Source: Desulfuromonas sp. AOP6
Lineage (GTDB): Bacteria > Desulfobacterota > Desulfuromonadia > Desulfuromonadales > SZUA-540
DNA length: 64,000 nucleotides
NCBI RefSeq assembly: GCF_009731355.2
Contig: NZ_AP022810.1
Span: forward strand, 62,001-126,000
Direction of reading: 5' to 3'
In this document: positions 1 to 64,000 of the stretch, piece by piece
How positions within the stretch are numbered: the first letter of the stretch is position 1
How the letters are laid out: every line of letters begins with the position of its first letter
Notes under the pieces: generated by a model
The model's database searches: none
What the model was told of the DNA's origin: nothing
What the model saw: only the letters and a program-made list of their open reading frames with translations
Position numbers and translations under genes: made by a program

Positions 1-372
1 AATTGGGAAAATAACTGGTCAACGATCACCTTGAGTTGCATGCCGAAAGTTATCGAGTTCCTCGGATACAACCCCGTCCCCTGGCCCGACAAACTGGTTG
101 ATAAATTGGCTTGGTACAAACAGGTGCATGGCCTGACATTGGAACAGCTTGGGGCCGAAATGAACCGTGACCCCGAGCAATTGTCCGACTGGCTGAGTGG
201 CCGGCACAAGCCTTGTCGGCGTAACCGGAAGGAGGTTGAGCTATTTTTATCGAGTCACGCCCAGGGGCCTGAGGCGGTCCAGCGGTTGGGGGCAGCTTTG
301 CCGGAAGAGCGAGCGGTGGCAAGTGGTTCAATGAATTCTTTTATGGCAAGGACAACTTCCGAGAAGCTATGA
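1..372 (+). CDS. Partial XRE-like HTH protein (5' end outside window)
   Basis: The frame is open from base 1, before the first start codon, and the upstream codons read NWENNWSTI followed by PKVIEFLGYNP. That pattern (NWE...S.P....P.II.FLGY.P) is the usual linker after an XRE-type helix-turn-helix, so the true start lies before the window. A second HTH-like stretch, GLTLEQLGAEMNRDPEQLSDW, ends near residue 65. The last 40 or so codons run antisense to the remains of an abiEii gene (255-588), so the natural C-terminus was probably shorter and this end may be read-through into unrelated sequence. Likely a DNA-binding regulator; target unknown. Confidence 0.5.
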   Translation, partial: NWENNWSTITLSCMPKVIEFLGYNPVPWPDKLVDKLAWYKQVHGLTLEQLGAEMNRDPEQLSDWLSGRHKPCRRNRKEVELFLSSHAQGPEAVQRLGAALPEERAVASGSMNSFMARTTSEKL

Positions 373-588
373 GGAACGTGATCCTGCCGACGGCGTTTAT
401 GGAAGGCTGCCCCATTTGTTTGGCCTAATCGAAAACTTCGGTAAACGCGACGATCACATCGGGTAACGAAGCGCCTCTCCGTTCAAAGGTGAGGCGAGTG
501 GCTTCGGCCAAATTTTCTCCCTCGAAGTTGAGCTGGCGCGATTCAGCAGGCGTTTCCGGACAGACGTGACGCTATTCTTGACACCCCC
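255..588 (-). pseudogene. Remnant of AbiEii-type nucleotidyltransferase toxin
   Basis: On the minus strand two separated pieces of an AbiEii-like protein can be read. Near 586-536 the frame gives GVKNSVTSVRKRLLNRA, the typical N-terminus of this toxin family. From about 520 another frame gives LAEATRLTFERRGASLP followed by an in-frame TAG, and after a further shift SFSEVVLAIKEFIEPL, ending SGPWA and a stop at 255-257, the normal C-terminal pattern (EVV..I..FL.P...GPW). The nucleotidyltransferase core of about 170 codons is missing. AbiEii phosphorylates or nucleotidylates targets in type IV toxin-antitoxin systems. This copy cannot make a working toxin. Confidence 0.65.
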
Positions 589-595
589 CTCACGC

Positions 596-1094
596 TCACA
601 GTAGAGCCTCCAGATAGAATCTTTTCCACACGGCAGGTTTTTGTATATTCGAGCACTTTAGCCAGGTTGAATTTCTTCCGCGACTTGTTGAGTTTTAGCG
701 CCTCCAGGATCACATCCATGCCTATTTCATTGCGGAACTTGAAACCATCCGCCAGAGTTTTTTCTGGGTTGTAGATCCGAATCGTCACACCATCGACCTA
801 GTGCTCCTCGCTTCCTGGTTTGAACGCGGCCTCGCAAAACTTATGCGCGCCCATCGGGGGGAAGTCGAGCGACGACATTCGTGAGTTCCGGGGAACAGCG
901 ACAGAAACCTCGTGTGGAGTCTGAGTGGTGAGGCCGTGGAAGGCCAGGGCGGAAATCAGGCAGATGACGTCATTCGAAAATCGCAGGCCCAATGTCACCA
1001 GATCCGTGTTGCCAATCGGCAGCAGCTCCGCCAGACGATAGCCCACTCGGGTCACCGGTTTGATGGTGCCCTTGTCCCAGAGGCTATACAGCAC
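596..1094 (-). pseudogene. Remnant of AbiEi-type antitoxin / regulator
   Basis: The minus strand carries an AbiEi-like sequence in one frame: NTDLVTLGLRFSNDVICLIS, ALAFHGLTTQ, PHEV..AVPR, then EEH, an in-frame TAG at 798-800, then VDGVTIRIYNPEKTLADGFK and FRNEIGMDVILEALKL. Close to the end a one-base slip shifts the reading frame; the alternative frame ends YLEALL and a stop at 596-598, which is the usual C-terminus. The first 30 or so residues (winged-helix start) are gone, replaced by the terminator of the neighbouring lipoprotein gene. It lies directly upstream of the AbiEii remnant on the same strand, as in intact AbiE operons. Three independent lesions mark it as a pseudogene. Confidence 0.75.
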
Positions 1095-1109
1095 AGTATG
1101 TGCAGGCGT

Positions 1110-1141
1110 GAAAAAGCCCTCTCTAATTTGAGAGGGCTTTC
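1110..1141 (-). terminator. Intrinsic terminator of the calcium-loop lipoprotein gene
   Basis: Arms CCCTCTC and GAGAGGG surround a six-base loop, and on the minus strand the stem is followed by a T-rich run. It lies just past the stop of the gene at 1150-2520. Confidence 0.7.
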
Positions 1142-1149
1142 CAGGAGGG

Positions 1150-2520
1150 TCAATTCATCATCCCGCCACCATGTCCCATCGGCCAGTCAGGATTATGCAT
1201 GCCCATGTTGCTGTTAAAATTTTGGCTCATGTGGTATCCACCGCCGTCATAGTAAAAGCCGGAATAATCATTAACGCCATCTCCGTCGGTGTCGGCAAAA
1301 ACATCGTTGATGCCATCACCATTGGTGTCCACCCAGCCAAAACCATGCCGGTAGGGCATTTCAGAGATATCATCAATCCCATCACCGTTGGCATCCTGAT
1401 AACCCGCCATGTAGCCGTAGCAGGAACTCTGGCCTGCGAAAGGACCGCTGGCCAGATCGTTGAGGCCGTCGCCATCGGCATCGATGAAGCGGTCGTTGAT
1501 ACCATCGCCGTTTGCGTCCACCCAGCCATAGCCATGGCCATAGGGTGTTGTTACAGTCCCGATGTCATTCACCCCATCGCCGTCCGCATCAGCAAAGAAA
1601 TCGTTTAAACCATCGCCGTTTAGATCAGCCCAACCGGGCATCCCCACATATGGGGTTCCAGTGATATCGTTGATTCCATCGCCATTGACGTCCCTGAATC
1701 TGTCATTCACACCGTCACTGTTATCATCACTCCAGCCAAAAGGATGCTGGTAAGGCATACCGGTGAGATCACAGATGCCATCACCATCAACATCCACAAA
1801 ACGATCATTGATGCCATCACCATTTTCATCGATGAAGCCGAAGCCAAAACCATAGGAACGCCCGTTCAGGTCGTTAATTCCATCACCATCAGCATCGATG
1901 AAATGGTCATTGAGACCATCGTTGTTGACATCTCTGTAACCCAGGTCCATGTGATAGGCATAGCCAGCAAAGCGACGCCCCTGGTCACATATCCCGTCAC
2001 CGTCAATATCTGCAAAGTTGTCGTTGATGCCATCACCATTTTCATCAACCCAGCCGAAGTGATAGCCATTGAAACCGGTAAAAGTCCGGACCTGACCATC
2101 AGCCAGGGCCATGGTGCCGAAATCAAGACCCTGACCGGCGGCGATTCGGAAGGGGAATTCTATCTCCGTCCCGTCGCCCATCTGGATATACAGCGAGTGA
2201 TCACCATTCGCGATATTGCTGATCGTGAAGCGGTCCTGGGCATTCGGGAACACAGGATTTGAAGAATTGTCGAGATAGATGGTCGCCGGCACAACGGCGA
2301 CTGCGGACGTGGGGGTGATCAGGTCAATGAACCGGGACACCGCGCTCGACTGGGTCGTCAGCACGCCTGTAACCGTCGATGATTGCAAACTCGGGGTCGT
2401 CCCAGAACCGACATTGGAGGAACCATCATCGCTGCCACCACCGCCGCAAGCAGTGAGGGAAAAGCCTGCCAAAATCAAGAGACTGAAAATGGTGAGCCAT
2501 TTCAAGGGTTTTTGGTACAT
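1150..2520 (-). CDS. Lipoprotein with tandem D-x-N-x-D-G calcium-loop repeats
   Basis: The N-terminus is a lipoprotein signal: a basic start, a hydrophobic stretch and a lipobox ending SLTAC followed by GGGG. After a Thr/Ser-rich stretch to about residue 150, seven full repeats and one half repeat follow to about residue 430. Each full repeat holds two acidic loops of the form D-x-N-G-D-G-x-N-D and D-x-D-G-D-G-x-x-D, joined by F and a short G/Y/P-rich linker, about 15 loops in all. Such loops bind calcium in thrombospondin type 3 and EF-hand-like repeats. The tail is Gly/His/Met-rich. A ribosome site (AAAAAAGGAG) precedes the start. It is likely an envelope-anchored calcium-stiffened protein; its role is unknown. 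It sits upstream of no co-directional partner and has its own terminator. Confidence 0.85.
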   Translation of the reverse strand: MYQKPLKWLTIFSLLILAGFSLTACGGGGSDDGSSNVGSGTTPSLQSSTVTGVLTTQSSAVSRFIDLITPTSAVAVVPATIYLDNSSNPVFPNAQDRFTISNIANGDHSLYIQMGDGTEIEFPFRIAAGQGLDFGTMALADGQVRTFTGFNGYHFGWVDENGDGINDNFADIDGDGICDQGRRFAGYAYHMDLGYRDVNNDGLNDHFIDADGDGINDLNGRSYGFGFGFIDENGDGINDRFVDVDGDGICDLTGMPYQHPFGWSDDNSDGVNDRFRDVNGDGINDITGTPYVGMPGWADLNGDGLNDFFADADGDGVNDIGTVTTPYGHGYGWVDANGDGINDRFIDADGDGLNDLASGPFAGQSSCYGYMAGYQDANGDGIDDISEMPYRHGFGWVDTNGDGINDVFADTDGDGVNDYSGFYYDGGGYHMSQNFNSNMGMHNPDWPMGHGGGMMN

Positions 2521-2821
2521 AATTAAAGCTCCTTTTTTCTGATTTTATCCTATAAAACAACTACTTTAGCAAATAAAAGCACTGCACTTACTGTGCCGGC
2601 TCCAAGTCCCTGTCTAAGCCCCTTGAATCATGGCTCAAAAGAAGTCATTTGAGGTGAACACCTTTCTGGTCGCCTCATTAACTGTTGAATAATCAACATG
2701 ATTCAGTGGAATATCCGATAATATTGCAATTCACGATATCTAGGGATGCATTGTCATTAGATTCTTATCTTCTTTGTCCTACTCAATTCTTTTCTGGATC
2801 ATCCAGAGGTATTCAGCATTG

Positions 2822-2868
2822 GGCAACTCGGCAACTGGGCAACTGGGCAAGACAGACAATGTCTGTCT
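2822..2868. repeat. Short tandem repeat and palindrome in a 400-bp gene-free stretch
   Basis: The interval 2521-2923 shows no convincing gene. It holds an 8-bp unit GGCAACT[C/G] repeated about three and a half times (2822-2849), followed at once by a palindrome with nine-base arms AGACAGACA and TGTCTGTCT (2850-2868). The palindrome could end transcription of the ZraP-like operon, but it lacks a clear T run. Confidence 0.5.
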
Positions 2869-2923
2869 GTCAGATCAAGTCTCGATTGCTTTATCTTAAT
2901 CATCTTCTAGCTGATTGCTAATT

Positions 2924-3427
2924 TCACCAGCAACCACCCATGTGGCTAGCCATGCGGTTCATGTGCTCCGGGTCCATGTGTCGGCCTTGCCCCATCCTGC
3001 CCCAGTGGCTTTGATGATCACAACCATTGTAACCACAGTGGAACCATGCCCCCTTGTCGCCAGCGATAAAACCACCTGCCTCATTGTTGGCCTTATCCAG
3101 CAAAGTCCAGTATTGCTGCTCAAGATCAGCAATTTCAGCTTCGAGTTGTTTCAATGTGCCGACGGTGGTGCTGTCGTTCGCTCTGGCAACACGGTATTCA
3201 TCGCTTTTGCTGTTCAAAGATGCTTGCAACTCGTCCAGCTGGCCAGAGTATTTTGTCTTTACCGCATCGAGTTGCTGAAGTTGTTCAGCGGTCAGGTTCG
3301 CGTGCGAATTGCCGCTGCCATGCCCCATCAAGTTCCCCCGGCAGGCGAAGCTAGTGGAAGCAAGTGACAGGAAACCAAGAGCAAGTGCGACGGTTATAAT
3401 TTTCTGGATATGTGCTGTTCTTTTCAT
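2924..3427 (-). CDS. ZraP/Spy-like periplasmic stress protein
   Basis: A 167-residue secreted protein. The start at 3427 is chosen because a strong Shine-Dalgarno (AAGGAGAG) precedes it and it begins a signal peptide (MKRTAHIQKI, hydrophobic core, cleavage near STSFA-CRG). The mature part has LTAEQLQQLDAVKTKYSGQ, the LTxxQ pattern of the ZraP/CpxP/Spy family, then a long alpha-helical region, and a His/Met/Cys-rich tail ending HMGGCW. Family members are periplasmic metal-binding chaperones induced by envelope or zinc stress. It is the last gene of a three-gene operon behind a sigma-54 promoter and lies beside a ZraSR-like pair, which supports the assignment. Confidence 0.8.
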   Translation of the reverse strand: MKRTAHIQKIITVALALGFLSLASTSFACRGNLMGHGSGNSHANLTAEQLQQLDAVKTKYSGQLDELQASLNSKSDEYRVARANDSTTVGTLKQLEAEIADLEQQYWTLLDKANNEAGGFIAGDKGAWFHCGYNGCDHQSHWGRMGQGRHMDPEHMNRMASHMGGCW

Positions 3428-3449
3428 CTTCTCTCTCCTTTTTTGGTGT

Positions 3450-3767
3450 TTAGCTACCAGTCTTTTCCGAAGCTGTGCTTGGTTGCTGCTCGTTACAGTA
3501 AGGGCAGTAAGACCAATCGTGCTCGATAATCCGGCTGCAGTTCGGGCAATTATGTTTGAGCGCGTTGCCGCAATGGGGGCAGCGGAAATAAGTGGCATGA
3601 ATTGCCCCGGAACATTTCGGGCAAGTCAGAGCCTGAGGGGCCGGTGCTGGTTGGCGTCTGAAAATCAGCCAGATGATGCCCGCAACAATGATCACCATAA
3701 AGAACCCCGGCATAAACCAACCGCCCATGTGCCATCCGCTCCATGCGGAACCTGGACCACAAAACAT
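3450..3767 (-). CDS. Membrane-anchored double zinc-ribbon protein
   Basis: 105 residues. The start at 3767 is preceded by AGGGGGAGAG. The N-terminal third is Gly/Trp/Met-rich (FCGPGSAWSGWHMGGW) and runs into one transmembrane helix (MVIIVAGIIWLIF). The rest holds three CxxC-type knuckles: CPKC...CPHC, CPNC and CPYC, the layout of bacterial zinc-ribbon (zinicin/DUF7577-like) proteins. It is probably a membrane-tethered zinc-binding protein facing the cytoplasm. It lies 11 bases after the mini-lipoprotein and 22 bases before the ZraP-like gene, so all three should be co-transcribed. Confidence 0.75.
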   Translation of the reverse strand: MFCGPGSAWSGWHMGGWFMPGFFMVIIVAGIIWLIFRRQPAPAPQALTCPKCSGAIHATYFRCPHCGNALKHNCPNCSRIIEHDWSYCPYCNEQQPSTASEKTGS

Positions 3768-3778
3768 TTTCTCTCCCC

Positions 3779-3943
3779 CTAATACCGCGAATGTCCGCAA
3801 CCCCGGTGGTGGGTATGCGAGCTGTCAGTGTTTGATGAATAGTGCCCGTGACCATGTCCGCCCCAGTGCCCCCAGGGGCCACAGCCTGAAAGCAGGAAAA
3901 GACTCCCGGCCAGAACGATAAGTAACAGAACTGTTTTCAGCAT
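3779..3943 (-). CDS. 54-residue His-rich mini-lipoprotein
   Basis: A short gene preceded by AAGGAGGACATC. It encodes MLKTVLLLIVLAGSLF and a lipobox LLSGC, so it is a lipoprotein of about 34 mature residues. The mature part is full of His and Gly (GPWGHWGGHGHGHY, then HTHHRGCGH), typical of a metal-binding tail. It is the first gene after the sigma-54 promoter at 3980-3996. A periplasmic zinc or copper sensor/scavenger role alongside the ZraP-like protein is inferred. Confidence 0.75.
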   Translation of the reverse strand: MLKTVLLLIVLAGSLFLLSGCGPWGHWGGHGHGHYSSNTDSSHTHHRGCGHSRY

Positions 3944-3979
3944 GATGTCCTCCTTTTCTTCATTGTTACCCAGATAAAG

Positions 3980-3996
3980 AGCAATGCCGATGCCAA
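3980..3996 (-). promoter_or_regulatory. Sigma-54 promoter of the ZraP-like operon
   Basis: Minus strand reads TTGGCATCGGCATTGCT, matching TTGGCAC-N5-TTGCT, with GG and GC separated by exactly ten bases. It lies about 37 bases upstream of the first operon gene. Confidence 0.8.
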
Positions 3997-4089
3997 CAGC
4001 GTAAGCTTATGAAAATATTAAGATAGTGCTTTGGTGTGGGGTGGTGGGCGGTTAATGTTTTTACGTTTCAGGCAGGTTTAAACCGAGCC

Positions 4090-4110
4090 ACTGTCAAAAG
4101 TTTTGACAGT
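4090..4110. promoter_or_regulatory. Palindromic candidate enhancer of the Zra-like response regulator
   Basis: A perfect palindrome: arms ACTGTCAAAA and TTTTGACAGT around one G. It sits about 95 bp upstream of the sigma-54 promoter, the usual place for activator binding sites, and one base past the stop codon of the activator gene. It has no T run, which argues against a terminator. Confidence 0.6.
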
Positions 4111-4111
4111 C

Positions 4112-5476
4112 TCAGGTCAGGCCGTATTCCTTGAGTTTGTTCTGCAGGGTCTGGCGGGTGATGCCGAGAATTTCGGCCGCACGGGTGCGGTTATTTTCGG
4201 TCTGGCGCAGGGTGGAGAGGATCAGCTCCTTCTCCATGTCTTTCAACGTCAGGCCGGGTCGGATGGCAAAGGGGCGTTCGCTATTGTCCGCATAGGACTG
4301 ACGAACCTGCAGGGGTAAATGTTGCAGGGCGATCTTTTCTTCCAGGCAGAGGATGACTGCCCTCTCGATGGCATTTTCCAGCTCACGGATATTTCCTGGC
4401 CAGTGATAAGCGAGCAACGCCTCCATCGCTTCTGATGCAAAACTGCGAATGTCTTTGCGGTTTTTATCGCAGTAAAGTTTGAGGAAATGTTCGGCCAGGG
4501 CCGGGATGTCCATCGGTCGTTCCCGCAAAGGCGGCAGGTGCAGCGGAACAACACTGAGGCGGAAAAAGAGATCCTGGCGGAAAGTTCCTTCTTCGACCAT
4601 CCGTTCCAGGTTTTTATGCGTGGCGGCGAGCATGCGAACATCAACCTTGATGGTTGCACTGCCGCCGAGCCGTTCGAATTCACCTTCCTGTAGCACACGC
4701 AGGATTTTCGCCTGGGTGGTCAGGCTCATGTCGCCGATCTCATCAAGGAACAAAGTGCCTTTATCCGCCAGTTCAAAACGCCCTTTACGCCGTTCGGCTG
4801 CGCCGGTAAAGGCTCCTTTTTCATGGCCGAACAGTTCACTTTCCAAGAGATTTTCATGCAGAGCAGCGCAGTTGACCTTGATGAAGGGCGCGTCTCTACG
4901 CAGGCTGTTGTGGTGAACCGCACCGGCAACCAACTCCTTGCCGGTGCCCGATTCGCCGGTGATCAAGACAGTCGCATCGGACGGCGCGACCAGTGACAGG
5001 GTTTCGGCCAACTCCTGCATTGGCTGGCTGCTGCCGGTTAAGTTGCCAAGATCGAACTTTTCACCCAGTCGCTGCTTCAGGGAGATGTTCTCCTGCTGCA
5101 GACTTGTGAAGTCGAGAGCCCGTTTAACGGTTAGGCTCAAGGCTTCGCTGTCAACCGGCTTGGTTACATAGTCGAAAGCCCCTTGCTTCATTGCCTCGAC
5201 AGCATTTTCCACTGAGGAAAAAGCGGTGATGATGATCACCGGAAGTTCTGGCTTGAGTTCTTGAATCTTAACCAAAGCCTCCAGTCCATCCATTCGCTGC
5301 ATCTTCAGATCCAGCAGAACGAGATCCACATCTCTTTCTTTAGCCAGATGGACTGCGACGTCGCCATCATCCGCTTCAATGATTTCGTATCCCGCTGCGC
5401 CAAGATGGGCTTTGAGCATGGTCCGATGTGCCTTATCGTCATCAACCAGAAGCAGGGTTTTTTTTGCCTGGCTCAT
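4112..5476 (-). CDS. ZraR/NtrC-family sigma-54 response regulator
   Basis: 454 residues in three parts. A receiver domain (1-125) has the acidic pocket VDDD and the phospho-acceptor D56 in LVLLDLKM. An AAA+ domain (about 145-375) has Walker A GESGTGKE, the sigma-54-contacting GAFTGA loop, and Walker [10 protein letters not shown] Fis-type HTH closes the protein (NRTRAAEILGITRQTLQNKL). The start codon overlaps the stop of the kinase gene by four bases, so the two are translationally coupled. Its likely target is the sigma-54 promoter at 3980-3996 just downstream. Confidence 0.9.
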   Translation of the reverse strand: MSQAKKTLLLVDDDKAHRTMLKAHLGAAGYEIIEADDGDVAVHLAKERDVDLVLLDLKMQRMDGLEALVKIQELKPELPVIIITAFSSVENAVEAMKQGAFDYVTKPVDSEALSLTVKRALDFTSLQQENISLKQRLGEKFDLGNLTGSSQPMQELAETLSLVAPSDATVLITGESGTGKELVAGAVHHNSLRRDAPFIKVNCAALHENLLESELFGHEKGAFTGAAERRKGRFELADKGTLFLDEIGDMSLTTQAKILRVLQEGEFERLGGSATIKVDVRMLAATHKNLERMVEEGTFRQDLFFRLSVVPLHLPPLRERPMDIPALAEHFLKLYCDKNRKDIRSFASEAMEALLAYHWPGNIRELENAIERAVILCLEEKIALQHLPLQVRQSYADNSERPFAIRPGLTLKDMEKELILSTLRQTENNRTRAAEILGITRQTLQNKLKEYGLT

Positions 5477-7239
5477 GCTTGCTCCTTCCGCAGCGGCAGG
5501 ATGATAGTAATGCAGGTTCCCTGGCCGAGCTCACTGGTCACTTCAATACGCCCATTGTGTTGCTCGATGATCTGTTGCACCAGAGCGAGACCAAGGCCGG
5601 TGCCATCTTTCCGGGTGGTGTAGAAGGGGTCGAACATTTTTGCCTGTTCTTCTCTGCTGATACCCTTGCCGGTATCCTGAACCCACAAACGGACAGTTTC
5701 TTCCGCCTCTTTCCCGCCAAGAAAAATGGTGTCAGCGACAGCGGTTGCCGCCAGACTGTTCTGCAGCAGATTGAGGAACACCTGCTGCAACAGGTCTGCA
5801 TCCGCGCACAGTTTTAAACCCGACCCATGGATTTGTAGCTCCAACCCAACTCCTTTGCTTTTGGCTTCCTCCTGCACGAAAGTCAGGCATTTCTGCGCAA
5901 TACTGCTGAAGTCGATCTTCATCAGTTCGGGCTCTCTCGGTCTGGAAAATTGCAGTAAGGCGGAAACCGTGCGATTGAGGCGATCAACTTCGCCAACCAT
6001 CAGGTCTGCATATTCCTTCGCTTGTGCATCCTGCCCGGTGTTGCGGCTAAAGTACTGGGCGAAGCCCCGCAGCGTTCCAAGAGGGTTGCGGATCTCATGG
6101 GCAACTCCGGCGGCCATCTGCCCGAGTGCTGCGTGGCGACGGGAACGTTCCAAGGCCTCTTCCATGGCTTTGATTTCCCGCTGATCCCGCAAGATCAAGA
6201 CCATCCCGCGCAAGCTGCCTTCCCGATCCCGCAGGTGGGACGCGCTGACTTTTAAGGGAACCGTTTCACCATCCTGGCGGAGACAGTCCATCGGTTGGTC
6301 GATAAATTCCTTACCGGAACGTAAGAAAGGGGCGAGTGAACACTCTTCGGGGCCTGTCAACTGTTGCAGGGTTTTGCCGTGCATATCGAGCTCTTTGCGG
6401 CCGAATATCTCCAGGGCTTTGCTATTTGCTGAAACAATCCGCCGTTCCGTATCGATACTGATCAAACCGGCCGGCATGCTGTTGATCACATTGTCGGTGT
6501 ACAGCTCCATGTTCTCCAGCGCTGCCTTGGTAACCTGGGATTTGTGCGACAGGAACAGGGCATAGAGGCCACCCGAACTAAGCAGAAACAGAATGCCGAA
6601 TAAGATCAGGCTCTGCTTAACATCTTCAGCGCGGGCGGCATCAAAGTCTTCCGTGTAGAGCCCCAGGTAGATGAGCTGTCGACATTCACTATTGTCGTTG
6701 CTACCCGGCATTCCACACCAGTTCCGCCAGCGTTGCATCATCCCCATCCGTCTCGGCATCATGCTCAACGGACTGAACTCTTTGGCAATTTCATAAATCC
6801 GCTCTCCTGATGAATCGGTCAGGAACCTTGCCAGTGGTTGAGCATTGCTCAAGACTTGTAACCCTGGAGGCAGGTCGGTCGGCTCCGGTGCTTCTCCGGC
6901 ACTGGCAATGGGGTGACCTTTCTCATCTTGGATCACGATATAGGCGATGGTTTCCTCGCGAGCTGTTTCTGTGACCAGAGTGGCGAGGTTGCCGCCGCTT
7001 GGTCCCATCATCATCGAGGTTCTGGCCCCAGCCTCAAACGCTCGGATCAACGTTTCTGCTTCTTTCAGCAGAAACCCTTCCATGAATTGCTCTTCGCGAT
7101 CCAGATTGTGCCACGTGACGATAGCCAGAACACCGGCCAGCAGCAGGCTGGCCAGAATAAACCCCAGTGCCGGTAGAGAGATGTGCCTCTTCGTGTGGTT
7201 CCTCGGAGCCATGTTTTTGCTGTGTTCCTGTGTTGACAT
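5473..7239 (-). CDS. ZraS-like membrane sensor histidine kinase with PAS
   Basis: 588 residues. TM1 (about 22-43) and TM2 (about 215-235) enclose a periplasmic sensor region that is rich in Met (TSMMMGP, SMMPRRMGMMQRW) with two Cys, which suggests soft-metal sensing. A PAS domain follows (VINSMPAGLISIDTERR). HisKA carries AGVAHEIRNPLG with the phosphorylated His, and the ATPase has the N box (LNLLQNSLAA), G1 (DTGKGIS) and G2 (GTGLGLALV). An in-frame ATG at 7212 is a possible alternative start. It pairs with the overlapping response regulator and is divergent from the arsR-permease operon. Confidence 0.88.
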   Translation of the reverse strand: MSTQEHSKNMAPRNHTKRHISLPALGFILASLLLAGVLAIVTWHNLDREEQFMEGFLLKEAETLIRAFEAGARTSMMMGPSGGNLATLVTETAREETIAYIVIQDEKGHPIASAGEAPEPTDLPPGLQVLSNAQPLARFLTDSSGERIYEIAKEFSPLSMMPRRMGMMQRWRNWCGMPGSNDNSECRQLIYLGLYTEDFDAARAEDVKQSLILFGILFLLSSGGLYALFLSHKSQVTKAALENMELYTDNVINSMPAGLISIDTERRIVSANSKALEIFGRKELDMHGKTLQQLTGPEECSLAPFLRSGKEFIDQPMDCLRQDGETVPLKVSASHLRDREGSLRGMVLILRDQREIKAMEEALERSRRHAALGQMAAGVAHEIRNPLGTLRGFAQYFSRNTGQDAQAKEYADLMVGEVDRLNRTVSALLQFSRPREPELMKIDFSSIAQKCLTFVQEEAKSKGVGLELQIHGSGLKLCADADLLQQVFLNLLQNSLAATAVADTIFLGGKEAEETVRLWVQDTGKGISREEQAKMFDPFYTTRKDGTGLGLALVQQIIEQHNGRIEVTSELGQGTCITIILPLRKEQA

Positions 7240-7274
7240 TTGTCGCCGAAACCCCTAGCGTATGTTTTAACGTT

Positions 7275-7288
7275 TGAATACCTATTCA
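7275..7288 (+). promoter_or_regulatory. Probable ArsR/SmtB operator
   Basis: Inverted repeat TGAATA-CC-TATTCA, 15 bp before the arsR start, in the AT-rich region that also holds the likely -10 element. The spacing and sequence resemble ArsR/SmtB operators, so autoregulation is inferred. Confidence 0.55.
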
Positions 7289-7302
7289 TATAAGGGTGTG
7301 CC

Positions 7303-7662
7303 ATGGACCAGGATATTTGTCAAGTTAACCTTATCCACGAGGATCGTGTCACTGAAGCGAAAAAGCAGATGCCGCTACTGGCAATTGTCGAGCAGATGGC
7401 GTCTGTCTATAAACTTCTCGGCGAACCGTCACGGCTTAAGATCATGCTTGCCTTAAGCGCGTGTGAAATGTGCGTTTGCGACTTGGCGGCGATGCTGGAT
7501 TCAACCCCCTCGGCAATCTCGCATCAACTTAAACTGCTGCGCATGACCGGATTGGTCCAGGCCCGAAAGGAAGGCAAAATGGTTTACTACAGCCTTGAAG
7601 ATGCTGCGGTTAAACCAATTCTGCTTGCTGGCCGGAATTACGCGAACGAGAAAAAGGTCTGA
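7303..7662 (+). CDS. ArsR/SmtB-family metalloregulator
   Basis: 119 residues with a winged-helix fold: YKLLGEPSRLKIMLAL, then the metal-binding helix SACEMCVCDLAAML, the recognition helix STPSAISHQLKLLRM, and the wing QARKEGKMVYYSL. The Cys-x-x-Cys-x-Cys-Asp arrangement in alpha-3 is that of As(III)/Cd(II)/Pb(II)-responsive repressors. Metal binding would release it from the operator just upstream. The permease gene starts two bases after its stop codon, so the repressor controls the permease. Confidence 0.88.
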   Translation: MDQDICQVNLIHEDRVTEAKKQMPLLAIVEQMASVYKLLGEPSRLKIMLALSACEMCVCDLAAMLDSTPSAISHQLKLLRMTGLVQARKEGKMVYYSLEDAAVKPILLAGRNYANEKKV

Positions 7663-7664
7663 AG

Positions 7665-8732
7665 ATGGATATGTTTGTTGGCGTTTTTCTGGAATCGTGG
7701 GAGGTGCTGGCGGAGTCCGCCCCTTACGTTCTGTTCGGTTTTTTTGCTGCAGGCATCCTCAAGACTTATCTCCCTGAACAGATGGTTGCGAAACACTTGG
7801 GGAGCAATTCGACCTCTTCTGTCATAAAGGCATCCCTGTTCGGCATCCCTTTGCCGCTTTGCTCCTGCGGGGTTATTCCAGCGGCGATAGAATTGCGGAA
7901 ACAGGGTGCCAGTAAAGGGGCTTCGGCAGCCTTTTTGGTTTCAGTTCCTGAGACAGGTGTCGATTCGATTGCCATCACCTGGGCGTTGCTCGATCCGGTG
8001 ATGACGATTGTTCGCCCGATCTCCTCCTTTTTTACCGCAACCCTGACCGGACTCTTCATCAACCGTTTGCCCGAAGATGTGGAACCCGCTTCGCAAGAGG
8101 AGGCGAAACAGCCCGGCTGTGGCTGACCGGCTAAGACGGATGGGGGTCCCCCATCAAAAAGCAAAGAATCACACTTTTCCCGCATTCGTTCCGGGCTGGC
8201 TTATGCCTTTGGCGATCTGCTCGGTGATATCGGCAGATGGCTGCTGCTCGGAATCGTTATTGCCGGTCTGATTTCATATCTTGTCCCTGATGATTTTTTC
8301 CTGCGCTATATGGGCAACGAAGCTCTGTCGCTACTGATTATGTTGGGGGTAGGCATTCCCATCTATATCTGTGCCAGCGCTTCGACTCCCGTTGCTGCAG
8401 CCTTAGTCCTGAAAGGACTCTCTCCGGGTGCAGCACTGGTCTTTCTGCTGGCCGGACCTGCAACCAATGCCGCCACATTAACCGTTGTTGCGCGTTACTT
8501 CGGCAAACAGGCCACCATGGTCTATCTGGCCTCAATTGCGATCTGCTCGTTGGTTTTTGGCTGGTTAACGAACCGACTTTACGAATGGCTTGAGCTTGAC
8601 ATTATAATGTGGGCCAATGAGCCGACCGATGTGTCGGATTCGCTGTTTATGCAAGTTTCGGCGGTGGTGGTGCTTTTCTTTATTCTGCTTAATCCGCTCT
8701 CCCAGAAATTAAAAGATACTTCTGACGGGTAA
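7665..8732 (+). CDS. SO_0444/ArsP-like metal permease; candidate selenoprotein (Sec154)
   Basis: Two halves of one permease lie in the same frame. The first (to 8123) has membrane spans and the family signature LFGIPLPLCSCGVIPAAIEL plus PETGVDS; the second (from 8127) has GLAYAFGDLLGDIGRW, GVGIPIYICASASTPVAAAL and LAGPATNAAT. They are separated only by a UGA at 8124-8126, in the hydrophilic linker of the family, which is usually Cys-rich; here it reads QPGCG-UGA-PAK, so the stop replaces the second Cys of a CGC-like site. A hairpin with loop GGUCC starts 12 bases later (8139-8155). Nothing else in either half is damaged and there is no good restart site. I read this as a 355-residue selenoprotein efflux permease; a nonsense mutation is the alternative. 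Confidence 0.65.
8127..8155 (+). promoter_or_regulatory. Putative bacterial SECIS element
   Basis: The mRNA right after the in-frame UGA forms a hairpin: arms GAUGGG (8139-8144) and CCCAUC (8150-8155), loop GGUCC. The loop begins with GG 18 bases after the UGA, within the 16-37 base window known for bacterial SECIS elements, and shares the GGUC core of the E. coli fdhF SECIS loop. SelB binding is inferred. Confidence 0.55.
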
Positions 8733-8785
8733 TTAAATCCATAAGTTCATTGATTGCTTCAAGTCACCATACCCTCCAGAACAGA

Positions 8786-8821
8786 TAAAGCCTCGGGCAG
8801 CTTATGTGGGCTGAGGCTTTA
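8786..8821. terminator. Bidirectional terminator between permease and comM
   Basis: Arms TAAAGCCTC and GAGGCTTTA with further pairing inside (GGGC/GGGCT region). A-rich and T-rich edges suit both converging genes. Confidence 0.65.
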
Positions 8822-8965
8822 CTGAGTATTTTGTCCGCCAGTGTGATCCCTCTTTTTAAGCTTAGGACAAATCACTCATTATCGGCGTGTCAATAATCCG
8901 AAAGAATTTTAAAACGATCTGGCCGAGAGAAACCTGAAAATCCCTTAGGGACAAATCTTGAAGCG

Positions 8966-10495
8966 TCAATAGTTTTTCCGATCCAGCCCCCGGTACTGTA
9001 TCGCCTCGGCCAGATACTGTTGGCGGATGCTCTCATCCCCGGCCAGATCGGCAATGGTCCTGGCGACCTTGAGAATGCGGCTGTAGCTGCGTGCCGACAT
9101 ACCGAGTTTATCGACCACCATCTCCAGCAGTTTTTGCCCCGCCTCGTCCAGCGGACAGAATTTGCGGATATGCCGGGCCGCCATGGCGGCGTTGGCGTGC
9201 AGGCCATAAGGGGCTAGCCGCTCGCGCTGGATCGTGCGGGCTGCTTCGACCCGGGCACGGATGGTTGCCGAAGATTCCCCTTCGACCGGATCAGCCAGAT
9301 CCTTGTGCGGCACCCGTGGGACATCGATCTGCAGGTCGATTCTATCGAGTAGCGGGCCGGAAAGACGTTGCCGATAACGTTGGATATCGTGCGGTGTACA
9401 AGTACATAAGTTATTGAAATCACCGAGGAATCCGCACTTGCAGGGGTTCATGGCGGCAACCAGCATGAAGGTCGCCGGAAAACTCAGCGTGGTGGCGGCG
9501 CGGGCGATGGTGACGTGACCGTCCTCCAGGGGCTGACGGAGCATTTCGAGCACGTTTTTCTTGAATTCGGGCAGTTCATCGAGAAAGAGGATACCATTGT
9601 TGGCCAGGGAGACCTCGCCCGGACGGGGAATGGCGCCGCCGCCTATGAGACCGGCATCAGAAATAGTGTGGTGAGGGCTGCGGAAAGGCCGCACGTTGAG
9701 GAGAGCGTTTTCTTTGGGCAAAAGGCCGATGATGGAGTGGATCTTGGTCGTTTCCAGTGCTTCCTCAAAATTCAGCGGGGGCAGAATGGTCGGCAGGCGG
9801 CGGGCCAGCATGGTCTTGCCGCTGCCGGGCGGTCCGATCATCAGGAGATTATGGCCTCCGGCGGCAGCCACTTCCAGAGCTCTTTTAACATGGTCCTGGC
9901 CGCGCACCTCGGAAAAATCGTCGCAGCCGGCGGGTAGGGCTTCGAGATTCTGCTCGTGGCTGCACTGGTGGGGGGAGAGAATCTTTTCCCCGTTGATGAA
10001 TTCGACCACTTCGGCCAGGTCGCGCACGCCGTAGACGGGCAGGGCTTCGACAATGGCGCCTTCGGCAGCGTTCTCCCAGGGGACGATGAGACCTTCTGTC
10101 TGCCAGTGGCGGGCGGCGACGGCGAGGGGGAGAGTGCCGCGAACGGGCTTGACCAGGCCGTCGAGGCTGAGTTCGCCGATCAGGACGTACTTACGGATGT
10201 TCTCGCTTTTAACGATACCGATGGCCGCCAGGATACCGATGGCCATGGGCAGATCGTAGGCGGTGCCTTCCTTTTTCATGTCTGCCGGCGCCAGATTGAT
10301 GGTGATGCGGCGGGTGGGGAAGTCGTAGCCTGAGTTCTTGATGGCTGACTTGACGCGATCCTTGCTCTCCCTGACTGCTCCTTCCGGCAACCCTACCGTG
10401 GCGAATTGGGGCAACCCCTGGGCGATATCCACCTCTACATCAACAGGGAACGCTTCGATGCCGTTGAGCGCTCCTGATAGTACCTTGGCCAGCAT
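8966..10495 (-). CDS. comM: YifB/ComM-family Mg-chelatase-like AAA+ ATPase
   Basis: 509 residues, the usual family length. The N-terminal Lon-protease-like fold (VDVEVDIAQGLPQFATVGLP, about 1-165) is followed by an AAA+ module with Walker A GPPGSGKTM, Walker B ILFLDELPEF and sensor AAMNPCKCG, and a C-terminal Mg-chelatase-like lid (ARSYSRILKVARTIADL). ComM homologues are hexameric helicases that help branch migration during natural transformation and recombination. The start follows GAGGAGGGAGT. Monocistronic between two terminators. Confidence 0.92.
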   Translation of the reverse strand: MLAKVLSGALNGIEAFPVDVEVDIAQGLPQFATVGLPEGAVRESKDRVKSAIKNSGYDFPTRRITINLAPADMKKEGTAYDLPMAIGILAAIGIVKSENIRKYVLIGELSLDGLVKPVRGTLPLAVAARHWQTEGLIVPWENAAEGAIVEALPVYGVRDLAEVVEFINGEKILSPHQCSHEQNLEALPAGCDDFSEVRGQDHVKRALEVAAAGGHNLLMIGPPGSGKTMLARRLPTILPPLNFEEALETTKIHSIIGLLPKENALLNVRPFRSPHHTISDAGLIGGGAIPRPGEVSLANNGILFLDELPEFKKNVLEMLRQPLEDGHVTIARAATTLSFPATFMLVAAMNPCKCGFLGDFNNLCTCTPHDIQRYRQRLSGPLLDRIDLQIDVPRVPHKDLADPVEGESSATIRARVEAARTIQRERLAPYGLHANAAMAARHIRKFCPLDEAGQKLLEMVVDKLGMSARSYSRILKVARTIADLAGDESIRQQYLAEAIQYRGLDRKNY

Positions 10496-10551
10496 ACTCC
10501 CTCCTCAAAAATGAACCCATTAAAATTAAAGAACGCTTAATCTAAACAGAA

Positions 10552-10592
10552 AGGCCCCGGATCGCAAGCGATAAAGCTGCGAACCGGGGCCT
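10552..10592 (-). terminator. Terminator of trxB
   Basis: Arms AGGCCCCGG and CCGGGGCCT with a 23-base loop; on the minus strand a T-rich stretch follows. It lies between trxB and comM, both leftward. Confidence 0.75.
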
Positions 10593-10617
10593 GGGTTCAA
10601 AAAGAGAGGCAGGGAGG

Positions 10618-11547
10618 TTACTGGTGATCCATGATGTATTTCTCCGCCATAATCGCGGCGACGGCGCCATCGCCGACGGCGGTGGCGATCTGTTTGAGGA
10701 TCTTCTTGCGCACGTCGCCGGCGGCAAAGACTCCCTCCATGGAGGTGCGACACTCGCCATCGGTGAGAATGTAACCCTCTGCGTCGAGGGTGAGGGTTTC
10801 GGCGAGAAAATGCGCCTTGGGAGTGACGCCGATGGCGACGAAGAGGCCGGAAACTTCGAGCAGGCGCTTGTCGCCACTGGTCGTATCGGTCAGTTCGATG
10901 CCGGTCAGGCCGGAGGTATCTCCTTGCGTGCCGGTGACCTGGGCGTTCCAGAGAATCTCAATCTTGTCGTTATTTTTCAGCCGATCCTGCAGGATGGAGG
11001 TGGCCCGCAGCTGGTCGCGGCGATGGATGAGATACACCTTCTTGGCAAAGCGGGTGAGAAAAAGGGCTTCTTCAGCGGCTGTGTCGCCGCCGCCGGCAAT
11101 GGCGACGACCTGGTCACGGAAAAAAGCCCCATCGCAAGTGGCGCAGTAGGAGACGCCGCGCCCGGTGAATTCCTGCTCGCCGGGAATGTCGAGTTTTTTC
11201 GGTTCGGCCCCGGTGGTGATAATGACGGTGCGCGCGAGGACGGGCTTTTCGTCTACGGTGATACGACGCACCTCGCCTAAGTCTTCCAGGGCCTGTACTT
11301 CACCATACTGGACTTCGAGTCCGAATTCCTGGCAGTGCTCCTGAAAACGCATCATGAGGTCAGGGCCGTCGATGCCGCCGGGAAAGCCTGGATAATTTTC
11401 GACCTTGGTGGTCGTCATGACCTGGCCGCCCATGATCATGCGTTCGACAAGAAGGGTCTCGAGTTTGGCGCGGGAGGTGTAGAGCCCGGCGGTCAGCCCG
11501 GCGGGGCCGCCGCCGATAATCAGGGTATCGTAAATTTTTTCGGTCAT
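10618..11547 (-). CDS. trxB: Thioredoxin reductase (NADPH)
   Basis: 309 residues from the ATG at 11547, which has AGGAGAG upstream. FAD-binding GGGPAGLTAGLY near the N-terminus, the redox-active pair CATC (YCATCDGAFF, about 135-138), the NADPH-binding GGGDTAAEEALFL, and the second FAD motif FAAGDV near the C-terminus are all present. It reduces thioredoxin with NAD(P)H in the cytoplasm. No thioredoxin gene is adjacent in this window. Confidence 0.95.
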   Translation of the reverse strand: MTEKIYDTLIIGGGPAGLTAGLYTSRAKLETLLVERMIMGGQVMTTTKVENYPGFPGGIDGPDLMMRFQEHCQEFGLEVQYGEVQALEDLGEVRRITVDEKPVLARTVIITTGAEPKKLDIPGEQEFTGRGVSYCATCDGAFFRDQVVAIAGGGDTAAEEALFLTRFAKKVYLIHRRDQLRATSILQDRLKNNDKIEILWNAQVTGTQGDTSGLTGIELTDTTSGDKRLLEVSGLFVAIGVTPKAHFLAETLTLDAEGYILTDGECRTSMEGVFAAGDVRKKILKQIATAVGDGAVAAIMAEKYIMDHQ

Positions 11548-11742
11548 GGGTGTCTCTCCTGTGGAAAATTTGGTCGCCAAGATAACACAGCCGGCTAGAA
11601 AAGTGAAAGAACTCTCAGTTGACGGGAGTCAGTCTGAGGATAAGGAGTCCCTTGATTTCCCTCGGGCCTCTGGCTAGTATGGGAGGCGTTTCGGGTAGAA
11701 AAGGCGCATTTTTGCATGGAGGGGGAAAGGTTTCAGGATGTT

Positions 11743-12102
11743 ATGAAAAAAATGACGGGTTTTCTGGTCTGGTCACTGGTCTTTCTGCTGGTGCTGCTGG
11801 CTGCCGATCAGCTGATGGTGCATGCTAAGCTCAAAGGGAAGGGACTGACGGCCGTGCAGACCTTCTATATTGATTTTCGCGATCGCCTCTTTGCTCTTGT
11901 TGACGGCAAGCCGACGCCAAGTGTTGAATCCCTCATCGAACAGGCGGAGACTCCAGCCCCCGAACGCCCTGTGACCGTGAAACCAACCGAAAAGTCTCCC
12001 CGCTATCTCTACGTCGATAGGAACGGCGAGCTGCATTTTGCCGAAAGCCTGCAGCATGTTCCAGCTGAGTACCGCCAGGAGGCCGAGCCCCTGTCCGACT
12101 GA
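11743..12102 (+). CDS. Small membrane-anchored protein of unknown function
   Basis: 119 residues from an ATG preceded by CAGGATG; an in-frame ATG at 11716 is a weaker start. One N-terminal transmembrane helix (LVWSLVFLLVLLAADQLMV) acts as anchor or uncleaved signal. The remainder is soluble and ends with YLYVDRNGELHFAESLQHVP, which resembles the short DUF4124-like patterns seen in envelope proteins. I do not recognise the family. It converges with the amidohydrolase gene, leaving only 16 bases between the stops. Confidence 0.6.
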   Translation: MKKMTGFLVWSLVFLLVLLAADQLMVHAKLKGKGLTAVQTFYIDFRDRLFALVDGKPTPSVESLIEQAETPAPERPVTVKPTEKSPRYLYVDRNGELHFAESLQHVPAEYRQEAEPLSD

Positions 12103-12118
12103 GGCTGTCCCCGGTAGC

Positions 12119-12919
12119 TCAGGGCAAGTGACCATAAATTTCAGGACGGCGATCGTGGTAGCAGCGGATCTGGGAACGGTATTCGACCATTTCGCTGAAA
12201 TCGAAGGTCGCCGCCAGTTCGACGTTTTGCTCGCCTCCCTCGGCCAGGACCTCTCCCCGGGCCGAGAGCAGCAGGCTCATGCCGAAAAAATCGAGCTTTC
12301 CCTGAATACCGCAGCAGTTGGTCGCGACGACGAAAAGCTGGTTCTCGATGGCGCGGGCACGCAGCAGGGTGCGCCAGTGCTCCTGGCGCGGCTTGGGCCA
12401 TTCCGCCGGCAGGCAGATGATCTCGGCCCCTTCCAGAGCCATCTTGCGGAAGAGCTCGGGAAAACGCAGATCGTAGCAGATAGCCACTCCCAGGCGACCG
12501 ACGGAAGTCGATACGACCAGAGAATGGTCCCCTGCCGACAGGAACCGATCTTCTCCCATGGTGGAGAAGAGATGCAGTTTGCGGTAGGTGCCGGCGACCT
12601 TTCCCTGATCGATAATATAGGCTGTATTGTAAAGGGCCTTCCCTTCTTTTTCCGCCAGACTCCCCACCAACACCATGCCTGACTCGGCGCTCTGCCGACA
12701 GAGTGCCTGCACGACTTCGGGTGTCCGCTCGGCCAGTTGGCCAAGGCGCTTGTAGTCGTATCCCGTGCTCCACATCTCCGGCAGTACCGCCAGCTGCACG
12801 CCCTGTGAAGCCAGTTTTTTCAAGGCTGAAAGAGCTTGGGACAGATTGGTATCAATGTCGCCGAGAGCAATGTTGAACTGGGCGACTCCGGCCATAACCT
12901 TATGGGTCTGTGACATCAT
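12119..12919 (-). CDS. Carbon-nitrogen hydrolase (nitrilase superfamily, omega-amidase-like)
   Basis: 266 residues. The catalytic triad of the superfamily is visible: Glu in LAVLPEMWSTGYD, Lys in TYRKLHLF, and Cys in GVAICYDLRFPELF. The LPAEWP and ATNCCG segments fit the omega-amidase/Nit2 branch, which hydrolyses alpha-ketoglutaramate and related amides. Substrate not provable from sequence. Monocistronic, leftward. Confidence 0.85.
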   Translation of the reverse strand: MMSQTHKVMAGVAQFNIALGDIDTNLSQALSALKKLASQGVQLAVLPEMWSTGYDYKRLGQLAERTPEVVQALCRQSAESGMVLVGSLAEKEGKALYNTAYIIDQGKVAGTYRKLHLFSTMGEDRFLSAGDHSLVVSTSVGRLGVAICYDLRFPELFRKMALEGAEIICLPAEWPKPRQEHWRTLLRARAIENQLFVVATNCCGIQGKLDFFGMSLLLSARGEVLAEGGEQNVELAATFDFSEMVEYRSQIRCYHDRRPEIYGHLP

Positions 12920-13425
12920 GGGTGAATCCTGTCTGCTAAGGGCTAAACCGAGGCATCACAAAGGTTTTGTGATAATGAATCGGGGCGAAGTATAGCCTAT
13001 CGGGTGGTTGTTCGGCAAGTGTCCAGGTCCTTCAAACATCTTTTGAAATCAAAAAATCCCACTGGAACCAACCTGAAAAGCAGTTCAGGTTTCCCCAGGA
13101 TGAACAGACAATTGGCAGGCTGAATTTCGTGTTGAACGAACCATAGCTCCAATGAAAAAAGAAAGAGGTGGTGAAAAAAATGTTGCGAAGCCCACTGAGT
13201 TTCTGCTAAAAACCCCCATAAAACATCGTTTGTTTTTATCGAGATGACCGAAACATAAATGTAAACGACAGCCCGTTCCTAGTTTTCTTGACCCCCGCCG
13301 GGAAGCATGTTAAGCATTTAATCGCGTCCGGATAAAAAAGAAGATTTTATGGAGCAGTCCTTTCTCTTTGCAAGGGCGATTCCTGTGCATTTTTAACGTC
13401 CACCTTTTTCGCTGGATGATTTGCC
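12920..13425. other. Gene-free stretch before the antiporter operon
   Basis: No convincing gene in about 500 bp. A short hairpin (CCTGAA...TTCAGG near 13070-13090) and an imperfect promoter, TTGACC-N17-TAAGCA at 13288-13316, 110 bp before mrpE, are the only signals. A long untranslated leader for the antiporter operon is possible. Confidence 0.4.
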
Positions 13426-13908
13426 ATGGCCAAAGTTGCCACTTTTTTTATCATGCTCGCTTTCTGGGCCCTTCTCTCGGGAATGTTTGACGCTTTTCAC
13501 TTCACGCTCGGGGTGATCTGCTGTCTGCTGGTGGCTCAGTTCAGTCACAGGCTGCTCTTCCCGGACGGGATAGGGGGCCGCTGGATACGGGATATTTTCG
13601 GCATGTTCCTGTATCTGCCCTGGCTCTTCTGGCAAGTCATCATCGCCAATTTTCAAGTGGCCTACATTGTCCTTCATCCCCGCATGATGGATCTCATCGA
13701 CCCCCAGCTTATTCGCTTCAACACCCAGCTCAAGCGCCCCTTCGCCAAAGTGACCTTTGCCCAGTCTATCACCCTGACACCGGGGACCATTACGGTGAGT
13801 GTTCACGAGGACGAATTCACCGTTTATGCCCTGACCCGTAGTGGGGCTGAATCCCTGCCGGGGGAAATGGAGCAGCGCGTGGCCAAAGCTCTGGAGGATA
13901 AAGCATGA
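13426..13908 (+). CDS. mrpE: Mrp-type Na+/H+ antiporter subunit E
   Basis: 160 residues, two or three N-terminal membrane helices, followed by the MrpE pattern WLFWQVIIANFQVAYIVLHP, TLTPGTITVSVHEDEFTVYAL and a C-terminal basic/acidic helix. MrpE is a structural subunit of multisubunit cation/proton antiporters. First gene of an eleven-gene operon; its stop overlaps the mrpF start by four bases. Confidence 0.88.
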   Translation: MAKVATFFIMLAFWALLSGMFDAFHFTLGVICCLLVAQFSHRLLFPDGIGGRWIRDIFGMFLYLPWLFWQVIIANFQVAYIVLHPRMMDLIDPQLIRFNTQLKRPFAKVTFAQSITLTPGTITVSVHEDEFTVYALTRSGAESLPGEMEQRVAKALEDKA

Positions 13909-14192
13909 TCACCCACATTGTCATGGCGGGCGCCATTTTTATTATCCTGTTGATGGCCTTGTGCCTGATTCGGGTCGTCGGTGGTCCAACGGTGCTCGAT
14001 CGTATCCTTGGGGGCAGTGTCATCGGGACCAAGACGACCGTTCTGCTGCTGCTGATCGGCATGATGTACGGTAATGTCGGCATGTTCGTCGATATCGCCC
14101 TCGCTTATGCCCTGCTGAACTTTATTGCCACCCTGGGGGCGACCAAGTACTTTTTGCGGCGCAAAAGTGTGCATCTTGAAGGCGAGTCCTGA
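13905..14192 (+). CDS. mrpF: Mrp-type Na+/H+ antiporter subunit F
   Basis: 95 residues, three membrane helices. The family pattern is clear: LCLIRVVGGPTVLDRILGG, then IGMMYGNVGMFVDIALAYAL and a C-terminal FIATLGATKY. Overlaps mrpE by four bases, which indicates coupled translation. Confidence 0.88.
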   Translation: MITHIVMAGAIFIILLMALCLIRVVGGPTVLDRILGGSVIGTKTTVLLLLIGMMYGNVGMFVDIALAYALLNFIATLGATKYFLRRKSVHLEGES

Positions 14193-14215
14193 TCTGGAAA
14201 GGAAAGAATAGACCG

Positions 14216-14539
14216 ATGAGCATCGTTTCTGCATTTCTCATTCTGGGGGGCCTCTTCTTTTTTGGGGTGGGAGTCGTCGGTATTTTGCGGCTCCCCGATT
14301 TCTACACCCGGCTGCATGGGGCCAGCAAGTGCGATACCCTGGGCGCTTTTCTGATTTTGTCCGGGCTGGCTCTCCATGTTCTCGCCGTCTTTGATCTGGC
14401 CCATGTGCTGGTCAGCCTGAAAATTATGGCCATCGCTATCTTTCTTTCCATTGCCAATCCGACAGCGACCCATGCCATCACCGAGGGCGCTCTTCTTGCC
14501 GGGGTCGAACCCTGGCGCAAGGGAAAGGGGGCAAAATGA
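14216..14539 (+). CDS. mrpG: Mrp-type Na+/H+ antiporter subunit G
   Basis: 107 residues, three helices. GGLFFFGVGVVGILRLPDFY and TRLHGASKCDTLGAFLIL match MrpG/MnhG. AAAGGAAAGAATAG precedes the start. Overlaps the next gene by four bases. Confidence 0.9.
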   Translation: MSIVSAFLILGGLFFFGVGVVGILRLPDFYTRLHGASKCDTLGAFLILSGLALHVLAVFDLAHVLVSLKIMAIAIFLSIANPTATHAITEGALLAGVEPWRKGKGAK

Positions 14540-14781
14540 TCTGGCAAGTCGATCTGCTGATCCTGGTTCTCGTCGTTATCTGTGCCCTGGCGACCATAAC
14601 GACCAAGGATCTTCTCGGTGCTTCGGTTATCTTTGGCGTCTACAGTTTCATGATGTGCCTGCTGTGGGCCGAAATGGGCGCGGTCGATGTGGCCTTTACC
14701 GAAGCGACCGTCGGTGCCGGCGTCAGTACGATTCTGTTTATTGCCGCCATTTTAAGGACGACTCGAAGGAGTAAAGATTGA
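14536..14781 (+). CDS. MbhD-like (DUF4040) antiporter subunit
   Basis: 81 residues, two or three helices: ITTKDLLGASVIFGVYSFMM and LWAEMGAVDVAFTEATVGAG. This corresponds to the detached C-terminal part of MrpA that is a separate subunit (MbhD) in Mbh hydrogenases and archaeal-type Mrp modules. Overlaps both neighbours by four bases. Confidence 0.82.
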   Translation: MIWQVDLLILVLVVICALATITTKDLLGASVIFGVYSFMMCLLWAEMGAVDVAFTEATVGAGVSTILFIAAILRTTRRSKD

Positions 14782-15050
14782 AAACCGTCGCTTTGCTCGC
14801 AACGCTGTTGACCGGGGCCCTGCTGTTGTACGGCACCAAGGATTTCGCCCCCTGGGCTGATCCGCAATCGCCGGCCAGCACCCACCTGTCAGCCTATTAC
14901 ATTGAGAATGCCGTCAAGGAAACTCATGTCCCCAATCTGGTGACCGCCGTTCTCGGCGATTACCGGGGCTACGACACCATGTTCGAAACGGTTGTTATCT
15001 ACTGTGCCGGATTGGCGGTCGTCAGCGTGCTCAGGAGACGAAAATCATGA
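14778..15050 (+). CDS. MbhE-like antiporter subunit
   Basis: 90 residues, beginning with TTG or an equivalent start inside the previous stop. It has an N-terminal helix, a periplasmic loop with HLSAYYIENAVKETHVPNLV and TAVLGDYRGYDTMFET, and a final helix. The YRGYDTxxET pattern is that of MbhE, also derived from the MrpA C-terminus. Overlaps mrpB by four bases. Confidence 0.8.
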   Translation: MKTVALLATLLTGALLLYGTKDFAPWADPQSPASTHLSAYYIENAVKETHVPNLVTAVLGDYRGYDTMFETVVIYCAGLAVVSVLRRRKS

Positions 15051-15526
15051 AGACGCTGCAGCAGCGCTATGAGGGGCGGGGTTTGGGGCACGATCTGATC
15101 ATTCAGACCTCGGTGCGCCTGATGGTTCCCTTTATTCAGCTGTTTGGCCTTTACGTCATCGTTCACGGCCATTACAGCCCCGGTGGCGGTTTTCAGGGCG
15201 GCGTTCTGCTGGGAGCCTCCTTTATCCTGCTGGCGCTGGCTTTTGATATCAAGATGTCCATGCGGCATTTTTCGGAAAGAATCAACCTGGTTCTCGGCAA
15301 TACCGGTGCCCTGCTTTTTGTGGGCACGGGCGTGCTCTGTGCGCTGGTCGGTGGCCTCTTTCTGGATTACAGCGCCCTGACGGCCCTGTTCCCCATGGAC
15401 GCTATCGAGTGGCGTTCTTTCGGAATTTTCATTGTCGAGGTCGGCGTCGGGCTGGCTGTCGCGAGCATCATGCTGTCGCTCTATTGGGATCTCAGTTCCA
15501 ACGGCGACCTGGAAGAGGGGCTCTAG
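15047..15526 (+). CDS. mrpB: Mrp-type Na+/H+ antiporter subunit B
   Basis: 159 residues, four helices. The motif GHYSPGGGFQGGVLLGASFI is diagnostic of MrpB/MnhB, preceded by IQLFGLYVIVHG. The C-terminal helix has EVGVGLAVASIMLSLYW. Part of the membrane arm shared by Mrp antiporters and respiratory hydrogenases. Confidence 0.92.
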   Translation: MKTLQQRYEGRGLGHDLIIQTSVRLMVPFIQLFGLYVIVHGHYSPGGGFQGGVLLGASFILLALAFDIKMSMRHFSERINLVLGNTGALLFVGTGVLCALVGGLFLDYSALTALFPMDAIEWRSFGIFIVEVGVGLAVASIMLSLYWDLSSNGDLEEGL

Positions 15527-15527
15527 C

Positions 15528-15917
15528 ATGGAAGCGTTTATGGCAGAGGTGGTGGCCAAGTACAACTACTGGCTCTATGTGGTGCTGATGATGATCGGTT
15601 TCTATGCCATGATCGGCAAGCGCAACCTGGTCAAGAAACTGCTCGGCATGAATATCTTCCAGACGGCGATCATCCTGTTCTTCGTCTCTACCGGGGTCAA
15701 GCGCGGCGCCGCCATCCCCATCGTCGACAAATATGCCGCTCTCAAGCAGGGGGTCGACGCCACCACCATCGTGAACCCTCTGCCCCACGTGCTCATGCTG
15801 ACGGCCATCGTCGTCTCCGTGAGCGTGACCGGGGTGGCCCTGGCGGTGCTGCTGCGGATCTATCGTGAATACGGCACCCTGGAAGAGGATGAAATTCTGG
15901 AGAAGATCGGCCAATGA
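15528..15917 (+). CDS. mrpC: Mrp-type Na+/H+ antiporter subunit C (NuoK-like)
   Basis: 129 residues from the ATG at 15528, two bases after mrpB. Three helices; IGKRNLVKKLLGMNIFQTAI and DATTIVNPLPHVLMLTAIVV match MrpC, with the conserved (N)PLPxALxLTAIVI stretch. Equivalent to complex I subunit NuoK. Overlaps mrpD by four bases. Confidence 0.92.
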   Translation: MEAFMAEVVAKYNYWLYVVLMMIGFYAMIGKRNLVKKLLGMNIFQTAIILFFVSTGVKRGAAIPIVDKYAALKQGVDATTIVNPLPHVLMLTAIVVSVSVTGVALAVLLRIYREYGTLEEDEILEKIGQ

Positions 15918-17413
15918 CGAGCACCAACCTTCACCTCTATGTGCTGGCCGCTCCCCTGTTGACCGCTTTTGCCGTCAACCTGCTGGGGCGTGCATCTCGC
16001 CGCTGGATTGCCCCCCTGGCCCTGGGAGCGCTGAGTTTCTCAGCGATTGGCGCCGTGCTGCTGCTGTTGCGGGTTCTGCGTGACGGTGGTTTTTCCTACA
16101 CGGTGGGTAACTGGCGGGCGCCCTTCGGCATCGAGTTGCTTATTGACCCCCTGAGTGCGCTGATGCTGGTGCTGATCGCCGCGGTGGCCCTGCCGGCGAC
16201 GGTGTCGGCGCTGAAAAGCGTGGAGCAGGAACTGCCCGGGCAGGAATATCTCTTCTTTACTCAATATCTCATCCTGATTGCCGGCCTCATGGGGTTGGTG
16301 CTTACCGCCGACGCCTTCAACCTGTACGTCCTGCTCGAGATCACCTCCATCACGACCTACGGTCTTATCGCCATGGGGAAAGGGCGGGCGCCGCTGGCCA
16401 GCTTCAACTACATCATCATGGGCAGTATCGGCGCCTGTTTTTACCTGCTGGGGGTGGGCTATCTTTATATCCTTACCGGCTCGTTGAACATGGCCGATAT
16501 CGCTGGCATTCTCGGCACCATGCAGGAGAGCCCTGCCCTGGCCACCGCCTTTGCCTTCATGCTGGTCGGCCTCTGGGTGAAAATGGCCTTCTTCCCGCTG
16601 CACGGCTGGTTGCCGCAGGCCTATTCCCTGGCCCCAACGGGAGCCGGTCTGCTCATTGCCCCCCTGATGACCAAGGTGACGGTCTACCTGATGATCCGCG
16701 TCATTCTTTCTGTGTTTACCCCGGATTACGCCTTTTTTCAGCATGCGGTGGTGCAGTCAGGCATCGTCTGGGTGGCGGCCGCTGCTATCCTCTGTGCTTC
16801 GGCCCTGGCCCTGGCCCAGCGGGATATGCGCCGGATGCTGACCTATATCATCATTGCTGAGGTCGGTTATATGGTGGGGGGCGTCTGGCTGGCCAACGCC
16901 AATGGTCTGACGGGAGCGATTCTGCATATCGTCAATGATGCCCTGATGACGCTCTGTCTCTTTCTGGCCGCTGCGGCTATCATCTACCGCACCGGCAGTC
17001 TTGAATTTTCCAAGCTGCAGGGGCTCTATCGCAAAATGCCCATCACCATGGCCGCTTTTACGGTGGGGGCTTTTTCCATGATCGGCGTACCGCCGACCTG
17101 CGGCTTTTTCAGCAAGTGGTATCTGATCCTCGGTGGTATCGATGCCGGTCAATGGGGTTTTGTGGCGGCGCTTGTCATCAGCAGTCTGGTCAACGCCATC
17201 CTCTTTTTCCGCATCATTGAAAAGGGCTTTTTCTTCGCGCCGGGAGAGGAGCACGGCCACGGCCAGGCAGGACATGGTGAGGTAGTGGCCGAGGCGCCTG
17301 CACAGATGCTTCAGCCCCTGGTCCTGGTAGCGATTGCTCTCATCGTGGTAGGGCTGAGTTCGGGGACTATTGTCGACAAGGTGATCCGGCTGGCACTTCC
17401 CGCCTCCTTCTGA
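15914..17413 (+). CDS. mrpD: Mrp-type antiporter subunit D (NuoN/M-like)
   Basis: 499 residues with about 14 helices. Complex I antiporter signatures are present: the conserved Glu in NLYVLLEITSITTYGLIAMG and the Lys/His-containing helix VGLWVKMAFFPLHGWLPQAY (proton path), followed by RDMRRMLTYIIIAEVGYM. A His-rich loop (EHGHGQAGHGE) lies before the last helix. It should carry one of the ion-translocation channels. Confidence 0.92.
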   Translation: MTSTNLHLYVLAAPLLTAFAVNLLGRASRRWIAPLALGALSFSAIGAVLLLLRVLRDGGFSYTVGNWRAPFGIELLIDPLSALMLVLIAAVALPATVSALKSVEQELPGQEYLFFTQYLILIAGLMGLVLTADAFNLYVLLEITSITTYGLIAMGKGRAPLASFNYIIMGSIGACFYLLGVGYLYILTGSLNMADIAGILGTMQESPALATAFAFMLVGLWVKMAFFPLHGWLPQAYSLAPTGAGLLIAPLMTKVTVYLMIRVILSVFTPDYAFFQHAVVQSGIVWVAAAAILCASALALAQRDMRRMLTYIIIAEVGYMVGGVWLANANGLTGAILHIVNDALMTLCLFLAAAAIIYRTGSLEFSKLQGLYRKMPITMAAFTVGAFSMIGVPPTCGFFSKWYLILGGIDAGQWGFVAALVISSLVNAILFFRIIEKGFFFAPGEEHGHGQAGHGEVVAEAPAQMLQPLVLVAIALIVVGLSSGTIVDKVIRLALPASF

Positions 17414-17462
17414 ACCGGATTTTAGTGTTTCTGTGTCGCATGACGGAATGAAATAGGAGCCC

Positions 17463-18935
17463 ATGGCATACTCATCTTCGATATGGCCGATGCTGGCCGT
17501 CTGCATCTCCCTGTTGGGGACGATTCCCATCATGCTGTCGGGGCGCAAGCCCAACCTGCGTGAAAGCTGGACCCTGCTGATTGCCATCGGCAAGTTTCTG
17601 CTGGTGGTTTCCATGCTGCCGACGGTACTTGCAGGCGGCACTATCAGCCTGACGATCGCCGAGGTCTTTCCGGGGGTACCTATCGCCCTGCGTGTGGACG
17701 CCATGGGAATGTTTTTTGCCCTGGTCGCCTCCTTTTTGTGGATATGCACTTCGGTCTATTCCATCGGCTACATGCGGGCCTTGGAAGAACACGGGCAGAC
17801 GCGCTACTTCGCCTCCTTCGCCCTGGCTATCTCTGCTACCATCGGCGTCGCCTTTTCGGCCAACCTGTTCACTCTCTATCTCTTCTACGAGGTGCTGAGT
17901 CTTTCCACCTATCCCCTCGTCACCCATGAACAGAACGCCGAAGCCCGTTTTTCGGGGCGCAAATATCTGACCTATATCCTCGGCACCTCCATCGGCCTGG
18001 CCCTGCCAGCGATGCTCATCACCTATGCGCTGGCCGGGACCCTCGATTTCCGTCACGGCGGCATTCTGGCCGGCAGCGGCGCCTCGCCCTACCTGCTGGC
18101 TCTTATTCTCGTCTTTTTTCTTTTTGGCTTTGCCAAGGCCGGCCTTATGCCTTTCCACGGCTGGCTGCCGGCGGCCATGGTGGCGCCGACGCCGGTAAGT
18201 TCCTTCCTGCATGGCGTGGCTGTCGTCAAGGTCGGGGTCTTCTCCATCCTGCGGGTAGTGTTCCACATCTTCGGCCCCGATTTTCTGCAGGAAATCAATC
18301 TCGGAATCATAATCACCACCGTCGCATCGGTGACGTTGCTGGTCGCCTCACTGGTGGCTTTGACCCAGGACAATCTCAAGCGTCGACTCGCCTATTCCAC
18401 CATTGGCCAGCTCTCCTACATGGTGCTGGGGGCCGGGATGCTGTCCGCCGCCGGCATGACGGGAGGCACCCTGCATATCGCCATGCACGCCTTTGGCAAG
18501 ATCACCCTCTTTTTCTGTGCCGGCGCCATTTATGTGGCCTCGGGAAAAAAGTACATCAGCCAGATGGATGGACTTGGTCGCCGTATGCCGGTGACCTACA
18601 TGGCTTTTATGCTGGGCTCTTTGAGCATTATCGGCATGCCGCCTTTGGGAGGATTCATCAGCAAATGGTACCTGGTTATCGGCGCGGTGAACAGCGACCA
18701 GCTGATTCTGCTGTTGATCCTGTTGGTCAGCTCTCTGCTCAATGCCGCCTATTTCCTCCCCATCGTGTACCGGGGCTTCTTCGCCAAGACGCCTGAAGGG
18801 GAGGATGAGGCCGGCGTCAAGGAGGCGCCGGTGCTCTGTCTGATTCCCTTATCGGTGACGGCTCTGGCCTCCCTTGGCCTCTTTTTCTATCCCGACCTGT
18901 TCCTGCGGCTGGCCCGCATGGCGCTGTTTCCCTGA
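17463..18935 (+). CDS. Second NuoM/MrpD-like antiporter subunit
   Basis: 490 residues, about 14 helices. Key segments: NLFTLYLFYEVLSLSTYPLV (channel Glu), GFAKAGLMPFHGWLPAAMVA, PTPVSSFLHGVAVVKVG, NLKRRLAYSTIGQLSYM. It resembles MrpD/NuoM and the NuoL-like half of MrpA, whose C-terminal parts are encoded separately upstream. A 49-base gap with a weak ribosome site (AATAGGAGCCC) separates it from mrpD. Confidence 0.9.
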   Translation: MAYSSSIWPMLAVCISLLGTIPIMLSGRKPNLRESWTLLIAIGKFLLVVSMLPTVLAGGTISLTIAEVFPGVPIALRVDAMGMFFALVASFLWICTSVYSIGYMRALEEHGQTRYFASFALAISATIGVAFSANLFTLYLFYEVLSLSTYPLVTHEQNAEARFSGRKYLTYILGTSIGLALPAMLITYALAGTLDFRHGGILAGSGASPYLLALILVFFLFGFAKAGLMPFHGWLPAAMVAPTPVSSFLHGVAVVKVGVFSILRVVFHIFGPDFLQEINLGIIITTVASVTLLVASLVALTQDNLKRRLAYSTIGQLSYMVLGAGMLSAAGMTGGTLHIAMHAFGKITLFFCAGAIYVASGKKYISQMDGLGRRMPVTYMAFMLGSLSIIGMPPLGGFISKWYLVIGAVNSDQLILLLILLVSSLLNAAYFLPIVYRGFFAKTPEGEDEAGVKEAPVLCLIPLSVTALASLGLFFYPDLFLRLARMALFP

Positions 18936-18943
18936 GGTGCTGC

Positions 18944-19210
18944 ATGAAAGCAGATAATAAAGTAAAAAAAGAGTTCGATTGGTTCGATCACCCGCAGAAT
19001 ATCCGCAAGCTGCGGATAGGCTTTTACGCCGTCCTTGTTCTGCTGGTGGTCCCCGACTTTTTTCTGCACAAGCATACCCTCTTTTCATCCATGGAGGCCT
19101 GGCCCGGATTTTATGCCCTGTTCGGGTTCATTGCCTGTGTAGCGATCATCCTGATTTCCAAAGTGCTGGGCTTTGTACTGAAGCGCCCCGAGGATTACTA
19201 TGACCGCTAG
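18944..19210 (+). CDS. Two-span accessory membrane protein of the antiporter operon
   Basis: 88 residues. A charged N-terminus (KKEFDWFDHPQNIRKL) is followed by two helices (YAVLVLLVVPDFFLHKH and FYALFGFIACVAIILISKVL) and a short tail LKRPEDYYDR. I recognise it only as a small protein found in such operons. The last codons overlap the next gene by 11 bases, so it is translated with it. Confidence 0.75.
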   Translation: MKADNKVKKEFDWFDHPQNIRKLRIGFYAVLVLLVVPDFFLHKHTLFSSMEAWPGFYALFGFIACVAIILISKVLGFVLKRPEDYYDR

Positions 19211-20969
19211 TGTGCATCCTTCGCTCTTCTTCCTGGCCGCGGCGATTTTGCTGTGGCTGTTGCCGCTGGCGGGGCGTCGCCTGCTGATTCTGCTGGCGCC
19301 GGCCGCAGCCTTCTTCGTCATTACCCAGCTCGATCCAGGCCTCAGCTACGGCTACGAACTCTTCGGGTTCGATCTGAATCTGCTGCGGGTGGACAAGCTG
19401 AGCAAGGCTTTCGGTTATGTCTTTACCATCAATGCCTTTGCCTGCTTTCTTTTTGCCTTTCATCTCAAGACACGCTATGAGCATGCGGCTTCCCTGGCCT
19501 ATATCGGCGCCAGTATCGGTGCCGTTTTTGCCGGGGACCTGATCAGCCTCTACCTCTTCTGGGAAGTCATGGCCGTCACCTCGACCTTTCTGGTGCTGGC
19601 CCGCAAGACCGAGCGCGCCTACGGGGCCGCTTTTCGCTATGTCATGGTTCACATCTTCGGCGGACTCTGTCTGTTGGCAGGCATTCTGCTGCAGGTCAAC
19701 GCCACGGGATCCGTCGCTTTTGATGGCTTCAGCCTGCAGGGTCTGCCAACTTATCTGATCCTCATCGGCTTCCTGGTCAACGCCGCCGCGCCGCCGCTCA
19801 GCTCCTGGCTGTCCGATGCCTATCCCGAGGCGACGGTGACCGGCGGGGTCATCATGACGGCTTACACGACCAAGACGGCGGTCTATACCCTCATACGCGG
19901 TTTCGCCGGCTGGGAAATCCTCATGGTGGTCGGCTGCTTCATGGCCCTGTATGGGATCATCTACGCTATTCTTGAAAACGATATGCGCCGTATTCTGGCT
20001 TATTCCATCATCAACCAGGTCGGTTTCATGATCTGCGGTATCGGCATCGGCACCGCCATGGCCCTCAGCGGCGCCGTGGCCCATGCCTTTGGCCACATTA
20101 TCTACAAGGCGCTGCTGTGGATGAGCGCCGGCGCCGTGCTGTACATGACCGGCAAGAGCCGCTGCACCGACCTTGGCGGCCTCTACAAGACCATGCCCCT
20201 GACCATGATTTTCGGCACCATCGGGGCTCTGGCCATCTCCAGCTTTCCTCTCTTCTCGGGCTATACGACCAAGCCGATGATTATCGAGGCCGGCGTGCAC
20301 GAAGGATTCTTCTGGGTCTGGCTCATTCTGGAAATCGCTTCGGCCGGCGTTTTTCTGCATGCCGGCATCAAGTTTCCCTATTTCGTCTTTTTTGCCAAGG
20401 ACAATGGCCTCCGCCCCGGCGAGCCTCCCAAGCATATGCTGGCGGCCATGGCTTTTCTCTCCTTCATCTGTATTTTTCTGGGCGTCTACCCGCAGCCTCT
20501 TTATGATATTCTCCCCTTCCCGGTGGAATACCACGCCTACACGGTGGAGCACACCCTCAACCAGCTGCAGCTGTTGATGTTCTCGGCGCTGGCCTTCTTC
20601 CTTCTTCTCCCGTTACTCAAAAGAACCAAGACGATCTCTCTCGACACGGACTGGTTTTACCGCAAGGGGGGGGAGTTCTTCTACGCTCTGGCCGCCCATG
20701 TCTTCAACGGTCTCAACGCCTGGGCGGATCGAATTTTCGTCCAGCGTCTGCCCGCGCGTCTGGCCAGCTTTTTTGCCGAACCAGGAGCAAATGTACAGAA
20801 ATACGCTCTGCGGCTGTTGACCGAGGGGGCTGGGAATGATGGGGAATATGCCGAAGGAGCCCGGCAGATCGAGCGCCGCAGTCAAGCCGGTGCCTATCCC
20901 GTAGGGTTATGGGTTCTGCTGGCCGTCGTCTTTCTGGCCATCATATCGCTGCTCTTTTTCGTGGTGTAG
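19200..20969 (+). CDS. Third antiporter-like subunit (NuoL/MrpA-N or MrpD-like)
   Basis: 589 residues. The antiporter core is present (LISLYLFWEVMAVTSTFLVL, ENDMRRILAYSIINQVGFM, HAFGHIIYKALLWMSAGAVL) and a C-terminal extension of about 100 residues with an amphipathic stretch and a final helix (VLLAVVFLAIISLLFFVV) recalls NuoL. With the two preceding large subunits it gives three putative ion channels in one complex. It ends the operon. Confidence 0.88.
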   Translation: MTASVHPSLFFLAAAILLWLLPLAGRRLLILLAPAAAFFVITQLDPGLSYGYELFGFDLNLLRVDKLSKAFGYVFTINAFACFLFAFHLKTRYEHAASLAYIGASIGAVFAGDLISLYLFWEVMAVTSTFLVLARKTERAYGAAFRYVMVHIFGGLCLLAGILLQVNATGSVAFDGFSLQGLPTYLILIGFLVNAAAPPLSSWLSDAYPEATVTGGVIMTAYTTKTAVYTLIRGFAGWEILMVVGCFMALYGIIYAILENDMRRILAYSIINQVGFMICGIGIGTAMALSGAVAHAFGHIIYKALLWMSAGAVLYMTGKSRCTDLGGLYKTMPLTMIFGTIGALAISSFPLFSGYTTKPMIIEAGVHEGFFWVWLILEIASAGVFLHAGIKFPYFVFFAKDNGLRPGEPPKHMLAAMAFLSFICIFLGVYPQPLYDILPFPVEYHAYTVEHTLNQLQLLMFSALAFFLLLPLLKRTKTISLDTDWFYRKGGEFFYALAAHVFNGLNAWADRIFVQRLPARLASFFAEPGANVQKYALRLLTEGAGNDGEYAEGARQIERRSQAGAYPVGLWVLLAVVFLAIISLLFFVV

Positions 20970-21018
20970 TTGAGGCATTGTCCAGTCCGGCGTACAGGTA
21001 CATCAGGGAGGTACAACG

Positions 21019-21492
21019 GTGAACAGATTCTTATTGGCTCTTGATCCCTCATCCCATTCTCGCCAGGCCGCTGAATATCTCGCCGCCATTGCCGGTCAGC
21101 TCGAGGGCAGTCAGGTGCTGCTGCTGACCGTCATGGCCACCTGGCCTTCCGGTGTCCCCAGCCCGGTCACGGATGAGCCGGTCAAGATGACCGGAGAGGT
21201 TCATGGCGGTGAGGATGCGGGGGAGTTGCTTGGCAAGGCCCAGGCATTCATGGCGGAGATCGTCGCACTGTTCCAGCGCCGCGGTGTTGCTGCCAGTCGG
21301 ATAAACCGTCTGATCGTGCCGCAGGACAAGGGTGTCGCCGAGGACATCGTCGCGATGGCGCAGACGCACGAATGCGACACGGTCGTGGTGGGTCGGCGCG
21401 ATCTCTCGGCTGTACAGGCTATTTTCCTCGGCAGCGTCTCTAGCGAACTTGTCAATAGCCTGGAGGGGCGCACGGTCTGGGTGGTGGAATAG
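21019..21492 (+). CDS. Universal stress protein (UspA family)
   Basis: 157 residues from GTG at 21019 (GGGAGGTACAACG upstream). The start FLLALDPSSHSRQAAEYLA and the C-terminal HECDTVVVGRRDLSAVQAIF plus LGSVSSELVNS match the Usp nucleotide-binding fold, although the ATP loop G-x2-G-x9-G[ST] is altered. It follows the antiporter operon by 49 bases and may belong to it. Confidence 0.85.
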   Translation: MNRFLLALDPSSHSRQAAEYLAAIAGQLEGSQVLLLTVMATWPSGVPSPVTDEPVKMTGEVHGGEDAGELLGKAQAFMAEIVALFQRRGVAASRINRLIVPQDKGVAEDIVAMAQTHECDTVVVGRRDLSAVQAIFLGSVSSELVNSLEGRTVWVVE

Positions 21493-21520
21493 AACTCCGC
21501 AAGCCTCCAGGCACACATTC

Positions 21521-22651
21521 ATGAACGCCCTCTATCTCCACATCCCCTTCTGTCGCCGTAAGTGCCCCTACTGCGACTTTTTTTCTGTCTCCCAGACCTC
21601 CCCCGTGTTTCAGGAATATCCCCGCCTGCTTATTGCCCATCTGCGTTTGCTGGCCCGACAGGAGCAGGCAGGTCCTTTTTCCACTGTATTTTTCGGTGGT
21701 GGCACGCCGTCCTTACTGAGTCCTGAGTCCGTGGATGAGATCTTGAGTGAAGTCGCCTGCTTGTTTGGCCTGGCCTCAGACGCCGAGGTGACGCTCGAAG
21801 CCAATCCAGGCACGCTGAGTTTCGAGATGCTGTCAGGCTTCAGGTCGGCTGGCATCAATCGCCTCTCCCTGGGACTGCAATCCCTCCAGGATGCCAGGCT
21901 CAAGGTTCTGGGACGTCTGCATACAGCGGCGGAGGGCCTGCAGGCCGTGGAATGGGCCAGAAAGGCGGGGTTTGACAACCTTTCCTGCGATCTCATGTTT
22001 GGCCTGCCAGGGCAGTCCCTGACGGCTTTAATGGCCGATGTGGAAGCTGTCCTGGCGCTGCAGCCGGAGCATCTCTCTTATTATGGTCTGACGGTGGAGG
22101 AGGGCACCCCTTTTGAAGAGCTGCACCGTCAGGCTGTTCTGCACCCGGCCACGGAAGACCTCGCCACAGAGATGTACCTGGCCCTGGATGAGCGCCTGGG
22201 GGTGGCAGGCTACGAGCACTACGAGATATCCAACTACGCAAGGCCGGGGCATGCTTGCAGACACAACGAGGTTTACTGGCGCCGCCAGGGTTATCTGGGC
22301 CTGGGACCGGGAGCCCACAGTTTCAGCGAACAGGGCTGGGGAACGCGGTGGGAGATCCCACCGGATATCGACCGGTATGTTCAGGCTCTAAGGGAGGGGC
22401 GTGATCCCAGGATTTATCTGGAAAGCTTTGATCGGTCTGGGGCGATGGCTGAGACCCTGTATCTCGGCTTGCGCGAAGCGGCAGGTGTCGACGAGGCGCG
22501 TTTCAGGGAGCGCTTTGGCCAGGGAGTGGCGGAGGCTTACCCTGTAGCGGTAGAAAAGACGGTCGACTACCTTGTGTACGAAAAAGGACGGTGGCATTTT
22601 ACCCTGTCGGGCTGGCTTCTCTACAATCATCTCATTCAGAATTTCCTGTAA
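21521..22651 (+). CDS. hemW: HemW-family radical SAM haem chaperone
   Basis: 376 residues from the ATG at 21521. The N-terminus YLHIPFCRRKCPYCDFFS holds the HemW-type CxxxCxxC cluster site (with the fourth Cys position replaced by F), then VFFGGGTPSLL and EANPGTL for SAM binding, GINRLSLGLQSLQ, HYEISNYARPGHACRHN, and a C-terminal HTH-like HemN domain. HemW delivers haem to respiratory enzymes; coproporphyrinogen oxidase activity is not expected. No strong ribosome site is visible. Confidence 0.9.
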   Translation: MNALYLHIPFCRRKCPYCDFFSVSQTSPVFQEYPRLLIAHLRLLARQEQAGPFSTVFFGGGTPSLLSPESVDEILSEVACLFGLASDAEVTLEANPGTLSFEMLSGFRSAGINRLSLGLQSLQDARLKVLGRLHTAAEGLQAVEWARKAGFDNLSCDLMFGLPGQSLTALMADVEAVLALQPEHLSYYGLTVEEGTPFEELHRQAVLHPATEDLATEMYLALDERLGVAGYEHYEISNYARPGHACRHNEVYWRRQGYLGLGPGAHSFSEQGWGTRWEIPPDIDRYVQALREGRDPRIYLESFDRSGAMAETLYLGLREAAGVDEARFRERFGQGVAEAYPVAVEKTVDYLVYEKGRWHFTLSGWLLYNHLIQNFL

Positions 22652-22681
22652 AAAGTCGCCGTTTTCTCTCGGGCTTTGCCC

Positions 22682-22710
22682 TTGACAAAGCCCAATGCCA
22701 TTGTTATGTT
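22682..22710 (+). promoter_or_regulatory. Sigma-70 promoter of the hrcA operon
   Basis: TTGACA at 22682, spacer of 17, TATGTT at 22705-22710. The CIRCE operator starts nine bases after the -10 element. Confidence 0.85.
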
Positions 22711-22718
22711 GTCTGGCA

Positions 22719-22745
22719 TTAGCACTCAAGACGTTCGAGTGCTAA
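22719..22745 (+). promoter_or_regulatory. CIRCE operator
   Basis: Perfect inverted repeat TTAGCACTC-N9-GAGTGCTAA, the binding site of HrcA. It covers the expected transcription start and so gives heat-shock repression of hrcA-grpE-dnaK-dnaJ. Confidence 0.97.
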
Positions 22746-22800
22746 CAGGATGTGGCAGGGCCGGGTCAGCCGGCTTCTGTTTTTTGTGGGACGGTGCGAT

Positions 22801-23841
22801 ATGGCAGCAGACCTGAATGAACGTGGTCGCCTCATACTTGAAGCCATCATCGAGGATTATATCGAGTCGGCGGAACCGGTCGGTTCGCGCAGTGTGACCC
22901 GCCGTCACCAGATGGGACTGTCGCCGGCGACGGTGCGCAACGTCATGGCCGACCTCGAAGACATGGGCTATCTGGTTTCGCCCCACACGTCCGCCGGCCG
23001 TATCCCGACTGAAAAGGGCTACCGCTTCTACATTGACTCCCTCCTGCAGGTTCGAAAGCTCAGTCTGCGGGAGAGGCAGGATCTGGAGCGCCGCTACCAC
23101 TTCAAGGGCCTGCGGGTGGAAGAACTTCTGCAGGAAGCGGGCAAGGCGCTGTCGTCCATCTCCAACTATACGGGGATCGTCATGGCGCCCCGGTTGGCCA
23201 CGACCGTTTTTCGGCACATTGAATTCCTGCGGCTGTCGCAGGGGAAGATCCTGGTTGTCTTCGTCTCCCAAAGCGGCTTGGTGCAGAACAAGATCATCGA
23301 GGTGGATGAGCCCATCCGTCAGGAAGAGCTGGAAAAGATCACCAACATGCTCAACCATACCCTGACCGGGAAGACCATCCAGGAAATCAAGGAGAAGATC
23401 CTGGACGAAATGTCCCAGGAGAAGGCCCTTTACAACGAGCTACTACAGAGGGCGCTGCTGCTTTCGGGCGAGGCCCTCAAGGATGAGCTGGGTGGTCAGG
23501 TCTTCATCGAGGGGGCGTTCAACATCATGGAACAGCCGGAATTTTCGGATCTGGAACGGATGAAGCGGCTCTTCCGGGCTTTTGAGCAGAAAAGTGTACT
23601 GGTCGACCTGCTCGACAAGAGCCAGAAAGCGCAGGGCGTGCAGATTTTCATCGGAAGCGCGACGGAATACAGTGAAATCGAAGGGTGCAGTCTGGTGACG
23701 TCTTCGTATTCAGATCGCCAGGGGACCATCGGAACCCTCGGGGTCATCGGCCCTAGCCGCATGCCCTATTCCATGGTCATTCCCATCGTGGACTATACAG
23801 CAAAGATGGTAAGCCAGATTTTGGCTATTGAGTCGGAATAG
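22801..23841 (+). CDS. hrcA: Heat-inducible transcription repressor HrcA
   Basis: 346 residues from ATG at 22801, which fits the family start LNERGRLILEAIIEDYI. The winged helix (SAEPVGSRSV, GLSPATVRNVMADLEDMGYL, PHTSAGRIPTEKGYRFYID) binds CIRCE; the GAF-like C-terminal domain ends with LGVIGPSRMPYSMVIPIVDY. GroEL stability control of HrcA is known from the family. First gene of the chaperone operon. Confidence 0.97.
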   Translation: MAADLNERGRLILEAIIEDYIESAEPVGSRSVTRRHQMGLSPATVRNVMADLEDMGYLVSPHTSAGRIPTEKGYRFYIDSLLQVRKLSLRERQDLERRYHFKGLRVEELLQEAGKALSSISNYTGIVMAPRLATTVFRHIEFLRLSQGKILVVFVSQSGLVQNKIIEVDEPIRQEELEKITNMLNHTLTGKTIQEIKEKILDEMSQEKALYNELLQRALLLSGEALKDELGGQVFIEGAFNIMEQPEFSDLERMKRLFRAFEQKSVLVDLLDKSQKAQGVQIFIGSATEYSEIEGCSLVTSSYSDRQGTIGTLGVIGPSRMPYSMVIPIVDYTAKMVSQILAIESE

Positions 23842-23853
23842 GAGAAGATCAAG

Positions 23854-24441
23854 GTGTCTGACGCAAGCAAAGAAAATCAGGAGAATCTTGAAAGCAACCA
23901 GGCTACAGAGATTGCCGCGGAGGAAATCCCTGTGGAGGAGGCCGTGGCAGGGCCGGAGGCAGCTCTGGCCGCCGCCAAGGAAGAGGCTGCTCGCCGTTAC
24001 GATCAATACGTGCGCGCCTGTGCGGACCTGGAAAACTATCGCAAGAGAGCGCAGCGGGAAAAAGAAGATTTGGCTCGCTTTGCCAATGAGAACCTTATCC
24101 GGGAGATTCTGCCGGTGCTGGACAATCTGGAGCGGGCCGTCGAACATGCCTCCACAGATGAGGCGGATGTCCAGGGGTTGCTGGAAGGGGTGTGCATGAC
24201 CATGGACCAGTTCCGGAAGGCCCTGGCCAAGTTCGGCGTCGCCCCTATTGAAACCCTGGGCAAGCCCTTTGATTCCGCGGTTCATGAGGCCATGGGACAG
24301 CTCGAAAGCGCCGACCAGCCTCCCAATACGGTGGCGCAGGAACTGCAGAAGGGTTATCTGTTAAACGATCGGTTATTGCGTCCGGCTCTTGTCATGGTGA
24401 CACGCCAGCCAGCAAAGAAATCCGAGACGGAGACCAACTGA
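23854..24441 (+). CDS. grpE: Nucleotide exchange factor GrpE
   Basis: 195 residues from GTG at 23854 (GGAGAAGATCAAG upstream). An acidic N-terminal region, a long coiled coil (RRYDQYVRACADLENYRKRA), then LIREILPVLDNLERAVEHA and a C-terminal beta-wing with FDSAVHEAMGQ and EELQKGYLLNDRLLRPALV-like residues (here QELQKGYLLND). Releases ADP from DnaK. Confidence 0.97.
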   Translation: MSDASKENQENLESNQATEIAAEEIPVEEAVAGPEAALAAAKEEAARRYDQYVRACADLENYRKRAQREKEDLARFANENLIREILPVLDNLERAVEHASTDEADVQGLLEGVCMTMDQFRKALAKFGVAPIETLGKPFDSAVHEAMGQLESADQPPNTVAQELQKGYLLNDRLLRPALVMVTRQPAKKSETETN

Positions 24442-24490
24442 AAATCCAACACAAAAACAGCAGCTTAACGTCTAAAGGAGGACATATATC

Positions 24491-26404
24491 ATGGGTAAAG
24501 TAATCGGTATCGATCTGGGAACGACCAATTCCTGCGTAGCAATCATGGAGGGTGGCGAGCCCATTGTCATAGCTAATTCGGAAGGAGCCCGCACCACCCC
24601 ATCCATGGTGGCGTTCACCGAAAGCGGCGAGCGGGTGGTTGGCCAGCAGGCCAAGCGACAGGCTGTGACCAATCCGGAAAACACCCTGTTTGCCATCAAG
24701 CGTCTCATCGGGCGCAAGTTCGACACGGAAACGGTGGCCAAAGACATCAAGATCAGCCCGTTCAAGATCACCAAAGCGGAGAACGGCGATGCCTGGGTGG
24801 AAGCTCGCGGCAAACAGTACAGCCCGCCGGAGATCTCCGCCATGGTCCTGCAGAAGATGAAGCAGACGGCGGAGGACTATCTCGGGGAAGCGGTCACTGA
24901 GGCTGTCATCACTGTACCGGCTTATTTTGACGATTCGCAGCGGCAGGCCACCAAAGACGCCGGCAAGATCGCCGGCCTCAACGTACTGCGCATCATCAAC
25001 GAGCCGACGGCAGCGGCCCTCGCCTATGGTCTGGACAAGAAAAAGGAAGAGAAGATCGCTGTCTTTGACCTGGGTGGCGGTACCTTCGATATCTCTATTC
25101 TCGAACTGGGCGACGGCGTTTTCGAGGTCAAGTCGACCAACGGTGACACCTTCCTCGGTGGCGAGGATTTTGACCAGCGCATTATTGACTACATTGCCGA
25201 CGAATTCAAAAAAGACCAGGGCATCGACCTGCGCGGCGACAAAATGGCTCTGCAGCGCCTGAAAGAAGGGGCTGAAAAGGCCAAGATTGAGCTGTCGTCC
25301 TCCATGGAGACCGACATCAATCTGCCCTTTATCACTGCCGATCAGAGTGGCCCCAAGCACCTCAATCTTAAATTGACCCGGGCCAAGCTGGAGAGCATTG
25401 TTTCTGACCTCCTCGACAAGTTGGTTAACCCCTGTAAGGTCGCCATCAAGGATGCCGGTCTGTCGGCTTCCGAGATTGACGAGGTTATCCTGGTGGGTGG
25501 CATGACCCGCATGCCGGCTGTGCAGAAGAAGGTACAGGACATCTTCGGCAAGGTTCCCAGCAAAGGGGTTAATCCTGACGAGGTCGTGGCCATCGGGGCC
25601 GCCATTCAGGGCGGCGTCCTCAAAGGCGACGTCAAGGATGTGCTGCTGCTGGACGTTACCCCGCTCTCCCTGGGTATTGAAACCCTGGGCGGGGTCATGA
25701 CCAAACTGATCGAGAAGAACACCACCATCCCCTGCAAGAAAAGCCAGATTTTCTCTACGGCCGCTGACAATCAGCCTGCTGTATCGGTTCATGTTCTGCA
25801 GGGCGAGCGGGAGATGGCGTCCGACAACAAGACCATCGGTCGTTTCGAACTGGTCGGTATCCCGGCGGCTCCCCGCGGCGTTCCCCAGGTTGAGGTAACC
25901 TTCGACCTCGATGCCAACGGTATCCTGCACGTCTCGGCCAAGGATCTTGGCACCGGCAAGGAACAGTCCATTCGCATCACCGCTTCTTCCGGCCTCTCCG
26001 AGGAGGAAATCGACAAGATGGTCAAGGATGCCGAAAACCACGCTTCCGAGGACAAAAAGAAGCGCGAACTGATCGAGGCCCGCAATCAGGCCGACAGCCT
26101 GGTCTATACGACCGAGAAGTCGCTCAAGGAACACGGCGATCAGGTTGACGCCGAAACCCGCAAGAAGATCGAAGAAGGGGCTGAGGCGCTGAAAAAAGCC
26201 ATGGAGGGCAGCGACGCCGACGAGATCAAAAAGAAATCCGAGGAGCTTGCCCAGGCCAGCCACAAACTCGCCGAGGCCATGTATGCCAAGGCGCAGGCAG
26301 CGGAAGGGGCAGCTCCCGAAGAGGGATCCGCCGGTCCCAAGGATGCGGGTGCCGACGACGTTGTCGATGCCGAATTCGAGGAAGTCGACGACTCCAAGAA
26401 ATAA
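24491..26404 (+). CDS. dnaK: Chaperone DnaK (Hsp70)
   Basis: 637 residues. ATPase motifs [43 protein letters not shown] and [12 protein letters not shown]; linker [15 protein letters not shown]; substrate-binding beta domain, then a helical lid ending in the acidic [30 protein letters not shown] precedes the ATG. Confidence 0.98.
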
Positions 26405-26431
26405 CTGGATTCCACAGTTTATCTGCAGCCC

Positions 26432-26461
26432 GGTAGGGGCACGGCGCGCCGTGCCCCTACC
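26432..26461. repeat. 30-bp perfect palindrome between dnaK and dnaJ
   Basis: Fifteen-base arms GGTAGGGGCACGGCG and CGCCGTGCCCCTACC meet without a loop. The form (GTAGGGGC...GCCCCTAC) is like short dispersed palindromic units seen in many genomes. In RNA it would be a very stable hairpin and could partly uncouple dnaJ from dnaK. Confidence 0.8.
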
Positions 26462-26493
26462 ACCATTTTGACCCCAGGAAAAAGGATTGACCC

Positions 26494-27609
26494 TTGGCCA
26501 ACGGCAAACGTGATTATTACGAAGTACTGGAAGTCAACCGCAACGCCAGCGAAACGGAGATAAAAAAAGCCTATCGCCGCCTGGCCATCAAATTTCATCC
26601 GGATAAAAACCCAGGCAACAAGGAAGCGGAAGATCGCTTCAAGGAACTCTCCGAGTCCTACGCGGTGCTGTCCGATCCCCAGAAGCGCGCGACCTATGAC
26701 CAGTATGGTCATGCCGGTCTCGGCGGCGGCGGTTTTTCTTCCGAGGGCTTTGGTTTCGGAGGCAGCCCCTTTGAAGACATTTTTGGCGACATTTTTGGCG
26801 ATATCTTCGGTGGCGGAGCACGACGAGGGCGCGGCAGGCGTGGAGACGATCTGCGCTATAATCTGACCATCTCCTTCGAGGAAGCCGCTTTCGGGGTCGA
26901 AACCAAAATCCAGATCCCCAAGTACCAAAGTTGTGAGGTCTGCGACGGTTCCGGAGCGAAAAAAGGGACCAGCGCCAAAACCTGTCCCACCTGCCGTGGG
27001 GCCGGGCAGGTCCGATACCAGCAGGGTTTTTTTTCCCTGACCAGACCCTGTCCGGACTGTGCCGGCGAAGGAAAGATCATCGAGACCCCCTGCCCCGAAT
27101 GTAAAGGGAGCGGACGGATCAAAGAGAAGAAGACGGTTTCTCTGAAGATCCCCGCCGGGGTGGAAACCGGCAACCGTCTCAAGCTTAACGGCGAAGGAGA
27201 AGCCGGTTCCCAGGGTGGCCCACCGGGGGACCTTTTTGTGGTGATCACCGTGAAAGAGCACCCTCTTTTCCAGCGCGAGGGTCAGGATATTCTCTGCGAG
27301 ACCCCTATCTCCTTTGTGCAGGCCGCTCTGGGGTGTGAATTCGAAGTGCCGACCCTGGAAAAGAAAGTCAAGATAAAGGTCCCTCCCGGCACCCAGTCGG
27401 GAAAAGTTCTCAGATTGCAGGGCCTGGGCTTTCCTTCTCTACAGGGGTATTCCAGGGGAGATCAGCTGGTGGTGCTGCGGGTGGAGACGCCTACCAAGCT
27501 GACGGCGCGACAGCGGGAGCTGCTTGAAGAATTCGCCCGGGAAGAAGGCGAGGAATGCCATCCCCTGGGAAAGAGTTTCTTTACCAAGGTCAAAGAGCTT
27601 TTTGGCTAG
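26494..27609 (+). CDS. dnaJ: Co-chaperone DnaJ (Hsp40)
   Basis: 371 residues, started by TTG at 26494 (AGGAAAAAGGA upstream; the family start KRDYYEVL follows after four residues). J domain with HPD in KFHPDKNPG, Gly/Phe-rich region, four zinc repeats [32 protein letters not shown], and the C-terminal substrate domain. Last gene of the CIRCE operon. Confidence 0.97.
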
Positions 27610-27666
27610 CACAAAAGGCCGTGAAAACAGCTTGACTGGGCAGTTCTGAAAGGAGGAGGGGGAGCG

Positions 27667-29565
27667 ATGAAAGGCATTGTAATCGGGTTTCTGGCCTTGT
27701 GTTTCGGCCTGGCTGGTGTGCCACTGGCTGTGGCGGTAGAAGAAGTGCAGGCGTCTCAAGTAGCCTCTCCCGACCAAAAGGCCTTTGAGGCCGGCAAAAC
27801 GTTGCTGTCTTTGGGACAGCAAGATGCCGCCCTGGCTGCCTTGCGGGCTTTTCTGCAGAACTACCCGGCCTCTCCGTATACGCCTCAGGCCCACCTCCTG
27901 TTGGCCAGGATCTTCCAGGTCCGTGGGGAGACGGATCTGGTATTTCTGCATTTGGACAGGGTGCCTGAAACTGTCAAAGGGATTGAAGGTCGGCTTCTCG
28001 AGGGGGCTGCGCTTGTTTCGGCCGGGCACTCTGAGCGCGGATTGGCCTTGTTGACGGGGATTCAGACGTCGACGCTGCCGGTCGAGTTGGAGCTGATGCG
28101 TCTGAACGCGATGTCCGAGGCTTATGCCCGCCAGAACAGAAGTCTGGAAGCTTTGGTGATCGTGCACCGGATAGTTGAAGTGGAGGCCAAGGGGTTTGGC
28201 CGGGCTCAGCGCCTCATGCGTGAAGAATTGACCGATGATGAACTGAACGAGGCCGCCTTCATGTTTGAGGGTGGCCCCTTGGGTCTTGAAGCCGACTATG
28301 TGCTGGCCGTCCGTGCTTATGAGGGGGGAGACAGGCAAGGGGCGCGGTTTTTGCTGGAGCGTATTGCCCAGGCGAAGAAAGATTTTCCCTCCAGGGCGGA
28401 AGCCCTGAATCTGTTGGACAGCATCACCGGAAGTCCCTGGCTGGAGCGGGCCATTGGGGCGGTACTGCCCCTGAGTGGAAAGTTTGCTCCTTTTGGCGAG
28501 TTGGTGCGTAAAGGCATGGAGCTTGCGGTCCAAATCGAAGGGATAGATTCTTCGGAGATGGACCTTGTTTTCCGTGATGGCGGCGGTGAAGCTGTGACCA
28601 CAGCCCATGCCGTCAGAACCCTGGCCAGGGAAGATCGGGTCATGGCTGTGGTCGGCCCACTCTCCGGCGTCGCCTCGGAAGCCGCCGCCGTTGCCGCGCA
28701 GACGGAGAAGCTGCCGCTCATGACGCTCTCCCAGCGGGACGGGCTGGCCTCCATGGGATCCTATGTGTTCAGAAATTCTCTGACCAGCCGCCTGCAGGTG
28801 GAAGCCCTGGCCCATTATGCGGTGGTGGAAAAAGGTCTGCTTGGTTTTGCGGTGCTTTACCCGGAAAACCGTTTGGGGCAGGAGATGGCAGAGCTTTTCA
28901 CCGCGGCCGTGGAATCGCGCGGTGGAGTTGTGGTGAAGACGCAAAGCTTTCCGACGGAAGGAACGGATTTTCGCCGCTCCATCAAGTTGCTGCTGAATCA
29001 GGATCCTGACGCGCCGGAAGAAGAAGTGCCGGTGGACAAAGAGGAGTTGGCAGAAGAGGGACTCGCAGAAGAAGAGACACCTGCCTGTGAAGGGCTGGAA
29101 TTTGAGGCACTCTTTATACCGGATTATGCCGACAGGATCGGCTTGCTGGTGCCACAGCTCGCCTATTATGAGGTTGAAAATGTGCAGCTTCTTGGCATTA
29201 ACGGCTGGAATTCCCCGGAGTTGATCCGGGTGGCCGGCGCTTATGTCGAAAAAGCAGTCTTCGTCGACGGGTTCTATCCTTACAGTCCCTATCCTTTCGT
29301 AAGGGATTTCGTCGCGCGCTATTTTGAAGTTTACGGTGAAGAGCCGTCTATCCTGGAAGCTCAGGGTTACGATGCCGCCATGCTGATGCTGTCGATATTG
29401 TCGCGCCCGGAGATAAGAACGAGAGAGGATTTTCGCCAGGCCCTGTTGCAGGTGGTGAACTACCCTGGTGTCACCGGGGCAACTTCTTTTGACGTGGATG
29501 GTGAGGCGGAAAAGGTGCTCTTTATTCTACAGGTTCAGAACGGGAACATCGTTCAGATCAATTGA
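27667..29565 (+). CDS. Periplasmic protein with TPR and type 1 binding-protein fold (LpoA-like)
   Basis: 632 residues with a signal peptide ending near PLAVAVEE. Residues 40-240 are TPR-like helices (LLSLGQQDAALAALRAFLQN, YPASPYTPQAHLLLARIFQV). Residues 255-630 form a Leu/Ile/Val-binding-protein-like domain (IGAVLPLSGKFAPFGELVRK, VVGPLSG, AVLYPENRLGQEMAELF). This architecture is that of penicillin-binding-protein activators (LpoA) and related delta-proteobacterial proteins. An acidic insertion (EEEVPVDKEELAEEGL) breaks the second domain. Ligand unknown. Confidence 0.8.
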   Translation: MKGIVIGFLALCFGLAGVPLAVAVEEVQASQVASPDQKAFEAGKTLLSLGQQDAALAALRAFLQNYPASPYTPQAHLLLARIFQVRGETDLVFLHLDRVPETVKGIEGRLLEGAALVSAGHSERGLALLTGIQTSTLPVELELMRLNAMSEAYARQNRSLEALVIVHRIVEVEAKGFGRAQRLMREELTDDELNEAAFMFEGGPLGLEADYVLAVRAYEGGDRQGARFLLERIAQAKKDFPSRAEALNLLDSITGSPWLERAIGAVLPLSGKFAPFGELVRKGMELAVQIEGIDSSEMDLVFRDGGGEAVTTAHAVRTLAREDRVMAVVGPLSGVASEAAAVAAQTEKLPLMTLSQRDGLASMGSYVFRNSLTSRLQVEALAHYAVVEKGLLGFAVLYPENRLGQEMAELFTAAVESRGGVVVKTQSFPTEGTDFRRSIKLLLNQDPDAPEEEVPVDKEELAEEGLAEEETPACEGLEFEALFIPDYADRIGLLVPQLAYYEVENVQLLGINGWNSPELIRVAGAYVEKAVFVDGFYPYSPYPFVRDFVARYFEVYGEEPSILEAQGYDAAMLMLSILSRPEIRTREDFRQALLQVVNYPGVTGATSFDVDGEAEKVLFILQVQNGNIVQIN

Positions 29566-29604
29566 TGGGTGTCGCCTTTTCCCACCAGGGGTCTACCCTG
29601 CCGC

Positions 29605-30519
29605 TCAGGCTTGTTCTTCGAGTTGCAGCAAGGCCTGGAGCAGGCGGGTTTTCCCCATATCGATATTTCTTGACGCCGCCAGGGACAGGGCTCTGCCGTA
29701 GATGGCCTCCAGTTCGAGGGGGCGGCCTTCCTGCCGATCGATCATCATGCTGGGACGATAATCTCCCATTGTTTCTGTGACTTCCAGCAGGCGGGGGATA
29801 ACCTCGGTCGCGTCGATGGGGGCGCTGAGCCCCTGGGCGTTAGCGCCGGCGATGACTTCTCGCATGATGGCTTCCACCTCCCGTCGTATGGCGGCTTTGG
29901 AGAGCAGGTATCCCGTGGGGCGCTGTGTAAGGGCGCAGAGTCCATTAAAGGGGATGTTCCAGATAAGTTTTTCCCAGCGGGCTTTGACCAGATCGGTGAC
30001 CGTCTCGCAGGGGATTCCGGCTTTTCGGAAAAGCGCCGCTATTTTTTCTGCCCGTGCTGGGCCGCCGCTCCCGAATTCTCCCAGTCGTATAGCCCCCTGT
30101 CCCAGATGGTGGACGGTACCGGGCTCGCCGCGATTGGAGCACAAAAACGCCACGCCTCCCATGACGCGATCCTCGCCGAAGGTTGCTGCTAACACCTCTT
30201 CATTTCCCAGACCGTTTTGCAGTGTCAGAAAAATCGTGTTTTCTCCTGCCGCCGGCCGGCAGAGTTCAACCAGCTGATCATTGTGAAAGGTTTTCAGCCC
30301 GACAATGATCAATTCTGCCCGTTCCAGCTCTGCGCAGGCAGCGACGCCTTTGACCTCAGGGAGATGAAAGTCCCCGTTCACCGAAGTGACGGTCAGTCCT
30401 TTTGCGCGGATCGCCTTATAGTCCCGTCTCAACAGAAACTGGACGTCATTGCCGCCTCGCTGCAGCATGGCACCGTAGTAAAGCCCGAGAGCGCCAGCAC
30501 CGATAATGGCTATTTTCAT
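29605..30519 (-). CDS. panE: 2-dehydropantoate 2-reductase (ApbA/PanE family)
   Basis: 304 residues from ATG at 30519, chosen because the Rossmann start MKIAIIGAGALGLYYGAML follows it directly. Further motifs: FLTLQNGLGNEEVLAATFGE, VKARWEKLIWNIPFNGLCAL with the catalytic Lys, and SMMIDRQEGRPLELEAIYG. NADPH-dependent ketopantoate reduction for coenzyme A synthesis is the family role; other ketoacids are possible. Confidence 0.88.
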   Translation of the reverse strand: MKIAIIGAGALGLYYGAMLQRGGNDVQFLLRRDYKAIRAKGLTVTSVNGDFHLPEVKGVAACAELERAELIIVGLKTFHNDQLVELCRPAAGENTIFLTLQNGLGNEEVLAATFGEDRVMGGVAFLCSNRGEPGTVHHLGQGAIRLGEFGSGGPARAEKIAALFRKAGIPCETVTDLVKARWEKLIWNIPFNGLCALTQRPTGYLLSKAAIRREVEAIMREVIAGANAQGLSAPIDATEVIPRLLEVTETMGDYRPSMMIDRQEGRPLELEAIYGRALSLAASRNIDMGKTRLLQALLQLEEQA

Positions 30520-30653
30520 GGTTCGAGCCATCCTTTCGTGAGCATTGAACACAGGGTCACCATAAAAACGTAAAATAGCACGAACAACCAGAAATGACAG
30601 GGGTAAATACGACAATGAAAGGCGGCTGACATAGGGCAAACAGTCTGCGCCTG

Positions 30654-30682
30654 TTGACCAAAGCCGCTTGCTGTGGTATATT
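30654..30682 (+). promoter_or_regulatory. Promoter of carD
   Basis: TTGACC-N17-TATATT, 28 bp before the carD start. Confidence 0.65.
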
Positions 30683-30709
30683 TCAACGGTTTCCGAAAGG
30701 GGAAAAAAC

Positions 30710-31195
30710 ATGTTTAAAGTCGGTGATAAGGCAGTATACCCCGCACAAGGGGTAGGGGTGATTGAGGCGATTGAAGCCAAGGAGTTTGCCGGACAAAAGC
30801 ATGAGTTTTATGTCCTTCGGATCGTTGACAGCGATATGCTCATCATGGTTCCGGTGTCCAATGCAGGCAATGTGGGCTTGCGGGGCCTGATCGGCAGGGA
30901 TCAGATTCCCTCCCTGTACGATGTGCTCGGCGATAAACAGGCCGATGCCAGCGGCGGCGTCTCCTGGAGCCGAAGACAGCGGGAATACAACGAAAAGATC
31001 AAGTCCGGCGATCTCTTTGAGGTGGCAGAGGTCCTTCGAGAACTCTATCTCATCAAGGAAGGCAAGGAGCTCTCCTACGGAGAGAAGAAGGTTCTGGAAC
31101 TGGCCCGCAAACTGCTGGTGAAAGAAATCGCGCTGGCTGAAGGGGCTGAGGAAAACCTGGTCGTCGAGCGCCTGGAAAACTGCTTCCTCAACTAG
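30710..31195 (+). CDS. carD: CarD/CdnL-family RNA polymerase-binding regulator
   Basis: 161 residues from ATG at 30710 (GAAAGGGGAAAAAAC upstream). The N-terminal Tudor-like RNAP-interaction domain starts FKVGDKAVYPAQGVGVIEAI; the helical C-terminal part contains W in VSWSRRQREYNEKI and the LAEVLRxLY-like stretch EVAEVLRELYLIKEGKELSY. Such proteins stabilise open complexes at rRNA and other promoters. Confidence 0.92.
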   Translation: MFKVGDKAVYPAQGVGVIEAIEAKEFAGQKHEFYVLRIVDSDMLIMVPVSNAGNVGLRGLIGRDQIPSLYDVLGDKQADASGGVSWSRRQREYNEKIKSGDLFEVAEVLRELYLIKEGKELSYGEKKVLELARKLLVKEIALAEGAEENLVVERLENCFLN

Positions 31196-31220
31196 GGGGG
31201 CACGCACCATTCTTATGAAG

Positions 31221-31246
31221 CCGGACGCCTTGGCGTCTGGTTTTTT
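31221..31246 (+). terminator. Terminator of carD
   Basis: Stem CCGGACGCC/GGCGTCTGG with a two-base loop, one G-U pair, followed by six T. Confidence 0.85.
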
Positions 31247-31354
31247 CTTTTATGCCTTCATTGGGTCAAACCGTTGTAGAGACGGGATTCTTGACAGCCT
31301 TCAATCCCTGCTCCGCACGGTTTCGGGGATGCGGTTCGTCCTTTTCGGAGCAGC

Positions 31355-32059
31355 ATGAGTGTCATCGTTCTGATCCCCGCCGCCGGCATGGGTCGCCGTA
31401 TGGGAGCCGCTGTCAACAAGCAGTACCTCCATCTGGCGGGACGACCCATTCTAGCCCACACCCTCGCCTGTTTCGATCATCATCCCCTCGTTGATGCAAT
31501 TTATGTCATCTCGCCTTCCGATGAGATTGAGTTCTGCCGCGAGGAGGTGGTGCGCCGGTATGGTTTTGCCAAGGTGCGGGAGATCGTGGCCGGTGGCGCT
31601 CAGCGGCAGGATTCCGTGCGCCATGGCTTATTGGCCTGCGACGCGAACCCCGACGACATCATTCTGATTCATGACGGGGTGCGCCCCTTTTTCCCCGGCC
31701 ATCGTCTGGCGGATCTTGTCGAGAGCGCCAAGCGCACCGGCGCCTGCCTGGCCGGCGTGCCGGTCAAAGACACCATTAAGGAAGTGCGGAAAGGGATGGT
31801 GTCTGGCACCCCGGATCGCAGCTTCCTCTGGCAGGCGCAGACACCCCAGGCCTTCCGTTTCGAGATTATCGTCAAGGCCCACGAGCAGGCCTTGTCGGAT
31901 GGTTTCCTCGGCACGGACGACACCAGTTTGGTGGAGCGATTGGGACTGCCTGTAGCCATGGTCGAGGGAGACTACCGCAATATCAAGATCACGACGCCGG
32001 AAGATCTGCTGGCCGCCGAGGCCATCTGGCAGGCCGGCCAGGAGGATTCCCCATGCTGA
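31355..32059 (+). CDS. ispD: 2-C-methyl-D-erythritol 4-phosphate cytidylyltransferase
   Basis: 234 residues. [19 protein letters not shown] is the CTP-binding start; [10 protein letters not shown] and [11 protein letters not shown], then QTPQAF and [14 protein letters not shown] follow. Third step of the MEP isoprenoid pathway. Overlaps ispF by seven bases, so products of successive steps are made together. Confidence 0.97.
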
Positions 32060-32541
32060 GAGTCGGTCATGGCTACGATGTCCATTGCCTGGTGCCGGAC
32101 AGAAAACTTATTCTCGGTGGCGTTGAAGTTCCTTATGAACTCGGGCTGCTGGGCCATTCCGATGCCGACGTTCTTCTGCACGCCATCTGTGACGCGATCC
32201 TGGGGGCTCTGGCTCTCGGGGATATCGGCCGCCACTTTCCCGATACCGATCCGGCTTACCGCGGTATTTCCAGCCTGGTCCTGCTCAGGCATGTCATGAC
32301 CTTGGCGGCGGAGAAGGGTTACGCCATCGGCAATATCGATGCGACCGTCATCGCCCAACGCCCCAAGCTGGCGCCTTATATCGGGCAGATGGTCAGTCAT
32401 ATTGCCGAAGCCTGCGCAACGGAGAGCGCCAGGGTTAACGTCAAGGCAACCACGACGGAAAAACTCGGGTTCGAGGGTCGTGGTGAAGGTATTTCGACCC
32501 ACGCCATCGTCCTTTTGCAGAGGATCAGGGACGAACACTGA
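32053..32541 (+). CDS. ispF: 2-C-methyl-D-erythritol 2,4-cyclodiphosphate synthase
   Basis: 162 residues. Zinc and substrate residues in [45 protein letters not shown], and [17 protein letters not shown]. Fifth step of the MEP pathway. Confidence 0.97.
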
Positions 32542-32592
32542 TATTCCAAAGGCCTGACGGGCTTTTTTACAGATTACAGGGAAGGATTCCTT

Positions 32593-34281
32593 ATGAGCAC
32601 GCCAGACGCAGCCCCGGTTTCCCACTTCATCCGCAACATCATCACCGCCGACCTCAAGGAACAAAGAGTGGTCGGGCCGGTGGTGACGCGCTTCCCGCCG
32701 GAGCCCAACGGCTATCTGCACATCGGCCACGCCAAGTCCATCTGTCTGAACTTCGGCCTGGCCGCCGATTTCGGCGGCCGCTGCCATCTGCGTCTCGACG
32801 ACACCAACCCGGAAAAAGAAAGCGTCGAGTATGTGGAGGCCATCAAGGATGCCGTGCGCTGGCTGGGTTTCGACTGGGGGGAACATCTCTACTATGCTTC
32901 GGATTATTACGAGCAGCTCTACGATTTTGCCTGCCAGCTCATTGCGGCCGGCAAGGCCTATGTCGACAGTCTCCAGGCGGACGAGGTGCGGGCCCTGCGG
33001 GGCACCCTGACCGAGCCGGGACAGGAAAGCCCCTACCGCAGCCGTTCCGCTGACGAAAATCTCGACCTTTTCCGCCGCATGCGGGCCGGCGAGTTCCCGG
33101 ACGGCGCCCATACGCTGCGGGCCAAGATCGATATGGCCTCACCCAACATGAACCTGCGCGATCCTGTCATGTACCGCATCCAGCGGGCGAGCCACTACCG
33201 TACGGGTAATCAGTGGTGCATCTACCCCATGTACGACTTCGCCCACCCGCTGTCGGACGCCATCGAGGGGGTGACCCATTCCATCTGCACGCTTGAGTTC
33301 GAGGATCATCGCCCTCTCTACGACTGGTTTATCGATAATCTGAGTCTGCCCAGCCGCCCCCGTCAGTATGAGTTTGCCCGTCTCAACCTCGAATACACCG
33401 TGATGAGCAAACGCAGGCTGCTGGAACTGGTGCAGAAGAAGGATGTGACGGGCTGGGACGATCCGCGCATGCCGACCATCGCCGGCCTGCGCCGACGCGG
33501 ATTTACTCCGGCGGCCATCCGCACCTTCTGCGACCGTATCGGCGTCGGCAAGAGCGACAGCTGGATCGACATGAGTGTCCTTGAAGACTGTCTGCGCGAA
33601 GACCTCAATGAAACGGCACCGAGGGCCATGGCCGTGCTTCGTCCTCTCAAGCTCGTCATCGAGAATTACCCGGAAGATCGGGTGGAGGAATTCGAAGCCG
33701 CCAACCACCCCCAACGCCCCGAAATGGGTAGCCGCCTCGTGCCCTTCTGCCGGGAAGTCTATATTGACCGGGAGGACTTCATGGAAGATCCGCCCAAAAA
33801 ATTCTTCCGTCTGGCGCCTGGCCAGGAAGTCCGCCTGCGTTACAGCTATATCATCCGCTGCGAGCAGGTCATCAAGGATGAGCAAACGGGGGAAGTGGTC
33901 GAGGTGCGCTGCAGCTACGACCCCCAGACCAAGGGGGCGGCTCCGGCCGACGGCCGCAAGGTCAAGGGTACGATCCACTGGGTGTCGGCCCGGCATGCGG
34001 TTCAGGCCGAAATCCGGCTCTACGACCGCCTCTTCAAGAAGGCCAATCCCTCCGGGGATAAGGACGGCACGGACTATCGGAGCCATCTCAATCCCGACTC
34101 CCTGGAGATACTGGTGAAATGCCCGGTCGAGCCTTCACTGGCTCAGGCTGCGGCAGGGCAGGTCTTCCAGTTTGAACGCCAGGGTTATTTCTGTGTCGAT
34201 TCACGGGATTTCGCGGCCGGAGCCCTGGTTTTCAATCGGGCGGCCACCCTCAGGGATTCCTGGGCCAAGGCGGGCAACTGA
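32593..34281 (+). CDS. glnS: Glutaminyl-tRNA synthetase
   Basis: 562 residues, class [19 protein letters not shown] contains HIGH; the KMSKS-like site is [12 protein letters not shown]; GlnRS-specific features include [20 protein letters not shown]. The C-terminal anticodon-binding beta barrels cover about 340-555. Direct charging of tRNA-Gln means the organism need not rely only on GatCAB. Confidence 0.96.
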
Positions 34282-34358
34282 CCCTCCCCGAGAGTCCGTT
34301 GATCCGAAACCCTTGGTCAAATGGGGTTTCCATGACTGATATCCTGTGCTATTAAGGT

Positions 34359-34388
34359 GAGACCGCCAGCCCCGCGCTGGCGGCTCTC
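34359..34388. other. Strong hairpin upstream of cysS
   Basis: Arms GAGACCGCCAGC and GCTGGCGGCTCTC with one bulge. There is no T run after it on the plus strand, so it may stabilise mRNA or act as a factor-aided terminator of glnS. Confidence 0.4.
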
Positions 34389-34420
34389 AATTCAAGGCCA
34401 GACAAGGAGAGTCTTTTTTC

Positions 34421-35902
34421 ATGACCTTGCGCGTTTTCAATACCCTCACCGGCAACAAAGAAGAATTCGTGCCGCTGCAGCCCGGCAAAGTGGGCATGTA
34501 CGTCTGTGGCGTCACAGTCTACGATTACTGCCACATCGGCCATGCCCGCGCCAATATCGTCTTTGACATCGTCTACCGTTATCTGCGTTTTGCCGGTTAC
34601 GACGTCACCTACGTGCGCAATTACACCGACGTCGATGACAAGATAATCAAGCGGGCCAATGAGAGGGAGATTTCCAGTAAGGAGCTCTCCGAAGAGTTCA
34701 TCCGGGCCTTTGACGAGGATATGGCCGCCCTTGGTCTGGAACTGCCTACCCATCAGCCCAAGGCGACCGAGTTCATCCCTCAGATCGTGGCCATCGTGCA
34801 GAAGCTCATCGACAAGGGCATGGCTTACGAGGCGGAGGGTGATGTCTACTACGCCGTTGATAAATTCCCCGACTACCTTAAGCTGAGCAAGCGAAACATG
34901 GATGAAATGAGGGCCGGCGCCCGCATCGCGCCTGGGGAACGCAAGCGCAACCCCATGGATTTTGCTCTGTGGAAGGCCGCCAAGCCGGGAGAGCCCTCAT
35001 GGGAATCGCCTTGGGGACTGGGACGGCCGGGTTGGCACATCGAGTGCTCGGCCATGTCGGTAGAATTTCTCGGCGAGTCCTTCGACATTCACGGCGGCGG
35101 CAAGGATCTGGTCTTTCCTCATCATGAGAACGAGATAGCCCAGAGTGAAGGCGCTTTTGGGCAGCCTTTTGTCAAATACTGGCTGCACAACGGCTTCGTC
35201 AACGTCAACCAAGAGAAGATGAGCAAGTCCCTGGGCAATTTCTTCACCATCCGTGACATCCTGAAAAAATATGATCCGGAGGTGGTACGCTTTTTCGTCC
35301 TCTCAGCCCACTACCGTTCGCCCATCGATTTTTCTGACAAGAACCTGGAGGACGCCAAGGCCGGTCTGACCCGTTTTTACGAGTCCCTCAAGGCGGCCCG
35401 CGATATTCTTGAAAAAACGCCGATTCCCAACCAGGTCCCCTGTGAAATGGTTAAAGACGAGGAGCGGGAGGTCTATGACCGCATCGAAGCCTTGGAAGAC
35501 CGCTTCTGCGAGGCCATGGACGATGACTTCAACACGGCCCTGGCCATTGGCCATCTCTTCGAAGCAATTCGGGGCATGAATCGCATCATGGGTGAAAAGC
35601 GTTTTGACGAGTGCCCGCTGTCCCTGCTGGTTCTCAAAGACGGTCTTACCAAGGTCGAGCAGCTGGGGAGCGTCCTAGGCCTCTTCCGTTCCGAACCGGC
35701 CGCCTGGCTGGCCAAAACCCAGGAAGAAGGCCTCGCCGATAGCGGCCTGAGTCCCGCTGTGATCGAAGGCTTGATCGAGGAACGCAAGCAGGCCCGTAAA
35801 AACCGGGATTTCAGCCGGGCCGACGAGATTCGCGACGAGCTGGCCGCCAAAGGCGTTCTTCTGCTGGACTCGCCCGAAGGGACGACCTGGAAGCTCAAAT
35901 AG
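34421..35902 (+). CDS. cysS: Cysteinyl-tRNA synthetase
   Basis: 493 residues. Zinc ligand Cys and HIGH in [31 protein letters not shown] with second zinc Cys; [23 protein letters not shown] in [11 protein letters not shown]-terminal DALR domain and a final helix [17 protein letters not shown]. Ribosome site AAGGAGAG. Confidence 0.97.
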
Positions 35903-35938
35903 AGGACAATGGATAAGCAGCGGCGAAAGAGCAAGACT

Positions 35939-35960
35939 GGGGGCGAATGAGCCCCCTTTT
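35939..35960 (+). terminator. Terminator of cysS
   Basis: Stem GGGGGC/GCCCCC, loop of six, then TTTT. Confidence 0.75.
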
Positions 35961-35996
35961 GCGTTTGGAGCCGTCTGCCGGCGAAAGGGTGCAGCC

Positions 35997-37991
35997 ATGG
36001 CACGATTCGAACTAACATCCGACTATCAACCACGCGGGGATCAGCCGCGCGCCATCAGAGAACTGGTGGAAGGGATTCAGCGACAGGATGCGCACCAGGT
36101 CCTGCTTGGCGTGACGGGCTCGGGCAAGACCTTCACCATGGCCAACGTCGTCGCCGAAGTGCAGCGACCCACGCTGGTGCTGGCTCACAACAAGACACTG
36201 GCCGCCCAGCTCTACGGCGAATTCAAGGAGCTCTTCCCCAACAACGCCGTGGAATATTTCGTCTCCTACTACGATTACTACCAGCCGGAAGCTTACGTCC
36301 CCTCGACCGACACCTTCATCGAGAAGGATTCCTCCATCAACGAAGAAATCGACAAGATGCGCCACAGCGCCACCCGCAGCCTGCTCAGCCGGCGGGATGT
36401 CCTCATCGTGGCCTCCGTCTCCTGCATCTACGGTCTCGGCTCGCCGGAGGCCTATTACGGCATGCTGGTGGGGTTGGAGGAGGGCATGGAGCTCCCTCGC
36501 GATGAGCTGTTGCGCAAGCTGGTGGATATCCAGTACAGCCGCAACGATGTCGACTTCCACCGCGGCACCTTCCGGGTGCGAGGCGATACCGTGGAGATTT
36601 TCCCCGCCTACGAGGAGGACCGCGCCCTGCGCGTCACCTATTTTGGCGATGAGATCGAATCGATCAGCGAAGTCGATCCCCTGCGCGGCAAGATCATCGA
36701 TCGCCTGCCGAAGACGGCTGTCTTTCCCGCCAGTCACTATGTGGCCACCAAGCCGACCCTCGACCGCGCCATCTGCGAGATTCAGGACGAGCTCCGGGAA
36801 CGCATCCAGTATTTTCGCGCCAACAATATGCTGCTGGAGGCCCAGCGCATCGAACAGCGCACCCTCTTTGATATCGAGATGATGGAAGAGATGGGTTACT
36901 GCCAGGGAATCGAAAACTATTCCCGTTTCCTCGACAGCCGCCAGCCTGGGAAGCCGCCGGCCACCCTCTTTGACTATTTCCCCGAGGACGCCCTGCTCTT
37001 CATCGACGAGAGCCATGTCTCGGTGTCTCAGGTCGGGGCCATGTACCGGGGGGATCGCTCGCGCAAGGAGACTCTCGTCAACTATGGTTTCCGGCTGCCC
37101 TCGGCCCTCGATAACAGGCCGCTGACCTTTGAAGAGTTCGAAGCCAAAGGGATACAGACCATCTACGTTTCGGCCACTCCCGCCGACTATGAACTGAAGA
37201 AGGCGCAAGGCGTTGTGGTGGAGCAGATCGTGCGCCCGACGGGACTCATCGACCCCCCCATCGAGGTGCGCCCCGCCGGCGAGCAGGTCGACGACCTTAT
37301 CCACGAAATCAGGGCGACAGCTGCCGCCGGCGAGAGGGTGCTGGTGACGACCCTGACCAAGCGCATGGCCGAAGATCTTACCGCCTACCTTGAAGAACTG
37401 CAGATCAAGGTGCGCTATCTCCATTCGGACATCCATACCGTCGAGCGCATGGAGATCATCCGCGATCTGCGCCGGGGAGTTTTCGATGTCCTTATCGGCA
37501 TCAACCTGCTGCGCGAGGGCATCGACATTCCCGAAGTCTCTCTGGTGGCCATCCTTGATGCCGACAAGGAGGGCTTCCTGCGCAGCGAGCGCTCCTTGAT
37601 TCAGACCTGTGGCCGGGCGGCCCGTAACGTGAACGGCCACGTCATCATGTATGGCGACCGCATTACCCGCTCCATGCAGGCCTGTATCGACGAGACTCAG
37701 CGTCGCCGCACCACGCAGCTCGCTTACAACAAGGCGCACGGGATTACCCCGGAGACGGTCAAGAAATCGCTGCGCACCATTTTGGAGGATATTGCCGAAA
37801 AGGATTACATCGACATACCCTTGGCGGCAGAAGAACAGGACAAATATCTTAGCGCCAGAGAAATTAAGCAGGAAATCAAGGTACTGCGTCAACAGATGCT
37901 GCAGGCTGCCGCTGAACTTGACTTCGAAAAGGCAGCCGAATACCGCGACCGCCTGCTGGCCCTGGAGAAGCACGACCTGGGCCTGAAGTAG
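35997..37991 (+). CDS. uvrB: Excinuclease ABC subunit B
   Basis: 664 residues. Helicase motif [15 protein letters not shown], the beta-hairpin region [20 protein letters not shown] that locks damaged DNA, motif [11 protein letters not shown], motifs V/VI near [19 protein letters not shown] and [12 protein letters not shown]. The UVR domain at the end ([20 protein letters not shown]) binds UvrC. Complete. Confidence 0.98.
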
Positions 37992-38091
37992 GCGGGAGGT
38001 TGGCGATCAGAAAAGACCTCTAAGCAGGCCGGGAAAAACCTGTTAAGCTGTTAGAAAGAATAGATTAACCAGCATGTGATGGAGGATAACT

Positions 38092-39936
38092 ATGAGCAAA
38101 CCCGGTATGGAAGAAAGACGTTCTCTGGAAGTAGCCGAGGCGGCGCGTGAGACGGAATGGCAGCTGCCTAGCTTTGTCGGCGAGATGTTCATGGGGCGCT
38201 TCCGCCCCGCCCTGATCCATCCCTATCCAGAACAGGGGGCGGAGGATCGACGGGCCGGCGACAAGATACTGGAGAAACTCAAGATTTTTCTGGCGGATAA
38301 GGTCGATGCTGATCGCATCGATCGGGAGAAGGAAATACCGCCTGAGGTGATCGATGGCTTGCGCGAGATGGGACTGTTCGGGATCAAGCTTCCGACCGAA
38401 TACGGCGGGCTTGGGCTGTCCCAGGTGAATTACAATCGGATCGTGCAGCTGGTTTCCAGCCACTGCGCCTCGACGGCAGTGCTGCTGTCGGCTCACCAGA
38501 GTATTGGCGTGCCGCAGCCTCTGAAGATGTTTGGCACCGATGAGCAGAAAAAGGCTTATCTGCCGAGGCTAGCCAAGGGTGAAATCAGTGCCTTTGCCCT
38601 TACCGAGCCTGGCGCCGGCTCTGACCCCTCCAAAATGACGACCACGGCGATTCCCACAGACGATGGCGAAGCCTACATTATGAATGGGCAAAAACTTTGG
38701 ATAAGCAACGGTCCGGTGGCTGATCTCCTTATCGTCATGGCTCGCACGAATGATCTGGAGGAGGAGCGCCCCGAGATCACCGCTTTCGTGGTGGAAGGAA
38801 AGTCAAAAGGGCTGACCACCGAACACCGCTGTGACTTCATGGGCCTGAAGGGGATTCAAAACGGGTTGCTGCGCTTCGAAAATGTGCGGGTGCCAAAGGA
38901 AAATATCGTTCTTGGGCTCGGCAAAGGGCTGAAACTGGCGCTGCAGACGCTGAACACCGGCAGACTTACCCTGCCGGCTGCCTGCGGCGGGGCTATGAAG
39001 CAGGCCTTGGCCATGTCCACGGAGTGGGCTAACGAACGCAGCCAGTGGGGAGCTCCCGTGGGGCACCACGAAGCGGTGGCCGCCAAAGTGGCGACCATGG
39101 CGGCTGAGATCTTTGCCGTGGAAAGTCTAGCCTGGCTGACCTCGGCCATGGCCGATCAGGGTGAGATGGATATCCGTCTCGAGGCGGCTTTGGCCAAGCT
39201 CTTTTGCAGTGAGGCCCTGTGGCGGACGGTGGATGCCGGGGTGCAGATCCGTGGCGGCCGTGGCTATGAGACCGCCGAGTCGCTGAAGGGAAGAGGTGAG
39301 GCGCCCATGCCCATGGAGCGATTGTTGCGCGATGCCCGCATCAATCTCATTATCGAGGGGACGAGCGAAATCATGCGCCTGTTCATTGCCCGCGAAGCCC
39401 TGGATCCTCACATGCGGGTTGCTGGTGCCTCGGCGACCTCGTCCAAAATAGACGTGATAGGTGCCGGCAAGTTCTATGCGCGCTGGTATCCGATGTTGTG
39501 GCTGCCACGCTTCAAGGGTCCCGAAGGCTTCGAGTTGCGGGGTCCCCTGGCTTCCCATCTGCGCTTTGCCGAGAGGGCCAGCCGCCGTCTGGCCAGGGAT
39601 CTCTTCCACATGATGATGCTCCATCGGCAGGGCTTGCAGAAGAAACAGGTGATCCTTGGTAAACTGGTCGATACGGGAGCCGAACTGTTCGCCATGAGTG
39701 CGGTGTTGTCCCGCTGTGCCTCCCCGGGCTGTCCCGCCGGAGCTGAGGAACTGGCCGATCTCTTCTGTCGCCAGGCCAGAAGGCGGATAAAGAGATTCCA
39801 TCAAGAGGTCTATTGCAATGACGATACCCGTACCTACCGGGTAGCCCGCCAGGTGCTCAAAGGCTCTTTCCCCTGGCTGGAGGGCAACATTGTCAGCACT
39901 TGGAAACAAGAGGCGCATCCGCGTAGGGATGAATGA
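38092..39936 (+). CDS. Long-form acyl-CoA dehydrogenase (VLCAD/ACAD9-like)
   Basis: 614 residues, longer than the usual 380 because of a C-terminal helical extension (from about 450). Core motifs: GLFGIKLPTEYGGLGLSQVN, FALTEPGAGSDPSKM (FAD), RITLPA-type NTGRLTLPAACGGAMKQAL, and IIEGTSEIMRLFIAREAL carrying the catalytic Glu. It oxidises acyl-CoA and passes electrons to ETF. No beta-oxidation partner is adjacent. Confidence 0.9.
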   Translation: MSKPGMEERRSLEVAEAARETEWQLPSFVGEMFMGRFRPALIHPYPEQGAEDRRAGDKILEKLKIFLADKVDADRIDREKEIPPEVIDGLREMGLFGIKLPTEYGGLGLSQVNYNRIVQLVSSHCASTAVLLSAHQSIGVPQPLKMFGTDEQKKAYLPRLAKGEISAFALTEPGAGSDPSKMTTTAIPTDDGEAYIMNGQKLWISNGPVADLLIVMARTNDLEEERPEITAFVVEGKSKGLTTEHRCDFMGLKGIQNGLLRFENVRVPKENIVLGLGKGLKLALQTLNTGRLTLPAACGGAMKQALAMSTEWANERSQWGAPVGHHEAVAAKVATMAAEIFAVESLAWLTSAMADQGEMDIRLEAALAKLFCSEALWRTVDAGVQIRGGRGYETAESLKGRGEAPMPMERLLRDARINLIIEGTSEIMRLFIAREALDPHMRVAGASATSSKIDVIGAGKFYARWYPMLWLPRFKGPEGFELRGPLASHLRFAERASRRLARDLFHMMMLHRQGLQKKQVILGKLVDTGAELFAMSAVLSRCASPGCPAGAEELADLFCRQARRRIKRFHQEVYCNDDTRTYRVARQVLKGSFPWLEGNIVSTWKQEAHPRRDE

Positions 39937-40005
39937 GTCTGGACACGCCGGGGGGCAGGGGCAAGGCCGACCTCGCCCCCCGGCCCCGGCTAACTTGCCC
40001 GTGGT

Positions 40006-40377
40006 TCAAGCGGGGAGGGGACGTCTTTCCGCCAAAAAGATCCAGCCCTTGGCGATGCGATAGATGAGCCAGATAGCGGCCCCCGTCAGGATGAAGTAGC
40101 CGATAACGACGATGAAGGTCAGCGCCCCCAGGAAAAGCCAGAGCAGGGTGAACCAGAAGGTGCGCATCTGCCAGCGGAAATGGCTTTCGAGCCAGGTGCC
40201 GGCGACGTCCTCCTTTTTGATGTAGTTGACGATGACGGCGGCAAAGAGAGAGATGCCGAGGAAGAAACTGGCGGCCTGCAGGGCGTAGACGGCATGGGTC
40301 ATCTTCACCAGCGGGTCCAGGTTCCGGCCGGTTTTAGGCTCAATTTCCAGCACGGGCGCTTCAGTCTGTTCGGTCAT
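40006..40377 (-). CDS. DUF4870-like small membrane protein
   Basis: 123 residues from ATG at 40377 (AAAGGGAGGAAAGT upstream). After a polar N-terminus and LVKMTHAVYALQAASFFLGI come three helices with WLESHFRWQMRTFWFTLLWL between, a pattern of DUF4870/Tic20-like membrane proteins, and a short basic tail. Function unknown. Confidence 0.75.
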   Translation of the reverse strand: MTEQTEAPVLEIEPKTGRNLDPLVKMTHAVYALQAASFFLGISLFAAVIVNYIKKEDVAGTWLESHFRWQMRTFWFTLLWLFLGALTFIVVIGYFILTGAAIWLIYRIAKGWIFLAERRPLPA

Positions 40378-40524
40378 ACTTTCCTCCCTTTGATACCTTC
40401 TCATCTGCCGAGATTAAACCCATGCCCGGCAAGATGCAAGGACGACGGAATCTCCTGTTGAAATCTCCCAAGCGGTTCGGTAAGATGCGCTATTTCATCT
40501 TGTGTGAAAGGGCGTTACAAATCA

Positions 40525-42366
40525 ATGGGTTATAAAAACCTTCGTGAATGTGTCCGTGATCTGGAAACCCGGGGAGAACTTGTCCGCATCGAATGCGAGA
40601 TCGACCCGAACCTGGAGGCGGCCGCCATCCAGAGAAGAGTCTATCAGGCGGGTGGCCCGGCCCTGTACTTTGCCCGTGTTAAGGGGAGCCGCTTTCCCAT
40701 GGTCGGCAATCTCTTCGGTACCCTGGAACGGACCCGTACCATCTTCCGGGACACCCTCGATACCTTGGCCCGCCTGGCCGACCTCAAGATCAATCCCGCC
40801 TCTTTTTTGAAAAACCCTCTCAAATATGCCGGCGTGCCGCGCGGGGCTCTACACCTGCTGCCCAAGCGAGTGAAGTCTGGCCCGATCCTGGCAGGGCGCA
40901 CCAGCCTGAGCCAGTTGCCCCAGCTCAAATCCTGGCCAGACGACGGCGGCGCCTTTATCACTCTGCCGCAGGTCTATTCGGAGAGCAGCCACAACCCCGG
41001 TTGGCGCCAGAGCAATCTGGGTATGTATCGGGTGCAGATTTCCGGTGGCCATTATCGTCCGGGGGCCGAGGCGGGTCTTCATTATCAGATTCACCGGGGT
41101 ATTGGGGTGCATCACGCCGAGGCTCTAGAGCAGGGGGTGCCCTTTCGTGTCAATATTTTTGTGGGAGGGCCGCCAAGCATGACGGTGGCGGCAGTCATGC
41201 CCCTGCCGGAGGGGATGCCCGAGCTCTCCTTTGCCGGGGCCTTGGGTGGTCACCGCATTCCGCTGGTGACACCGCCGGGACAACTGCCCATGCCGGCCGA
41301 GGCGGATTTCGTCATTACCGGTACCGTCGATCCGAAGCGCACCCTGCCGGAAGGGCCCTTTGGCGACCACCTCGGCTATTACAGCCTCGCCCATGATTTT
41401 CCTGTGGTTCAGGTGGAACAGGTTTACCATCGGCATGGCGCCATCTGGCCCTTCACCAGCGTCGGGCGTCCGCCGCAGGAGGACACCAGTTTTGGCGCCT
41501 TTATCCACGAACTGACGGGAGACCTTATCCCCACCGTGCTGCCGGGGGTGCACGCGGTGCACGCCGTCGACGCGGCCGGGGTACACCCGCTGCTGCTGGC
41601 CATTGGCAGCGAGCGTTATGTCCCTTACGCCAAGAAACGGCGCCCCCAGGAACTTCTGACCATTGCCAATGCCATTCTCGGTCAAGGCCAGTTGTCCCTG
41701 GCCAAATATCTTTTCCTGGCTGCCCGTGAGGATCAACCCGACTTGGATGTGCACGATGTCCCCGGCTTTTTCCGGCATATCCTCGAACGGGTCGACTGGC
41801 GCTGTGATCTGCATTTCCAGACCTGCACCACGGTGGATACCCTCGACTACTCTGGCAGCGCCCTCAACGCGGGCTCTAAAGTGGTGATCGCCGCTGCGGG
41901 TGAAGAGCGCCGCCGTCTGACCTCCGATATTCCTACAGAACTGAGTCTGCCGGCCGGTTTCTCACATCCCCGCGTGGCTATGCCCGGTGTGCTGCTGGTG
42001 CAGGGGCCCTCCTGTTCGCGCCCGCGGCACACCACTGACCCGAGCATGGAGGCGTTCTGCCTTTCCTACGCGCCGGAAAGTCCCATCAATCGCTTCCCAC
42101 TGATCGTGGTTGTCGACGACAGTTCTTTTGCCGCCGCCCACCTGAACAATTTTCTGTGGACTGCCTTTACCCGCTCCGATCCGTCTCTGGACCTCTACGG
42201 CATCGGTGCTTCGACCACAGGTAAACACTGGGGGTGTGCAGGGGCGTTGGTCATGGACGCCCGCAGCAAGCCCCACCATGCCCCCCCCTTGCTCGATGAT
42301 CCCCACGTGGAGAAACGGGTGGATGCACTCGGCGCCCCGGGCGGTCCCCTGCACGGGATCATCTGA
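40525..42366 (+). CDS. UbiD-family decarboxylase (menaquinone-type)
   Basis: 613 residues from ATG at 40525 (start pattern MGYKNLRECVRDLE). prFMN/metal region around NPGWRQSNLGMYRVQISGG, GLHYQIHRGIG and GGPPSMTVAAVMPLPEGMPE; catalytic acidic stretch in PEGPFGDHLGYYS. The length fits the menaquinone (futalosine) pathway decarboxylases of delta-proteobacteria rather than UbiD of about 490 residues. It needs prenylated FMN from a UbiX not present here. Confidence 0.85.
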   Translation: MGYKNLRECVRDLETRGELVRIECEIDPNLEAAAIQRRVYQAGGPALYFARVKGSRFPMVGNLFGTLERTRTIFRDTLDTLARLADLKINPASFLKNPLKYAGVPRGALHLLPKRVKSGPILAGRTSLSQLPQLKSWPDDGGAFITLPQVYSESSHNPGWRQSNLGMYRVQISGGHYRPGAEAGLHYQIHRGIGVHHAEALEQGVPFRVNIFVGGPPSMTVAAVMPLPEGMPELSFAGALGGHRIPLVTPPGQLPMPAEADFVITGTVDPKRTLPEGPFGDHLGYYSLAHDFPVVQVEQVYHRHGAIWPFTSVGRPPQEDTSFGAFIHELTGDLIPTVLPGVHAVHAVDAAGVHPLLLAIGSERYVPYAKKRRPQELLTIANAILGQGQLSLAKYLFLAAREDQPDLDVHDVPGFFRHILERVDWRCDLHFQTCTTVDTLDYSGSALNAGSKVVIAAAGEERRRLTSDIPTELSLPAGFSHPRVAMPGVLLVQGPSCSRPRHTTDPSMEAFCLSYAPESPINRFPLIVVVDDSSFAAAHLNNFLWTAFTRSDPSLDLYGIGASTTGKHWGCAGALVMDARSKPHHAPPLLDDPHVEKRVDALGAPGGPLHGII

Positions 42367-42393
42367 TTCGCACCCTCATCGAAAAGGATAGAC

Positions 42394-42798
42394 ATGTCTC
42401 TTAAATTTCTAGGACGTTACAAGGATTTTGGCCTGCTGCTGCTGCGCGTCGGCATCGGCGTCATGTTTCTCTTCCATGGCACTCCCAAGCTTCTTGGCGG
42501 TCCAGATAAGTGGATTAGTCTGGGTGCCGCCATGCAGTATCTTGGCGTTGACGCCTTTCCCATGTTCTGGGGCTTTTCCGCCGCCGCCGCTGAGTTTTTC
42601 GGCGGCGTTTTTCTCATGCTGGGACTCTTTTTCCGGCCGGCCTGTTTCTTCCTGGCGGTGACCATGGCTGTAGCCGCCACGATGCACCTGGGGCGGGGCG
42701 AGGGACTTATGGCGGCCTCCCATGCCATCGAAAACGGCATCTTCTTTGTTGGCCTGATTTTTATCGGACCGGGGCGCTACAGTGTGGACAGGGGCTGA
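42394..42798 (+). CDS. DoxX-family membrane protein
   Basis: 134 residues, four helices: DFGLLLLRVGIGVMFLFHGT, PKLLGGPDKW, and FFGGVFLMLGLFFRPACFFL, the DoxX/TQO small-subunit pattern. Such proteins are linked to quinone redox or thiol stress. Follows the decarboxylase by 27 bases. Confidence 0.85.
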   Translation: MSLKFLGRYKDFGLLLLRVGIGVMFLFHGTPKLLGGPDKWISLGAAMQYLGVDAFPMFWGFSAAAAEFFGGVFLMLGLFFRPACFFLAVTMAVAATMHLGRGEGLMAASHAIENGIFFVGLIFIGPGRYSVDRG

Positions 42799-42819
42799 TG
42801 GGCTCCAACGAAAGGTGCG

Positions 42820-43755
42820 GTGCTTGTACGTATGAAAAAGCGAGGTTTTGATCTTATCCATGCCATCGGTGAGACTCCCTTGGTGGAACTGACCCGGCTG
42901 CAGAAGAATCCCCGGGTGAGGCTTTTCGCCAAACTCGAGGGGAACAACCCTGGCGGTTCTGTCAAAGACAGGCCGGCCGCCTACATGATCCGCAAGGCTG
43001 AGGAAACGGGGGCTCTTGACGCTGGCAAGGTGATTCTGGAGCCGACCTCCGGCAACACCGGTATCGCCCTGGCCATGATAGGCGCCTCCAGGGGATACCG
43101 TGTGAAACTGGTGATGCCAGCCTGTGTGAGCCTGGAGCGGCGGGCCATTCTTGAAGCGTACGGTGCCGACGTCGTCCTTTCGCCGGCCGATGAGGCCACC
43201 GATGGGGCCATCCGGCTGGCACACCGGATTCTGGAAGAGGAACCGGGGCGTTATTATATGCCCAACCAGTACGGCAACCCGAACAATCCCCTGGCCCACT
43301 ATGAAACGACAGGACCGGAGATCTGGCGACAGACGGAGGGGCGCCTTGCCGCCTTTGTCGCCGGCATGGGGACCTCGGGCACGCTCATGGGTGTCGGTTG
43401 CTATCTGAGGGAGCAGCGGGCGGGTATTCATATTGTAGGTGTCGAGCCGCGCCTGGGACATAAGGTGCAGGGGCTTAAAAACATGCAGGAAGCCATCGTG
43501 CCGGCCATTTACGATCAGAACCAGCTGGATATGAAGCTGACCGTGGAGGACGAGGACGCCTTTGCCGCAGCCCGGTCCCTTGCCATGGAAGAGGGGATCT
43601 TCGCCGGCATGTCGAGTGGTGCCGCAGTGGCGGGCGCCCTGCGCTATGCGGAGACTCTGCAGGAGGGGACCGTCGTCACCCTGCTGCCTGATCGTGGTGA
43701 CCGCTACCTGAGCACCACCCTGTTTCGCTCGGTCTGCGCCAACTGTCCTCCGTAG
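42820..43755 (+). CDS. cysM: Cysteine synthase B (O-acetylserine sulfhydrylase)
   Basis: 311 residues from GTG at 42820 (AAAGG four bases before); ATG at 42832 is an alternative. PLP Lys in NNPGGSVKDRPAAYM, substrate loop EPTSGNTGIALAM, phosphate-binding GTSGTLMGVG and SSGAAVAGAL. It makes cysteine from O-acetylserine and sulfide or thiosulfate. Ends with CANCPP. Confidence 0.93.
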   Translation: MLVRMKKRGFDLIHAIGETPLVELTRLQKNPRVRLFAKLEGNNPGGSVKDRPAAYMIRKAEETGALDAGKVILEPTSGNTGIALAMIGASRGYRVKLVMPACVSLERRAILEAYGADVVLSPADEATDGAIRLAHRILEEEPGRYYMPNQYGNPNNPLAHYETTGPEIWRQTEGRLAAFVAGMGTSGTLMGVGCYLREQRAGIHIVGVEPRLGHKVQGLKNMQEAIVPAIYDQNQLDMKLTVEDEDAFAAARSLAMEEGIFAGMSSGAAVAGALRYAETLQEGTVVTLLPDRGDRYLSTTLFRSVCANCPP

Positions 43756-43797
43756 CCTCGGTTTGATCAGAAAGAAGATAAGCGGCTTCAACCCTTT

Positions 43798-43838
43798 TAA
43801 AAGCGGCCTTCCGAACTTATTCCGGAGCCGCTTTTTTT
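43798..43838 (+). terminator. Terminator of cysM
   Basis: AAAAGCGGC...TTCCG pairs with CGGA...GCCGCTTTT, then seven T. Confidence 0.85.
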
Positions 43839-43884
43839 AATGCCATGGTCGCGATTTTTAGGTGGCGTAGAAGCCGTGGGCTTG

Positions 43885-43912
43885 TTGACACCTGTTAATA
43901 ATGGGCTACATT
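43885..43912 (+). promoter_or_regulatory. Promoter of the peroxidase operon
   Basis: TTGACA-N16-TACATT, 37 bp before the start codon of the diheme peroxidase. Confidence 0.55.
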
Positions 43913-43948
43913 CATAGAGTAATATTTTTGAACTCAGGAGGTGACTGT

Positions 43949-45058
43949 ATGAAATGCACCATGGCCATTAGGGTGTCGGTAATTCTTTCGATCATGGCTT
44001 TCGCCCTGCCTGTTCTGTCGGCGCCGCTTCCCTTGGGTTTGCCACCGGTTCCGATTCCAGCCGACAACCCCCAAACCCCCGAAAAGATAGCCTTGGGTAA
44101 ACAGCTCTACGAGGACAAGCGGTTCAGTTCGGATGGAACCGTTGCCTGTGCCAACTGCCACTTGCCTGAAAAAGCTTTCGTGGATGGGCTGCCGGTCTCC
44201 GAAGGGGTTGGCCAGCAGAAAGGCACCCGCAATTCGCCAACGGTTATCAATGCTGTTTATTTCAAAGAGCAGTTCTGGGATGGACGTCGGCCCAGCCTGG
44301 AAGAGCAGGCGAAAGATCCCTTTATCAATCCGGTGGAACATGGATTGGAGAGTCACGACCCCATCGTGGAGATTGTGCAGACCGATCCAGATTACGTAAC
44401 TCAGTTTGAGAAGGTGTTCGGGCTGAAGGCTGCGGATATAACCATAGATCATGTGGTCAAGGCCATCGCAAGCTTTGAACGCACTATCATCTCCGGGGAT
44501 TCACCATTTGACCGCTACCAGTACGGGGGCGACAAAACGGCTATGTCCGAGGCGGCTATCCGGGGGTTGGAGGTTTATCTTGACAAAGGGCGCTGCCAGA
44601 GCTGCCACACCATTGGTGAACAGGACGCCCTGTTTACCAACAACGATTACCACAATCTGGGCGTGGGTTTCGCCAAGATTGAACCACGCATGATGGAGAT
44701 CGTTACCGCTTTCCGAAAAGCAAAGGCTACCGGAGAAAATGTCGATGAGAAAGTCCTCACGGACGCCGACGTATCGGAACTGGGGCGCTTTGCCATCACG
44801 TTACGTCCCTCGGATGTCGGTAAGTTCAAGACATCGGGACTGCGTAATATTGCCGTGACAGCCCCCTATATGCACGACGGCAGTCTCAACACTCTAGAAG
44901 AAGTTATCGATTTGTATGACCGGGGCGGCGAGGCTAATCCCATGCTCGATGGGGGCATTCGGGTTCTCAATCTGACCGACCAGGAAAAGTCCGACCTAGT
45001 CGAATTCCTGAAGCATCTGACCAGTCCGGAGTATGCTCATCTGGCAAACCAAAAGTGA
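43949..45058 (+). CDS. Diheme cytochrome c peroxidase (CcpA/MacA family)
   Basis: 369 residues from ATG at 43949 (CAGGAGGTGACTGT upstream). Signal peptide with cleavage near VLSA. First heme CANCHLPEKAF, second heme CQSCHTIGEQD, plus RNSPTVINAVYF and TSGLRNIAVTAPYMHDGSL, all typical of bacterial di-heme peroxidases. It reduces hydrogen peroxide in the periplasm, or acts as an electron-transfer protein as MacA does in Geobacter. First gene of a three-gene operon. Confidence 0.93.
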   Translation: MKCTMAIRVSVILSIMAFALPVLSAPLPLGLPPVPIPADNPQTPEKIALGKQLYEDKRFSSDGTVACANCHLPEKAFVDGLPVSEGVGQQKGTRNSPTVINAVYFKEQFWDGRRPSLEEQAKDPFINPVEHGLESHDPIVEIVQTDPDYVTQFEKVFGLKAADITIDHVVKAIASFERTIISGDSPFDRYQYGGDKTAMSEAAIRGLEVYLDKGRCQSCHTIGEQDALFTNNDYHNLGVGFAKIEPRMMEIVTAFRKAKATGENVDEKVLTDADVSELGRFAITLRPSDVGKFKTSGLRNIAVTAPYMHDGSLNTLEEVIDLYDRGGEANPMLDGGIRVLNLTDQEKSDLVEFLKHLTSPEYAHLANQK

Positions 45059-45071
45059 TCAAGGAGGCATC

Positions 45072-46148
45072 ATGAGCACGAAGGTCAATCGAAGAATTTT
45101 TCTGAAGCAGTTGGGGGTGGCTGCGGCCATGACGGCAGTGCCCTTGAATCTGGTCGAAGTGGCTTGGGGAAAGGAAAAGGGTGAGAACTTTACCTTTGCT
45201 TATATCTCCGACCCTCACATTACTCACATCAGTGGCAACAAGTTTGTGAAAAATTTCGATAAGGGCCTCGAGAAGGCTATTGCCGAAGTCAACTTCATGT
45301 GGCCGCAGCCCGATTTCGTCGTCTTTGGCGGCGACCTTGCCCAGTTGGGAAAAAAGGAAGAACTCGACCATGGCATGGAAATGATGTCCAAGCTCACAGT
45401 CCCCGTCAAATATGTCATCGGCGAGCACGACTACTATCTCGACCTGGGCCAATACTGGGAAGAGAAAATCAGCAAACTTTACTACAGCTTCGATCACAAA
45501 GGTGTCCACTTTGTCGTACTTAACAGCATCCTGACAGATGATGACTGGACCCACAAACGCTGGCCAACGGCCATGGAGCGCATGCTGCAGATGGCCAGGC
45601 TCGATAATCCCAACGGGTCGCCCTTCATGGTCAAGGAAAAGCAGCGTCAATGGCTTAAACAGGATCTGGCCAAAGTGGATAAAAACACTCCGGTCGTGGT
45701 GATGTCCCATTCCCCTCTCTACAAGGTGTACAAGGGCTGGAACTTCTGGACGGAAGATGCTGAAGAGGTCCAGGCCCTCCTCAAGCCCTTCAAAAAGGTA
45801 ACGGTTCTGCACGGGCATGTCCATCAGATCATGTACAACCAGATCGGCAACATCTCCTTCCACGCCATGATGTCCACCGGCTGGCCCTGGCCCTATCCCG
45901 TTAGTTACAGTCAGGCAGCCAACATGGTGCCCAAAATGACCGTTTTTATGAACCGGGCCGATCCCTTCCATGAGCGGGATGCCACCGGTTGGTCGGCCAT
46001 TAATCTTGAAAATGGCCGGGTTGTCAATAATCTGGAACTCTGGCAGAACACGCCTCGTTCGGTCCGTTTTGACGAAAAAGCGAAACATCCGGTCGACAGC
46101 CAGTATCAGGACCCGGCCAATCAGATACCACCTCAGGTACATTACTGA
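45072..46148 (+). CDS. Tat-exported calcineurin-like metallophosphoesterase
   Basis: 358 residues from ATG at 45072 (AAGGAGGCATC). The N-terminus NRRIFLKQLGVAAAMTAVPL is a twin-arginine signal. Metal-site motifs: SDPHITH, FGGDLAQLG, HSPLYKVYKG and HGHVHQIMY. The usual GNHD is GEHDYY, so the Asn ligand is replaced by Glu. Substrate unknown. It lies 13 bases after the peroxidase and 24 before a cytochrome, suggesting joint action in the periplasm. Confidence 0.85.
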   Translation: MSTKVNRRIFLKQLGVAAAMTAVPLNLVEVAWGKEKGENFTFAYISDPHITHISGNKFVKNFDKGLEKAIAEVNFMWPQPDFVVFGGDLAQLGKKEELDHGMEMMSKLTVPVKYVIGEHDYYLDLGQYWEEKISKLYYSFDHKGVHFVVLNSILTDDDWTHKRWPTAMERMLQMARLDNPNGSPFMVKEKQRQWLKQDLAKVDKNTPVVVMSHSPLYKVYKGWNFWTEDAEEVQALLKPFKKVTVLHGHVHQIMYNQIGNISFHAMMSTGWPWPYPVSYSQAANMVPKMTVFMNRADPFHERDATGWSAINLENGRVVNNLELWQNTPRSVRFDEKAKHPVDSQYQDPANQIPPQVHY

Positions 46149-46172
46149 TTTTCAGAAAAAGGAGGATCACCC

Positions 46173-46583
46173 ATGGGAAAATTACTGCTCCGTGGTGTTC
46201 TGGCATTGGCGATGGTCTTGGTGATGGTGCCGGCGGCCATGGCTGATGAGTTCACCAAAGAAGACCTGGCCAAATGGGAAAGAGATTTTATGGCAGTTGT
46301 CGAGGAAGGGGATAGGCTTTTCCATAGCGCCTTGGGAAGTAATGCTGTTTCCTGTGATATGTGCCATCCCAATGCGACCAACACCCATCCCGAGACCTAT
46401 CCAAAAGTTCAGAAACAATTGGGTAAGGTGGCTTCCCTTAGGGATATGGTCAACTGGTGTATCAAAAATCCTCTCGAAGGTGAAGGGATGGAATTGGCGG
46501 CCGATGACCCCAAAATGATTGCCTTGGAGGCGTATATGCATTACGAGCGCCGTGGTGTCCCACTGGCACCTGGCAAACACTGA
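46173..46583 (+). CDS. Periplasmic monoheme c-type cytochrome
   Basis: 136 residues. Signal peptide ending VPAAMADEF, one heme site CDMCHPNATNTHPETYPK, then MVNWCIKNPLEGEGMELAAD, a stretch reminiscent of SoxX/diheme-SoxA-type cytochromes, with a possible Met axial ligand. Likely redox partner of the peroxidase encoded upstream. AAAAAGGAGGATCACCC precedes the ATG. Confidence 0.85.
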   Translation: MGKLLLRGVLALAMVLVMVPAAMADEFTKEDLAKWERDFMAVVEEGDRLFHSALGSNAVSCDMCHPNATNTHPETYPKVQKQLGKVASLRDMVNWCIKNPLEGEGMELAADDPKMIALEAYMHYERRGVPLAPGKH

Positions 46584-46590
46584 TCGCTGG

Positions 46591-46636
46591 CGGAGAAGGG
46601 TGGTCCGATAGAGCCACCCTTCTCCGTTTCTTTCTG
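46591..46636 (+). terminator. Terminator of the peroxidase operon
   Basis: Thirteen-base arms CGGAGAAGGGTGG and CCACCCTTCTCCG, then TTTCTTTCT. Confidence 0.9.
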
Positions 46637-46808
46637 AAAGACCGTGTCGCCACCCTTATTTGATTTGCTGCACTTCCCGCTCTTTTCCCCAGCCCCCCTT
46701 GGAAAATCTCATCTAATAAAACCGCCATGTTCTTCTGAATATTTGGAAAAAATTCTGCTATTGTGGAAACACAATTAACCTACATCAGTGATCTCGTGCG
46801 GAGACGCC

Positions 46809-49262
46809 ATGCAAAAAATCATTCTGTCTATTTTTGCGCTGCTTTTAAGCTTTTTCCCTGCCTATGCCGAAGAGACCACGCCTCAAGAGGCGGTCGCTAT
46901 CGTCTACCCGGGAGTGGCCGAGGTCATTCCCTCTTTAGCCAACCTGCAGACTGAGTCCGCGGACGTCCTTGCGAAAACGCGTGAGCTTGAAAATCTGACG
47001 ACAATAGAATCTCAGATCGAACAGATCCGCCTAAGGCAGGAGGAACTCAGCGGCTGGATAAAAGAACAGGGGGATCCCGCTGAGTGGAATTACGACAGGC
47101 TAGCCGAAACGGTCGCTAACTTAAAGGCACAAGAGGTCGAACTGGATAGAATTATGTCCTCCCTTGTGACAAGAGTGGCGGAATTGGAAGGCTACCGAAA
47201 GGAATGGAAGGAACGTCAAAGTTATTGGCAGGGGTGGCAAGGGGTATTGGCGTCTGTCAAAGCGAAGGTCGCTTCGGAGCCTTTCAGTACCGCTTCAAAG
47301 GTCATGTCCACCGTTATTGGAAGCATTGACAAGGTAGTGCCTGAGTTGGTTAATCTGCAGAAAGAAGTGACAGCCCTACAAGCCACCAGCCGAGATATAA
47401 GAACCGAAATGGAAACCTACCTGAAGGATTTCCGTCAGAAAACCTTCAGCAGGACGGCGCCCCCCTTTTATTCCCGCCAGTTTTACGAGGCCTTTAGCAC
47501 GGACCTAGTTAATGCCGTGCTTGACGGGGTGCGATCCGTACAGGGAAGAACCTTGGGCTTTTGGCAGCGCCAAGGCTGGATTCTTCTCGCCCAGACCCTG
47601 TTGGCTTTGGGATTGGCGGTTTTTATAAAAAGGTATCGTCGGCTGGCGGAAGTAACGCAGGAGTGGACGTTCATCCTTGATCATCCCTGGGCGACAGGGG
47701 TGTTCGTCGCGATCGTCTCTCTGGGTTTTCTCTATACCGATGTGCCGGGCCCTTATCGTTTGGGACTCTGGCTGCTGGCTGCCTTTTCCGCGGCTGTCCT
47801 GACTGCGGGCTTGCTAAAAAATCCCCGAAAAATTGCCATGGTTTATGCTGTCGCGATCCTTTTTGTCTTTTCGGTTGCCCTGCAGTTGATCTCCTTGCCT
47901 ACACCCCTCTATCGGCTTTATTTGGGCTTTATCGCCATTGCGGGTATTCCTTTGTTGTTGATCATGGCCAAAAGCAATCGCAAGGCCCACGGGGGGCGCG
48001 TCGATGGGTTTACCCTGCTGCTTCGCCTTGGCATTGGCGTGCTTTTTGTCTCCCTCGTGGCCCAGGTGGGCGGTTTCAGTAACCTGGCTTCCTGGCTGAT
48101 AGAGTCGAGCGTCGCGACGATTTTTCTCTATCTTTTCACAACGATGAGCATTCGGCTGACTCGTGGTGGGATTGAATTCATTTTGAGTCGACCGACATTC
48201 CGGACGAAACTCTTTTTCATGCAATTCGGCCCTGAGTTTGAAAATCGTTTAAAGGGACTTCTGAAAACAGTCTTTTTGGTCTATGCCTTTTTGTATTTGA
48301 GTACGATTTGGGGACTTTATTCTTCTGTAGGGCAGGCTTGGGATCATATCCTGGGTATTAGTTTTACGATAGGCGAGATGGTTCTCTCGGTCAAAATGAT
48401 CCTGCTTGTGTTAATCACAGTCTACATCGCCTTGGTGGTCTCGTGGTTTTTGAAATCCATTCTAGAAGCGGAAGTTTTTCCCAGGAAACAATATGACAGA
48501 GGAGTCAGGGATGCCATTAAGAAACTGCTTCACTATTCCCTCATCCTGGTCGGATTTATGTTTGCTCTTAGCATTGCTGGCATCGAACTGAAAAACCTGG
48601 CCGTGCTCGTCGGTGCTTTTGGCATCGGAATCGGTTTCGGGTTGCAGAATATTGTCAATAATTTCGTCAGTGGCCTGATACTGCTTTTCGAAAGACCTGT
48701 TAAGGTAGGCGACACCTTGGTCGTCGATGGTGAGTGGGGACAGGTTAAAAAGATCGGTTTGCGGTCTACCATCGTGGAAACCTATAACCGGGCTGAAATC
48801 ATTGTTCCCAATTCGGAGCTCATTTCACAGAAAGTAACAAACTGGAGCCTGTCTAACCGGGTGGCTCGAGTGGTTCTCCCTGTAGGAGTAGCCTATGGAA
48901 GCAATGTTGAAAAAGTCCTGCGTATTCTTCTTGAGGCGGCCACGGCACACCCCGACATTCTGAGCGATCCGGAACCTTCCCCCATTTTTACGGGATTTGG
49001 CGACAGCTCTCTCAATTTTGAGCTGAGGGTTTGGGTGGAGGATGTCGGTCAGATGCTGGTAGTGAAAAGCTGGCTGGGCCAATATGTCGATAGGAAATTT
49101 CGCGAGGAAGGGGTGGAGATCCCCTTTCCACAAAGGGATCTCCATGTACGGTCCATTGATGCGATGGTGTTGTCAGGGTTACGAGATAAACAGCGGAAGG
49201 ACGAGGAAGAAACAAAACCGCAAGGACACCCTCTTGCCGATCAGGTGTCCTTGCGGGAATAG
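46809..49262 (+). CDS. Large MscS-family mechanosensitive channel
   Basis: 817 residues from ATG at 46809 (GGAG five bases before). Signal peptide to about FPAYA, a periplasmic coiled-coil region (about 45-215), then about eight or more helices, and the MscS pore with GAFGIGIGFGLQNIVNNFVS, LLFERPVKVGDTLVVDGEWG and YNRAEIIVPNSELI. It belongs with MscK/YbdG-type long channels that open under osmotic downshock. Stands alone. Confidence 0.92.
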   Translation: MQKIILSIFALLLSFFPAYAEETTPQEAVAIVYPGVAEVIPSLANLQTESADVLAKTRELENLTTIESQIEQIRLRQEELSGWIKEQGDPAEWNYDRLAETVANLKAQEVELDRIMSSLVTRVAELEGYRKEWKERQSYWQGWQGVLASVKAKVASEPFSTASKVMSTVIGSIDKVVPELVNLQKEVTALQATSRDIRTEMETYLKDFRQKTFSRTAPPFYSRQFYEAFSTDLVNAVLDGVRSVQGRTLGFWQRQGWILLAQTLLALGLAVFIKRYRRLAEVTQEWTFILDHPWATGVFVAIVSLGFLYTDVPGPYRLGLWLLAAFSAAVLTAGLLKNPRKIAMVYAVAILFVFSVALQLISLPTPLYRLYLGFIAIAGIPLLLIMAKSNRKAHGGRVDGFTLLLRLGIGVLFVSLVAQVGGFSNLASWLIESSVATIFLYLFTTMSIRLTRGGIEFILSRPTFRTKLFFMQFGPEFENRLKGLLKTVFLVYAFLYLSTIWGLYSSVGQAWDHILGISFTIGEMVLSVKMILLVLITVYIALVVSWFLKSILEAEVFPRKQYDRGVRDAIKKLLHYSLILVGFMFALSIAGIELKNLAVLVGAFGIGIGFGLQNIVNNFVSGLILLFERPVKVGDTLVVDGEWGQVKKIGLRSTIVETYNRAEIIVPNSELISQKVTNWSLSNRVARVVLPVGVAYGSNVEKVLRILLEAATAHPDILSDPEPSPIFTGFGDSSLNFELRVWVEDVGQMLVVKSWLGQYVDRKFREEGVEIPFPQRDLHVRSIDAMVLSGLRDKQRKDEEETKPQGHPLADQVSLRE

Positions 49263-49298
49263 CGCTCAAGCGATCAAAGGTCTCTTTTTGATACGAGA

Positions 49299-49646
49299 TC
49301 AATCCCAGCGTTGGGAAAGTTTCTTTTTTTGTTTCTCAAGAGATTTCTGACCGCTTTCGATAGCCTCCATAAATTGACGGCGCCATTCGTCAGCGACCTC
49401 TTCTCCTTGACTCAGCAGCTCACTTGTACTGTCGTTGAGGTTTTCGACAAAATCCGACAGCGAGTGAACAGTGTCCTGAACCCGGGCTTCCGCCTCGTTT
49501 CGTACTTTTTTAGAGTAGCGGACGATCTGTCTACGGGTTTTTTTTCCGGACTGCGGGGCAAAGAGCAAGGCCAACCCTGCGCCAATGACTCCTCCGGCAA
49601 CTAACATCATGGCTCCCACAGTCGCGGTATTTTCCCTCTCACTCAT
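49299..49646 (-). CDS. YtxH-domain small membrane protein
   Basis: 115 residues from ATG at 49646 (AAGGAGGATACC). One helix VGAMMLVAGGVIGAGLALLF, the YtxH turn APQSGKKTRRQI, then an amphipathic helical tail. General-stress or envelope role in the family. Confidence 0.85.
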   Translation of the reverse strand: MSERENTATVGAMMLVAGGVIGAGLALLFAPQSGKKTRRQIVRYSKKVRNEAEARVQDTVHSLSDFVENLNDSTSELLSQGEEVADEWRRQFMEAIESGQKSLEKQKKKLSQRWD

Positions 49647-49738
49647 GGTATCCTCCTTGTTCAGTTGGGATGACAATTCCATTTAATCACAAAAAAGCAC
49701 CCATGCAACCATCCTTTGTAGGCATAAATAGGGGGGAG

Positions 49739-49782
49739 CCCCTCAACCAATAGTTGAGGGGGGTGAGAAATCGTGCTAATTT
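49739..49782 (+). promoter_or_regulatory. Hairpin and possible promoter before fabH
   Basis: Inverted repeat CCCCTCAAC/GTTGAGGGG (49739-49761) overlaps a possible promoter TTGAGG-N17-TAATTT (49754-49782). An operator role for the repeat is only a guess. Confidence 0.4.
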
Positions 49783-49813
49783 GTCACAGCCAATGGCAGG
49801 AGGGAGGTTGTAA

Positions 49814-50803
49814 ATGAAAAAGCGTCCTTGCATCGAAATTCTCGGGACGGGGCGGGCAGTGCCTGAGAGAATTCTGACCAACCAGGATCTGGAAAAACTG
49901 GTGGACACTTCAGACGAGTGGATTCTGGCGCGAACCGGAATCCAGCAGAGGCATATTGCTGAACCGGGAGTGCCCCTCTCCTTTTTCGCAGCCCAAGCTG
50001 CTCAAGCAGCCCTTGCGGACGCCGGCGCTTCCGGTGAGGAGATCGATCTTATTATTCTCGGTACAGTGACGGGAGACAGCAAGTTTCCCGCCACAGCTTG
50101 TGTGGTACAAGACCTTATTGGAGCCAAAAGCGCGGCTGCTTTTGATGTTTCGGCAGCCTGTTCGGGATTTCTTTATGGGTTGCAATTGGCCGAAAGCATG
50201 ATGGCCATGCAGGGCTATAGGCGGATATTGTTGATAGGCGGAGAGATTCTGTCCTCCATGGTGAATTGGAAAGACCGTGACACCTGTGTTCTTTTCGGCG
50301 ATGGCGTGGGGGCTGTCGTCCTCGGCCCGGCGCAGGGCTCTCACGGAGTTCTCAGCACATATATTAAAAGCGATGGCGCTTTCCGGGATTTTCTCCATAG
50401 TCCTGGCTGTGGCAGTCTCAATCCTCCCAGCCATGAGAACGTGGATAAGATGCTGCATACCATTCACATGGAAGGTCGGGAGGTGTTCCGCCACGCAGTG
50501 ACGTCCATGGCCGATGCCCTCAATCAGGCTCTTGATCAGGCGGGTGTTGCTGTGGAAGAATTGGATCTTCTGATCCCCCACCAAGCCAATCTTCGAATTA
50601 TTGAGGCCGTCGGAAAACGCTTCCGACTTTCTCCAGACAAAATTTTCGTCAACGTAGATCGGTTTGGCAACACATCGGCCGCCTCCATCCCCATTGCTCT
50701 GGACGAGGCGCGTAAGGCAGGTCGCATCGCCTCTGGCTCTCTCGTCGGCATGGTGACGTTCGGGGCCGGCTTTACCTGGGCGGCAGCGGTAATCCGTCTC
50801 TGA
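49814..50803 (+). CDS. fabH: 3-oxoacyl-ACP synthase III
   Basis: 329 residues. Catalytic Cys in AAFDVSAACSGFLYGLQ, His in LLIPHQANLRIIEAVG, Asn in RFGNTSAASIPIAL; ARTGIQQRHIA and GDGVGAVVLG also match. It starts fatty acid synthesis by condensing acetyl-CoA with malonyl-ACP. It is isolated from other fab genes, so a specialised acyl primer is possible. Ribosome site GGAGGGAGG. Confidence 0.93.
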   Translation: MKKRPCIEILGTGRAVPERILTNQDLEKLVDTSDEWILARTGIQQRHIAEPGVPLSFFAAQAAQAALADAGASGEEIDLIILGTVTGDSKFPATACVVQDLIGAKSAAAFDVSAACSGFLYGLQLAESMMAMQGYRRILLIGGEILSSMVNWKDRDTCVLFGDGVGAVVLGPAQGSHGVLSTYIKSDGAFRDFLHSPGCGSLNPPSHENVDKMLHTIHMEGREVFRHAVTSMADALNQALDQAGVAVEELDLLIPHQANLRIIEAVGKRFRLSPDKIFVNVDRFGNTSAASIPIALDEARKAGRIASGSLVGMVTFGAGFTWAAAVIRL

Positions 50804-50989
50804 CGATTACTTTCTGTGTCTCCTTCTTGCCTTCACTGGTTTTTGTGATAAATTAAAAAGAAAAGGAAAGGAGGATTAGGGGAATCGATATATCACATAC
50901 GGATAGAGAAAAGCAGTCCCCGATGGGGGATATTCATCGTTCTGCCCCGCAGGACGAAGATGCCGGCAGAAATAACCCGGCGGAAAAGT

Positions 50990-51024
50990 AAAAGGCCTCT
51001 CAACGGAACGTTGAGAGGCCTTTT
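50990..51024. terminator. Bidirectional terminator between fabH and the ImcH-like gene
   Basis: Fifteen-base arms AAAAGGCCTCTCAAC and GTTGAGAGGCCTTTT, loop of five. A and T ends serve both converging transcripts. Confidence 0.95.
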
Positions 51025-51039
51025 GACGTCCAGGGGGGA

Positions 51040-52482
51040 TTACTCACCCCGAAGTTTTCGAAGCACCTCCGGATTTTCCTCATTTTCGGCCAGAATGACA
51101 TGGCAGGTCATGCAGTCGCCGGAGATGGTCTGACCATCCTCGCTTTCGTGCATGTCATCATGGCAGCGAAAGCAGCCGATATCAAAATTTTCCCCATGTC
51201 CAATGTGATTGATGTAGGTGTTCCAGCCAATATTCATGCTGGGCCAGACGTTCTGCCTATAAGCCTCCTGGGTTCCCCGTATCGCCATCTGCAACAGTAT
51301 GGGTTTAGAGGCCACCAACTCGCTATATTGCGCTTTGTACCATCTCGTCAGTTGGGCGGCAATGGCGGACTCCGCTTCTTCGTGGCTGCCATAGCTGGCC
51401 GTGATGGCGACGAGAGCCTGCTCCTTGATGAAAGGCAATTCTCTCGGTATTTTCCCTGAGAGAAGTCTTTCGTCCAGGGCCGCTTCAGGGCTGCGATAAA
51501 TATGAGTGGGGCGATTATGGCAATCAATACAGTCCATTTCTCTTGTTTCAAGAGGCGCCGTATCCTGTGAGTCGCCTGAACGGAAAACGGTCTTGGAGCC
51601 ATCGGCCCTGGTGAGGGTGACCACAGGTATGGTAAGGCGCTTCTCATCGGATTGGTAGGTGATGGTATTTTCAGGCGCCACGTGCCAGTGGATGCCGTGG
51701 GCCTTTTCAGCGAGATTTCCGGCCGAGCCGATTTTCATCAACATCACCGTTTGCACATGCGTGTTTTTGTCGTCAGGCAGAAATTTGTCGTTGACAATGA
51801 GCTTTTCTCCGTGGAATTTTTCCGGCTGATGACATTCTTCGCAGGTTTCACGGGCAGGGCGCAAACCGTGAACAGGAGTTTCAATGGGTCGGGGATGTGT
51901 ATCAAGGGCAACGGCGAAGAGCTGTCTTGCGCCAGAGACTTTAGATTTTACAAACCAGGTGGCTCCGGAACCGATATGGCATTCGACACAGTTGACCCGT
52001 GAATGGGGTGAATTCTGGTAAGCGGTATATTCCGGTTCCATAACAGTGTGGCAGAATTTGCCGCAAAAGGCATTGGATTCAAGGTAGTGATAGCCACTGT
52101 AGCCAAGCAGAGAAAAAATAAAAAGGTTAGCGCCGGTCAAAAAGATACCGAGAAAGATGAGTTTGCGAACACGGGCGAACCTCGTTTCGTCCGTAAAGTG
52201 TTCTTTAAGGTAGTCCAGTGTGAAAATCCGGACCTCCTCTTTGCCCTTTAGGAAAAAAAGACCAACAAAGACCATGAACAGTCCAGCCATGAAGGCGGGT
52301 CCTAGGATCATGTAGATGACGGCCCCCAAGTAGGGGTTATCAAGGTGCCACAGGGAATCGATGACCACCAGGCCAAGCAGAAACGGGAATACAGCGGTGG
52401 TGATAATGGCTCCGACCAGAGAAACTCTGCTGCGGGCTATGCCTTTAAAAAATGCATCAAGAATATGTTTCAGGTTTCCCAT
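51040..52482 (-). CDS. ImcH-like NapC/NirT multiheme inner-membrane cytochrome
   Basis: 480 residues (AGGAGGCAACGGC upstream). Three N-terminal helices, the third leading to the heme domain. Heme sites: a CX3CH-type FCGKFCHTVM, then CVECH, CEECH, CIDCH, CFRCH and CMTCH, six in all. The FCGxxCHTVMEPE segment and the extra N-terminal helices recall ImcH of Geobacter, a quinol-oxidising cytochrome used with high-potential acceptors; that protein is reported with seven hemes, so the match is not exact. A TATAAT box lies on its strand at 52546-52551. Confidence 0.85.
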   Translation of the reverse strand: MGNLKHILDAFFKGIARSRVSLVGAIITTAVFPFLLGLVVIDSLWHLDNPYLGAVIYMILGPAFMAGLFMVFVGLFFLKGKEEVRIFTLDYLKEHFTDETRFARVRKLIFLGIFLTGANLFIFSLLGYSGYHYLESNAFCGKFCHTVMEPEYTAYQNSPHSRVNCVECHIGSGATWFVKSKVSGARQLFAVALDTHPRPIETPVHGLRPARETCEECHQPEKFHGEKLIVNDKFLPDDKNTHVQTVMLMKIGSAGNLAEKAHGIHWHVAPENTITYQSDEKRLTIPVVTLTRADGSKTVFRSGDSQDTAPLETREMDCIDCHNRPTHIYRSPEAALDERLLSGKIPRELPFIKEQALVAITASYGSHEEAESAIAAQLTRWYKAQYSELVASKPILLQMAIRGTQEAYRQNVWPSMNIGWNTYINHIGHGENFDIGCFRCHDDMHESEDGQTISGDCMTCHVILAENEENPEVLRKLRGE

Positions 52483-52604
52483 GCCGTTGCCTCCTGTTGT
52501 GGTAGTGGAAAGGTGTCAGCGCTCCGTGTTGCTGCCTCCCGGGTAATTATAGCCGCTCACCGTGAAAATGCCGTCTCGACAAGCCGTGGGTGAGCCGATT
52601 GTGC

Positions 52605-52645
52605 AAAAAAGGCTACAACCCTCTGCCGAGTTGCAGCCTTTTTTT
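52605..52645. terminator. Bidirectional terminator
   Basis: AAAAAAGGCTACAAC pairs with GTTGCAGCCTTTTTTT across a ten-base loop. It separates the small membrane gene from the ImcH-like gene. Confidence 0.85.
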
Positions 52646-52730
52646 GGTGGTAGTCTTGAACGCTCATAGTTGAAGAACGGCTGAGGCCAAAATGACAGTA
52701 GCCCCAAGGTAAATTCCCTCGCCTGACGGG

Positions 52731-52952
52731 TTAAAATCCGGTGATGGCGCTGAACCAGCCTTGAGCGAGACCAACAGGACCTCCGGCGGCAATGGCTCCT
52801 CCAACAAGACAGGCAATTCCCCAGATGCCAATCAGGGCGGCGAAGGCAAGGGTCAAAATAAAGGAGACCCTGAAAGTGATTCTCATCAAAACCAGGCCCA
52901 ACTGTGAGTGAACCTTTTCATGGACTTGAACAGCAGTCTGAACGTTGCTCAT
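52731..52952 (-). CDS. 73-residue single-span membrane protein with W-x-x-x-C-G-G-like motif
   Basis: A polar N-terminus (TAVQVHEKVHSQLG), then one helix FILTLAFAALIGIWGIACLV running into GGAIAAGGPVGL. The IWGIACLVGGA stretch resembles the W..C.GGA signature of the mini-proteins at 59.4-61.5 kb. RBS AAAGGAGAACCCC. Family not recognised. Confidence 0.75.
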   Translation of the reverse strand: MSNVQTAVQVHEKVHSQLGLVLMRITFRVSFILTLAFAALIGIWGIACLVGGAIAAGGPVGLAQGWFSAITGF

Positions 52953-53017
52953 AGGGGTTCTCCTTTCTTTTAAAAAGTACGGTTGCTTCCAGCATCAGTT
53001 GCCTATCTTTTGAATGA

Positions 53018-53046
53018 AGAATAGCAGCGCCGGGGCAGGGTGTCAA
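53018..53046 (-). promoter_or_regulatory. Sigma-70 promoter of the 73-residue membrane protein
   Basis: On the minus strand TTGACA-N17-TATTCT, 66 bp before the start codon. Confidence 0.75.
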
Positions 53047-53476
53047 GAAAAAAGTTAATAAAAACAATTGGTTAGGTGTAAACTGTAGCTATCATTAAAA
53101 GGGGAAAGAGGCCCTGTCTCTTTTTGGGTAAATCTTAAATTGCAATATATTGTAAATTGAAATTGTAAAGAGCTCCAGCTGTCCCGTGTAAAGAGCTCAG
53201 CTAGAACAGCGCTGGTGGAGAGTGTCAATTCTGCACCAAGGCAGCGTAAGGCGTGTAACGCCGCTGGAAAGGTGTTTGATCCGCTGGGAGGTTGGAAATG
53301 CAGGGAAAAGTGGAAATTAAAATTTCAACTTAATCGGTCAAACGACTTGCACGCAAAACCTTCCTGTGGTAGTTGTTTACAAGAGGTTAAGGTAGATTTT
53401 AAAGAATCTCTCGAATAAGAAATTTCTGACCAAAGTCTGTTGTAACGGTCGTAGTAATAAGACAGAGGAGAAAATC
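53047..53476 (+). other. Gene-free, hairpin-rich leader before a mini-protein gene
   Basis: No convincing gene in 430 bp. It holds two copies of GTAAAGAGCTC (53165 and 53188), a nested hairpin CAGCG-TAAG-GCGT...ACGC-CGCTG (about 53242-53266), and an AT-rich hairpin GGAAATTAAAATTTC. A structured 5' leader is possible; I cannot assign it to a known riboswitch. Confidence 0.35.
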
Positions 53477-53638
53477 ATGAAAACAGCTTATCAGGTCAGG
53501 GTCGGAAAAGCCGTGACCAGTTATCTCGCTTCTGCCACCATGATTGGACTTTCTATTGCCGTTGGCCTTGCTGTTTCTAGTGCTTTGGTTGCGGTCCTTT
53601 GGGCACCAATGACCGGCCTTCTGAGTGGTTTGTTCTAA
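53477..53638 (+). CDS. 53-residue single-span membrane protein
   Basis: GAGGAGAAAATC precedes the ATG. The product has a short polar start (MKTAYQVRVGKAVTSYLAS), one long helix rich in Gly/Ala/Val, and a WAPMTGLLSGLF tail. Same length and layout as the 53-residue proteins 6 kb downstream, but without their Cys. A strong terminator follows, so it is transcribed alone. Confidence 0.75.
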   Translation: MKTAYQVRVGKAVTSYLASATMIGLSIAVGLAVSSALVAVLWAPMTGLLSGLF

Positions 53639-53685
53639 GCCTCGTTTTTAAGGCCGCAAAAGAGCGTGTGATATCGTTATTATGA

Positions 53686-53719
53686 CCCCACCAAAAATTT
53701 TTTGGTGGGGTTTTGTTTT
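53686..53719 (+). terminator. Terminator of the 53-residue gene
   Basis: CCCCACCAAAAA pairs with TTTTTGGTGGGG, followed by TTTTGTTTT. Confidence 0.9.
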
Positions 53720-53928
53720 GTCGCGGCCGGAAGGGGCGCCCAGAGTGGCGCTGCTTGTGTCAACAGTGGCTCACCGTGGAAAGGCTTTTGCTAAATTACT
53801 CCTGATTCTCGTAGTTTATTATTGCAATAATTCAGGCACTGTGATAAAAACCGCTGCATCTGCAACACTTCTCGCTGCCCTTAAAGAGTTTTACCTCTTC
53901 TTGTGTAATAAAAACGAAAGGTTGGGGC

Positions 53929-53969
53929 TGTTGCGCATCGCTGTGCAACACGTTGGAATCACGCAACGT
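53929..53969 (+). promoter_or_regulatory. GTTGC/GCAAC palindromes before the NrfD operon
   Basis: TGTTGC-N10-GCAACA (53929-53950) is followed by ACGTTG-N8-CAACGT (53950-53969), 130-170 bp before the NrfD-like start. The same motif is clustered before the NifX/mini-protein genes. The rest of 53720-54097 holds no convincing gene, and I found no good sigma-54 promoter in it. Confidence 0.6.
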
Positions 53970-54097
53970 AAGGCGCGTTAAAAACACCGTGCGGGGATCA
54001 TGGCTTGGCTAAGGTAAGTGGACGTGGGGCCTACGACTGGTTTCCGTAAAGAGCTTTTCAGGTTAGTCAACAAAATAGGTTGAAAGGGAAAGATGTT

Positions 54098-55318
54098 ATG
54101 GATCAGATGCCAAAAACCAAGAAAATGACCTTGAACGAGATGGAAAGCATAGTCTCGGGAAGACTGCTTTCCGGTGGCGCCGGTTATTATATTGGCGTTA
54201 TTGTTTCAGCGCTACTGGTTGTCGCCGCGGTGGTAGCCGGTGTGCATGCCTTTATTGTCGGCCACGAGCACACGTACGGAGTGACCAGGGAAGTGTCCTG
54301 GGGTATTCTCATCGCGACCTATGTTTTTTTCGTTGTTACCTCTACAGGCCTTTGTCTTGTTTCTTCGATTGGCCATGTTTTTGGGGTCGAATCGTATATG
54401 CCGATCGCCAAGCGGTCAGTATTCCTTTCTATCGCGACTATTCTGGCTGGGTTTTTTGTCATTGCCTTTGAAATCAAAATTCCCTGGAGGATGGCTATTT
54501 ACAACGTGATTTCTCCTAATATCACCTCCAATATCTGGTGGATGGGTACTCTTTACGGGGTATATCTCGTCCTGATGATATTTGAGTTTCTCTTCCTTAA
54601 CCTGAATAAGCACAAGCTGGCCGTGGCTATGGGCTTTGGTGGCGCTGTCGCCGGTATTGCAGCTCACAGTAATCTCGGCGCCGTTTTTGGCCTGCTCATG
54701 GGTCGCGAATTCTGGCACGGCCCCTACATGTCTATTTACTTCATCGCCTCGGCGATGATGACAGGTACCGCTGTTATCTTCTTCTTTCACTATCTTGCGT
54801 ACAAGGTTAACAACGAAGATCTGAGCCTTGACAGGCCAATGGTTGCCTCCCTCGATGTGGTGCGTCGCCTCGGCATTCTCCTGATCTGCGTCATTATGTT
54901 CTTCACGATCTGGAAAATGGTGGCTGGTGTGGCCGGGATGCCTGGCGGCAAATATGAAGCGGTCATGGCTTTGGTCAGTGGACCCTATGCCATCAATTTC
55001 TGGCTGTTTGAGGCAGGGTTTGGCCTGATCTTCCCGCTGCTCCTTTTTATTGCTTCCAAGGGTAAAAACCTGATGATGATGTTCGTTGGGTCTGCGATGA
55101 TGATTGTCGGTATTTTTGTCATGCGTTATGACCTTGTGATCGTGGGGCAGATTGTTCCCGTTTATCACGAACTCGGTGTCAAAGAGTTCAGCCACCTCCT
55201 GTCTTACACCCCCTCCTTCCATGAGATCATTATCACGCTTGGTGGTTTTGGGGTGGCATTCTTCCTCTTCCTCGTCGGAGAGAAGCTTTTTGCCGGACAC
55301 AAAGTCGAACATCATTGA
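54098..55318 (+). CDS. NrfD/PsrC-like membrane subunit of a quinol oxidoreductase
   Basis: 406 residues from ATG at 54098. About ten helices with the NrfD-type pattern (YYIGVIVSALLVVAAVVAGV, WGILIATYVFFVVTSTGLCL, GREFWHGPYMSIYFIASAMM). Such subunits bind menaquinone and pass electrons to a Fe-S subunit. With the next two genes it forms a Cbc-type complex like CbcSTU of Geobacter. GTTGC/GCAAC palindromes lie upstream. Confidence 0.88.
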   Translation: MDQMPKTKKMTLNEMESIVSGRLLSGGAGYYIGVIVSALLVVAAVVAGVHAFIVGHEHTYGVTREVSWGILIATYVFFVVTSTGLCLVSSIGHVFGVESYMPIAKRSVFLSIATILAGFFVIAFEIKIPWRMAIYNVISPNITSNIWWMGTLYGVYLVLMIFEFLFLNLNKHKLAVAMGFGGAVAGIAAHSNLGAVFGLLMGREFWHGPYMSIYFIASAMMTGTAVIFFFHYLAYKVNNEDLSLDRPMVASLDVVRRLGILLICVIMFFTIWKMVAGVAGMPGGKYEAVMALVSGPYAINFWLFEAGFGLIFPLLLFIASKGKNLMMMFVGSAMMIVGIFVMRYDLVIVGQIVPVYHELGVKEFSHLLSYTPSFHEIIITLGGFGVAFFLFLVGEKLFAGHKVEHH

Positions 55319-55365
55319 TGGATTTTCAGGTCTTATAGCGATAAGCAATTGAAGGAGAATATAGC

Positions 55366-56121
55366 ATGAAGAAAAATAAAGTCGAATTCGACGGCTTGCA
55401 GAATGAAGGAGTAGAGAATGCTCCCGTAGAGGATCGGCGTCGTTTTCTAAAGATGGGGCTTGCCCTCACCGGCGTCTTTGCTGGAGGTACCCTTTACTCA
55501 GCCTCTTCAGCCGTAAACAAGGTGTATGCTTCTGCCGGCGAATACGCTAAAAAATATCCTTATAAGCCGCACTACAGCATGATCATGCACCAGAACCGCT
55601 GCATCGACTGTGAGCGTTGCATGACTGCCTGTGTCAAGACCAATGATGTGCCTGAGTACGGCTACAGGACGACGATTCTTGAAAGGGAAGTCAAGGATGC
55701 CGTTGGTCAGAAACGTGAATTTATTCCCGTTCTGTGTAACCAGTGCAATCTGCCGCAGTGCACCAGGGTTTGTCCTACACGTGCCACCTATAAAGACAAA
55801 ACTACTGGCATCGTCATGATGGATACTGCCAAGTGTATCGGCTGTCTGACCTGCCAGCAGGGTTGCCCTTACAATGCGCGCTATTTCAGCGAAGAAAAAC
55901 ATGCTGTTGACAAGTGCAATTTCTGTCTTGACACGCGCCTGTCAAAAGGCGAGACCCTGACGGCCTGTTCTGAGGCCTGTCCTGCGGATGTTCGGGTATT
56001 TGGTGATCTTTCTGATCCCAATAGCCGCATTTACCGTGAGGTTCACCAGATTGAGAAAACCGTGTGGGTTCTTCGCCCTGAAGCCGGAACGCGGCCCAAC
56101 GTTTTCTACACTCGCGGTTAA
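55366..56121 (+). CDS. Tat-exported four-cluster ferredoxin subunit
   Basis: 251 residues (GAAGGAGAATATAGC). Twin-arginine signal in EDRRRFLKMGLALTGVFAGG. Cluster motifs CIDCERCMTAC, CNQCNLPQCTRVCP, CIGCLTCQQGCPYN and CNFC...CSEACP give four [4Fe-4S] sites, as in PsrB/NrfC/DmsB. It should relay electrons between the NrfD-like subunit and the hexaheme cytochrome encoded next. Confidence 0.93.
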   Translation: MKKNKVEFDGLQNEGVENAPVEDRRRFLKMGLALTGVFAGGTLYSASSAVNKVYASAGEYAKKYPYKPHYSMIMHQNRCIDCERCMTACVKTNDVPEYGYRTTILEREVKDAVGQKREFIPVLCNQCNLPQCTRVCPTRATYKDKTTGIVMMDTAKCIGCLTCQQGCPYNARYFSEEKHAVDKCNFCLDTRLSKGETLTACSEACPADVRVFGDLSDPNSRIYREVHQIEKTVWVLRPEAGTRPNVFYTRG

Positions 56122-56181
56122 TTATCCGAGCCTCGATTAGCGCAGGCTCTGACCCCATTTGTGAATATCGGAGGTTTGACC

Positions 56182-56823
56182 ATGAAAAAGTTCATGTTGC
56201 GCTCATTGGGCGCCATGTTGTTAACCTTGCTGGGAACAGCTCCAGCAATCAGTGCTGAAGAACAGGATTTTGGCGGTCCGGAAATAGCCTATGAAAAGCC
56301 TGTCAAGGGTGTCGTCTTCAGCCACAAGACGCATGTGGGTGACTATGGTTTCTCTTGCGACAGCTGCCACGACGGAATCTTCGACATGATGGAAGGCGCC
56401 GCCTTTGAAAATGGCGATTTCACCATGGCCAGCATGTACCAGGGTAAATATTGTGGTGCCTGTCATGATGGATCCATGGCTTTTGCGTCCAACACCCAGT
56501 GTGCCTCCTGCCATGTGCAGGATGGTGGCGATATCATCTATACCGAGCCGGTTGTGGGAGTCCTTTTCAGTCATGCAGTCCACAGCGACATGGGCCTGGA
56601 TTGTGCCAGTTGTCATGAAGGGCTGTTTGAGATGCGAGCTCTCGCGGCACAGGAAAAGGACAATTTCGTAATGGAGGCACTTTACCAGGGTGAGTACTGC
56701 GGTGCCTGCCATGACGGATCCATGGCTTTTGCTTCCGATACCCAATGTGCGACCTGCCATATCGGTGTTAAAGGTTACCGCCGGGCCGTAGGTTCTGCAG
56801 CCAAAGAGAAGCCTGCGCACTAA
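56182..56823 (+). CDS. Hexaheme c7/c3-type cytochrome made of a duplicated triheme unit
   Basis: 213 residues from ATG at 56182. Signal peptide ending near APAISA. Heme sites CDSCH, CGACH, CASCH, then CASCH, CGACH, CATCH. The two halves share the sequence YCGACHDGSMAFAS and the start V.FSH..H, so the gene arose by internal duplication of a triheme c7 unit. Periplasmic end of the NrfD/FeS complex (CbcS-like). Confidence 0.92.
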   Translation: MKKFMLRSLGAMLLTLLGTAPAISAEEQDFGGPEIAYEKPVKGVVFSHKTHVGDYGFSCDSCHDGIFDMMEGAAFENGDFTMASMYQGKYCGACHDGSMAFASNTQCASCHVQDGGDIIYTEPVVGVLFSHAVHSDMGLDCASCHEGLFEMRALAAQEKDNFVMEALYQGEYCGACHDGSMAFASDTQCATCHIGVKGYRRAVGSAAKEKPAH

Positions 56824-56841
56824 ATCAAAGAAAGTGGTTTG

Positions 56842-56875
56842 GGGAGGGGTGACCTATTCGCCCCTCCTTATTTTG
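56842..56875 (+). terminator. Probable terminator of the NrfD operon
   Basis: GAGGGG and CCCCTC arms, loop of eleven, then TTATTTT. Confidence 0.55.
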
Positions 56876-56880
56876 CCGCC

Positions 56881-57081
56881 ATGCCAGACACAAAAAGACT
56901 GACTTTAAAGCTTATTCGTTTTGTCGCCATTATGGTCGTCGGTTCAGTCTTGACGGCAGTTTTGCTCATTCTTGCTGTCCCAGCCCTGGGGAAGTGGCCG
57001 ACCGTGATTACTGCAGTTGCCATTGCCCTGTTCATTGCCATGTATGACATGGGACTTTTCAAGGGTGATTTTGAAATTTGA
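56881..57081 (+). CDS. Small two-span membrane protein
   Basis: 66 residues from ATG at 56881: LIRFVAIMVVGSVLTAVLLI and WPTVITAVAIALFIAMYDMG are hydrophobic spans. No clear ribosome site and the start lies in the tail of a terminator, so expression is uncertain; composition looks like a genuine membrane protein. Confidence 0.5.
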   Translation: MPDTKRLTLKLIRFVAIMVVGSVLTAVLLILAVPALGKWPTVITAVAIALFIAMYDMGLFKGDFEI

Positions 57082-57174
57082 CCTGCCGTTAACATCTCTT
57101 GCATAGAGCAAGGCCTCTGCAACGAATCTTGATGGTTCTATTCCACCCCCTAGCTTGCTTCTTTTGTGTTGATT

Positions 57175-58503
57175 ATGCCCAAAGTCGACCACTGCAAACA
57201 GTTGACCGTCATACTGAACAGCGTTGCCGACGGTGTTTTCACCGTCGACGATCGTATGCGGATAACCTTGTTCAATAAGGCAGCTGAAGAAATTACGGGC
57301 TTCACCGAAGAAGAGGCGATTGGCCGGCATTGTCATGATATTTTCCGCACGGATGTGTGTTTTACTTCCTGTCCTGTCAAGGAAGCGTTGGAGTCCGGGC
57401 AGCCTGTTATAAATCGTGAAGTAGACATCATCACAAAAGAAGGAAAGAAAGTTCCCATCTCCATCAGTGCCTCAATGCTGAAGGATGAAAACGGTAAGCC
57501 TCTTGGTGGTGTGGAGACTTTTAGGGATCAATCCCTTATTTACGCTCTCAAAAAAGAGATAGAGGAAAAATACACCTTTCATGATCTAGTCAGTCGCAAT
57601 CCTGCTATGCGACGACTTTTTGATGTCCTCCCTGACATTGCCTCCAGTGAGGCGACCGTTTTGCTCAAAGGGGAGAGCGGGACAGGCAAGGAGCTTTTTG
57701 CTCAGGCGATTCATGATTTAAGTCCTAGACGAAAAGGACCTTTAGTCATTGTAAACTGTGGAGCCCTGCCCGAACCCCTGCTTGAGGCGGAAATATTTGG
57801 AGCTCGTCGAGGGGCCTATACCGGCTCTATTGAAAATCGACCGGGTCGCCTGGAGATGGCCGAGGGGGGCACACTTTTTCTTGATGAGATTGGGGACTTA
57901 CCCCTTCCTTTGCAGGTTAAGCTGCTGCGAGTCCTGGAGAACCATGAATATCAGCCCCTGGGAGCAAGAAGCCCCCAAAAGGCTGATGTCCGTTTTCTCA
58001 CGGCGACAAATTGTGACCTGGAAGATATGGTCGAAAAAGGAACCTTCCGTAGGGACTTGTTTTTTCGCATCAACGTAGTCGCTTTGCAAATTCCCCCACT
58101 GCGTGAGAGGCCCGAAGATATTCCTTTGTTGATTGACGTTTTTCTTGATCGTTTTAACCGAACCTACGGCAAGAAGATAAGGGGTTTTTCCGGAGAAGCA
58201 CTCCAGTTTTTACTGGGTCACCAATATCCAGGTAATGTCCGAGAGTTGCTGAATCTGGTTGAGCAGACCGTTATTCTATGTCGCAGCGGAGAAATTGGCG
58301 TTGAGCATCTTCCCGCTGGATTCCTCGAGGCTAACGATCGCGATGAAGATGTCAGTTTCGGGCGACGTAGCCGCATTAATAAAGCGATTCTTCAGGACTT
58401 GCTCGCCCGTTATGAGGGGAATCGCACCAAGGTTGCCAGGGAGCTGGGCGTGGACAGAACAACCCTGTGGCGATGGATGAAAAAATTTGATTTGAAAAAC
58501 TAG
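57175..58503 (+). CDS. PAS-containing sigma-54 activator (probable redox sensor)
   Basis: 442 residues from ATG at 57175 (GTG 57166 is possible). N-terminal PAS (about 8-125) with a Cys-rich insert [20 protein letters not shown], common in delta-proteobacterial redox-type PAS proteins. AAA+ domain with Walker [11 protein letters not shown] and Walker [10 protein letters not shown]; the sigma-54 loop reads GAYTGS, not GAFTGA. Fis HTH at the end ([20 protein letters not shown]). No receiver domain, so it is a one-component sensor. It lies between two loci with GTTGC/GCAAC palindromes, its likely targets. Confidence 0.9.
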
Positions 58504-58527
58504 TATTTCGGTTCAATAGCAGAATTT

Positions 58528-58565
58528 AAAGCGCGTCAGCCTTACAGACTGATGCGCTTTTTTTT
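58528..58565 (+). terminator. Terminator of the sigma-54 activator gene
   Basis: AAAGCGCGTCAG pairs with CTGATGCGCTTT, then a run of T. Confidence 0.9.
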
Positions 58566-58570
58566 GTCTA

Positions 58571-58715
58571 TGCAACACAGCGTGTTGCACTCGTGTCGTT
58601 GTTGCAGGTCGCAACATGTTGCAATATGTGCGCAACGGCTCGCGTATGCGGTAGACAGGCCGTTAAGAGCGCTTTAATGGATTGCGCCATGCAACAGTGA
58701 TGCATAACGCAACAT
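58571..58715 (+). promoter_or_regulatory. Cluster of GTTGC/GCAAC palindromes (candidate enhancer)
   Basis: TGCAACAC-AGC-GTGTTGCA (58571-58589), GTTGC-N5-GCAAC (58601-58615), GCAACATGTTGC (58611-58622), GTTGC-N9-GCAAC (58618-58635), and single GCAACA/GCAAC sites near 58691 and 58709. They lie 100-240 bp before a sigma-54-like promoter, the proper distance for an activator array. Confidence 0.7.
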
Positions 58716-58809
58716 TCAGGGGTGTTAGGTTTGGAGGCAAAAAAATTTAATAAGTTTTCAAGTACCTAAAAACACTAAGGAAAGTAGAAATTTTGTGCAA
58801 ATATCTTTT

Positions 58810-58826
58810 TTGGCACATCTCTTGGA
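58810..58826 (+). promoter_or_regulatory. Sigma-54-like promoter of the NifX/mini-protein cluster
   Basis: TTGGCACATCTCTTGGA has a perfect -24 (TTGGCAC) and TTGG at -12, GG-N10-GG instead of GG-N10-GC. It lies 40 bp before the first gene. Confidence 0.65.
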
Positions 58827-58865
58827 ATATAGAAAGTCAAACAACAGCGGTAACGGAGATAAGCC

Positions 58866-59225
58866 ATGGGGAGTCAATATCTTGGAATGAAGTTGGGGCA
58901 AAAAATAGCAGTTCCCTATTATGGGACGCTGGTAAGACCGAAAGCTGGCTATGAAAGTCTATACCTTGTTGCAGATGTTGCAGCGGGAGGTTCTGCCACG
59001 TTGCAATTTAAGGTTTGCATCTGGGATAAAAACAGTAGACCTAAAATCGTTGAGTGGCTGCAGGAGATAGGGGTGAACGGAATAATTTGCAGCGATGAAA
59101 AAGTTGAGGTGGAAGAACTTTTGGCTGGTGAGGGAATCTGGCTTGAAAAAGGAAAGTTTGGTGATGCGGCGGATTTAGTAGCTTTGTGTGTCAGCAGCAT
59201 GGAGAGCAACAGAAACAATAACTAA
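58866..59225 (+). CDS. Divergent NifX-fold protein, paralogue 1
   Basis: 119 residues (ACGGAGATAAGCC). KIAVPYYGTLVRPKAGYESL and LYLVADV at the N-terminus and WLQEIGVNGIICSDEK in the middle follow the dinitrogenase iron-molybdenum cofactor (NifX/NafY/MTH1175) fold: a short beta strand, a cofactor-pocket region, and the G-[IV]-x-G-[IL]-[IV]-C strand. Closest relative here is the protein at 60295-60678. No nitrogenase genes are present. First gene of the cluster behind the sigma-54-like promoter. Confidence 0.7.
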   Translation: MGSQYLGMKLGQKIAVPYYGTLVRPKAGYESLYLVADVAAGGSATLQFKVCIWDKNSRPKIVEWLQEIGVNGIICSDEKVEVEELLAGEGIWLEKGKFGDAADLVALCVSSMESNRNNN

Positions 59226-59244
59226 CAACAAAGGAAGGTGCCTT

Positions 59245-59388
59245 ATGAGAGTCGAAAACAGCAAAAGCAAGCCGGTTAGTGACAAGTATCTCCGTAACAC
59301 TCTGATGGCCATGGGCGTGGTGGCGCTATCTGCCAGTCTCTATGTCGCCTGGCCAGCCTTGGTACATTTGGGGAGCAAAATGATCTAG
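59245..59388 (+). CDS. 47-residue single-span mini-protein
   Basis: AAGGAAGGTG precedes the ATG. MRVENSKSKPVSDKYLRNTL is followed by one helix (MAMGVVALSASLYVAWPAL) and VHLGSKMI. The MRxENxxSxP start is shared with the next mini-protein and with the NifX-fold protein at 60295. It lacks the Cys of its relatives. Confidence 0.75.
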   Translation: MRVENSKSKPVSDKYLRNTLMAMGVVALSASLYVAWPALVHLGSKMI

Positions 59389-59432
59389 GGCTTCAATAAC
59401 TAATTTATCAAACAAAGAAAACGGAGGTAGTT

Positions 59433-59594
59433 ATGAGAACCGAGAATCTTATCAGCGATCCTATTAAAGCCACCTATAAATTCGGCGTATACAGTGCCAT
59501 GGGCTTTGTTGGTCTTTCCCTTGCCGCATTCATTGCCTGGTCGTTTACTTGCGCAGGGGGTGCCTTGATCGAAGTAATTGGCAAGATGGTTTAG
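59433..59594 (+). CDS. 53-residue single-span mini-protein with W-S-F-x-C-A-G-G motif
   Basis: ACGGAGGTAGTT precedes the ATG. N-terminus MRTENLISDPIKATYKFGVY, one helix (MGFVGLSLAAFIAWSF), then TCAGGALIEVIGKMV. Closely related to the following gene. Cys lies at the C-terminal end of the helix. Confidence 0.8.
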   Translation: MRTENLISDPIKATYKFGVYSAMGFVGLSLAAFIAWSFTCAGGALIEVIGKMV

Positions 59595-59630
59595 TCGGAA
59601 AAATAAAAACCCAAAAAAGTGGAGGTTGCT

Positions 59631-59792
59631 ATGAAAGCAGAAAATATTATAACCGAACCGATTAAAATGACTTACAAAGTTGGTGTTTATAGCGCGATGA
59701 CTTTTGTAGGGGTCTTTCTGGCAGCCTTCGTGTCCTGGTCATTCTGCTGTGCTGGAGGGGCCATTATTGAAGGGTTGGGCAAGTTGATTTGA
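59631..59792 (+). CDS. 53-residue single-span mini-protein, close paralogue
   Basis: GTGGAGGTTGCT precedes the ATG. MKAENIITEPIKMTYKVGVY, helix TFVGVFLAAFVSWSF, then CCAGGAIIEGLGKLI. About half of its residues match the preceding mini-protein, so this is a recent tandem duplication. Confidence 0.8.
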   Translation: MKAENIITEPIKMTYKVGVYSAMTFVGVFLAAFVSWSFCCAGGAIIEGLGKLI

Positions 59793-59834
59793 TAGGGCAG
59801 AAAAGGGTTTAAAAGATGCGGAAAGGGGGAGGTC

Positions 59835-59996
59835 ATGATGATTTTGAACGCAAGTAATAAGCCCATTGGTTTGGGGGCAGGCCTTGGATTGGCTGCAGTG
59901 CTTGTGCTCATAGGGTTTGTCACCTCCCTCTTTCTTTTGTGGTCGGTGTCCTGTCTTGGGGGGGGTGCGTTTTTGCTGGCCAGCGGATTCTGCTGA
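59835..59996 (+). CDS. 53-residue single-span mini-protein, divergent member
   Basis: AAAGGGGGAGGTC precedes ATG ATG. MMILNASNKPIGLGAGLGLA, helix VLVLIGFVTSLFLLW, then SVSCLGGGAFLLASGFC. The W-S-x-x-C-x-G-G core is kept while the N-terminus differs. Confidence 0.78.
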   Translation: MMILNASNKPIGLGAGLGLAAVLVLIGFVTSLFLLWSVSCLGGGAFLLASGFC

Positions 59997-60031
59997 AAGT
60001 CGATTGGGATTAAAGGCCGCTACAATCAAAA

Positions 60032-60065
60032 TGTTGCAAAATAAAGAGTTGCATCGACTGTTGCA
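60032..60065 (+). promoter_or_regulatory. TGTTGCA half-sites before the second half of the cluster
   Basis: TGTTGCA at 60032 and 60059 and GTTGCA at 60048, all in one orientation, about 180-215 bp upstream of the sigma-54-like promoter at 60246. The interval 59997-60294 holds no gene. Confidence 0.5.
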
Positions 60066-60245
60066 TTATTTTGAAACGCATAAGTAGCTTATAAGTAAAG
60101 ACAAACATTTGAGTCGATGAAAACAGACATAAAAATCGTTGAATATACAACGTAAAATGTAGGGTGCAAATAGCCTCTTGTGAATGATTGCTCGATAACA
60201 CTTCGGAATAATTACAAAAGAACAAGATGTTGTCGGTTTAATTAT

Positions 60246-60262
60246 TGGGCATGATTTTTGGA
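60246..60262 (+). promoter_or_regulatory. Second sigma-54-like promoter of the cluster
   Basis: TGGGCATGATTTTTGGA: GGCA near -24 and TTGG near -12 with GG-N10-GG spacing, the same deviation as the promoter at 58810. It lies 33 bp before the next gene. Confidence 0.5.
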
Positions 60263-60294
60263 TTGGCCTAAAGACTGCGAGAAAGAGGGGTTTT

Positions 60295-60678
60295 ATGAGA
60301 CCTGAAAACAGTGTAAGCAAGCCCCTTTCAGGCGTATATCGACACTTGTTGGAAAAGGACGAGTGCAATCGAATTGCTATTCCCTACTATGGAGCGATCC
60401 TGAGACCGGGAGTAGGTATTGAAAAACTTTACTTCATCGCGGACGTCGATAAAAAGAATTCTTCCCTAAAGCGAGTATTTTTGGAGGTATGGAATTCGAA
60501 GATATCGCCAGAGTTGCCGGGTTGGTTGCGGGATAAAGGCGTAAGCGGACTGGTGTGTAGGGACGGTTGTCGGAGTTACCTCCAACCGATGGAAGCCGCA
60601 GGAATCAAAGTTCTATTAGATAAGGCACTTGATCTGGCCTGGATAGAAGGAATGGCCACAACCTCAAGAAGAGCCTGA
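60295..60678 (+). CDS. Divergent NifX-fold protein, paralogue 2, with mini-protein-like N-terminus
   Basis: 127 residues (AAGAGGGGTTTT). The first 17 residues, MRPENSVSKPLSGVYRH, match the N-termini of the mini-proteins. The rest parallels the protein at 58866: RIAIPYYGAILRPGVGIEKL, YFIADVD, WLRDKGVSGLVCRDG. One Cys ends the core strand in both paralogues (IIC/LVC). Function unknown; a metal or cofactor carrier is the family-based guess. Confidence 0.7.
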   Translation: MRPENSVSKPLSGVYRHLLEKDECNRIAIPYYGAILRPGVGIEKLYFIADVDKKNSSLKRVFLEVWNSKISPELPGWLRDKGVSGLVCRDGCRSYLQPMEAAGIKVLLDKALDLAWIEGMATTSRRA

Positions 60679-60716
60679 ATGCTCTGTTGTGTGGCTTATT
60701 AAGTAGAGGTGGCAAC

Positions 60717-61148
60717 GTGAGGATCGCTATAACAGCCAGAGGTTCCCACCCTTCCAGTGAAGTTGATGAAAGCTTTGGGCGGGCTTATTGGTTTCTGCTT
60801 TTTGATACGAAAACTGAAAGCTATGTAGCTGTCGATAATACCGTTATCAGAAACTCGCAGGAGAATGCCGGAGTAAAAGCTGCAGAGCTACTGAAGGAGC
60901 GAAACGTCAATATATTGTTGACTGGAGAGACAGGCCCCAAAGCTTTTCGCTCTCTAGTGGAGAAAGGGATAAAGGTGTTTCATGGTGCTTCTGGATCTGT
61001 TGAAGATACTCTGAATGCCTGGCTGGAAAAAGGGATGATAGAAGCAGAACACGCTAACAGCCCGGGTAGTCCTTATTGCCTGGTCGTTCAATCAAAAACA
61101 CTGCAGGTCGATGCTCCGAAAGTTTTGCTCGATTTGTTGAAGCCATAG
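60717..61148 (+). CDS. NifX/NafY-family (dinitrogenase Fe-Mo cofactor domain) protein
   Basis: 143 residues from GTG at 60717 (AGAGGTGGCAAC). A canonical member: VRIAITARG, SSEVDESFGRAYWFLLFDTK, AGVKAAELLKERNVNILLTG and GIKVFHGASGSVEDTLNAWL. Such proteins bind iron-sulfur or molybdenum cofactors; many family members occur outside nitrogen fixation. It follows the divergent paralogue by 38 bases. Confidence 0.85.
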   Translation: MRIAITARGSHPSSEVDESFGRAYWFLLFDTKTESYVAVDNTVIRNSQENAGVKAAELLKERNVNILLTGETGPKAFRSLVEKGIKVFHGASGSVEDTLNAWLEKGMIEAEHANSPGSPYCLVVQSKTLQVDAPKVLLDLLKP

Positions 61149-61196
61149 ATAGGTCTTCCAGCCTATTGATAAAGGACGGAAGCCATGGAGGGACTT

Positions 61197-61358
61197 ATGA
61201 AAAAGTCAAAAAAATTTCATCAAATCTTGAACTCGTTTTACAAAATTGGTTTGTACAATATCGTTGCTGCCACTGTTGTTTGGTGTTCAATCTTTGTCAT
61301 CTGGTCAATCGTAAATTTTGTAGTGACATCAAAAATAGGGACGGGTGTTTTTATATAG
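61197..61358 (+). CDS. 53-residue single-span mini-protein
   Basis: ATGGAGGGACTT precedes the ATG. KKSKKFHQILNSFYKIGLYN is followed by one helix (IVAATVVWCSIFVIWSIVNF) and a short tail. YKIGLY matches YKxGVY of the earlier mini-proteins; Trp-Cys lies inside the helix instead of at its end. Confidence 0.7.
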   Translation: MKKSKKFHQILNSFYKIGLYNIVAATVVWCSIFVIWSIVNFVVTSKIGTGVFI

Positions 61359-61384
61359 ACTCTAACAGGTCAAAGGAAAACATA

Positions 61385-61549
61385 ATGAAATCTCAGTTCG
61401 TCCTGCCGATCGAAATAAGACATATATTTAAAGTCGGTCTTTTCATTGTAATAACAATGATCGGGCTCGCTGTGACAGCCTTTATTCTTTGGGCCCTGTT
61501 TTGTATGGGGTCGGCCTGCGTCCAGGTTCTGTCTACTGGTAATTACTAG
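61385..61549 (+). CDS. 54-residue single-span mini-protein
   Basis: MKSQFVLPIEIRHIFKVGLF, helix IVITMIGLAVTAFILWAL, then FCMGSACVQVLSTGNY. FKVGLF and W-A-L-F-C-M-G-S fit the family pattern. AAAGGAAAACATA precedes the ATG, 26 bases after the previous stop. Confidence 0.75.
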   Translation: MKSQFVLPIEIRHIFKVGLFIVITMIGLAVTAFILWALFCMGSACVQVLSTGNY

Positions 61550-61636
61550 GTAACGGCTTTTTTGATGGGCAGAAATGAAGATCTGATAATTTAAATAGAT
61601 AATTTATCCAGAGATCTGGCTTCTCGACGAGAAAAG

Positions 61637-62437
61637 TTGATCTCTAAATTTTTTGTGTTAAATGATGAAATGAACCACATAAGCGGACCCTTTAACCTTT
61701 GGCCGGCCCATTTCCAAAAATCCCGGGCCCAGCCTAAAGAGTTTTGTCGAAATGCCTGCCCTCAATGTGGAGCATCAGAGGCGTATTCTCTTAAGGATGG
61801 CCGGAAAAAATGTGTAATTTGCGGGAAAAAGTTTAGTTCCCTTCCGAGGAAGAGTCGGATATCAATGGACCTGTCAAGGCGAGTGGTCCGACAGTTTATC
61901 TCCATGGTGCCTGCAAGACAGGCCGCTGCAGCAGTGGGTGTTAATCATAAAACTAGTCTTAGAATATATAAGAAAATCAGGTTGTCGCTACTTGACAAGA
62001 ATCAGATGCTTGCCAATCAGTATATTAATGAATGTGACCCCACTGAAGATATTTTAAAATATTGCCCCGGCGAGGAGACCATTCCATTATTTGCCGTTGC
62101 AACCTTACATCAGAAAATCGTCCTGTTGCCCGCTTATATCGAAGGAATGTGGGCAAAGGTCAATTTTCCCGCTTCAGTTGTATATGCTGATCGACATTCT
62201 GCCTTCAACCTCGATTTTGAGATGTTTGATCAAAGAAGCCTGAGCGTTCAAGCTGGATCATGCTTGATTAAACCATGGCTTTTTTGGCCATATGCCAGAG
62301 ATCAATTAAGGATTTATCATGGGGGTGTAAAGGTCAACTTTCCGCTATTCCTCCATGAGATGGCATTTCGATTCAATCTTTCCCTGTCCGGCGATCAGGA
62401 GGAGGGTATCATTGATGACCTTGTCGCCTGTTTATAG
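61637..62437 (+). CDS. Degenerate IS1595/ISXO2-like transposase homologue, probably repurposed
   Basis: 266 residues from TTG at 61637; ATG at 61670 is an alternative. A zinc ribbon (CPQCGASEAYSLKDGRKKCVIC) leads into an HTH-like part (ARQAAAAVGVNHKTSLRIYK), as in ISXO2-type transposases. FWPYARDQLRIYHGG and FLHEMAFRFN match the family C-terminus, and VVYADRHSAF the second Asp. The first catalytic block (family E-[VI]-D-E-x-Y-[FI]-G-G) is not recognisable and no inverted repeats were seen. The frame is intact over its full length, which suggests a DNA-binding protein kept for a host role. Confidence 0.65.
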   Translation: MISKFFVLNDEMNHISGPFNLWPAHFQKSRAQPKEFCRNACPQCGASEAYSLKDGRKKCVICGKKFSSLPRKSRISMDLSRRVVRQFISMVPARQAAAAVGVNHKTSLRIYKKIRLSLLDKNQMLANQYINECDPTEDILKYCPGEETIPLFAVATLHQKIVLLPAYIEGMWAKVNFPASVVYADRHSAFNLDFEMFDQRSLSVQAGSCLIKPWLFWPYARDQLRIYHGGVKVNFPLFLHEMAFRFNLSLSGDQEEGIIDDLVACL

Positions 62438-62490
62438 AATGATCGTTTTGAACGGTCATGTGTTTTCACTTTTATTGGAGGAGCAATGAA

Positions 62491-64000
62491 ATGAAGTTCT
62501 GCCGAATTCTCACTGTAGTCCTTGGTGTTTGGCTACTGGGTACTGCCGTCCCTGCCCTGGCCAAAATGGCCCCCGATCCGAATGCATGCCTTCAGTGTCA
62601 TGCAGATGTGGTATCCGCCTCCGATTTTATGGATTCGGTCCATGGAAAAAATGCCTGCACAAGCTGCCATGTGGAGGTTACCGATCTCGATGAGCACTTG
62701 GCAGGGAACATTGAGATCGGGGCTGTAAATTGTGCTACTTGCCATTCCAATGAGCACCGGGACCATGCTGATAGTGTGCATGCGGAAAGTGGTATAGGCT
62801 GCATCGAATGCCACTCTGACATTCATGGGCAGGCAAAATTAAGTGGATCTAAAGTAGCTGTGGTCGAAAAATGCAGTGAGTGCCACGATGTTGAAAGCTA
62901 CGTTCAATCAAGTCATGGTCTGGCCATCGCAGCTGGGAAAAATGATTCGGCCGCCTGTAACGATTGTCATGGGATTCACGGCGTGGCCAGAGTGCCAGAT
63001 CCTGAAACATCAGAAGGTGGTGCCTTTAAGACAGCGGCATGCATCGAGTGTCATGCGGATGAAGAGAAGATGGAACATGCTGGTGTTAATCCGCATGCAG
63101 TAGAAACCTACCTGGAGAGCTATCATGGCAAGAACTACCGACTAGGATTTCCCCAGCAATCTGCTGGGTGTGCCGATTGCCATAGCGCCCACGGCGTCCT
63201 GCCCCCAAGCCATGCTGAGTCAACTATCGGTGAAGCAAAAATAGTAGACACCTGTGCTGCTTGCCATCCTAAAGCTACCAGTCAATTCACTAAATTTTAC
63301 GCCCATGGAGACCACGGAGATCGGGAAAATTATCCGATCATGTACTATACCTTCATCAGTATGACCGGCCTTCTGATCGGAACTTTTACAGTGTTCTGGA
63401 TTCACACGCTCCTGTGGATGTTCCGTGGATTTGTGGAGAACAGGCAGAAGGCAGCAGCTCTTGCCGCCGGACATGAAGCGCATCATATTCCCGAGGCGCA
63501 TAAACAATATCGTCGATTTGAAAAAAGGCACATTTTCTTGCACCTTACCGTCATCATCAGCTTTCTTGGGCTATCGCTTACTGGCTTGCCCCTGAAGTTT
63601 GCGGATCAGCCTTGGGCCCAGACGATGATGTCTTTCTTTGGTGGCGTGCATTACGCCGGCCTCATTCACCGCGGGTGCGCTATCCTGACCTTCTACTATT
63701 TCGTGGGCGCCATCCTCATGAGCATTGATTTCCTTTTTATCCGCAGGGATATCAAGGCGCATCCGTTTGTAAGACTCTTCGGCCCAGATTCTTTGATGCC
63801 AAACTTCAGGGATGTCCGTGATGTGACCGCGATGGTTCGCTGGTTCTTCTTCAAAGGGCCAAAGCCAGCCTTTGAGCGCTGGACCTACTGGGAGAAATTC
63901 GACTTCCTGGCGGTCTTCTGGGGTATGTTCGCCATCGGCGGCTCAGGCCTCATGTTATGGTTCCCCGAGATTTTCGGGACATTCCTGCCCGGTTGGATGT
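62491..64000 (+). CDS. cbcL: CbcL-type nine-heme cytochrome c / cytochrome b fusion (3' end outside window)
   Basis: 503 codons remain open at the window end. TTGGAGGAGCA precedes; an ATG at 62486 would stop at once, so 62491 is the start. Signal peptide to about VPALA. Nine CxxCH sites: CLQCH, CTSCH, CATCH, CIECH, CSECH, CNDCH, CIECH, CADCH, CAACH (to about residue 265). Then membrane helices of a cytochrome b/HydC-like domain (FISMTGLLIGTFTVFWIHTL; HLTVIISFLGLSLTGLPLKF). CbcL of Geobacter has this architecture and oxidises menaquinol for low-potential acceptors such as iron oxides. Confidence 0.9.
   Translation, partial: MKFCRILTVVLGVWLLGTAVPALAKMAPDPNACLQCHADVVSASDFMDSVHGKNACTSCHVEVTDLDEHLAGNIEIGAVNCATCHSNEHRDHADSVHAESGIGCIECHSDIHGQAKLSGSKVAVVEKCSECHDVESYVQSSHGLAIAAGKNDSAACNDCHGIHGVARVPDPETSEGGAFKTAACIECHADEEKMEHAGVNPHAVETYLESYHGKNYRLGFPQQSAGCADCHSAHGVLPPSHAESTIGEAKIVDTCAACHPKATSQFTKFYAHGDHGDRENYPIMYYTFISMTGLLIGTFTVFWIHTLLWMFRGFVENRQKAAALAAGHEAHHIPEAHKQYRRFEKRHIFLHLTVIISFLGLSLTGLPLKFADQPWAQTMMSFFGGVHYAGLIHRGCAILTFYYFVGAILMSIDFLFIRRDIKAHPFVRLFGPDSLMPNFRDVRDVTAMVRWFFFKGPKPAFERWTYWEKFDFLAVFWGMFAIGGSGLMLWFPEIFGTFLPGWM

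Follow-up and report, generated by a model that had tools for sequence, protein, structure and literature searches.

In a 64,000-nucleotide stretch of the Desulfuromonas sp. AOP6 genome (the window), a permease frame on the forward strand (7665-8732) is interrupted by a single TGA (8124-8126, codon 154, in the context ...KQPGCG-U-PAKTDGG...), which raises the question of whether the gene is broken, is divided into two chains, or is translated through this codon as a selenoprotein. A sequence-only reading had proposed a candidate selenoprotein whose halves share one frame split by the UGA alone. The frame is otherwise open; and the selenocysteine (Sec) machinery of the host, the conservation of UGA or cysteine at this codon and a covarying hairpin downstream support the proposal, such that we regard it as very probable (roughly 93%) that the gene encodes a metal exporter of the SO_0444 family in which UGA154 would be decoded as Sec. 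It is one of 41 in-frame UGA candidates in the window, the other 40 of which were inspected by eye.

Family and layout of the permease

Read through the UGA as a protein of 355 residues with Sec154, the permease scores 428.1 bits against NF033936, the NCBIfam model of SO_0444 family Cu/Zn efflux transporters (cut-off 300), whereas its halves taken singly score 214.5 and 218.1 bits, both below the cut-off; that only the read-through product passes counts in favour of a single Sec-decoded exporter. The assignment to the SO_0444 family that had been made from the letters is thereby borne out, and the accompanying description as ArsP-like holds at the Pfam level only (ArsP_1, PF03773, 165.4 bits), the specific family being SO_0444. 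The SaoE efflux transporter (NF040736) is a homologous permease, but at 190 bits the match is below its cut-off of 325. The window permease shares with Shewanella SO_0444 the family score and a core CSC motif (C66-S67-C68, 7860-7868, forward strand), and differs from it in the putative Sec of its linker. The core CxC is invariant in a 45-row alignment with Sec counted as Cys, as is Cys236 in the second half (8370-8372, forward strand), a possible third core ligand. AlphaFold2 predicts two helical halves (mean pLDDT 77, pTM 0.79) connected by a linker (residues 140-164, 8082-8156, forward strand; pLDDT < 50) that contains the GCGU sequence. A search of the PDB by sequence returned no matches at E up to 1, and a search by fold returned nothing at E 0.001 or better (best, 0.067). 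All 596 plasmid records that match the permease are less than 60% identical to it. The GC content of the gene is 0.522, compared to 0.544 for the window and 0.646 for a paralogue in the host genome.

The two halves resemble each other (26%, E 9.9e-10) and either one singly matches the family, as in a permease of two chains, of which the first would end at a true UGA stop and the second would be made separately from an internal start; in one relative (G016), the two halves do not share a frame, although this case may be an artefact of assembly or decay. We consider such a division very unlikely: downstream of the UGA, no ATG, GTG or TTG occurs in frame until position 8310 (residue 216), deep in the second half; relatives mostly have a sense codon at the place of the UGA, within an unbroken frame; and a stop codon leaves the covarying hairpin described below unexplained.

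Conservation of the UGA codon and its hairpin

By annotation, the host cell is able to make selenocysteine: selA adjoins selB, followed by selD, and the genome encodes a tRNA-Sec (anticodon TCA), which completes the selA/selB/selC/selD set that the sequence-only reading had proposed to look for. The selD gene of the host (L006:3413-4453) also has an in-frame TGA, reading SAG-U-AAK. General use of UGA as a sense codon was considered and rejected, as the adjacent arsR gene terminates on TGA, indicating that UGA retains its role as a terminator here, and the genome has a dedicated Sec system. SelB is found in all 15 genomes with a Sec-form permease, but it discriminates weakly because it is common across the class (236 of 277 genomes).

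Among these 277 genomes of the class to which the host belongs, 69 have a match to the permease at E 1e-50 or better. An internal TGA is present in 16 of the 81 class matches listed, from 15 genomes, and in every case it occupies one aligned codon straight after Gly-Cys-Gly (GCG-U). In 68 full-length aligned rows, the column of codon 154 contains TGA in 15, Cys in 44, and a gap or another residue in nine, so that 59 of the 68 carry UGA or Cys, and none carries TAA or TAG; the sixteenth TGA belongs to a fragment (G077) outside these rows. Thus, the in-frame UGA aligns with Cys of homologues, as in bacterial selenoproteins, and the suggestion that the family commonly has Cys at this place is confirmed. 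The paralogue in the host genome, 66% identical to the permease, has neither Cys nor Sec in its linker; judging from this protein and from the nine rows without either residue, the linker motif is dispensable within the family.

Of the 81 class matches listed, 70 were fetched initially and the remaining 11 showed no TGA; four of the latter, with G016 counted as two, were inspected later, and the other seven were left out of inspection. Two duplicate rows were removed, and the two pieces of G077 were omitted from the protein alignment and the tree, one of which (L084) is included in the hairpin alignment. In G053 and G077, the TAG and the TAA, respectively, are terminal stops. L149 (G016) is a damaged Cys form with its halves on one contig, and L150 (G020:C106) is a degenerate copy that has suffered a deletion and contains a TAG 5' of the codon, with CGC kept; neither the decay nor the frameshift in these genomes is due to a TGA at the codon-154 position. 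Two genomes in which no SelB was found, G048 and G061 (81% and 78% complete), encode Cys forms that are near Sec forms in the tree. The Cys form of G048 (L036, 696-1709) keeps a hairpin remnant, in which the otherwise invariant GU reads GC; this single case looks like a relic of a Sec form.

The hairpin predicted at 8139-8155 (forward strand; GAUGGG-GGUCC-CCCAUC) pairs 8139-8144 with 8150-8155 around the loop GGUCC (8145-8149); our count agrees with that of the sequence-only reading, with the stem 12 bases, and the first base of the loop 18 bases, from the UGA. It conforms to the rules for bacterial Sec insertion elements (bSECIS) given in a 2026 review (PMC13188914), namely a loop of 3-9 nt, a stem of 4-16 bp, G in the first two loop positions, a distance of 16-37 nt from the UGA, and a minimum free energy at or below -7.5: folded by itself, it has -10.1 kcal/mol, with the loop 19 nt after the UGA in its 7-bp form. 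By the same rule test, 12 of the 16 Sec forms pass, compared to two of the 44 Cys forms and 163 of 3200 shuffles; the four Sec forms that do not pass fail the -7.5 kcal/mol cut. The folding energy of the window hairpin is ordinary (z = -1.21; equalled or bettered by 21 of 200 shuffles), and a search of the 64,000 nucleotides against Rfam at gathering thresholds returned no matches.

What places the hairpin beyond chance is not its energy but its conservation in all 16 internal-TGA matches of the class. The 16 Sec-form stretches align without gaps, each with the hairpin in the same register, and RNAalifold, unaided, gives the identical stem. Outside the UGA, the only invariant columns of the 16-row alignment are G23 and T24, the GU of the loop, to which G8146 and U8147 of the window correspond; T24 is a third codon position, and its invariance is poorly explained by protein coding alone. 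Across the six-pair stem, 97.9% of cells are paired, compared to 43.8-68.8% in registers slid by 1-3, and five of the six pairs have changed on both sides. Cells changed on both sides number 18, against a shuffled mean of 4.6, and none of 500 shuffles reaches 18; two of the whole-structure measures, the number of pairs with a double change and that of further pair types, are not extreme (reached in 36 and 79 of 500 shuffles, respectively). The hairpin is thus conserved with compensatory changes; this, the machinery and the prevalence of UGA or Cys among relatives are the three points on which the sequence-only reading had exposed itself to refutation, and on each it stands.

A nonsense mutation in a once-intact Cys permease, or a sequencing error, would likewise leave a single in-frame stop, in a genome that has an intact paralogue; and decay does occur in this family, for instance in one of the three G020 copies (with TAG and deletion). 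Nevertheless, the codons 3' of the UGA are under purifying selection in the pairs of Sec forms measured (dN versus dS of 0.091 versus 0.48, 0.111 versus 0.27, and 0.025 versus 0.08); dN is below dS in the pairs with measurable dS, synonymous change between the window and its nearest relatives being near saturation. The recurrence of UGA at a single codon in 16 matches (15 genomes), in a column free of TAA and TAG, and the covariation of the hairpin lead us to consider a pseudogene or an error extremely improbable, and they weigh in the same way against two separate chains.

Two probable selenocysteine sites in one family

The sequence-only reading knew of no described Sec-containing member, and this part of it has not stood. 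The 2026 review (PMC13188914) lists the SO_0444 family as a selenoprotein with a UxC motif and one Sec, "GenBank annotated" (WP_014809615.1). That protein belongs to the same NCBIfam family as the window permease, yet apparently has Sec at another residue: judging from the motif, its position is the first Cys of the core (PL-U-SCG). The window permease combines a Cys-containing core with the putative Sec of a linker C-x-U; its core reads CSC, and in its linker the CGU is not followed by Cys two positions later. The occurrence of Sec in the SO_0444 family is already known; UxC fits the core and not the linker CGU, and the linker position is very probably a second, distinct Sec site that we have not found described. 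The literature search, largely among journals open without subscription and in articles without their supplements, returned no description of a linker Sec, and the deep-Sep paper (PMC12013277) mentions neither transporters, permeases or efflux nor NF033936.

A wider survey distinguishes the two sites. A match at E 1e-40 or better was obtained in 94 of 395 genomes sampled from the phylum, and 45 loci of this survey were inspected, including all 11 TGA-bearing matches outside the class. In each of these, the first Cys codon of the core CxC is a TGA (PL-U-SCG). Ten of these SO_0444-family permeases (L123, L124, L127 and L129-L135) have the core-site UGA. The other, L111 (G345, 1501-2529), in an assembly of about 170 contigs, has two in-frame TGAs, located in the core CxC and in the linker; its linker TGA is one alignment column away from that of the window, and L111 is possibly a double selenoprotein transporter. 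A DNA pattern of GCGU plus hairpin, which matches 14 of the 16 Sec forms and would miss other spacings, occurs in eight contigs among 84,980 genomes; these are assigned to Desulfuromonadales, Desulfuromonadaceae, Desulfuromonas, Geoalkalibacter, Geothermobacter hydrogeniphilus HR-1 and Malonomonas rubra DSM 5091, and Geoalkalibacter, Geothermobacter and Malonomonas are all of the order Desulfuromonadales. On a tree of 112 rows, built by a quick method after exclusion of the linker and of the core Cys column, at least 11 changes are needed to account for the linker Sec and at least seven for the core Sec; support is modest, with 33 of the 109 inner branches under 80.

Gene neighbourhood, cargo and proposed mechanism

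As the sequence-only reading stated, an ArsR repressor is encoded directly upstream: an ArsR/SmtB-family metalloregulator (7303-7662, forward strand; NF033788, 90.8 bits, cut-off 55), the first gene of a putative two-gene operon, terminates on TGA at 7662, two bases before the permease start at 7665. A gene resembling it is directly upstream in 17 of 32 loci (L022-L053), and in eight of the 14 Sec-form places with flanking sequence; no such match is present at the other six, one of which is at a contig end. Divergently encoded (2924-7239, reverse strand) are a protein weakly similar to ZraP (31.9 bits, cut-off 200) and a two-component pair resembling ZraS/ZraR or AtoS/AtoC, the scores of which likewise do not reach the cut-offs of the families shown. 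These genes are possibly metal-responsive, perhaps part of a metal-stress island, and are offered as context only.

ArsP permeases export trivalent organoarsenicals. The cargo predicted for the window permease is different. According to PMC3219624, Shewanella SO_0444 mutants fail under zinc or copper stress, the gene being needed for growth in ZnSO4 or CuCl2, and its regulator is a putative ZntR orthologue, in contrast to the ArsR-type regulator of the window; PMC10092412 reports induction by cadmium and copper in Nitratiruptor. By analogy with the Shewanella mutant phenotype, the window permease may export copper and/or zinc. Of the soft metal or metalloid that had been suggested as substrate, the former is favoured: as the namesake of the family is tied to copper and zinc stress, arsenicals are less likely than a thiophilic metal ion to be the cargo.

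We propose that the exporter is made and functions in the following steps: repression of the arsR-permease pair, probably by ArsR, until metal binding; decoding of UGA154 by SelB and tRNA-Sec, which would be directed by the hairpin located 12 nt 3' of the codon; placement in the inner membrane, the side on which the linker lies being conjectural; capture of a soft metal ion (of the Cu(I), Zn/Cd or Hg class) by the selenol and thiol of Sec154 and Cys152, which would form a C-x-U motif in the flexible linker that joins the membrane halves; and hand-over of the captured metal to a membrane-core site around C66/C68 and perhaps C236. Taken alone, the capture and hand-over by the linker has about an even chance of being correct. 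The disorder of the linker in the AlphaFold2 model makes a hand-over invisible in the structure, and the existence of a 66%-identical paralogue without Cys or Sec in this place suggests that the arm is accessory.

C-x-U resembles redox pairs, and even with Sec inserted, the motif could serve redox sensing or regulation, or could be the product of near-neutral drift from Cys; the paralogue that does without the motif and the frequency of exchange between Sec and other forms are in keeping with this. The fact that UGA and hairpin have been retained repeatedly, in many families of the class, speaks against drift, and Cys-rich linkers, found in many relatives, are suited to metal binding, although neither point is decisive; given Sec, we consider such a role rather unlikely. 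At somewhat less than even odds, we suggest that the family carries Sec at two points of a presumed metal path, repeatedly gained and lost, with the selenol of the linker C-x-U acting as a capture arm that feeds the core.

Most well-studied selenoproteins are redox enzymes. If the proposal of two Sec points and a capture arm is true, selenocysteine would act in these exporters as a ligand for soft-metal transport rather than as a redox catalyst. Gene finders that halt at UGA would render such exporters as two broken halves. With two Sec positions, frequent exchange of Sec and Cys, and a paralogue that has neither in its linker, the SO_0444 family offers a natural comparison for the role of selenium in metal handling.
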